Shown here: one piece after another, positions 1 through 26,890 of the stretch
How the letters are laid out: every line of letters starts with the position of its first letter
Numbering within the stretch: position 1 is the first letter of the stretch
Source: a virus
Reading direction: 5' to 3' (one strand)
Virus record (IMG/VR): IMGVR_UViG_3300030106_000462
Span: 1-26,890 of that record
Length of the DNA: 26,890 nucleotides
Program-made: the position numbers and the translations under genes
Notes under the pieces: model-generated
Told to the model about the DNA's origin: nothing
Databases searched by the model: none
What the model saw: only the letters and a program-made list of their open reading frames with translations

Positions 1-549
1 AAAACAGTTATTAAAAATCTTGATGACTTTTTATTAAAACCATTAGGAGAGGCTTACTTTCAATGGAACATGCAGTTTTTTGAAGGTAATGTAGATGTGG
101 TAGGTGATTTAGAAGTTAAGGCAACTGGTACAAATAGTTTAATGCAGAAAGAAGTTAGAAGTCAAAGACTAACAATGTTTTTACAAACTGCACAAAATCC
201 AACTATTGCTCCATTTGTTAAAGTTTCTAAATTAATTAGTGAACTTGCCTATAGCTTAGACTTAGACCCTGATGAAATATTAAATGACCCAGAGGAAGCA
301 GCTATGATGGCATCAATTATAGGAATGCAAAATGCTGGACAAAACACAGGCGAAGAAACTGAACCCGGTGGTCAACAACCTACAGGTATGGGAGGTGCTA
401 GTAGAGTATCTCAAGGACCGGAAAGCGTTGGAGTTACAGGCACTGGCGGTGGCAACATCGGAATCGGAAATGTTCCGGTTGCAGGGGAAGATAGCTTCTC
501 TGGTACACTTAGAGGCTCTGCCCCAACAGGTCAAGGAGGCTCTGAATAG
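1..549 (+). CDS. Phage portal protein, C-terminal part (5' end outside window)
   Basis: The frame is open from the first base, so this is the 3' end of a longer gene; about 182 residues are visible. The portal is the dodecameric ring at the capsid vertex through which DNA enters and leaves. The segment with PLGEAYFQWNMQFFEG, followed by a helical stretch (QKEVRSQRLTMFLQTAQNP) and a SELAYSLDLDPDEI element, resembles the end of podovirus portal proteins. The last 65 or so residues change to a Gly/Thr/Ser/Gln-rich, low-complexity tail. That tail is exactly where a second reading frame encodes another protein (332-562), so its odd composition and higher GC may be forced by the overlap. It sits just before EF-hand, scaffold and capsid genes, the expected place. 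Portal is fairly sure from context and motif; the exact family cannot be settled from a fragment. Confidence 0.8.
   Translation, partial: KTVIKNLDDFLLKPLGEAYFQWNMQFFEGNVDVVGDLEVKATGTNSLMQKEVRSQRLTMFLQTAQNPTIAPFVKVSKLISELAYSLDLDPDEILNDPEEAAMMASIIGMQNAGQNTGEETEPGGQQPTGMGGASRVSQGPESVGVTGTGGGNIGIGNVPVAGEDSFSGTLRGSAPTGQGGSE
321..324 (+). promoter_or_regulatory. Internal Shine-Dalgarno (AGGA) for the overlapping gene
   Basis: AGGA lies inside the portal coding region, 7 bases before the ATG at 332. In that frame a TAG at 320-322 closes the upstream reading, so 332 is the first available ATG. This supports independent initiation of the nested gene. Confidence 0.55.
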
Positions 550-562
550 AATAGAGGAATAA
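332..562 (+). CDS. Small helical protein overprinted in the portal gene's 3' end
   Basis: A 76-residue protein read in the +1 frame relative to the portal, sharing 218 bases with it. It looks like a real protein. Residues 1-16 are polar; residues 17-75 form amphipathic helices with a VWEVLVEYLKDR segment, an ATSESEMFRLQGKI segment and a closing LPQQVKEALNRIEE. From memory, short proteins with the pattern W-x-x-L-x-x-Y-L-x-x-R ... E-M-x-R-L-Q-G-x-I often follow portal genes in phages, usually without so deep an overlap. Its role is unknown. An AGGA site precedes the ATG, and its last codons contain the ribosome site of the next gene, giving tight coupling. The alternative is that it is a fortuitous open frame, but its composition argues against that. 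It could also be joined to the portal by frameshifting; no slippery site was obvious. Confidence 0.75.
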   Translation: MLDKTQAKKLNPVVNNLQVWEVLVEYLKDRKALELQALAVATSESEMFRLQGKIASLVHLEALPQQVKEALNRIEE

Positions 563-563
563 A

Positions 564-1637
564 ATGGAAAAAAGTATAAGAGCTGATATAGATAAATTAA
601 TAAATGCTCAAATAAATAATGAAGTAAAACTTGCTAAAGAATATGGTGATGATTATTTTAACTCTGGCACAGGATTTTTAACTGGTCGTTTTTTTAGAGC
701 TATTGGTGATAGTGGACAAGGTAGAAGAGTTTTTGATGATATTCGTAAAATTAATAATGATATGGGTGATATATATACAAACGAACAATTAGAATCAAAA
801 ATTAATAAAGGATATAAAGCTGCTGGACTTTCTTATAAATTTAAATTACCTAAAAATCTTAGAACAAAAGAAGCTGCAGGTGGCTTATTAAATCCTGAAA
901 AAGCTGATTTAAATAATGATGGTAAACTATCATCTTATGAAGAAGCTAGAGGCGAAGCTATCGAAGAATCTATGAGAGAACAAAAACAAGAAGGTGGCAT
1001 GATGATGGATGACCAAATGGCAAACATGATGGAAGAAGAAGAAACACCTGACATGCAAAATCAAATGGCAAATATGATGCCAGAAGAAAAAACTGAAGAA
1101 CAAATAGAAATAGAAGAGTCTCAAGTTCCAGATGAAAAAATGGAAGAAAACTATGTAGACTTTTTAATAGATGAAGCATTAAGCGATAAAGAAGAAGAAA
1201 TGCTTATGGAAGAATTACAAGCAAATCCACAACTTAGTATGTTGTTTGATAAAGTTATGGAAGTTGCAATGGAATTTTCAGGCTCAGGACCTGTTGAAGG
1301 TCCGGGGTCAGAAGTCTCCGACAGTATACCCGCAAGGCTATCTGACGGTGAATTTGTCTTTACTGCTAAGTCAGTAGATGTTTTAGGAGCTGACAATTTA
1401 ATGTTGCTAATGAAACAAGCTGAAGCTCAAGCAGACGGAAGACAAATGGCTCAAGACGGTGGGCTAATGGAAGAAGAAGAAACTGTTATGCCGGTTGAAC
1501 AACAACCAGTTAAACAGGATATTCGAGTTACTAAAGAAACAGTTGGTTCTGAAGCAAGTATGCAAGATGAAGAAGACTTAATTGGTGATGAGATTAAAAA
1601 ATCTATGCTTTCCGGCAGACCACATGTTAGGAGCTAG
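564..1637 (+). CDS. Acidic virion-associated protein with EF-hand loop and SDSIPARLSDGEF motif
   Basis: 357 residues, very acidic and methionine-rich in the middle (residues 140-240, with repeated MANMM and runs of Glu). Residues 115-126 (DLNNDGKLSSYE) fit the 12-residue EF-hand calcium loop: Asp1, Asn3, Asp5, Gly6, Leu8, Ser9, Glu12. Residues 246-265 carry GPGSEVSDSIPARLSDGEFV, a version of a motif (SDSIPA-x-LS-x-GEFV) common in phage structural and tape-measure-like proteins. It lies between portal and scaffold, so a head or internal virion role is likely. An AGAGGA site precedes the ATG by 6 bases. The true function is unknown; a calcium-binding head component is a guess from the loop. Confidence 0.75.
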   Translation: MEKSIRADIDKLINAQINNEVKLAKEYGDDYFNSGTGFLTGRFFRAIGDSGQGRRVFDDIRKINNDMGDIYTNEQLESKINKGYKAAGLSYKFKLPKNLRTKEAAGGLLNPEKADLNNDGKLSSYEEARGEAIEESMREQKQEGGMMMDDQMANMMEEEETPDMQNQMANMMPEEKTEEQIEIEESQVPDEKMEENYVDFLIDEALSDKEEEMLMEELQANPQLSMLFDKVMEVAMEFSGSGPVEGPGSEVSDSIPARLSDGEFVFTAKSVDVLGADNLMLLMKQAEAQADGRQMAQDGGLMEEEETVMPVEQQPVKQDIRVTKETVGSEASMQDEEDLIGDEIKKSMLSGRPHVRS

Positions 1638-1763
1638 GCGATAAAGCTACCCTGTTTACAGGCACTTTATCTTATTTAAACTGAAAGGCGACCTTTACAA
1701 GACAAGCCCTGCAAGTGCACACGCAGCTACCTTGTTAAACGAAGCCCTGAGTAGGAGTACAAA
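1638..1763 (+). other. Structured, GC-richer gap before the scaffold gene (candidate leader RNA)
   Basis: This 126-base gap has no convincing ORF and is richer in GC than its neighbours. It can fold into an outer stem GATAAAG (1640-1646) with CTTTATC (1665-1671) around an inner stem CCTG (1651-1654) with CAGG (1659-1662). A second hairpin is AAAGG (1684-1688), CGA loop, CCTTT (1692-1696). ACAAG (1697-1701) can also pair with CTTGT (1731-1735). Two direct repeats occur: AGCTACCCTGTT (1645-1656) against AGCTACCTTGTT (1725-1736), and AAGCCCTG at 1704-1711 and 1742-1749. No T-run follows the stems, so a simple terminator is unlikely. AGGAG at 1753-1757 is the ribosome site of the scaffold gene. 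Confidence 0.55.
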
Positions 1764-2645
1764 ATGACAGAAGAAGTCAAAAATGAGGAACAGCCAAATC
1801 CTTATAATTTAAAAAAATCTTGGCACAAAGGCGATGATAAACCTTTTCAATCAGCAGACCAGCTTTACTTTGAAGAGCCATCTGAAAAAAATAAATTATT
1901 TAAATCAGGTGATGTTAATGAAGCAGAGCAGGTTGGTAATGTTGAAGTAGATAATCTGGAAGCTAAGGATAGTCCTTATAAAAAGCCAGACTACAAAAAA
2001 CGTTATGATGATTTAAAAAAACATTATGATAGTAAACTTAATGAGTTTAAAGTCAGAGAGCAAGAGCTTTTAAATGAAGCAGCTAGTAATAGACCAGCTT
2101 ATCAAGCTCCTAAAACTGAAGAAGAACTTGAACAGTTTAAAACAAAATATCCTGATGTTTTTGAGGTTGTGGAAACAGTAGCTCATATGCAAAGCGAATC
2201 TAAGGCAAAAGTTCTAGAAGAACGTCTTAGTCAACTCCAAGAACGTGAAGCTCAAATGTTAAAACAATCTGCAGAAGAAAGGTTAATGGAAAAACATCCT
2301 GACTTTGATGAAATCAGAAACAGTGATGACTTTCATTCATGGGCAAAAGAGCAACCCCAGTCTATACAAGATTGGATTTATAATAACTCTAATAACCCTG
2401 ATTTAGCTAGTCGTGCATTAGATTTATTTAAAAAAGACTTAGGAATAGAAACTGCTCCAAAAAAGACAACTTCTAAAAAGACTAAATCTGCTGCTGATAT
2501 GGTATCTACCAAAACAACAAGTGTAGAACCTAAAAGTGAAAAGATATGGTCTGAAAGGGAGATTGCTGCAATGAGTATGGCTGAGTTTGATAAACACGAA
2601 GCTGAAATCAGCGAAGCTATGCAACAAGGCAGAATCACAAAATAA
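1764..2645 (+). CDS. Capsid scaffolding (head assembly) protein
   Basis: 293 residues, highly charged, largely helical. Scaffolds guide capsid subunits into a procapsid and are then lost. Features: an acidic, flexible N-terminus (1-70); Lys-rich helical segments near 75-105; a probable coiled coil at about 140-175 (KVLEERLSQLQEREAQMLKQ); a segment with EKHPDFDEIRNSDDFHSWAK and an Asn-rich turn (177-225), which recalls scaffolds of marine podoviruses; a Lys/Thr linker; and a helical, net basic C-terminus. Scaffolds commonly bind coat protein through such a C-terminus. It stands directly before the major capsid gene with an AGGAG site 6 bases before the ATG. The position and coiled-coil character make scaffold the best call; there is no catalytic motif. 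Confidence 0.8.
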   Translation: MTEEVKNEEQPNPYNLKKSWHKGDDKPFQSADQLYFEEPSEKNKLFKSGDVNEAEQVGNVEVDNLEAKDSPYKKPDYKKRYDDLKKHYDSKLNEFKVREQELLNEAASNRPAYQAPKTEEELEQFKTKYPDVFEVVETVAHMQSESKAKVLEERLSQLQEREAQMLKQSAEERLMEKHPDFDEIRNSDDFHSWAKEQPQSIQDWIYNNSNNPDLASRALDLFKKDLGIETAPKKTTSKKTKSAADMVSTKTTSVEPKSEKIWSEREIAAMSMAEFDKHEAEISEAMQQGRITK

Positions 2646-2670
2646 ACTATAAATACACAGGAGTATTATC

Positions 2671-3654
2671 ATGGCTCAATATTTTGAACCGTCAACTGAT
2701 ACTGATGCAAACTTTGCAAACTCCGTAAGTGGACAAACTAATAGTTTCTTTTTACCTTCGATTTACTCTAAAAAGGTTTTAAACTTTTTCAGAAAAGCAT
2801 CGGTGGTTGAAGCTATTACTAACACCGACTATGCCGGTGAAATATCTGCTTATGGAGACTCTGTAAAGATTATCAAAGAACCTGTAATCTCTGTATCGGA
2901 TTACACTAGGGGTTCTGATACTACTGCTACTAAATTAACTGACCAAGAGTTAACTTTAGTTGTGGATAGTGCAAAGGCTTTCAAATTCATCGTAGATGAT
3001 ATTGAAACTAATATGTCACACGTTAACTTCAAAGAAGTAGCAACTTCTTCTGCAGCTTACGCATTAAGAGATTCTTATGATGCTGCAGTAATTGCTGCTA
3101 TGTTCTCTGGAGTGTCTACATCTTCACCTGACCACGTTTTAGGTGCAGATGCTTCTGCTGCCACTCAAACTATGGCACAGCACCAAGGTGGCTCTAACTC
3201 TATCGACCTTACAGGTTCTGATGGTACTGGAGCTGACCCTCTTGACGTAATGGCATTTATGGCTAAATTGTTAGATGAGCAAAGTGTTCCTGAAGAAGGA
3301 AGATGGTTCGTTGCACCACCTTCGTTCTACAATGAACTTTCTCAATCTGGCTCTAAGTTATTGTCTGTAGACTTTAACGCAGGTCAAGGCTCTATAAGAA
3401 ATGGTCTTGTATCTAGTGGTAAACTAAGAGGATTTGACATGTACAAATCTAATAATGTTGCTGCTGCTAGTACAGCTTCCGGCAAAATTCTTGCTGGTCA
3501 CATTTCTTCTACTGCAACTGCTCAAACAATCATCTCAACTGAGGTTCTTAGAGACCCTAGTTCTTTTGGTGATATTGTTAGAGGACTGCACGTATACGGA
3601 GCAAAGGTCCTTAGACCAGAAGCTTTAGTATCTGCTTTTTACGCAATAGACTAA
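2671..3654 (+). CDS. Major capsid protein
   Basis: 327 residues, the size expected for a podovirus coat protein of the HK97 fold. The N-terminal arm (1-30) is polar. It is followed by SIYSKKVLNFFRKASVVEAI (N-arm to E-loop region), a Gly/Asp/Ser-rich part with SAYGDSVKIIKEPVISVSDY, a helix ending in DSYDAAVIAAMFSG, and a C-terminal P-domain-like segment with EEGRWFVAPPSFYNEL. The WFVAPPSFY motif (an arm before 'x-P-x-x-Y') is common in coat proteins of phages with T7-like capsids. Codon use shifts visibly toward C-ending codons (AAC, GAC, TTC), as expected for a very highly expressed gene. AGGAG lies upstream of the ATG and a strong terminator follows directly. Confidence 0.9.
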   Translation: MAQYFEPSTDTDANFANSVSGQTNSFFLPSIYSKKVLNFFRKASVVEAITNTDYAGEISAYGDSVKIIKEPVISVSDYTRGSDTTATKLTDQELTLVVDSAKAFKFIVDDIETNMSHVNFKEVATSSAAYALRDSYDAAVIAAMFSGVSTSSPDHVLGADASAATQTMAQHQGGSNSIDLTGSDGTGADPLDVMAFMAKLLDEQSVPEEGRWFVAPPSFYNELSQSGSKLLSVDFNAGQGSIRNGLVSSGKLRGFDMYKSNNVAAASTASGKILAGHISSTATAQTIISTEVLRDPSSFGDIVRGLHVYGAKVLRPEALVSAFYAID

Positions 3655-3662
3655 ATATAATT

Positions 3663-3689
3663 GGGGGAGTCTTCGGACTCCTCCTTTTT
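3663..3689 (+). terminator. Intrinsic terminator after the capsid gene
   Basis: The stem is GGGGGAGTC (3663-3671) with GACTCCTCC (3676-3684): nine pairs including one G-U, closed by a TTCG tetraloop (3672-3675). Five T residues follow (3685-3689). This is a textbook Rho-independent terminator on the plus strand. It probably trims transcripts so that capsid mRNA is in excess over the downstream tail genes. Confidence 0.93.
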
Positions 3690-3709
3690 AATATATAAAA
3701 GAGGTAAAT

Positions 3710-3916
3710 ATGTACGGAATGGACAAAAAGAAAAAAAAGAAAATGATGGGTGGTGGTTACATGGCTAGAAAAGAAATGATGTACGGTGGCTCATCTAAAA
3801 GAATGAAAAAAGCTCATGGTGGTGGAATTCATTACTATGACTCAATAGAAGATAAAGAAAGAAAGTGTAATGCTATGGTAGGTATGAACACTATGAAAAG
3901 CTCTACAGATAAATAA
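3710..3916 (+). CDS. Small Lys/Met/Gly-rich basic protein
   Basis: 68 residues. The N-terminal 40 are strongly basic and glycine/methionine-rich (a six-lysine run, MMGGG, MMYGG), and the rest is polar with a HYYDS element. AGAGG at 3700-3704 lies 5 bases before the ATG. It stands alone just after the capsid terminator and couples to the next gene through TAATG. Similar short proteins of this look are common in marine phage structural regions. The role is unknown; a DNA- or RNA-binding head component or a capsid decoration peptide are guesses from charge and place. Confidence 0.75.
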   Translation: MYGMDKKKKKKMMGGGYMARKEMMYGGSSKRMKKAHGGGIHYYDSIEDKERKCNAMVGMNTMKSSTDK

Positions 3917-4062
3917 TGCAAGTAGAAGCACCAAAAGGTTATCACTGGATGAAGTCTGGAAAAAGCTACAAGCTTATGAAAGACCCTAAAGGTGGTTACA
4001 AACCTCATAAAGGAGCTAGTAAAAAAGCTAGTTTTCAAATACAAAAAATTCATAAAAAATAA
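3916..4062 (+). CDS. Tiny basic protein (48 aa) between capsid and tail-adaptor genes
   Basis: 48 residues, opening MQVEAPKGYHWMKSGKSYKL and continuing with a K-D-P-K-G-G-Y-K-P-H-K-G element and a Lys/His-rich end. It starts on the A of the previous stop (TAATG at 3914-3918) and ends on the A of the next start (TAATG at 4060-4064). With no recognisable ribosome site it is probably translated by termination-reinitiation. From memory, short proteins with APKGYHWM-like starts recur in marine phage genomes at this place. The function is unknown; with the preceding basic protein it may act in the capsid. The exact fit between two neighbours and a coherent composition make it a real gene. Confidence 0.75.
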   Translation: MQVEAPKGYHWMKSGKSYKLMKDPKGGYKPHKGASKKASFQIQKIHKK

Positions 4063-4829
4063 TGGCAACTACATATTTAGATTTAACCAATGAAATACTT
4101 AGGGAACTAAATGAAGTTCCTTTAACATCTAGCAGTTTTGCAAGTGCTGTAGGTTTTCAACAGTTTGTTAAAGACTCTATAAACAAAGCTATCTTTGACG
4201 TAGCAAATGAAGAACCACAGCTACCGTTTTTTTCCGCAGGAGTAAGTGGAGGAACAGACCCGTTTTACGGAAACACAACAGTCGCTACAGTAGCTGGACA
4301 AAGATGGTACACTTTAAAAGATGGTAGCTCTAGTATAACTACAGACTTTGCATCTATTGATTGGGATGATTTTTACATTACAACAATTAGTGTGTCAGGT
4401 GAATCAGCTCCATTTGTTTCAGAAGGATTAAAACATATTAATCTTGAAGAATGGCGAAGATTTTTAAGAGATGCTGAAAATGCAGACGATGCTAACACTC
4501 AAGCTTATGGTGAGCCTAAATATGTATTTAAATCTCCAGACAGTAGAAAGTTTGGGTTAAGTCCAATACCAGACAAAGTTTATAATATACACTTTTATGC
4601 TTTTAATAGACCAACAGCATTAAGTGCACACGGAGATGAAATAGTTTTTCCAGAACAATACAGTAATGTAATTACAGCAAGAGTTAGATACTATGTGTGG
4701 CAATTTAAAGAAAGCCCACAACAAGCTGCCTTTGCATTAGAAGATTATAAAAAAGCATTAAAACACATGAAGTCTAATTTAATTAATCCTACCCCAAGGG
4801 CTATGGTAGATGACAGACTTTATTATTAA
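4062..4829 (+). CDS. Tail tubular protein A / head-to-tail adaptor
   Basis: 255 residues. T7 gp11-like adaptors form the ring below the portal that joins head and tail tube. The N-terminal helix (TTYLDLTNEILRELNEVPL) is characteristic of this family: short helical N-terminus with L-x-x-x-N-x-x-L-x-x-x-N/G. A DSINKAIFDVANEEPQLPF helix follows, then a beta-rich middle and a C-terminal helical part with PEQYSNVITARVRYYVWQFK and a late coiled segment ending in DDRLYY. Position (after capsid, before tubular protein B) matches. It begins on the A of the previous gene's stop and has no clear ribosome site, so coupling is likely. Confidence 0.8.
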   Translation: MATTYLDLTNEILRELNEVPLTSSSFASAVGFQQFVKDSINKAIFDVANEEPQLPFFSAGVSGGTDPFYGNTTVATVAGQRWYTLKDGSSSITTDFASIDWDDFYITTISVSGESAPFVSEGLKHINLEEWRRFLRDAENADDANTQAYGEPKYVFKSPDSRKFGLSPIPDKVYNIHFYAFNRPTALSAHGDEIVFPEQYSNVITARVRYYVWQFKESPQQAAFALEDYKKALKHMKSNLINPTPRAMVDDRLYY

Positions 4830-4832
4830 TTT

Positions 4833-6443
4833 ATGTCTCGTTCACAACCATATACAGTAGCATGTGCAGGAGGTCTAGTTACTTCATCAAATGCTATTGA
4901 TTTACTTAAAACTCCCGGTGTAGCAACTGAGTTAAAAAACTTTGAAGTTTCTACTAAGGGTGGTTACAGACGTATTAATGGCTTTACAAAGTTTGGTGGT
5001 GGTAGTGCAGTTCAACCTACAGGTGGTTCAACAAATATTTTAGGTGCAATACCTTATGCTGATGGTGTAGTTGTTTGTGCAGGTACAAGTATTTATTTTA
5101 GTCAAACTGGTACAAGTTGGTTAGAAATAAATAGAGCTAGTGTTGCTAGTAGTGGTGATAATCATACAGCTTTTACAGGTCGTAGTGTTGCTGCTAGAAC
5201 TGGACAAGGACAATGCCAGTTTGCTTTATTTGAAAGTGCAACATCAGACTATGGTAAATTAATTATTTCTGATGGAGCTAACGAACCTTTCTTTTTTGAA
5301 ATGACAGGTACTGGCGATAATATAAACACTAGAACTTTTTTTGCAGGTGAAATAACAGTAACAAGTACAAAGTCAGTTAAATATGTAACAGTACATGATA
5401 AACATTTAATAGCTGCTGGAGTTGAAGATAATTTAAATACTATATATTATAGTGGTACTTTAGACCCAACAGATTTTACTAGCACTGGTTCAGGTAATAT
5501 AGTTATTGAAGACCAAATAAAAGGTATTAAAAGTTTCCGTAACGAATTATTTATATTTTGTGAAAACTCAATATTTAAATTACAGAATATAAATAATTCT
5601 AGTACGATAGCTGTAGTTCCAGTAACTAAAAACGTAGGTTGTTTAAGTGGTTATAGTATTCAAGAAATTGCTGGTGATTTAATATTTTTAGCACCAGATG
5701 GATTAAGAACAGTAGCTGGTACAGCAAGAATTGGAGATGTGGAGTTAGGTACTGTTACAAGTTCAATACAAAATATTTTAAGTGATTTAGCAGAAAGTAT
5801 AAATCTTTATACAATAAATAGTGTAGTATTAAGAGAAAAATCACAGTATCGTTTATTTTATACAAATACTTCTGCTGCTGATAGCACTCAAAGAGGTATT
5901 ATTGGCACATTAAGACCTAATGGTTTTCAATGGTCTGAAACTAGAGGACTCGAAGTTACAGCTATTGGTTCTGGTTTTGATGATGATGGTGTAGAAAAAT
6001 ATTATCACGGTGATACTAATGGTAATGTTTATCAACACGATACTGGTGATGATTTTAACGGTACTGCTATTTTAGCAAGATACACGACACCTAATTATGA
6101 TTATGGTGATTTAGGAACTTTAAAAACTTTACACTATCTTAGAGTTTCTATGGCAACAGAAGGTATTGTAGAACCTGATGTACAAGTTAAATTTGATTAC
6201 AATAGTACTGATGTACCACAACCAACAAGTTTATTTGATTTAGGAGTTATAAATCCACCTTCATTATTTGGTGGTGCAGTATTTAATACAAATAAATTTG
6301 CCGGACAAAATAATCCAATGATAAGAGTACCGTTACAAGGTAGTGGTACAAGTAATAATTTTACAGTAACAAGTAATGATACAAAACCAAGCTACACAGT
6401 TAACGGACTTTATGTAGACTTTATACCTTCGGGTAGGAGATAA
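4833..6443 (+). CDS. Tail tubular protein B / tail nozzle-like protein
   Basis: 536 residues, mostly beta strand by composition with many G-D-G and N-G turns. The N-terminus (AGGLVTSSNAIDLLKTPGVA, then TELKNFEVSTKGGYRRINGF) has the pattern of nozzle proteins: 'GL-x-x-x-x-N-x-x-x-L-x-x-x-x-x-A-x-x-L-x-N' followed by 'R-x-G-F'. Such proteins form a beta-propeller-like nozzle at the tip of the short tail (T7 gp12, P22 gp10 roles). It follows tubular protein A with a 3-base gap and precedes the fibre. It could alternatively be called a generic stabilisation protein. Codon use shifts to T/A-ending codons compared with the capsid gene. Confidence 0.7.
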   Translation: MSRSQPYTVACAGGLVTSSNAIDLLKTPGVATELKNFEVSTKGGYRRINGFTKFGGGSAVQPTGGSTNILGAIPYADGVVVCAGTSIYFSQTGTSWLEINRASVASSGDNHTAFTGRSVAARTGQGQCQFALFESATSDYGKLIISDGANEPFFFEMTGTGDNINTRTFFAGEITVTSTKSVKYVTVHDKHLIAAGVEDNLNTIYYSGTLDPTDFTSTGSGNIVIEDQIKGIKSFRNELFIFCENSIFKLQNINNSSTIAVVPVTKNVGCLSGYSIQEIAGDLIFLAPDGLRTVAGTARIGDVELGTVTSSIQNILSDLAESINLYTINSVVLREKSQYRLFYTNTSAADSTQRGIIGTLRPNGFQWSETRGLEVTAIGSGFDDDGVEKYYHGDTNGNVYQHDTGDDFNGTAILARYTTPNYDYGDLGTLKTLHYLRVSMATEGIVEPDVQVKFDYNSTDVPQPTSLFDLGVINPPSLFGGAVFNTNKFAGQNNPMIRVPLQGSGTSNNFTVTSNDTKPSYTVNGLYVDFIPSGRR

Positions 6444-6445
6444 TT

Positions 6446-9400
6446 ATGGCACAAACATACACAAGACAGAGCTCATTTTCAGATGGCGATACTATAACTG
6501 CAGCTTTGTTTAATGATGAATATAATCAGTTAGTAAATGCTTTCACTTACTCTTCAAGTAGTGCAAGTTCTACTGGACACCGACACGATGGTACTGCAGG
6601 TCAAGGTGGTAATATTCATACTATTGGTGATTTAGATTTTTTAAATAAAATAGTTGTAGACAGCACAAACAATAGATGGGGATTTTATGTAGAAGTTTCT
6701 TCTTCTGCAGTTGAACAAATAAGATTACAAGACGGTGCTTTACTTCCAGTTACTGATAGTGATGTTGATTTAGGAACAAGTTCTTTATATTTTAAAGATG
6801 CTTATATAGATTCAATTACAACTACAGGTAATGTATCTGTAGGGGGTAATTTAGATGTTACAGGAACAATAGATTTTAGTGATTCAGCAATTACTAATGT
6901 AGGTAGTATTCAATTAGACAGTATTGCTGGTGATGCAGATTCAGATACTTCAATAACTTTTAGTGGCTCAGACGTTATTACTATAGCTGCTGGAGGAGCT
7001 AATCAAGTTACATTTACTAATGGAGCAATAGTACCTTCTACAGATAACGATATAGATTTAGGTACAAGCTCTGCTGAATTTAAAGATGCTTACTTTGATG
7101 GCACAGTAACTACTGATGCTCTTGTTGCAGATACTGCTGATATTAATGGTGGTACTGTAGATGGAGCAATAATTGGTGGTTCAAGTGCTGCAGCTATTAC
7201 AGGTACAGCAATTACAGGTACAAGTTTTGTTATTGGTTCAGCAGATATTAGTGAAGCTGAATTAGAAACTATTGATGGAGTTACTGCTGGAACAGTAGCA
7301 GCTTCTAAAGCAGTTGTAGTAGATAGCAATAAAGATATTGCAAGTTTTAGAAACATTACACTTACTGGAGAATTAGACGCAGGTTCATTAGATGTATCAG
7401 GTGATGCAGATATAGACGGTACTTTAGAAACAGACGCATTATCTATAAATGGTACAGCAGTCACAAGTACCGCAGCCGAACTAAATATACTTGATGGAGT
7501 CACAGCTACAGCTACAGAGTTAAACTTAATAGATGGAGTCACGGCTACAACTGCAGAACTTAACATACTTGATGGTGTCACTAGTACAGCAGCAGAGTTA
7601 AATATTCTTGATGGAGTTACATCAACTGCAGCAGAATTAAATATATTAGATGGTGTTACTAGCACAACAGCAGAACTCAATATTCTTGATGGTGTTACTG
7701 CAAGTGCTGCAGACATTAATCTTATAGATGGAATTACTAACGGAACAGTAATAGCAAGTAAAGCTATTATAACAGATGCAAACAAAGATATAACTGGTGG
7801 TAGAAATATTACTATTAGTGGTGAGCTTGATGCAGCTACATTAGACATTAGTGGCGATGCAGATATAGATGGAACATTAGAAGCCGATGCAATTACTATT
7901 GGTGGAGTTACATTGGCAGAAACTATTTCTGATACTGTAGGAGCTATGGTTTCATCTAATACAGAAACTAATATAACAGTTTCTTATGATGATTCAGATA
8001 ATACTTTAGACTTTGTAATTGGCACACTTAACCAGGATACTACAGGTACAGCAGAATTAGCTACAACAGTAACAGTTTCTGCTAATAACAGTACAGACGA
8101 AACAATTTTTCCTGTATTTGTTGATGGTGCTACAGGAACTCAAGGATTAGAAACTGATACAGGATTTACTTATAATCCTAGTTCAGGAAATTTAGTTATA
8201 GGGGGTTCTTTAACTGCTGCTAGTTTAGATATATCTGGAGATGTTGATGTTGATGGTACACTTGAGGCAGATGCTATAACAGTTAATGGTACAACTTTAG
8301 CTGAAACTATTTCTGATACTGTTGGAGCTATGGTTGGTTCTAATACTGAAACAGGCATTACAGTCACTTATGAAGATGGTGATAATACTTTAGATTTTGC
8401 ACTAGGAGCTGCTCAAACTACAATTACATCTTTACTAGCTACTGATATTAAAATTGGTGAAGACGACCAAACTAAAATAGATTTTGAAACTGCAGATGAA
8501 ATACATTTTTATGCAGCTAATGTAGAGCAAGTATATTTAGGAGACAATATTTTTGGTCCACAATCTGATAGTGATGTAGACTTAGGTTCAAGTTCAGTAA
8601 GATGGAAAGATGCTTATGTTGATTCAATAACTGTTACAGGTGAAGTAGATGGTGCAAGTTTAGATATTAGTGGTGATGCTGATATTGATGGAACTTTAGA
8701 AGCTGATGCAATTACTATTGGTGGTGTGACACTAGCTGAAACAATTCAAGACACAGTGGGAGCTATGGTTAGCTCAAATACTGAGTCAGGTATTACTGTA
8801 ACTTATCAAGATGGTGATGGTACATTAGATTTTTCAGTATCGGGTGCAGCAGTTACTTCTATTGCTGATGCTGATGCTGATACTAAAATTCAAGTAGAAG
8901 AAAGTTCTGATGAAGATACTATTAGATTTGATATAGCAGGTGCAGAAGACTTTACTATGACTGCTAACAGCTTTAATGTTTTATCTGGTAGTAAAATTGA
9001 TTTAAATGGTACAGAACTTATTCTTGATGATGACGGTGATACTTCTATTACTGCAGATACAGACGACCAAATAGATTTTAAAATTGGTGGTACAGATGTT
9101 GCTACTTTGACTGCTGGAACTTTAAAAGTAGTCAATACAGGTAATACCGACACTCTAATTTTAGAATCTACTGATGCTGATGCAAATACTGGTCCAGTAA
9201 TGGTTCTTCATAGAAATTCAGCTTCACCAGCAGAAGGAGATTTGGCTGGAGAAATAAGATTTGATTCAGAAGATACAGCAGGTAATCAAACAACTATTGC
9301 AAAAATACAAGGCATATTAGGGCATCCCAATCATGGTGAATCTTATGCCGAAGATGGAAGATTAACTTTTAGTATTATAAAAGATGCAAGTTTAACTGAA

Positions 9401-10222
9401 GTTATAAGGATATCTGAAGATGCAAGAGTTGGGATTGGTACTAATGACCCTGCACAAAATTTACATATTCATTGTGATAGTGGTGATGAAGGTATTCTTT
9501 TAAAAAGCACAGGTAATACATCCAATGCTCTTACTATAGATGCTAATAGAAGTAGTGCAGGTGGAGCATTAGGTGAAATTCGTGGTTTATGGAATGGCAC
9601 AGAAGTTGCTCGTATGGTATTTAGAGGTGGTGATGATACTACTAACAAAGATGATGGTTTTATAACATTTGCTACGTCAACTGCTGATAATATTTCAGAA
9701 AGAATGAGAATAAATAAAACAGGATATGTGATGATAAACACCACAAGTCTTCATTCAACTAACGCTAGATTGTATGTAAATGGTGCAAATAGTTCTGTTG
9801 CGGGAATAGCTGTTTTGAATGACAATGACTCAGGTACTATTTATTCTATGTATGTTTTAGACTCAAGTGGTAGTTTAATTGGTGGTATATCTAACAATGG
9901 CAGCAGTACAACTTTTGCTACATCATCAGACTATAGATTAAAAGAAAATATTAACTATGATTGGAATGGCACAGAAAAACTCAAACAATTAAAACCAGCA
10001 CAGTTTAATTTTATAAATAATGGTGATGAAACTGTAGAAGGTTTTATTGCACATGAAACAGATAGTATTGCACCTTATGCTGTAGTCGGAGAAAAAGACG
10101 GTGAAGAAATGCAAAGTATGGATTATGGAAGAATTACACCAATACTTGTTAAAGCAATACAAGAACAACAAGAACAAATTGAAGCTTTACAAGCTGAAAT
10201 TAACACACTCAAAGGAGAATAA
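6446..10222 (+). CDS. Long repetitive tail fibre with C-terminal S74 chaperone domain
   Basis: 1258 residues. The N-terminus (SFSDGDTITAALFNDEYNQL, then a Ser-rich run and GHRHDGTAGQGGNI) is a common virion-attachment segment. The shaft is beta-rich and repetitive: three D-x-D-x-DLG-[TS]-SS ... KDAY segments (about residues 100, 200, 710), seven 13-residue units (341-431) and three 43-residue units (466-508, 594-636, 739-781). The C-terminus is an intramolecular chaperone auto-processing domain of peptidase S74 type: SDYRLKENI at 1161-1169, with the Ser1161/Lys1166 pair expected to cut just before Ser1161. The protein ends in a coiled coil (EQQEQIEALQAEINTL) that would trimerise it. So the mature fibre should lose about 98 residues. 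The region just before the chaperone (about 1040-1160) is the likely receptor-binding tip. Confidence 0.85.
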   Translation: MAQTYTRQSSFSDGDTITAALFNDEYNQLVNAFTYSSSSASSTGHRHDGTAGQGGNIHTIGDLDFLNKIVVDSTNNRWGFYVEVSSSAVEQIRLQDGALLPVTDSDVDLGTSSLYFKDAYIDSITTTGNVSVGGNLDVTGTIDFSDSAITNVGSIQLDSIAGDADSDTSITFSGSDVITIAAGGANQVTFTNGAIVPSTDNDIDLGTSSAEFKDAYFDGTVTTDALVADTADINGGTVDGAIIGGSSAAAITGTAITGTSFVIGSADISEAELETIDGVTAGTVAASKAVVVDSNKDIASFRNITLTGELDAGSLDVSGDADIDGTLETDALSINGTAVTSTAAELNILDGVTATATELNLIDGVTATTAELNILDGVTSTAAELNILDGVTSTAAELNILDGVTSTTAELNILDGVTASAADINLIDGITNGTVIASKAIITDANKDITGGRNITISGELDAATLDISGDADIDGTLEADAITIGGVTLAETISDTVGAMVSSNTETNITVSYDDSDNTLDFVIGTLNQDTTGTAELATTVTVSANNSTDETIFPVFVDGATGTQGLETDTGFTYNPSSGNLVIGGSLTAASLDISGDVDVDGTLEADAITVNGTTLAETISDTVGAMVGSNTETGITVTYEDGDNTLDFALGAAQTTITSLLATDIKIGEDDQTKIDFETADEIHFYAANVEQVYLGDNIFGPQSDSDVDLGSSSVRWKDAYVDSITVTGEVDGASLDISGDADIDGTLEADAITIGGVTLAETIQDTVGAMVSSNTESGITVTYQDGDGTLDFSVSGAAVTSIADADADTKIQVEESSDEDTIRFDIAGAEDFTMTANSFNVLSGSKIDLNGTELILDDDGDTSITADTDDQIDFKIGGTDVATLTAGTLKVVNTGNTDTLILESTDADANTGPVMVLHRNSASPAEGDLAGEIRFDSEDTAGNQTTIAKIQGILGHPNHGESYAEDGRLTFSIIKDASLTEVIRISEDARVGIGTNDPAQNLHIHCDSGDEGILLKSTGNTSNALTIDANRSSAGGALGEIRGLWNGTEVARMVFRGGDDTTNKDDGFITFATSTADNISERMRINKTGYVMINTTSLHSTNARLYVNGANSSVAGIAVLNDNDSGTIYSMYVLDSSGSLIGGISNNGSSTTFATSSDYRLKENINYDWNGTEKLKQLKPAQFNFINNGDETVEGFIAHETDSIAPYAVVGEKDGEEMQSMDYGRITPILVKAIQEQQEQIEALQAEINTLKGE
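7466..7738 (+). repeat. Seven tandem 13-residue (39-bp) repeats in the fibre shaft
   Basis: Seven consecutive units with consensus STAAELNILDGVT encode residues 341-431. Units 1, 4 and 5 are identical as protein but differ from each other at 6, 10 and 11 of 39 bases, all synonymous. Unit 7 is the most diverged (ASAADINLIDGIT). A similar half-unit, AELETIDGVT, lies upstream at about residue 273. Confidence 0.95.
7841..8788 (+). repeat. Three dispersed 129-bp (43-residue) repeats in the fibre
   Basis: Copies lie at 7841-7969, 8225-8353 and 8660-8788, each exactly 129 bases. All begin LDISGD-[AV]-D-[IV]-DGTLEADAIT and continue through TLAETI-x-DTVGAMV to SNTE. A partial fourth copy covers 7388-7441. 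The copies are in frame, similar in protein and more diverged in DNA. Spacers of 255 and 306 bases separate them, so the fibre looks like a string of larger modules, each with this element as a core. Confidence 0.9.
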
Positions 10223-10224
10223 AA

Positions 10225-10578
10225 ATGGCAATTAACTACACATGGAATGTAAGCACTGTAGATGTTAAAGAAATAGACGGCAACGCTGATACTGTTTTTA
10301 ATGTCCACTGGAGACTTACTGGAACTGATGATACTAATACTGTTAAAGATTCGCAAGGTAATGATATTGCTGCTACTGCTACAGTATATGGTTCGCAATC
10401 TTTAGACACTTCAGACCTATCAGACTTTATAGCCTTTACAGATTTAACTGTAAGTGATGTACAAGGTTGGGTTGAAGCTGCTATAGGTGCAGAGGATATT
10501 ACAGAAATGAAAGCTGGTCTTGATGGAAATATAGCTGAATTAGTTACACCAACAGTTCAAACTAAACAGGTAGGCTAA
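10225..10578 (+). CDS. Short probable virion protein, fibre-adjacent
   Basis: 117 residues, beta-rich N-terminal half (INYTWNVSTVDVKEIDGNAD, then VFNVHWRLTGTD) and a C-terminal part with TDLTVSDVQGWVEAAIG. The pattern 'YTW ... V-x-x-V-H-W-x-x-x-G-x-D' then 'F-x-x-x-x-x-L-T-x-x-x-V-x-G-W-V' is one I recall from a family of uncharacterised short phage proteins next to tail genes. No enzyme motif is visible. The AAAGGAG site lies in the end of the fibre gene and 2 bases separate the two genes. It may assist fibre or tail assembly; the exact function is unknown. Confidence 0.7.
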   Translation: MAINYTWNVSTVDVKEIDGNADTVFNVHWRLTGTDDTNTVKDSQGNDIAATATVYGSQSLDTSDLSDFIAFTDLTVSDVQGWVEAAIGAEDITEMKAGLDGNIAELVTPTVQTKQVG

Positions 10579-10579
10579 T

Positions 10580-10822
10580 ATGGAAATATCTTCATACCTG
10601 ATTTGGAATGCTTTTATAACATTAGTTTTAGCTCCAATACTCTACAACATTCGACAAAACTCTCAAGAAAACAAACGTATTGATATTTTGTTAAATAAAA
10701 CTAGAGAAGAAATAGCTAGAGAATATGTTACGAAAAATGAGTCCAGAGTAGTTATGAAAGACTTAGTAGATAGATTAGATAAATTAGACGAAAAGCTTGA
10801 CAAGCTGTTTGAATTAAGGTAA
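10580..10822 (+). CDS. Small membrane-anchored coiled-coil protein
   Basis: 80 residues. Residues 6-23 (YLIWNAFITLVLAPILYN) are one hydrophobic helix. Residues 30-50 are a charged helix, and residues 57-79 form a clear heptad coiled coil (MKDLVDRLDKLDEKLDKL). A one-base gap separates it from the previous gene. The layout (N-terminal helix plus coiled coil) is seen in pinholin-like, spanin-like and some tail-associated phage proteins. It sits in the virion region, not in the lysis cassette at 21422-22883, so its role is open. Only a weak AGG site is seen, so translation is probably coupled. Confidence 0.7.
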   Translation: MEISSYLIWNAFITLVLAPILYNIRQNSQENKRIDILLNKTREEIAREYVTKNESRVVMKDLVDRLDKLDEKLDKLFELR

Positions 10823-10830
10823 AATAGACT

Positions 10831-13200
10831 ATGAAGAAGAATAAAACTAGAGCAAGAACTACTACTGATAATCGTATTGATTATAGTAAAGGTGGAAGTG
10901 TTTCTAAACACGGTAATCAAAGAGTAAAACTTAACCTTGGTGGTGGTTATGGTACGGATTTTAACAGACAACTTGCTAATGCTTATAGTGGTAATATTGA
11001 TTTATCTACTATAAATTTTTCTGGAATGAATTTTAATATTCCTACTATTCCACAAACTAAAGCTACACCACCTCCTTTAATAAGCACTGAACCTGTTACT
11101 GACCCTAGACCCGAATCAGTACCTCAAGTTTTTAGTGGTCCTACACCAAATCCTGTTTCGGAATCACAAAACACTCCAGTCTTAGCTCCTGCTTCAACTT
11201 ATAGTGTTAATCCTGCAGATAATCCACCTGTAGTAAATAATACAACAACTAATCCAACATATATTAACCCTGCTCCTACTCCAATACCTGCTGTTACAAC
11301 TACACCTGATGTAAGTGCTCCAAGTAATTTTCAATTTACTGGAGGAGCTACAGAATTAGCACCACAAATATTAGAACAAGGATTTGAAAAATCTCAAATA
11401 GAAAGAGCAGGATTTCAAAGAGATGCTAGTGGTAATTTATTATTAGATGCTCAAGGTAATCCTATACCGATTACTGGTGCTTCATTACAAACTATGGGGG
11501 AACTTACTCCCGTAACAGGTCAACAAATTTCTGCACCTACGCAAGAAACAACTTTTATGGCTGATGGAACTCAGGCACAACAAGTTGCTCCTTTAACAGC
11601 TACAGGTATAGAAGCTGCTCAAGTTGTTCAAACTCCAACTACTACTGCAGCTCAAGGACAACTTTCACCAGAAGGTATAGCACAAACTTTACAAATAGAT
11701 AGAGTACCTACTATTGAAGGAGCAGATGTTACTATAGAGCCGGGAGCAGTAGCTAATAGAGTTGTTGGTACATTAAGTCCTAATGCTATGGCAATAGCTC
11801 AACAAGTTACTGGACAAAGTGTTAGAAGAATTACTAGAGCTAAAGAACAACTTAGAACTGCTGGTATATCTGAAGCTACTATAAATACTTTAGGTGATAA
11901 CCCAGAAGCTCTTGAAGGTGCTTTATTAGATTTAACAGACACAGAAAGAGGATTAATTCAAGGTTTACCTCAAGAAGCATTAGTAAGTACTCAAATGGGT
12001 AAACTATTAGAAGGTATTGAAAATAATGAAATACCTACTTGGGCAAGACCTGCAGTTGATAATATTGACCAAATATTAGCTCAAAGAGGACTAAGTGCTT
12101 CAAGTGTAGGTAGAGATGCTTTATTTAATGCAATTATTCAAAGTGCTTTACCTATTGCACAATCTAATGCTCAAGCTATACAAACTTCTATTGGACAAGA
12201 AAGAGAAGCTGAAGTTAGAGTAGCATTACAAGATGCACAATTTAGACAACAAACAGCTCAACAAAATGCACAGAATGTTTTTCAATTAGACTTAGCACAG
12301 TTTAGTGCTGACCAACAAACTTCTTTAGCTAACAGTAAATTTTTACAAACTGTTAGTTTAACTGAAGCTAGTAATGACCAACAAGCTATTTTACAGAATG
12401 CAGTATTAATGTCTCAAACAAATATTGCAGAAGCTGATTTAAATACTAAAAGGGCTATTCAAAACTCAAAATCTTTTTTAACAATGGACATTACTAATTT
12501 AAATAACGAACAACAAACTAATGTTTTAACTTCTCAGCAAGAACAACAAAGAATGTTATCTAATCAAGCAGCCGTAAATGCAGCTAGACAATTTAATGCC
12601 ACTACTGAAAATCAAACACAGCAGTTTTTAGCAGAACTAAATACTAGAATTGATATTTCAAATACACAACAAATGAATGCTATAAAACAATTTAATGCTT
12701 CTGCTGCAAATGCTGCTGAAGCTAGAAGAGTTCAAAATGAGGTAGCTATAGCAACTGCAAATGCACAAATGCTACAACAAACAGATTTGCATAACTCTCA
12801 GTTAGAGTTTCAAAGAGAACAGTTTAATACTACAGCAGCTCAACAAATAGAACAAGCTAATGTTCAATGGCGAAGACAAATTAACTTAGCAGATACTGCT
12901 GCTCAAAATCAAGTTAATCAACAAAATGCTCAAAATATGTTTGGATTAACTTCTCAAGCTAATGCAATGATTTGGCAAGAAATGAGAGATAAAGCCGATA
13001 GAGATTGGAAAGCTACTCAAAATAAATTCAGTAGAGAAGCTGATATAGTTGCTACTGCACTATCAACTGAAAAAGGTGGTGAGTGGATAAAAAGTACAAC
13101 TTCTCTAGAATCTCTTGCTAGAAGCATGTCTGGAACATCGGCAGTAGCAGCAGCAGAAAATGTTTATAGTAATATTATTGGATTTGAAACAGGAGCTTAA
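10831..13200 (+). CDS. Gln/Asn/Ala-rich internal virion protein
   Basis: 789 residues with three zones. The N-terminus (1-50) is basic and glycine-rich, with a YSKGGSVSKHGN-type element. Residues about 65-300 are Pro/Thr/Gln-rich and probably disordered. Residues about 310-730 are helical and very rich in Gln, Asn and Ala, with long stretches of the form QxxQQNAQNxFxLDxAQF and few charged residues apart from scattered Arg/Glu. The C-terminus ends in a Gly/Ser/Ala segment. It opens a block of large virion genes in the place where podoviruses encode internal core or ejection proteins. No enzyme motif is visible. An ejection or internal-core protein is the best inference; the Gln/Asn richness suggests multimeric helical bundles. 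Confidence 0.65.
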   Translation: MKKNKTRARTTTDNRIDYSKGGSVSKHGNQRVKLNLGGGYGTDFNRQLANAYSGNIDLSTINFSGMNFNIPTIPQTKATPPPLISTEPVTDPRPESVPQVFSGPTPNPVSESQNTPVLAPASTYSVNPADNPPVVNNTTTNPTYINPAPTPIPAVTTTPDVSAPSNFQFTGGATELAPQILEQGFEKSQIERAGFQRDASGNLLLDAQGNPIPITGASLQTMGELTPVTGQQISAPTQETTFMADGTQAQQVAPLTATGIEAAQVVQTPTTTAAQGQLSPEGIAQTLQIDRVPTIEGADVTIEPGAVANRVVGTLSPNAMAIAQQVTGQSVRRITRAKEQLRTAGISEATINTLGDNPEALEGALLDLTDTERGLIQGLPQEALVSTQMGKLLEGIENNEIPTWARPAVDNIDQILAQRGLSASSVGRDALFNAIIQSALPIAQSNAQAIQTSIGQEREAEVRVALQDAQFRQQTAQQNAQNVFQLDLAQFSADQQTSLANSKFLQTVSLTEASNDQQAILQNAVLMSQTNIAEADLNTKRAIQNSKSFLTMDITNLNNEQQTNVLTSQQEQQRMLSNQAAVNAARQFNATTENQTQQFLAELNTRIDISNTQQMNAIKQFNASAANAAEARRVQNEVAIATANAQMLQQTDLHNSQLEFQREQFNTTAAQQIEQANVQWRRQINLADTAAQNQVNQQNAQNMFGLTSQANAMIWQEMRDKADRDWKATQNKFSREADIVATALSTEKGGEWIKSTTSLESLARSMSGTSAVAAAENVYSNIIGFETGA

Positions 13201-13223
13201 TAATTAATAAAGGAGTATAAATC

Positions 13224-13772
13224 ATGGGATTATTTAAAAGTTTATTTAAACCAGTAAAAAGTATTTTTAAAGGAATTAAAAATAAAATCTTAAAACCTAC
13301 AGAAAGATTTTTAAGAAAACACAAAAAAACTTTACTTACTGCAGCACTAATTACAGGTTTAGTATTTACCGGAGGAGCACTCGCAGGAGCTGGTTGGGCT
13401 AGTGGTTTTGGAAGTGCATTAGGCATAGGTCCAGCAGCAGCCACAGCGGGTACTGGAGCTGTTGCAGGAGGAGCACCTATTGTAGCTGGAGGAGCTAGTA
13501 CATCGGTAGCATTGCCGGGAATAAACGTTGCAGTAGGAACAGCAGCACCTACAGCAACACAATTAGCAGCTTCTACAGCAGCTTATGGAAGTGCTACGAG
13601 TTTAGCTACAGGAGAAGCAGCTTCATTATTAGCAGGAACTCCAGAAGAACCTTTTATACCCGGAAGTCCTAGATTCTCTAGAATGGGAATTGGTCAAAGA
13701 TATGATAGACCTTCTATGGAAACTTTAAATTTTGGAATAGGTGGCTCTACAGTAAATCCTTATGTAAGTTAA
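13224..13772 (+). CDS. Membrane-active-looking internal/ejection protein
   Basis: 182 residues. The N-terminal 36 residues are strongly cationic and amphipathic (MGLFKSLFKPVKSIFKGIKN and a following Lys/Arg helix). Residues 37-66 are hydrophobic with Gly/Ala small-residue spacing, and the segment continues as a long Gly/Ala/Thr/Pro-rich run to about 140. The C-terminus is polar with PGSPRFSRMGIGQRYDRP. AGGAG lies before the ATG. Cationic helix plus glycine-zipper-like segments suits a protein that inserts in the host membrane during DNA ejection (the role of T7 gp14-type proteins). This is inference; no homology was computed. A short holin is unlikely because of the length and place. Confidence 0.65.
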   Translation: MGLFKSLFKPVKSIFKGIKNKILKPTERFLRKHKKTLLTAALITGLVFTGGALAGAGWASGFGSALGIGPAAATAGTGAVAGGAPIVAGGASTSVALPGINVAVGTAAPTATQLAASTAAYGSATSLATGEAASLLAGTPEEPFIPGSPRFSRMGIGQRYDRPSMETLNFGIGGSTVNPYVS

Positions 13773-13793
13773 TAATCATTATTGGATATAGAC

Positions 13794-14537
13794 ATGGCAG
13801 AAAAAAAAGAAACACAAGAAAAACAACCAACTTTAGAAGAACTTCAAGCTTTTAATAGAAGTAGCTTAACTGATACAGCTAGAGATATTATGGAGTTTGC
13901 AGAAGACAATGGTACTTCTATGGACAAAGTTCTTGCTTCTATGGGAATGGCTATTGATGAAAATAAAGAAAGAATTGAAATAGATGATTCTGAGCCTAGT
14001 GAAGAAGAACTTTCAAGATTTATGAGAACTCAAAGTCAACCTAAAGCTATTCCCGGACAATCATTAACAGAAAATCCTGATAGTGCTAAACCTTGGGAAA
14101 GACCCGCATTATTTACAAATCCTAGAGAAGCTTTAGAGGATGTAACACAAAGACTTTTTAAACCTGAAAGTATTAGAGCAGTTGCACAGTCTTTACAGAA
14201 AGGAGCAAGTGTAGGAAACATTACTGAGGTAATTTTATATAATGATTATACTGAAGGTAAATATTCGGTTGATGTTATGTTAATGTTATATGAGCCTATA
14301 TTTTATTCAGTAATGAACATTGGCGAGTCTGCAAATGTAAATTATAGACTAGATGAAAATTTAAAAATAAATGATTTAGATAATAAAAATTCAGAAGAAA
14401 GAGTAGCTGAAACAATATCAACTATAAAAGATATTAGAAATTCAACAGCTCTTAAAACTCCAAATGTAGAAGCAATGCCAGAAAACTTTTCTGAGCAAAC
14501 TAAAATAGCTAAAAGCTTATTAGAAAGAGGTGCATAA
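13794..14537 (+). CDS. Conserved-looking virion-region protein of unknown function
   Basis: 247 residues from the ATG at 13794; a TTG at 13782 is also in frame but has no ribosome site. A GGAT lies a few bases before the ATG. The N-terminus is acidic and low in complexity. Residues about 80-175 contain KPWERPALFTNPREALEDVTQRLF and LYNDYTEGKYSVDVMLMLYEPIFYSVMNI. The 'KPWE-x-P-x-x-FTNPREA ... EG-x-x-x-x-DVM-x-L-x-EP' pattern is one I recall from uncharacterised virion-region proteins of marine phages. No transmembrane segment or catalytic motif is visible. It lies between two candidate ejection proteins and overlaps the next start by TAATG, so it probably belongs to the same complex. Confidence 0.7.
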   Translation: MAEKKETQEKQPTLEELQAFNRSSLTDTARDIMEFAEDNGTSMDKVLASMGMAIDENKERIEIDDSEPSEEELSRFMRTQSQPKAIPGQSLTENPDSAKPWERPALFTNPREALEDVTQRLFKPESIRAVAQSLQKGASVGNITEVILYNDYTEGKYSVDVMLMLYEPIFYSVMNIGESANVNYRLDENLKINDLDNKNSEERVAETISTIKDIRNSTALKTPNVEAMPENFSEQTKIAKSLLERGA

Positions 14538-16468
14538 TGTCAGACGATTCGTTTTTTAAAAGTCCTATAGTACAAAATATTATTAATAAAAGTGGTATTC
14601 TTGACCGTGAAGAAAGCACGACAGATTTTTTAAGAGATTTAATATTCGGTACACTTATTGATTATGGTGCAAGTTTTGTTCAAGCTTTACCGGGAGCTAA
14701 ACAAGAAGCTATTCAGGGTGTTAGAGACAATATGGAAAAAGCAATCGGTAGAGACAATAAAGCTTGGTTAGAAAGAGAGCCTGATAGAGCAAAATTTAAT
14801 CCTTTTAAAGAACAAGGTGGTTATACTGAAGATATGAAAGGAATTTCAGAATTAGGTAAAACTACAATAAATAATGAATTAATAGATGAGTTTAAAAAAT
14901 ATAGATTTAATCCACAAACATATGGTGTAACTTACGATTCAGTAGATTTTACTAAGCCGGGATTTGAAAATATTAAAGCTGCACAAGATAACTACATTGT
15001 TAAAAACTATGACCGTAAAAAAAATTATTATTTAAATTTAGCTCAAGATAAATATGTAACTTCTAAACATTTTAGTGATATAGAAAATCAAATAATAGCT
15101 AGATTTGCAGACGAACTAAAAGCAGCAAAGGATGCTCCTAAAGATGTTTTTGAATTAATACAACAGACTATTGAAAAAAATCATGGTCCAGAAGTAGCTA
15201 GTGCTGCTGTATTAGAATCTAAAGTTGCAACAAGTGAGCCAGTAGTTGAGCAACAAAAAATAAATAAAAAAGCAGATGATATAGTTTCTGGTCGTGCTTT
15301 AAATAGTCAAGAGTTATTTGATAAATATAATGTGTCGACTGGTCGTGCATCACAAGCAGTAATAGATATTAAAAAGTCTAATCAAGTTAATAAAGATTTA
15401 ATTAGTAAAATAGAAAAGAATATATATAACGATAAATTAGATATGCCTTTAACTGGTTTTTATGAGCCGGACACACAAGGATTTTTTAATTTACCTAACG
15501 GTCAGGATGTCAATACTATTCCTACAAGAACTCAAAATCCTTTTGACTCAAATAATTTAAAACAAATAGAAAATTTTGTTTTTCAAGATGGTAAATATGT
15601 TTCAACAGGAACGGATGGAGGTAGAAACTTTTTAAATACTGTAAGTAATTTAGTTGCTCTTACAGGAGATATAGGAGGACAAACAGACCCTAATGCTGTA
15701 CTAAATTCTGTTAAAGCTTTAAACAAAACTGGATATTTGCAAATTTTAAAAAATGGAAAAATGCGATTTTATATTCCTAATAAAGCAGTTTCTTATGCTA
15801 ATATCAGTAAAGAAGATGCTTTAAAACTTGAAGGACCTGAACTTATGATTAGAAGTTTAAATGGTTTAAAACAAGCAAAGAATGAAAAGCTTCCTACTTT
15901 AACTAGTTTTTATGATAAATATAGATTTGATAAATTTGTAGAACTTAATGCTAAAAGTGTTAAGGAAGGACTAAGTGACGAAGAAGAAATTCAAAGACAA
16001 AAGTTAGATTTTGAAACTGGAGAAGATAATATAATTAATAGTCTTAAATTTATTATTAAGCCAGAGACTGAATACATTGGAACTGAAGTTAGAAATCCTA
16101 CAGGTGGAGAACCTTTAATAGCTGGTAAGCTTACTCAAGAAGAAGCTCAAATATTTTTAGATAATACTGAAAAAAAATTAGATACTAAATTTCCTGATAT
16201 ACAAGAATTAGTAAATGAGCTACCTACACGAGACGAAATGTTTCCACCTGAAGCTCCAGAGCCTGAAATAGAAGATGAAGGAGGTCTGCTTGATTCAATA
16301 TCATCTTTTTTTAGAACAGAACCAGAAGTTAAAATACAAAATCAAATAGATAAACTACAAGAAGATATTCAAATTTATCAAGAAGGAAGTTCTACTAGGG
16401 ATAGGTTAGAAAAACAACTAGAAGAACTTTTAGCACAGCAAAAAAGTTTATTAAGTAAAGATGACTGA
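14537..16468 (+). CDS. Large unknown virion-region protein (643 aa)
   Basis: 643 residues, not recognised. It begins with SFFKSPIVQNIINKSGILDR, a segment with LIFGTLIDYGASFVQALPGA that may be weakly membrane-associated (about residues 30-55), and then a long alpha/beta mixed region rich in Lys, Asn and Asp. Near the C-terminus is an acidic Pro/Glu linker (about residues 565-590) followed by a coiled coil (QNQIDKLQEDIQIYQEG and KQLEELLAQQKSLL). It starts on the previous stop (TAATG, GAGG 6 bases upstream) and overlaps the next gene by 8 bases. Its size and place match T7 gp15-like core proteins, but no sequence similarity could be seen by eye; an internal virion protein is an inference. Confidence 0.6.
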   Translation: MSDDSFFKSPIVQNIINKSGILDREESTTDFLRDLIFGTLIDYGASFVQALPGAKQEAIQGVRDNMEKAIGRDNKAWLEREPDRAKFNPFKEQGGYTEDMKGISELGKTTINNELIDEFKKYRFNPQTYGVTYDSVDFTKPGFENIKAAQDNYIVKNYDRKKNYYLNLAQDKYVTSKHFSDIENQIIARFADELKAAKDAPKDVFELIQQTIEKNHGPEVASAAVLESKVATSEPVVEQQKINKKADDIVSGRALNSQELFDKYNVSTGRASQAVIDIKKSNQVNKDLISKIEKNIYNDKLDMPLTGFYEPDTQGFFNLPNGQDVNTIPTRTQNPFDSNNLKQIENFVFQDGKYVSTGTDGGRNFLNTVSNLVALTGDIGGQTDPNAVLNSVKALNKTGYLQILKNGKMRFYIPNKAVSYANISKEDALKLEGPELMIRSLNGLKQAKNEKLPTLTSFYDKYRFDKFVELNAKSVKEGLSDEEEIQRQKLDFETGEDNIINSLKFIIKPETEYIGTEVRNPTGGEPLIAGKLTQEEAQIFLDNTEKKLDTKFPDIQELVNELPTRDEMFPPEAPEPEIEDEGGLLDSISSFFRTEPEVKIQNQIDKLQEDIQIYQEGSSTRDRLEKQLEELLAQQKSLLSKDD

Positions 16469-19400
16469 AGAAGAATATAATAATTTTTTTAACGAAGCTT
16501 TTATTGAAGTAGACAAATATAGAGATGCTAAAATACCTGAAAGACCTATTAGCTCTAAGTTAGGTAAAAAATATAGCATGACTCAGCTTCAGGCTGACCC
16601 TGAGTTTAGTAAAAGAGCTAATCGTTTTTTAACTACTATTGGAGAAGATGACAATATAATAGAATATTTAAGAGATTCTGATTACAGTTTAACTTCTGCT
16701 ATGCAAAGAGCTTCTGAAATCGGAAACTGGAGTGACCAAACAAAACAAGATTATATTTATTTAAGAGATAAATATTCTAAAGCTAATCTAAAAGGTGCTG
16801 GAGAGTGGGCAACTTTTATGAAAGATTTTGCTATTGATGCAGTTGCTGACCCGTTAAATGTAGTTACTGCTTTATTTGCTATACCTTCTATGGGAACTTC
16901 TATAGCTGCAAGAACTGCTGCAGGAGAGTTAGTTAAGCAAGGACTAAAAAAATATAGTACTTCACAGTTAACTAAGGTAGGTTTAGAAGCTGCTAAAAGA
17001 CCTGCTATATACGGAGCAGCAGAGGGTGCAGGTTGGAATGGAGCACACGAATATTTTTTACAAGACCAAGATATACAACTTGATTTACAGCCAGACAATA
17101 AAAACTGGGCTAATATAGGTAAGGCTGTAGGAGTAGGTGGATTGTTTGGATTAGGTGCTGGTGGAACATTAGGAGCAGTTAACGGTTATCGTTATTTAAA
17201 TAAAATGCAAAAGTATGCTAATGAAGACGATATTCGTAAAACTATAAAAGGTAAATCAGTAGACGATATTGTAGATGAGTTTGAAGTTAATGAAGCTTTT
17301 AAAGTTAAAAGTCCTTCTAAGATTTCTAAAGCAAAAGAAATTATAGACGAAAAAGTTGTCGGTGCATTGTTTGGTAAATCAACTACTAAGTTTATTGAAA
17401 AAGCCAAATCCTCTGAAACTTTAACTAAACTAATGCAACTTTTTAGATATGACTTTGGAGAGTCTATGTTTGGTGGAGATACTGCTAGAGTTCTTACACA
17501 AAGTTATGGTGAAGCTAAAGGCAGAAGAATGGGTTTTTATTTAGCTAGATTAGATAGAAGTCTTAACAAACTTTATAGGAAAGGTTGGTCTGGAAAGATT
17601 GATGAAGTCGATAATACTGCACTGCTTACCTATATTATGAATCCAAGAGCTAAAAAGTTTATAAATGAAAAAACTGGTGAAAAACTAGACATACCTGATT
17701 ATGTAAAAGAAGCTGGTAAAGAAATAAGAGATTTAAACAAAAGAATGTTTGATGAAGGTTTAAGTGCTGGACTTTTTGAGGAGTCTCAAGAAGTAGCAAA
17801 TTACTTTCCAAGAATGTTTAGTTATACAAAAATTTTAAATGATAGAGAAGGTTTTGAAAAAATACTAGTTAAAAGTGGTCACGCTAATCCAATAAATAAA
17901 GTTCAACAAAGAAAAACTACAGAAACTGTAGAAGGTGTAGGAGTAATTGAAGGGCTTGAAGAAAATCTTGTTAAAAGTGATAAAGAACTTTTTGGTAGAG
18001 ACTTTTTAAAAGAAGCTAATGGTAATTTAAAGTTAGCTAAAGAAATAAAAGCAAGTGTTATTGTTGATAATATGCTTGATAATAAACATAGTCCTATTGA
18101 AGTAAGAATAGATGGTGGTCGAGGTGGTGGTCAGACTTGGTTACAAAGTAGAGTATTTAATAATATAAAAGATAAAGATTTAGTAAACTATATAGAAACA
18201 GATGTAGAACAAGTATTAAGAGAGTACTATACCAGTGCAGCACAAACAGTAACGAGAACAGAATTTTTTGGTAGAACAGTAGCAGATTTTAATAAAAAGT
18301 TTATAAAAAACAATGCAAATAAAACTGGTATTTATTATGAATTGTTAGATGCTGGATTTTCTGACACTGAAGTTAGGAAAGCTATAAAAAAAATTAGAAA
18401 ACTACACGAAAGAGTTACTGGTTTAGATTACGCAGGAACACAATTAGGAGCAGTTGGTCAATTTGGTTCTAATTGGGGAAGACTTATACAGCAGATGGCT
18501 CACTTAGGATTAGCTACTATTTCTAGTGTTTCAGAGCCTATCATTCTATTACAAAGAGCAGGAATATCGGCTGCTCCTCAAGCTACTAGAGATATGGCTG
18601 CTGCACTTGGTAAAAACTTTGTAAGAGAAATAGATAGGGGTTTAGGTACTTTAGTTAGAACAGGTATAAGTGGAGTTGATGCAGGTTTAGGTAAATTAGG
18701 TAAAGGACCTACAGGAATTAAATTAAGAGGTAAAGGAATAAGTAAAACTTTAGCAGAAACTAAAGTAGGTAAAAAGATTTCAGAAAAAACCGGAGCAAAA
18801 CTTAATATAAACGACTTAGATGACGAAACTTGGTTTGAAATATATGAAACTGGATTAGCTTTAGAACAAGCAGTCATGGATAGACTTGAAGGTTTGACTG
18901 GAGATGCTTTAACAAGTAAGAGTGCACAAAGAATACAAAATGGTTTTTTTAAAGTAAATTTATTAGACCAGTGGACTAGAACTGTTCAACTGGCTTCATT
19001 CACAAGTGGAAAAAGAATAATAACTAAAAACTCTGAAAAACTATTTGAACATTATAACGGCATAACAAATTTATATAAAAATAAAGTTGACTATCTAGAA
19101 GGACAATTAAGAGAATTAGGTATAGACCCTAAAAAAGCTGCAACTTGGTATGCTAATTCTTTAGATGACAATTTTCAATTTGATATAAATAAAGCAAGTA
19201 GAACTACTTTTAAAGGTAAAGACAATTCAAGTCAAGCTAATTTTTATAGAGAGTCTGTTGTGGGTGGAGCTAATAGATTTACTAAAGAAGTTATTTTAAA
19301 CCCAAGTACTGCAGAAGCTAACAGACCTCTTTGGTTTAGTTCACCTGCAGGACAATTACTTATGCAATTTGCTGGTTATCCTACTGTGTTTACAAATACT

Positions 19401-21422
19401 GTTTTGAAAAGATTCGCTAAAGATTCTGGAGTTGTAGATATTGGTAGGGGTGCTGTAAACATAGCAAAAGGAGATTTTAAAGCTGCTAGAGCTAATGCTG
19501 CTAGAAGTTTTACAAAATCACCAAGAACTATAGGAGCTGCTATGACAATGACAGCCGTTGCAGTTTTAGGTGATTATATTAGAAGCAGAGGAAAAAGTAT
19601 TGATGCATCTAATTTAACATTTGCAGAATTATTACAGGGAGAAAATTTACCAGAAGAAGTAGAAAATCAAATAAAATTATTTGTAGAAAATGTAGAAAAC
19701 AAAGAAGACCTTAAAACTATTATGGAGGATAGTGAAATTATATTTAATGCTATTAGAAGATGGGGTGGTTTTGGACCTTTTGACTATGGTGCTAGATTTG
19801 GTAAAGAAATAGAATACAATGATAATTTATTAACAAGTCTTGCTAAAGCTTTTTCAGGTCCTTTACCTCAAGATATAATAGATGAATTCAGATATGGTGC
19901 TGGTCCAATTAGTTTTGCAGCTAAAAACGCACCCGGTTTAGCTGCTTATGATTTAATATTTGGTGAAGGTACATCTAAAAATCTTAAAAAAGGAGCAAGA
20001 AAAATAGACCAAGAAGTTAAAGATTCATTATTTGGTGATGATAGACTGGGATATAAAACTGGAGGAGAAGTAGACGTGCCTCAAGCTCCAGATGAGCCAG
20101 ACGAAAGAATAGATAAACTAACTGGTCTTCCATATAATCAACAAGCGGGAACAGCTTTCCAAGATGCAGAAGAACGACTAAGTTTCGCTGAAGGAAAAGA
20201 AGTAGATAATTCTCAAGATGATGATGGAATAAAATTATTTGGTAAAGATGGTTTAATATTTGATTACACAAACCCTTTAGATTATTTAATGGTTGTTCCC
20301 GGAGCTGGAATATTAGGTATAGCAGGTAAATCTTTAAGCACTGCTGGTAAATTATCTAGATTAAGAAAAATACCTAAAACAGTATATCACGGAGGTCGGG
20401 CTTCAGTAGAAAAAGGAACTGCTAGTAGACAAGGAATTTATTCTACTCCTGATATTAAGTATGCAAAAACATTTGCTACTGAAAATAGAGGATTTACGCA
20501 AGGGGCGAAAGGACCTGCTGGAGTATATCAACTTGATTTAAGGTCGGCTAAAAATATTGAACTTTTAGATAAGCCAAGTAAAAGCTTACAAAAAATTGTT
20601 AGTGCTAAAATGAAAGAATTAAAAAATATTCCTCCCAATAAAATAACTAACTATCAGCAAAATCTTAAAGATGGATTAGAGTTTTTATTTAAAAAAGGAA
20701 AATCAGTATATGTTCGAGGTGGAGGACCTACAATGGTTTCACAAGGAACTTTAAATTTTTTAAGAAAACATGGTGTTGAAATATTATCTGACTCTAAAGC
20801 AGCAACACATAAATTAGGTAAGCAAAGCGAGTTTTTTTTATTAAAAGATTTTCCAAAGAAAAGATTATCTAAAGAACAAGTAGAAAAACTTGTAAATGCT
20901 GCAAAAAAAAGAAAACAATATAAATTAAAGGATGCAGATGAGTATTTTGGTATGGATGCAGACGAGTGGTTAATAAGAAGAAATGCCTTTTTAAGAAAAA
21001 AAAGTTTTGAAGGTGGTCCAATAGCTGATGATTTAGATGAATTTTTAAATGAGGCACTAATAGCAGCTAGTAATGAAGAAGAACGATTAGGTTTTTTTGA
21101 AGGACAAGAAGTAGATAATTCTTTAAGAAGACTAGACGGAACTAAAAAATCTCAAGTAGGTTGGAAAGGTAGAATTAAAAATAATGTTACTGGAAAAATA
21201 ATGACAGAACTTTCTGTAGGTAAACCAAATACTGAAGAAGGATTTTATCCATTAATAAATCCATATACTACAGATAAACAAATAGATTTTATACAAAACT
21301 TTGATTTTGAAAAAAACAATATATTTGAAACTAAAATTGGTAAACAAATGAATATGAATGCTAGAAAGCATTACAGAGAAAGTTTAGAAAAAAATGTAAG
21401 CCCATTTGTAAATGATAAATAA
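16461..21422 (+). CDS. Giant internal virion/ejection protein with C-terminal ART-like domain
   Basis: 1653 residues. Residues 1-120 are charged; 122-150 (DFAIDAVADPLNVVTALFAI) and 220-241 (a Gly-rich AVGVGGLFGLGAGGTLGAV run) are hydrophobic. A long helical core runs to about 1190. After a Pro/Asp/Glu-rich linker comes a 15-residue element (1237-1251), a hydrophobic segment (about 1270-1290), an ADP-ribosyltransferase-like domain (about 1300-1470), a second copy of the element (1540-1554), and a final module (about 1558-1653, with DGTKKSQVGWKGRIKNNVTG). The last module resembles one I recall from several phage internal proteins. It takes the place of T7 gp16, but no lysozyme/transglycosylase segment was seen. 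Such proteins are ejected with the DNA and span the envelope. The polyprotein-like layout (modules plus linkers) suggests the C-terminal parts may be delivered or cut separately; this is a hypothesis. Confidence 0.7.
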   Translation: MTEEEYNNFFNEAFIEVDKYRDAKIPERPISSKLGKKYSMTQLQADPEFSKRANRFLTTIGEDDNIIEYLRDSDYSLTSAMQRASEIGNWSDQTKQDYIYLRDKYSKANLKGAGEWATFMKDFAIDAVADPLNVVTALFAIPSMGTSIAARTAAGELVKQGLKKYSTSQLTKVGLEAAKRPAIYGAAEGAGWNGAHEYFLQDQDIQLDLQPDNKNWANIGKAVGVGGLFGLGAGGTLGAVNGYRYLNKMQKYANEDDIRKTIKGKSVDDIVDEFEVNEAFKVKSPSKISKAKEIIDEKVVGALFGKSTTKFIEKAKSSETLTKLMQLFRYDFGESMFGGDTARVLTQSYGEAKGRRMGFYLARLDRSLNKLYRKGWSGKIDEVDNTALLTYIMNPRAKKFINEKTGEKLDIPDYVKEAGKEIRDLNKRMFDEGLSAGLFEESQEVANYFPRMFSYTKILNDREGFEKILVKSGHANPINKVQQRKTTETVEGVGVIEGLEENLVKSDKELFGRDFLKEANGNLKLAKEIKASVIVDNMLDNKHSPIEVRIDGGRGGGQTWLQSRVFNNIKDKDLVNYIETDVEQVLREYYTSAAQTVTRTEFFGRTVADFNKKFIKNNANKTGIYYELLDAGFSDTEVRKAIKKIRKLHERVTGLDYAGTQLGAVGQFGSNWGRLIQQMAHLGLATISSVSEPIILLQRAGISAAPQATRDMAAALGKNFVREIDRGLGTLVRTGISGVDAGLGKLGKGPTGIKLRGKGISKTLAETKVGKKISEKTGAKLNINDLDDETWFEIYETGLALEQAVMDRLEGLTGDALTSKSAQRIQNGFFKVNLLDQWTRTVQLASFTSGKRIITKNSEKLFEHYNGITNLYKNKVDYLEGQLRELGIDPKKAATWYANSLDDNFQFDINKASRTTFKGKDNSSQANFYRESVVGGANRFTKEVILNPSTAEANRPLWFSSPAGQLLMQFAGYPTVFTNTVLKRFAKDSGVVDIGRGAVNIAKGDFKAARANAARSFTKSPRTIGAAMTMTAVAVLGDYIRSRGKSIDASNLTFAELLQGENLPEEVENQIKLFVENVENKEDLKTIMEDSEIIFNAIRRWGGFGPFDYGARFGKEIEYNDNLLTSLAKAFSGPLPQDIIDEFRYGAGPISFAAKNAPGLAAYDLIFGEGTSKNLKKGARKIDQEVKDSLFGDDRLGYKTGGEVDVPQAPDEPDERIDKLTGLPYNQQAGTAFQDAEERLSFAEGKEVDNSQDDDGIKLFGKDGLIFDYTNPLDYLMVVPGAGILGIAGKSLSTAGKLSRLRKIPKTVYHGGRASVEKGTASRQGIYSTPDIKYAKTFATENRGFTQGAKGPAGVYQLDLRSAKNIELLDKPSKSLQKIVSAKMKELKNIPPNKITNYQQNLKDGLEFLFKKGKSVYVRGGGPTMVSQGTLNFLRKHGVEILSDSKAATHKLGKQSEFFLLKDFPKKRLSKEQVEKLVNAAKKRKQYKLKDADEYFGMDADEWLIRRNAFLRKKSFEGGPIADDLDEFLNEALIAASNEEERLGFFEGQEVDNSLRRLDGTKKSQVGWKGRIKNNVTGKIMTELSVGKPNTEEGFYPLINPYTTDKQIDFIQNFDFEKNNIFETKIGKQMNMNARKHYRESLEKNVSPFVNDK
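20169..20213 (+). repeat. 15-residue linker element, copy 1
   Basis: Encodes EERLSFAEGKEVDNS (residues 1237-1251 of the giant protein). The DNA matches copy 2 (21078-21122) at 39 of 45 bases. Confidence 0.85.
20358..20870 (+). other. ADP-ribosyltransferase-like domain within the giant virion protein
   Basis: Residues about 1300-1470. The order of motifs matches ART domains of the H-Y-E type found in phage polyvalent proteins: beta strand with VYHGG (His1310), then a GIYSTPDIKYAKTFA segment (Tyr1327 after Gly-Ile, Ala/Phe helix), then VYQLDLRSAKNIELLD (like 'V-x-L-x-[LI]-x-N-x-x-x-[LI]-D'), and finally QSEFFLLKDF (candidate catalytic Glu1457). ARTs move ADP-ribose from NAD+ onto target proteins or nucleic acids. 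The three key residues and domain length (about 170 aa) fit; the assignment rests on reading motifs, so treat as probable, not proven. Confidence 0.55.
21078..21122 (+). repeat. 15-residue linker element, copy 2
   Basis: Encodes EERLGFFEGQEVDNS (residues 1540-1554). Together with copy 1 it brackets 864 bases that contain the ART-like domain. Confidence 0.85.
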
Positions 21423-21787
21423 TGTATAAGTATTTTAGTGAAGACGAATTAAAGTGTAGGCATACTGGTCAGTGTGATATGGACTGGGCATTTATGCAGA
21501 CCATAGAAAGAATTAGGGAACGCTGTGGTTTTCCTTTTAAAGTAAGCAGTGCCTATCGTTCCATTGAGCACCCTATAGAAGCTGCAAAGGATAATCCGGG
21601 TGCTCATACAACAGGCAAAGCTATGGATATATTGGTTAGTGGCGAACAAGCTATGACTCTTATAAAGATAGCTATCGAAGAGGGCATTAACAGGATTGGA
21701 GTCGCACAAAAAGGAGACCGTGCTTCAAGATTTATTCATTTAGATATGGATAACTCTAGAGCTACTCCTAGAGTTTGGAGCTACTAA
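21422..21787 (+). CDS. Peptidase M15-type endolysin (peptidoglycan peptidase)
   Basis: 121 residues. M15 enzymes are zinc peptidases that cut the peptide stems of peptidoglycan. The motifs are present: SSAYRS at 42-47, then GAHTTGKAMDI with His62 and Asp69 (the H-x6-D zinc pair), and FIHLDM with His106 as third ligand and Asp108 nearby. The N-terminus (YFSEDELKCRHTGQCDMD) matches the usual start of M15_3 proteins, where 'F-x-x-x-E-x-x-C' precedes the first helix. The length fits a single-domain enzyme. It has no signal peptide, so it needs the neighbouring holin for release. It starts on the A of the giant gene's stop (TAATG) without a clear ribosome site. Lysis is the likely role. Confidence 0.87.
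   Translation: MYKYFSEDELKCRHTGQCDMDWAFMQTIERIRERCGFPFKVSSAYRSIEHPIEAAKDNPGAHTTGKAMDILVSGEQAMTLIKIAIEEGINRIGVAQKGDRASRFIHLDMDNSRATPRVWSY
21777..21780 (+). promoter_or_regulatory. Shine-Dalgarno GGAG that fixes a TTG start
   Basis: GGAG ends 7 bases before the TTG at 21788, directly after the endolysin stop. It is the main reason to accept the TTG as the start of the next gene rather than the internal ATG about 24 codons later. Confidence 0.65.
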
Positions 21788-22033
21788 TTGATACTCTATA
21801 GAGAAAAAGACTTAGACGAAGCTTACAAAATAGATTGTAAAGCTCGTTCTCGTAATGACATGCCTTGGATAAAACGAGAAGATTTTAGAAAGATATACGA
21901 AGACTTAATGGATTTGTATATGATACAACTAAGTCCTAAACAGCTCTTAGAAGTTGAAGATATACCAGAAGTAGTTTTAGATTCACTAAAAGGAATATTA
22001 AATAAAAGTTTACATTTTGAACCGGAGGAATAA
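21788..22033 (+). CDS. Small conserved-looking protein in the lysis cassette
   Basis: 81 residues starting from TTG. It is hydrophilic and helical: ILYREKDLDEAYKIDCKARS, MPWIKREDFRKIYEDLMDLY, and an acidic C-terminal end. The pattern YREKDLDEAY-x-IDC followed by W-x-KRE-x-[FY]-R-x-x-YED is one I recall from short uncharacterised proteins near lysis genes of marine podoviruses. No transmembrane segment or catalytic motif is visible. It lies between endolysin and holin and ends in GGAGG followed by TAATG, so it also carries the ribosome site for the holin. Role unknown. Confidence 0.75.
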   Translation: MILYREKDLDEAYKIDCKARSRNDMPWIKREDFRKIYEDLMDLYMIQLSPKQLLEVEDIPEVVLDSLKGILNKSLHFEPEE

Positions 22034-22434
22034 TGCCAGACCCAATAACAAGTTCAGTAATAGGTATAGCTGATAAAGTCTTAGGTAAGTTTGTTGCAGA
22101 CAAAAACTTAAAAATGCAACTTGAGCATGAACTCAAAACACAATTACAAACTGCTAATCTTGCTCAAGTACAAATTAATAAAATAGAAGCCGGACACAAA
22201 TCTTTATTTGTAGCAGGTTGGAGACCTTCTGTAGGTTGGGTATGTAGCATTGCTATGGCATACCACTTCATCTTAGCTCCAATAGTTGAGTTCGGTGTTA
22301 ACATTGCAGGTATTCAAGTAAGTTTACCTGAGTTTGACTTTTCACAACTGTCTACTATTCTAATGGCTATGCTTGGCATGGCAGGTCTTAGGACATACGA
22401 AAAGCAAAAGAAAGTTGCCAAAGGTGACGACTAA
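22033..22434 (+). CDS. Holin, three-TM (GTA-type) family
   Basis: 133 residues. The segment KSLFVAGWRPSVGWVCSIAM (56-75) is the signature of three-TM holins ('FVAGWRP-x-[IV]-GW'). Hydrophobic segments are about 66-92 and 104-119, ending in MLGMAGLRTYEKQK, also typical. Residues 1-50 are polar and helical. Holins form the membrane hole that releases the endolysin. A GGAGG site lies 5-6 bases before the start. Together with the M15 peptidase upstream and a single-helix protein downstream it forms a lysis cassette. Confidence 0.85.
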   Translation: MPDPITSSVIGIADKVLGKFVADKNLKMQLEHELKTQLQTANLAQVQINKIEAGHKSLFVAGWRPSVGWVCSIAMAYHFILAPIVEFGVNIAGIQVSLPEFDFSQLSTILMAMLGMAGLRTYEKQKKVAKGDD

Positions 22435-22439
22435 TAATA

Positions 22440-22724
22440 ATGACAGGCGAATGGGTAACAGTAGTAGAAACTATCGGTATACCAGCAGTGGTAGCGATAG
22501 GTCTTGGTTATCTAGTTTGGACATTATTTAAATCGTTGATAGCTGACTTACATAAAAAGTTAGATACTCAACATCAAATGATTGTTGCTTTGATAGATAG
22601 AATCAGGCAAATGGATAATGATATGATTCGTATAGATGCAATGTGTCGAGCTGCGATGGGTATCAAGCCCGATACGAATCGAATAGCCAGAGCAGACGGT
22701 CAAAAAGACCAACGCAAAGACTAA
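22440..22724 (+). CDS. Single-helix membrane protein, holin/spanin-like
   Basis: 94 residues. Residues 10-30 (ETIGIPAVVAIGLGYLVWTLF) form one hydrophobic helix, followed by a coiled coil (about 35-66, with LDTQHQMIVALIDRIRQMDN) and a polar tail containing one Cys (69). No lipobox is seen. Many phages encode such a protein next to a holin; it could be a second holin, an antiholin or an inner-membrane spanin-like protein. No outer-membrane spanin partner was found. No ribosome site is clear before the ATG; the previous gene ends 5 bases upstream, so coupling is likely. Confidence 0.7.
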   Translation: MTGEWVTVVETIGIPAVVAIGLGYLVWTLFKSLIADLHKKLDTQHQMIVALIDRIRQMDNDMIRIDAMCRAAMGIKPDTNRIARADGQKDQRKD

Positions 22725-22744
22725 TTAAAATTTTATTAAAAGGT

Positions 22745-22767
22745 GCTGAATAGCTTGTCTATTCGGT
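22745..22767 (+). other. Stem-loop upstream of the 27-residue gene
   Basis: GAATAG (22748-22753), loop CTTGT, CTATTC (22759-22764), extended on the plus-strand RNA to nine pairs with two G-U pairs (22745-22767). A T-run occurs only some 10 bases later, so it is not a standard terminator. It may affect the nearby AGGAGGT ribosome site or protect the mRNA end. Confidence 0.5.
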
Positions 22768-22786
22768 AGAATTAACTATTTTTCAC

Positions 22787-22793
22787 AGGAGGT
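22787..22793 (+). promoter_or_regulatory. Full Shine-Dalgarno AGGAGGT
   Basis: The complete seven-base anti-16S complement lies 6 bases before a GTG at 22800. It is the strongest ribosome site in the window and supports translation of the mini-gene that follows. Confidence 0.8.
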
Positions 22794-22799
22794 AAAAGA

Positions 22800-22883
22800 G
22801 TGAGGACAGACGAAACTGTATGCGTATTATGCATAATGTTTTGGGTTGCTTGTGGTATGTTTTATGCTACTGTAACTTTTTAA
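22800..22883 (+). CDS. 27-residue membrane peptide, GTG start
   Basis: 27 residues: a short charged start (MRTDETV), then a hydrophobic helix with Cys8, Cys11 and Cys18 (CVLCIMFWVACGMFYA) to the C-terminus. The GTG follows a perfect AGGAGGT. It is too short for normal gene finders. It closes the plus-strand operon, and its TAA (22881-22883) overlaps the end of the minus-strand operon. The size and single helix suit a lysis regulator (antiholin-like), a toxin-like peptide or a membrane-protein modulator. The Cys pair suggests a possible disulphide or metal contact. The function is unknown. Confidence 0.6.
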   Translation: MRTDETVCVLCIMFWVACGMFYATVTF

Positions 22884-23113
22884 TCCGTATTTTGAACACG
22901 GGCATTTAAACAAGATTCAATATAACTATGTATTTCATCAAGTTTAACTGTAGCTTCTCTTATGATAACCCGAAGATTTTCATAGTCTTGTCGGGATAGA
23001 TATTTTTTAAGTTTCGCTATATCAACTTTAGTTCTTTCAGTGACAAGGTTTCCACTTTTGTCATACAGTAATCTATAAGCTAAAAGTTGTGCTTCATTTC
23101 GTTTCGTTTTCAT
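22880..23113 (-). CDS. Small helical protein downstream of nrdB, unknown function
   Basis: 77 residues from the ATG at 23113, chosen because AGGA lies about 8 bases upstream; a TTG 15 bases earlier has no ribosome site. It is basic and helical, with KRNEAQLLAYRLLYDKSGNL, TKVDIAKLKKYLSRQDYENL and a Glu/Ile-rich helix. No metal or catalytic motif is visible. It overlaps the end of nrdB by 20 bases and is the last gene of the minus-strand operon. A role in nucleotide metabolism or its control is possible from context only. Confidence 0.7.
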   Translation of the reverse strand: MKTKRNEAQLLAYRLLYDKSGNLVTERTKVDIAKLKKYLSRQDYENLRVIIREATVKLDEIHSYIESCLNARVQNTD

Positions 23114-24086
23114 TGTTAAATCCTGCAAAGGTTAATTGTCCGTAATCACCTCTGAGTCCAGCTTTCTGATATGAAGTAGCTCTACCTTCAAAAAAGTTTT
23201 GATGTTCAACTCCCAACACATCGTCTAACCACATCAGAGGATTATCTTTCTGATTAAAGTTAGGTTTAAGTCCTAACTGTAATAATCTTCTATCGGCAAT
23301 GTATTTGTTATACGCATACATTTCCTCTTTGGTTAGCCCTTCTATATCTCCCATCTCAAATACTAAGTCAAGAAACTTTTCTTCAAGTTTTACCATCTCT
23401 CTACATATCTGATAAATTTCTTTTTTAAAGTCGTCTGTCCAGATGTCTAGATTTTCTTTGATAAATTCTCTAAATAATTTAGTCATAGCTTCTACATGTA
23501 AGCTTTCATCTTTGATAGAGTATGCCACAATCTGACACATGCCTTTCATCTTACCAAATCTTTGAAAGTTCATGAGTATAGCGAAGCTACTGAATAGCTG
23601 TAAGCCTTCCGTAAAGGCTGAATAAACGGCTAAAGCTTTGGCGATAGTCTTCTTATCAGACTTAATAGTTTTAAGGTCTGTAATGTACGCATGTTTGTCA
23701 GACATTTCTTCGTATTCAGCAAAAGCTTTGTATTCTATTTCAGGCATTCCAACAGTATCTAATAGTAAACTGTAGGCATGTTGATGGATTGCTTCCATGT
23801 TGCCAAAGGATAGCATCATCATTCTAGCTTCTGGAAGTTTGAAAAGTTGCATATACTTTTCTACATAACCTGAAGCAACATCTACATCTGACTGAGTAAA
23901 CAATCTGAATATCTGAACTAAAAGATTCTTTTCTGAATCAGTTAATCTTTCATTCCAATCTTTTACATCAGTATGTAGTGGTACTGACATAGGATGCCAA
24001 TGCATTCTGTTTTGTAAATCGTAATACTCAAACATCCAACTATAGTCAAATGGTTTGTAGTAATCTCTAGTTTTTAATAAGCTCAT
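23094..24086 (-). CDS. nrdB: Ribonucleoside-diphosphate reductase, small (beta) subunit, class Ia
   Basis: 330 residues. It holds the di-iron tyrosyl radical cofactor needed by the large subunit to make deoxyribonucleotides. Metal ligands read in order: Asp67 (FTQSDVDVA), Glu98 and His101 (NMEAIHQHAY), Glu160 (FTEGLQLF), Glu194 and His197 (KDESLHVEAM). Tyr105 sits four residues after the first His, in the place of the radical tyrosine of E. coli (Tyr122), so a Tyr-radical enzyme is expected. The start is set at 24086 because GGAGG (24093-24097) lies 6 bases before it; a longer reading to 24119 has no support. It overlaps the zinc-ribbon gene by 20 bases and is in the same operon as the large subunit. 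Confidence 0.95.
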   Translation of the reverse strand: MSLLKTRDYYKPFDYSWMFEYYDLQNRMHWHPMSVPLHTDVKDWNERLTDSEKNLLVQIFRLFTQSDVDVASGYVEKYMQLFKLPEARMMMLSFGNMEAIHQHAYSLLLDTVGMPEIEYKAFAEYEEMSDKHAYITDLKTIKSDKKTIAKALAVYSAFTEGLQLFSSFAILMNFQRFGKMKGMCQIVAYSIKDESLHVEAMTKLFREFIKENLDIWTDDFKKEIYQICREMVKLEEKFLDLVFEMGDIEGLTKEEMYAYNKYIADRRLLQLGLKPNFNQKDNPLMWLDDVLGVEHQNFFEGRATSYQKAGLRGDYGQLTFAGFNNENETK

Positions 24087-24234
24087 TATTTTCCTCCTTT
24101 GGTAAATAAACCATAACAAGTGTTTTACAATTAGGGCAACTTAAATTAGTTTTAATAATGTAATCTTCGTTTTCTTCTTCAATATCGTGGTCTCCACCCC
24201 AAATTAATTTTGTATTACAGTGCCAACATTTCAT
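24067..24234 (-). CDS. Four-cysteine zinc-ribbon protein between the reductase subunits
   Basis: 55 residues. Two CxxC knuckles (Cys3/Cys6 and Cys33/Cys36) are separated by an acidic loop (GGDHDIEEENED), which fits a zinc ribbon. GAGGG at 24240-24244 lies 5 bases before the ATG at 24234, within the end of nrdA; a longer reading from upstream is less likely. The gene sits one base after nrdA and overlaps the start of nrdB by 20 bases. Such a tight place between the two reductase subunits suggests a related role (redox partner, assembly factor or regulator), but no such role is known to me. It may instead be a nucleic-acid binding protein. Confidence 0.8.
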   Translation of the reverse strand: MKCWHCNTKLIWGGDHDIEEENEDYIIKTNLSCPNCKTLVMVYLPKEENNELIKN

Positions 24235-24235
24235 A

Positions 24236-26125
24236 TTATCCCTCACAAGCAATACATTCCACATCATCTAATTTAATTCGTGGAACTTTAATGTTAACAT
24301 TCTCTGCAGCTTTAGCAGCATCAGACCTAAAATAATAAAGTGATTTTAATTTATTAGCACCATACCAATGAACATCACTAACATACTGTAAGTATTCATT
24401 ATGCTGTTCTTGATTCTGACTCGAATCAGGTAAGATAAAAAATAAATTAACACTTTGACTTTGACATATAAACTCTTGTCGTTTATACGCATGTTCGACA
24501 ACCCAGATTTGATTTATCTCATCTGCGGTTTTAAATACTTCTTTTTCTTCTTTTGTAAATAACTTTAACTCTTGTATTGACCCACGATTATCACTAATAT
24601 CTTGCCAAACTTTCTTACGCTTTTTAGGGTCGGTTACTTTTTTGTTGATGAGTTTTTCAAGGTTTTTGTTTTTGACTTTATAGCTTCCAGATAGCGTTTT
24701 ATGAGTGAAGACGTTAGCCCTGATGGGTTCGATGGATGGAGAAGTTCCCCCACAAATAATACTGGAACTAGCATTAGGTGCAACAGCAAGGAGATGGCAA
24801 TTCCTAAGACCAGAATTAGAAATATCAGGAGCTTCCCCCCGTAATACAGCAAGTCTTCGAGATGCACTAACAGCAGCTCCTTTGATGAACTTAAATAATT
24901 TATAGTTGATTCCAGTCGAGAAGATTCCCTCAAAGGAAATGTTCTGATTTTGTAAATAAGAATGAAAACCCATAGCACCAAGACCGATAGACCTTTCACG
25001 ATAGGCTGAATAAGCAGCTTTAGTAAAGCCTTCTTTACCTTCTTTAATATGTTTTTTAAATCTTTCAAAATTTGCATTATATCCTCCAAGTGAATTTAAA
25101 TCGACTGCATTTTCAATAAAGTGTTCTAGTACATTGTCAAGCATAGTGACTAAATCATCAATAAATTTTTCTTCTTTAGACCATTCATCAAAGTGTTCAA
25201 GGTTGACACTTGACAAACAACAGACTGCAGTTCTTTCTTCATTAGTAGGTAAAGTTATTTCTGAACATAAGTTGCTTTGTTTTACCTCTAAACCTAAATC
25301 TTTTTGTCCTTGTGGTAGAGCATCATTACAATTATCTATATTAACAATATAAGGCTCTCCAGTTTCTGCTCTAGCATCTAATAGTTTAGACCAGAGTTCT
25401 CTAGCTTTTATAATCTTAACAGCTTCATTTGTTTTCGGGTCAATCAATCGCCAATCGTCATCTTCTTCTACAGCTTTTAAAAATGCATTAGTTATGTTAA
25501 CTCCATTGTGTAAGTTCAAGCATTTTCTATTTACATCACCACCGGATTCTTTTCTCATTACCATGAACTCTTCAATCTCTGGATGTGATATATCCATGTA
25601 AGCAGCATAACTACCTCGTCTAGTCACTCCTTGATTAAAAGCTAACATCTGAGAGTCTACTACTTTCATAAATGGTATTGAGCCAGTAGACTTACTACCA
25701 TTACTTGTAGGTATACCATCACTTCTAATGTCTCCCCAATAACCTCCAATACCTCCACCAGAACTAGCTAACCAAATGTTTTCATCATAGTGGCTAGACA
25801 AACCTTCACGATTATCAGGAACATAATTAAGAAAACAACTGATAGGTAAACCTCTAGTTGTACCCCCATTAGAAAGAATAGGAGTAGAAAACATAAACCA
25901 AAGATTAGAAACATAATTATAAATTCTTTGAGCCATGTCAAAGTCAGTTTCTTCTTTAAATGTAGAAACAAATACTGAAGCTCTAGCAAAAGCTTCTTGT
26001 GGCGAAGTTTCGTTCTGCCATAAGTATCTATCTTGAAGAGTATCTAAACTAAACTTGTCTAGTTTTTTATCTCTGTCATAGTTTATAATTATTCCTAAAT
26101 AAGGATGTTCACCCTTTTTTTCCAT
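24236..26125 (-). CDS. nrdA: Ribonucleoside-diphosphate reductase, large (alpha) subunit, class Ia
   Basis: 629 residues, shorter than the usual E. coli-type protein (about 760) because the N-terminal ATP-cone is missing; it begins within the core helical region. It reduces ribonucleoside diphosphates. Key residues: Cys97 (LPISCFLN, partner Cys), Asn285/Cys287/Glu289 (NLCSEI, active site), Cys302 (AVCCLSSVNL, partner Cys), Tyr597-Tyr598 (SLYYF, radical path), and the C-terminal redox pair Cys624/Cys627 (ECIACEG). All catalytic parts are therefore present. GGAGG (26132-26136) lies 6 bases before the ATG. Lacking the cone, it should not be inhibited by dATP through that site, as in several phage enzymes. 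It shares the operon with nrdB, DUF3310 and an endonuclease. Confidence 0.95.
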   Translation of the reverse strand: MEKKGEHPYLGIIINYDRDKKLDKFSLDTLQDRYLWQNETSPQEAFARASVFVSTFKEETDFDMAQRIYNYVSNLWFMFSTPILSNGGTTRGLPISCFLNYVPDNREGLSSHYDENIWLASSGGGIGGYWGDIRSDGIPTSNGSKSTGSIPFMKVVDSQMLAFNQGVTRRGSYAAYMDISHPEIEEFMVMRKESGGDVNRKCLNLHNGVNITNAFLKAVEEDDDWRLIDPKTNEAVKIIKARELWSKLLDARAETGEPYIVNIDNCNDALPQGQKDLGLEVKQSNLCSEITLPTNEERTAVCCLSSVNLEHFDEWSKEEKFIDDLVTMLDNVLEHFIENAVDLNSLGGYNANFERFKKHIKEGKEGFTKAAYSAYRERSIGLGAMGFHSYLQNQNISFEGIFSTGINYKLFKFIKGAAVSASRRLAVLRGEAPDISNSGLRNCHLLAVAPNASSSIICGGTSPSIEPIRANVFTHKTLSGSYKVKNKNLEKLINKKVTDPKKRKKVWQDISDNRGSIQELKLFTKEEKEVFKTADEINQIWVVEHAYKRQEFICQSQSVNLFFILPDSSQNQEQHNEYLQYVSDVHWYGANKLKSLYYFRSDAAKAAENVNIKVPRIKLDDVECIACEG

Positions 26126-26390
26126 TCTTTTCCTCCAATCTTAAAATGTAAATTGCTATCATTGTATAGTGTATAATCTTTAGTAAGTCATCAATATTCT
26201 TACCATCTTTCTTACCAAACCTCATGGCATATTTCATAATGTTTCCCATAGCAAACCCTTCGCCATAACCAGCATCAAGTATCATGTCAGTAGCTTGATA
26301 TTTTCCATGTGAATAGTGCTTATCATAAGTACCATCAACATAATGTTCTATCATTTTTAATATTATTTTTTCGTCAAATTTATAATTCAT
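26109..26390 (-). CDS. DUF3310-type phage protein
   Basis: 93 residues from the ATG at 26390; a longer reading to 26513 lies inside the endonuclease gene and lacks a site. It contains KFDEKIILKMIEHYVDGTYD, then AGYGEGFAMGNIMKYAMRFG, KDGKNIDDLLKIIHYTMIAI and a charged end. The pattern of a Gly-rich turn, G-N-x-x-K-Y-x-x-R-x-x-K and D-L-x-K-x-x-x-Y is that of DUF3310, sometimes called a nucleotide-kinase-like phage protein; its activity is not established. It overlaps nrdA by 17 bases and the endonuclease by 11, in keeping with a nucleotide metabolism operon. Confidence 0.75.
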   Translation of the reverse strand: MNYKFDEKIILKMIEHYVDGTYDKHYSHGKYQATDMILDAGYGEGFAMGNIMKYAMRFGKKDGKNIDDLLKIIHYTMIAIYILRLEEKNGKKG

Positions 26391-26823
26391 TGTCTTTCCA
26401 TTCATCAGGTAAATTGCCTTCATAAAACCAACGGAAGTTATTAGCTTCTGCCCATTCAGCATGAGTTCTTTTAGTTCCATCTCTTCTTTTCTTAGCTTGA
26501 GGCATAGGAGCATAAGGTTTTTGAAAAAAGAAAACCAGTTCTACATTATCAGGTAAAGCATCACGAATGTGGATGTATTTACTGTACTCTGCATAATCCC
26601 AAAATCTGCCTTTAGCTTCAATTAAGATAACCTTTTCGTCATCAAACACTCTGACAAAATCAGGTTCGTATTTTTTAGGAATATTATAACTAACTGTATC
26701 GTAGTGATGCAGCCACTTGTTAAATAATCTTTGATGTATTTCGTATTCCCAATGACTATCGTAGCCTCTAGGAATACCTGCCTCTTTCTTAGGTCTTGGT
26801 TTTCTTGGTTTTCTTCTTGCCAT
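26380..26823 (-). CDS. T7 endonuclease I-like Holliday junction resolvase
   Basis: 147 residues, about the length of T7 gp3 (149). It has a basic N-terminus (ARRKPRKPRPKK), then SHWEYEIHQRL (Glu26/Glu28), YEPDFV (Asp55) and ILIEAKGRF (Glu69, Lys71): the PD-(D/E)xK order E ... PD ... ExK that T7 endonuclease I uses with two metal ions. It cuts branched DNA, such as Holliday junctions, during replication and before packaging. The C-terminal part with NNFRWFYEGNLPDEW fits the family's end. Only a weak GAAG site precedes the ATG; the upstream gene overlaps it. It belongs to the minus-strand DNA-metabolism block. Confidence 0.82.
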   Translation of the reverse strand: MARRKPRKPRPKKEAGIPRGYDSHWEYEIHQRLFNKWLHHYDTVSYNIPKKYEPDFVRVFDDEKVILIEAKGRFWDYAEYSKYIHIRDALPDNVELVFFFQKPYAPMPQAKKRRDGTKRTHAEWAEANNFRWFYEGNLPDEWKDNEL

Positions 26824-26890
26824 TTTTCTTCACAGTAGAGTCATAGTTCTTAGCAAGTTTCCAATACTCTAAAATATTATTAAACATTCC
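26789..26890 (-). CDS. Partial or very small ORF with basic tail
   Basis: An open frame enters from the window edge and stops at 26789, overlapping the endonuclease start by 35 bases. A possible ATG at 26887 would give 32 residues beginning MFNNILEYWKLAKNYD, followed by a Lys/Thr-rich end. No ribosome site is visible for that ATG in the remaining 3 bases. It may be a tiny gene or the end of a longer upstream gene; no function can be given. Confidence 0.4.
   Translation of the reverse strand, partial: GMFNNILEYWKLAKNYDSTVKKNGKKKTKKTKT

Follow-up and report, generated by a model that had tools for sequence, protein, structure and literature searches.

Evidence for a small gene encoded over the 3′ end of the portal gene in a SAR11-phage lineage

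Dual coding in itself is a familiar feature of viruses. In the prevailing view, most overlapping genes combine an ancestral frame with a second one that arose de novo and usually has no remote homologues (PMC8227390, accessible part), and the +1 overlaps of virus reference genomes have a median length of 14 nt with an interquartile range of 8-26 (PMC8903798, accessible part). HMO-2011-type phages are described as a dominant and broadly distributed marine group (PMC9038755, accessible part). Directly after the portal gene of these and related phages lie stand-alone genes, such as AFV50589.1 of HMO-2011, gp56 of CRP-13, EVB79_104 of RHph_N3_13 and CHOED_090, which overlap the portal gene by about 0-95 nt and are mostly annotated as hypothetical. 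Here we describe a homologous gene, which we call S, that occupies the same place and has the same size as these genes (60-83 aa in 19 tandem loci). Unlike them, S lies 173-218 nt inside the portal gene in the lineage studied here and is unannotated.

Layout of the portal end and presence of S in relatives

The window, that is the whole stretch of DNA analysed, is an IMG/VR virus record of 26,890 bases that opens inside the portal gene. The 3′ end of this gene covers positions 1-549 on the plus strand (stop codon 547-549); it is open at the window start and its 5′ part lies beyond the window. We identified it as a portal by a profile match to the head-tail adaptor family phrog_332 (E = 5.3e-12) and by tblastn matches to annotated portals of Pelagibacter, Roseobacter and HMO-2011 phages. 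Gene S (332-562, plus strand; ATG at 332, TAA at 560-562) runs in the +1 frame relative to the portal and encodes a protein of 76 aa that is predicted to be all-helical. The initial annotation had proposed a second frame of 76 residues sharing 218 bases of the portal end and carrying its own AGGA site. These coordinates were exact: the two genes share 218 nt in the window, and AGGA is found on the plus strand at 321-324, within portal codons and 7 nt before the S start codon. The idea that S feeds into the ribosome site of the following gene (564-1637) also held, as AGAGGA at 553-558 (plus strand), the likely ribosome-binding site of that gene, lies inside the last S codons, and the S stop codon abuts the next ATG at 564. 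A local rise in GC content was likewise seen, with 52% in 332-549 compared to 32% in 1-331 upstream and 34% in the whole window.

Several other genes of the window were recorded. The gene at 564-1637 encodes 357 aa, and its C-terminal stretch GPGSEVSDSIPARLSDGEFVF matches profiles of tail tape-measure proteins (phrog_5448, E = 1.8e-8), although a tape measure would be much longer than this protein. Two tiny basic ORFs rich in Met, Lys and Gly (3710-3916 and 3916-4062) are located 3′ of the capsid gene, and a similar basic ORF of 45 aa directly follows the portal and S in HTVC115P. A protein of 1258 aa with many near-identical ELNILDGVT repeats, which we take to be a tail fibre, is encoded at 6446-10222. 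The minus strand at 23094-26125 holds two genes that in our estimation resemble the small and large subunits of ribonucleotide reductase.

In the 80 nearest viral contigs, the S frame was open with an ATG in every case and encoded 74-78 aa, although the portal stop codon moves. We then assembled loci from five viral-contig scans (best 80 per query each), 19 named phage records and the window; the same contig may recur across loci, so that distinct sequences were counted. A profile search detected S in 408 of the 414 loci with a visible portal stop. Among the six misses, two loci had been wrongly anchored and do carry S, while the other four contigs break off 51-131 nt beyond the portal stop. 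Thus, the search for the small protein next to portals, which had been proposed earlier, found S directly after or over the portal end in all 410 loci where it would be visible. A deep class with overlaps of 173-218 nt comprises 311 loci with 241 distinct ORFs, all of them in frame +1 and all 241 starting with ATG. Nine HMO-type loci with an apparent N-terminal extension of S were excluded from the initial 320 deep loci to give this set. In these nine loci (L194, L190, L205, L208, L218, L227, L243, L246 and L256), the +1 frame is open across the portal motif described below, and the S ORFs gain an apparent extension of 20-30 residues. Such ORFs are a trap for overlap counts and perhaps represent a half-way state.

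In HMO-2011, in the Roseobacter phages CRP-2, -13, -207, -212, -235, -738 and -3, and also in Rhizobium, Sinorhizobium, Vibrio, Pseudoalteromonas and Aeromonas phages, the portal is followed by a small gene, and the two overlap by no more than about 95 nt. Among 20 named portal-bearing records of the group, 14 have an annotated S gene (truncated in ctYwJ313) and six lack the annotation, namely all four Pelagibacter phages (HTVC033P, 103P, 104P and 115P), CRP-345 and Aeromonas phage 1233; the presence of S in HTVC103P rests on a tblastn match. S is missing from the four SAR11-phage records because it lies inside the portal gene. In CRP-345, S overlaps the portal by about 77 nt and falls in an annotation gap (3246-3464 of locus L094). 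In the literature without subscription that was covered on these phages, we found no description of a portal overlap or of virion proteomics; an earlier description may exist. The word 'overlap' does not occur in the accessible part of one study of HMO-2011-type phages (PMC9038755).

Coding information and constraint in the two frames

To relate the deep S frames to the stand-alone genes, a profile was built from 13 separate S genes of Roseobacter, Rhizobium, Aeromonas, Vibrio and Pseudoalteromonas phages. It matched the shared part of the S frame in 241 of 241 deep sequences (E < 1e-3) and in none of 482 portal-synonymous randomisations. A profile-profile comparison (hhalign) of deep with separate S, which still includes the nine extended HMO-type loci, gave a probability of 99.1 and E = 5.8e-19. 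Judged by these matches, S is a long-established gene whose homologues also stand alone, and it belongs to a family of small portal-following proteins of HMO-2011-type and related phages. When 51 S members were searched against Pfam, PHROGs and NCBIfam, no family exceeded the cut-off and weak matches were scattered; S of HMO-2011 matched phrog_1461 (function unknown) at E = 9e-4. Matches of S to FliJ, MIT, YscE/EscE and similar proteins were rejected as no better than short helical proteins would be expected to give, and a sequence search of the PDB with S returned designed helical repeats, Myb repeats and SarX only.

The portal frame was treated in the same way. Its tail contains a conserved motif of 21 codons, GTGGGNIGxGNVPxxGExxFS, which is also present in relatives without the deep overlap. 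A portal-tail profile made from 92 tails of loci without deep overlap matched 240 of 241 deep tails (205 of them at E < 1e-3) and none of 482 sequences in which the S codons had been randomised; under such randomisation the portal frame stayed open in only 5 of 4820 trials. Because both profiles match the real sequences and never the randomised ones, each frame holds its own information that is not forced by the other.

Substitution rates were determined in 109 independent pairs, picked greedily among nearest sequences after 2 of the 311 loci had been set aside because the motif was missing or the upstream region was short. In upstream portal codons, which served as control, dS was 0.184 and nonsynonymous rates were 0.017-0.018, where, as for all rates given here, single sites were classified, a transition weight of 3 was assumed and multiple hits were left uncorrected. 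Over the overlap, changes that are silent in the portal and alter S occurred at 0.071, which is 0.385 of control dS (interval 0.327-0.456). The dN/dS was 0.446 (0.387-0.501) for S and 0.886 (0.764-0.991) for the portal. S is therefore the more constrained frame of the pair. This two-frame comparison had been named beforehand as the test of the nested frame, and it showed S to be constrained, with no breaking stops in relatives.

The shared stretch can be divided into three parts on the plus strand. In the first (332-438), S-changing, portal-silent changes occurred at 0.072, compared to 0.179 for portal-changing, S-silent ones (0.97 of control dS), so that the two-frame rates indicate constraint on S only and a free linker in the portal. 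In the second (439-501), the respective rates were 0.069 and 0.050, the latter being 0.27 of control dS. Here both frames are constrained, and the portal motif GTGGGNIGIGNVPVAGEDSFS, kept in relatives without the deep overlap, is read over S residues around ATSESEMFRLQGK. In the last part (502-549), the rates were 0.071 and 0.224 (1.22 of control dS), and the sequence of the portal end is set by S only. The portal dN/dS was 0.518 (0.385-0.642) in the motif and 1.089 (0.909-1.266) in the linker. Both frames are thus under purifying selection within the shared stretch, the portal in its motif. According to the initial annotation, it is the second frame that would shape the tail of the portal. 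This applies to the linker and to the end, as changes that alter the portal occur there at the neutral rate, but not to the 21-codon motif, where the portal is held as well.

We considered whether the +1 frame could be a chance ORF that is forced open by the Gly/Thr/Pro-rich tail of a portal that alone is coded. These tails are indeed permissive: the +1 frame stayed open in 8213 of 48200 synonymous randomisations of the portal codons (17%; 241 distinct overlaps), and shuffled tails fitted the S profile just as well as real ones did. With the tail of the window itself, the frame was open in about 1-2.5% of such randomisations. However, the randomised frames never matched the S profile while all real ones did, S homologues exist as separate genes, and S-altering changes are cut to 0.39 of the control. 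The codon-phase-specific constraint refutes a chance ORF, to which we assign next to no probability. RNA structure or packaging signals, acting on portal silent sites with no second protein involved, would by themselves fit the suppression of silent changes. Yet this suppression is seen only at positions that change S, whereas outside the motif, S-silent, portal-changing positions show 0.97-1.22 of the neutral rate. This codon-phase pattern rules out RNA structure as the cause, and we hold such an explanation to be extremely improbable.

A Shine-Dalgarno match of at least 4 nt at a fitting distance preceded S in 67% of 251 distinct deep loci, compared to 22% after synonymous randomisation, and 82 of the 251 loci had no 4-nt match; this set of 251 includes the nine HMO-type loci. 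In 312 of 320 loci, a count that likewise includes these nine, an in-frame stop preceded the S start by at most eight codons. S would most likely be translated by internal initiation at its own AGGA and ATG, by ribosomes in addition to those reading the portal. Alternatively, the two frames could in principle be linked by a programmed +1 frameshift, so that a portal-S fusion would be made in place of a free small protein, and all deep loci are in the +1 frame. The Shine-Dalgarno enrichment and the close upstream stop favour internal initiation over such a fusion; moreover, S starts with ATG in each of the 241 distinct overlaps, and the stand-alone S genes of relatives are in frames +2 or 0. 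A frameshift product is therefore very unlikely. Taken together, we are highly confident that 332-562 of the window is a real protein-coding gene that is dual-coding with the portal 3′ end.

Predicted structure and possible role of S

The AF2 model of the window S protein was all-helical with a pLDDT of 94.2, in line with the helical protein proposed earlier, and has helices at residues 4-15, 17-39, 44-61 and 63-72. Its best viral structural match was A0A7S5RHX4, a protein of 70 aa (TM 0.86/0.93, E = 5e-3, 29% identity), which from its length and identity is probably the S protein of a Rhizobium phage. By the same reasoning, the third viral match, of 76 residues, is probably the S protein of CHOED. 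In these models, S shares the predicted helical fold with its family. When the model was compared to PDB folds, no match rose above the level usual for helical bundles.

In the AF2 model of a relative's portal, residues 658-742, comprising the whole tail, were below a pLDDT of 50, in a model that is weak overall (mean pLDDT 57, 29 sequences). The portal tail is thus predicted to be disordered, and it carries the one conserved motif of 21 residues.

S is predicted to be a four-helix protein. In HMO-2011-type and related podophages, its conserved gene immediately follows the portal. The SAR11-phage lineage to which the window belongs has this gene almost wholly within the portal 3′ end, in the +1 frame, and the portal tail outside the motif is a free linker whose sequence follows from S. 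The place of S between the portal and the scaffold/capsid genes is invariant. From this gene order, we tentatively propose that S might be a portal-vertex assembly factor, such as a portal chaperone or a head-completion protein, although we consider this doubtful. The head-completion protein gpW of phage lambda has a mixed fold; S is predicted to be all-helical and has no significant PDB match. The small helical chaperones YscE/EscE of type III secretion resemble S in fold (Z 6.2-6.5 over 53-68 residues), but their sequences are unrelated, this Z level is usual for helical bundles, and the likeness is no evidence of function.

Origin of the overlap and comparison with known systems

N4-like portals are distantly related to the portals of this group. 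In the portal tree with an N4-like root, the tandem CHOED/Aeromonas phages and Slicky01 are basal, and the HMO/CRP/Rhizobium phages (tandem to 95 nt overlap) are the sister of the SAR11-phage clade. The outgroup Pmp11 has a branch of 8.45 and its position was left out of use. The SAR11-phage clade is deep throughout with the exception of L144, L134, L140, L141 and L175, and the deep locus L131 is nested among tandem ones. A single clade of all deep loci was rejected (p = 5.6e-6), as was a clade of L144, L134, L140 and L141 without L131 (p = 9e-4), both groupings having been named after the tree was seen. On this tree, the overlap is a lineage-specific and changeable state that appears to have changed several times; the tail may also have recombined separately from the portal core. 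A comparison of two close relatives, the deep L131 and the tandem L134, showed both flanks to be collinear with about 77 and 68% nucleotide identity; the difference is confined to the interval of tail and S, which measures 312 nt in L131 and 495 nt in L134.

As both proteins have relatives encoded on separate DNA, neither frame is, on this sequence evidence, a de novo overprint. A de novo origin would leave one frame without homologues outside the overlap, whereas both frames match profiles built from loci without deep overlap.

Two routes to the overlap were weighed. In the first, the tandem state is ancestral, and the portal and S slid over each other in the ancestor of the SAR11 phages, with later returns to tandem. 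The basal position of the tandem CHOED/Aeromonas phages and Slicky01, together with a sister group that is tandem or overlaps by at most 95 nt, points in this direction. Two relic tests also failed to reveal remains of a former overlap in the tandem phages: the ability of tandem portal tails to encode S in the +1 frame gave z of about -0.8 to 2.0 compared to shuffled tails and was mostly off the overlap register, and the ability of tandem S proteins to encode the portal motif in the -1 frame scored within the shuffles. Furthermore, low-complexity tails take nearly any S-like +1 frame, which makes sliding more plausible. Such a route must however place two separately conserved protein segments on the same nucleotides, and intermediates of this process are unseen.

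In the second route, the overlap is ancestral, the motif was born as a -1 reading of S, and tandem loci arose by local duplication with one frame kept per copy. This accounts for both frames having separately encoded homologues. Codons for the S segment ATSEQEMYRxQGK can read GNIGTGNVPxPGE in the -1 frame, and the longer tail/S interval of the tandem form (by 183 nt) between the collinear flanks of L131 and L134 would also fit. In deep S proteins, the -1-frame compatibility with the motif was far above every shuffle for the window, HTVC033P, HTVC115P and L131, and reached only p = 0.04 for HTVC104P. On the other hand, S of 14 named phages in which the genes are apart or overlap by less than 100 nt had no special compatibility with the motif (p 0.03-0.93, uncorrected), none of 410 loci contained two S copies, and the basal phages are tandem. 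The negative relic tests and the lack of a two-copy locus lowered our estimate for this route. We therefore favour the tandem state as the older one, if only slightly better than evenly, and regard an ancestral overlap split by duplication as rather unlikely. With somewhat more assurance, we propose that two old and independently conserved proteins were brought onto the same nucleotides, that the locus switched between merged and separate states several times, and that an unconstrained linker of the portal carries the second gene.

S escapes annotation in all four SAR11-phage records covered, although it is present in every checked member of this marine phage group. As the tail of the portal is largely dictated by another gene, this matters for portal annotation and phylogeny. 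The set described here, with hundreds of merged sequences, named phages in which the overlap is intermediate (32-95 nt) and close relatives that have separate copies, lets one ask how long overlaps between two old proteins arise and dissolve. Like other same-strand +1 overlaps of viruses, the portal/S stretch yields two proteins in two frames; it differs from those summarised in the accessible part of PMC8903798 in its length of 218 nt and in that neither protein is a de novo product. With de novo overprinted genes, it shares dual coding with adaptive conflict, as described in the accessible part of PMC8227390. In contrast to such overprints, both protein segments of the portal/S overlap have separately encoded homologues.

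Follow-up and report, generated by a model that had tools for sequence, protein, structure and literature searches.

Phage polyvalent proteins that carry ADP-ribosyltransferase (ART) domains and are injected together with the DNA, podoviruses included, were proposed in 2017 (Iyer et al., PMC5512222), and ARTs are the commonest protein-modifying domain of such proteins (PMC5512222). The prototype of the ART-polyvalent group is the vRNAP of podovirus RPP1 (Roseovarius Plymouth podovirus 1), with H-Y-D motifs; T4 Alt, whose family belongs to the R-S-E ART clade, was used as the model of action (PMC5512222). This work was extended by a 2022 survey (PMC9503650). Here, we analyzed a stretch of 26,890 nt (the window) from a marine, podovirus-like virus of bacteria, in which an ART-like domain is fused to a very large protein. 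A preliminary description had offered a T4 Alt-like concept built into a podovirus ejection protein, for which the polyvalent proteins, including the RPP1 vRNAP, provide precedent (PMC5512222). The idea is sound, but an ART in an injected protein is already known as a concept, and the new details are this member and its swapping: a divergent domain, an in-frame, repeat-bounded cassette with empty sites in relatives, and a linker that marks a variable payload slot.

The carrier protein and its gene neighbourhood

The ART-like domain lies within a 1653-aa protein (16461..21422, + strand), hereafter the carrier, which is encoded by the third gene, also the largest, in a run of three overlapping or adjacent genes 3' of the tail genes. 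The product of the first gene (13782..14537, +) gave a weak match to T7 gp14 (E = 0.071). The second encodes a 643-aa protein (14537..16468, +) and overlaps the start of the carrier gene; no convincing family match was found for this product, which is 31-47% identical to its counterparts in relatives. The middle part of the carrier matches PHROG 7348 (E = 4e-41), and the protein also matches two PHROGs annotated as virion structural proteins and, at a low level, structural proteins of KPP25-type Pseudomonas phages (matches 750-984). Searches with PADLOC and NCBIfam found nothing. From its gene position and these distant structural homologues, the carrier is probably an ejection or internal virion protein, and the two preceding genes would complete the presumed ejection set.

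Directly downstream is a separate gene for an M15-type peptidase, a probable endolysin (21422..21787, +), 97.5% identical in the relative G002 and followed by a holin gene. This proximity to lysis genes, a PHROG match of the carrier that is labelled endolysin, and lysozyme-like C-terminal modules in some relatives would all suit a carrier that is not injected, with C-terminal domains that act in the virion or at lysis (in wall degradation or maturation) and an ART that acts late. We consider this unlikely, since the giant length of the carrier and its position after the tail genes suit ejection proteins, the ART, DUF6973-like and methyltransferase modules found at this site have no obvious use in lysis, and the polyvalent proteins offer a precedent for injection (PMC5512222). 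The preliminary claim of an ART domain inside a giant ejection protein stands insofar as the His/Tyr half of such a domain is present in a large, probably ejected virion protein.

A divergent ART-like domain

The domain spans residues 1300-1470 (20358..20870, +). The ORF, the coordinates, the four motifs and their order are exactly as first described: YHGG (His1310, codon 20388-20390), GIYSTP...YAKTFA (Tyr1327, 20439-20441), VYQLDL, and QSEFFLLKD (Glu1457, 20829-20831, a tentative assignment) all fall inside the carrier. Both the strand-1 His (x-Y/W-H-G) and the strand-2 Tyr (G-x-Y) are present, with ART spacing. The domain is directly preceded by a stretch (20235..20357, +) that contains a hydrophobic, glycine-rich core (NPLDYLMVVPGAGILGIAG...) and which, from reading of the sequence only, is a possible pre-domain or membrane-passage segment.

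When residues 1291-1490 were excised and searched against Pfam, the best match was DUF3990 (PF13151; E = 3.7e-4), at 20.6 bits against a curated cut-off of 32.2 bits; the E value depends on the cut, being 0.009 for residues 1296-1473 and 0.05 for the whole protein. ART-PolyVal (PF18760) did not match the window in the Pfam search, up to E = 10. Bacterial relatives were gathered by motif and by family search. Three of these (L165, L184 and L212, one from Candidatus Ryanbacteria) match PF18760 at E of about 1e-6 and PARP more weakly, two of them also matching DUF3990, and a further protein, L221, likewise matches PF18760. The window aligns with the three bacterial proteins along the full length of the domain, and H1310, Y1327 and their neighbouring residues are invariant.

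Profiles that never included the window were then used for scoring. With a first profile built from ART-PolyVal, DUF3990 and proteins of the L165/L184/L212 type, the window domain scored 22.0 bits, compared with 13.8 bits for the best of 5000 shuffles. Because this profile had absorbed marine viral members, the scoring was repeated with a bacterial-only profile (15-16.5 bits versus 8.7-11.7 for shuffles) and a PolyVal-only profile (about 15 bits versus 12-14), and the window ranked 1/5001 with both from the third round onward. First-round profiles (seed or one iteration) missed the window, and recognition required two or more iterations, indicating that its relation to ARTs is remote. The best PDB match of an aligned-family profile was PARP3, at its His/Tyr NAD site (E = 0.034), and hhalign against four bacterial ARTs gave E = 0.0023 but a probability of 12.5%, over the H/Y part only. 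The strict motif GIYST.D..YA..FA did not occur in any shuffle of the window. By these sequence comparisons the His/Tyr half is statistically ART-like, above chance, and the domain is quite likely a divergent ART.

The other half behaves differently from the half around H and Y. The preliminary H-Y-E assignment holds for the latter, through the profiles and DUF3990, and does not carry over to Glu1457: scored alone, the C-terminal half was not above shuffles (rank 1484 of 3927 sequences scored), and the ART profile alignments end before this residue. In the MAFFT alignment E1457 faces the E of TEFVALKPNQIKSA (L221), while relative to HDTYLIFD of L165-type proteins it falls on the D or beside it, depending on the alignment. 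A catalytic role for Glu1457 is therefore a tentative assignment, reasonable but unproven. Structure prediction, proposed earlier as a check, gave a mixed outcome. AlphaFold2 (AF2) with six sequences yielded a poor model (pLDDT 51.8) whose elements, b-b-a-b-a-a-a-b-b, follow the ART order; with a single sequence the pLDDT was 37. Foldseek found no ART when the low-confidence model was compared with PDB and BFVD. Neither the element order nor the Foldseek result weighs much at such model confidence.

The other proposed check, a look for the domain in homologues, came back empty, no close homologue turning up among viral contigs, phages or plasmids. The window domain, searched by itself against PDB sequences, gave no relevant match, the strict motif was absent from viral contigs and 84,980 genomes, and searches of 385 and 369 genomes from two bacterial classes returned almost nothing. 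A looser motif scan of viral contigs gave four hits, which were judged to be chance. The DUF3990 matches collected were mostly small stand-alone bacterial proteins.

A domain with the ART fold could be inactive or serve another role, such as binding or as a structural spacer, the cassette that encodes it being a decayed or repurposed effector. The lack of statistical support for the Glu1457 half, and of homologues that would show conservation, fits such a history; the H, the Y and the strand motifs around them are well preserved, however, and the ORF is uninterrupted, its GC and GC3 resembling the rest of the carrier gene, so that we rate this as improbable. Less probable still is an unrelated α/β domain with a chance or very weak resemblance at YHGG and GIYST. 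Low Pfam scores, the silence of PF18760 and the Foldseek search without an ART point that way, whereas three profiles placed the window first of 5001 against shuffles, the shuffles are devoid of the strict motif, and the order of secondary-structure elements fits. A divergent ART remains the preferred reading.

An in-frame cassette at a repeated linker

The ART-like domain is carried by an inserted cassette of 909 nt, or 303 codons (20214..21122, +, including the right repeat copy), that is absent in both close relatives. The cassette is in frame and is bounded by a 50-nt direct repeat of the linker. The left copy (20164..20213, +) differs by 1 nt from the lone copy at the empty site of the relative L001, and the right copy (21073..21122, +), 909 nt away, is 86% identical. 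The L001 carrier is 73% identical to that of the window over residues 1-1258 and 81% identical over the C-terminal module, without the intervening piece. In G002 (the contig of L057) the carrier is 76% identical and the cassette site is empty too. It is very improbable that the cassette is an artefact of metagenome assembly, a chimera formed at the linker repeat: it is known from a single contig, with junctions inside the repeat and no second copy found, but its 909 nt keep the frame, its right repeat has diverged by 14%, which is not expected of a mis-joined copy, and its GC and GC3 match the carrier.

The C-terminal module with the pattern DGTKKS...MTELS...SPFVND (21123..21419, +) is kept in the empty-site relatives. 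Beyond this shared module, the G002 carrier has a HEFVH domain (L284, about 4275-4997, −), which is metallopeptidase-like by motif; Pfam confirmed no zincin for it. The L001 carrier has another domain at this end, different from that of G002, so that the three near relatives bear three different additions on the carrier. Exchange by recombination at the repeated linker would be the simplest explanation of these differences. A transposon target-site duplication is not favoured, as the left repeat matches the empty site while the right copy has diverged by 14%, and the inequality of the two copies makes transposition the less likely route.

The ribonucleotide reductase (RNR) genes (window 23094-26125) are 97-99% identical in the same relatives, whose carriers reach only 73-76%; their subunits are 99% identical to those of the window in L001 and 97-98% in G002. 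The gap in identity suggests unequal rates or recent exchange.

The conserved linker itself (residues 1203-1251, 20067..20213, +; EVDVPQAPDEPDERIDKLTGLPYNQQAG...EERLSFAEGKEVDNS) is followed by variable modules in many marine phages. A scan with a degenerate DNA pattern for PDERIDK.TG.PY identified at least 119 viral stretches. These contigs were picked by the linker itself, and the counts below describe what follows the linker, not how common it is. The C-terminal pieces range from a few residues to >1000 aa. Among the matches listed for 102 distinct linker proteins, a DUF6973-like module occurs in 15, an LRLDIPAY module in 10, the C-terminal module of the window in nine, a second ART-like type in seven and a methyltransferase-like module in two. 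Pfam searches of the C-termini also returned lysozyme, LysM, ParB_N and others, and in further contigs the ORF next downstream of the linker ORF is ART-like. Matches of the second ART-like type are themselves weak, with PF18760 at E = 8e-4 to 0.05 in L038, L046, L065 and L117; PF18760 gave no match for L007, L022 and L005. The C-terminal module of the window recurs in other marine phages at E of about 1e-38 to 1e-45. The window carrier has one effector-like domain and one C-terminal module, whereas several modules occur together in relatives that share the linker.

Individual modules could be followed by pattern. DG[TS].KS...MTE.S...SPF..D is present in L009, L011, L012, L034, L035, L074, L083 and L120. 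The module LRLDIPAY...QVGYNPxRHSYFYDR...IQVGPLVL follows the linker in L011, L012, L013, L020, L021, L031, L048, L088, L113 and L119, and the methyltransferase-like module in L066 and L089, which are probably the two Pfam Methyltransf_23 matches.

Proposed role and comparison with known systems

We propose a model in which the conserved part of the carrier (about residues 1-1250) would serve virion assembly and DNA entry, and the repeated, flexible linker would lead into a slot where effector modules can be exchanged. Its occupant in this phage would be a divergent ADP-ribosyltransferase domain of the H-Y-[E] type (about residues 1300-1470), on a cassette acquired in frame, probably when copies of the linker recombined. 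The carrier would be packaged in the virion and enter the cell with the DNA; right at the onset of infection, its ART would ADP-ribosylate a host target with NAD+ as the donor. The model as a whole, an ejected carrier with a swappable slot and a divergent ART that acts early on the host, is in our view reasonably probable, and ART activity together with delivery is predicted with moderate confidence.

A bolder extension, possible though the balance is against it, is that the linker marks a payload slot, at the end of an ejected protein, common to marine podovirus-like phages. Host-acting enzymes (several kinds of ART, the DUF6973-like module, a methyltransferase and a possible protease) would be shuffled into it by linker recombination at a higher rate than the remaining genome evolves, as a phage counterpart of polymorphic-toxin C-termini, and the ART of the window would represent a novel H-Y-E subtype acting on a new target. 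If the model is right, closely related marine phages with differing payloads on the same protein constitute a natural experiment in which the effects of early-injected effectors become testable, and by way of the linker marine viruses could be mined for many further payloads.

Polyvalent ART proteins (PF18760) are the closest known parallel. Like the carrier, they are large multi-domain phage proteins proposed to accompany the DNA into the cell; as in the window, strands 1 and 2 of the ART carry H and Y, respectively, and other effector domains occupy the same place in neighbouring phages. Unlike the ART-PolyVal clade, the window is not detected by PF18760, and its third residue would be Glu in place of the reported Asp. 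The carrier also has no recognised RNAP or MPTase domain, and its ART-like domain lies inside an insertion flanked by linker repeats. DUF3990, the best family match, shares the YHG..., G-Y-T and A..(F/W)A spacing with the window, whereas the window falls below the family cut-off and its C-terminal half differs. The gene arrangement resembles that of the T7 gp14/15/16-type ejection proteins, with three consecutive genes after the tail genes and a very large last one, but there is no significant sequence match to these proteins, the only similarity being that of the first gene to gp14 (E = 0.071). With T4 Alt, the proposed window ART shares the concept of an ART injected with the phage DNA; Alt, ModA and ModB, however, are separate proteins with R-S-E motifs (PMC5512222), whereas the motifs of the window are H-Y-(E), fused to a probable ejection protein.
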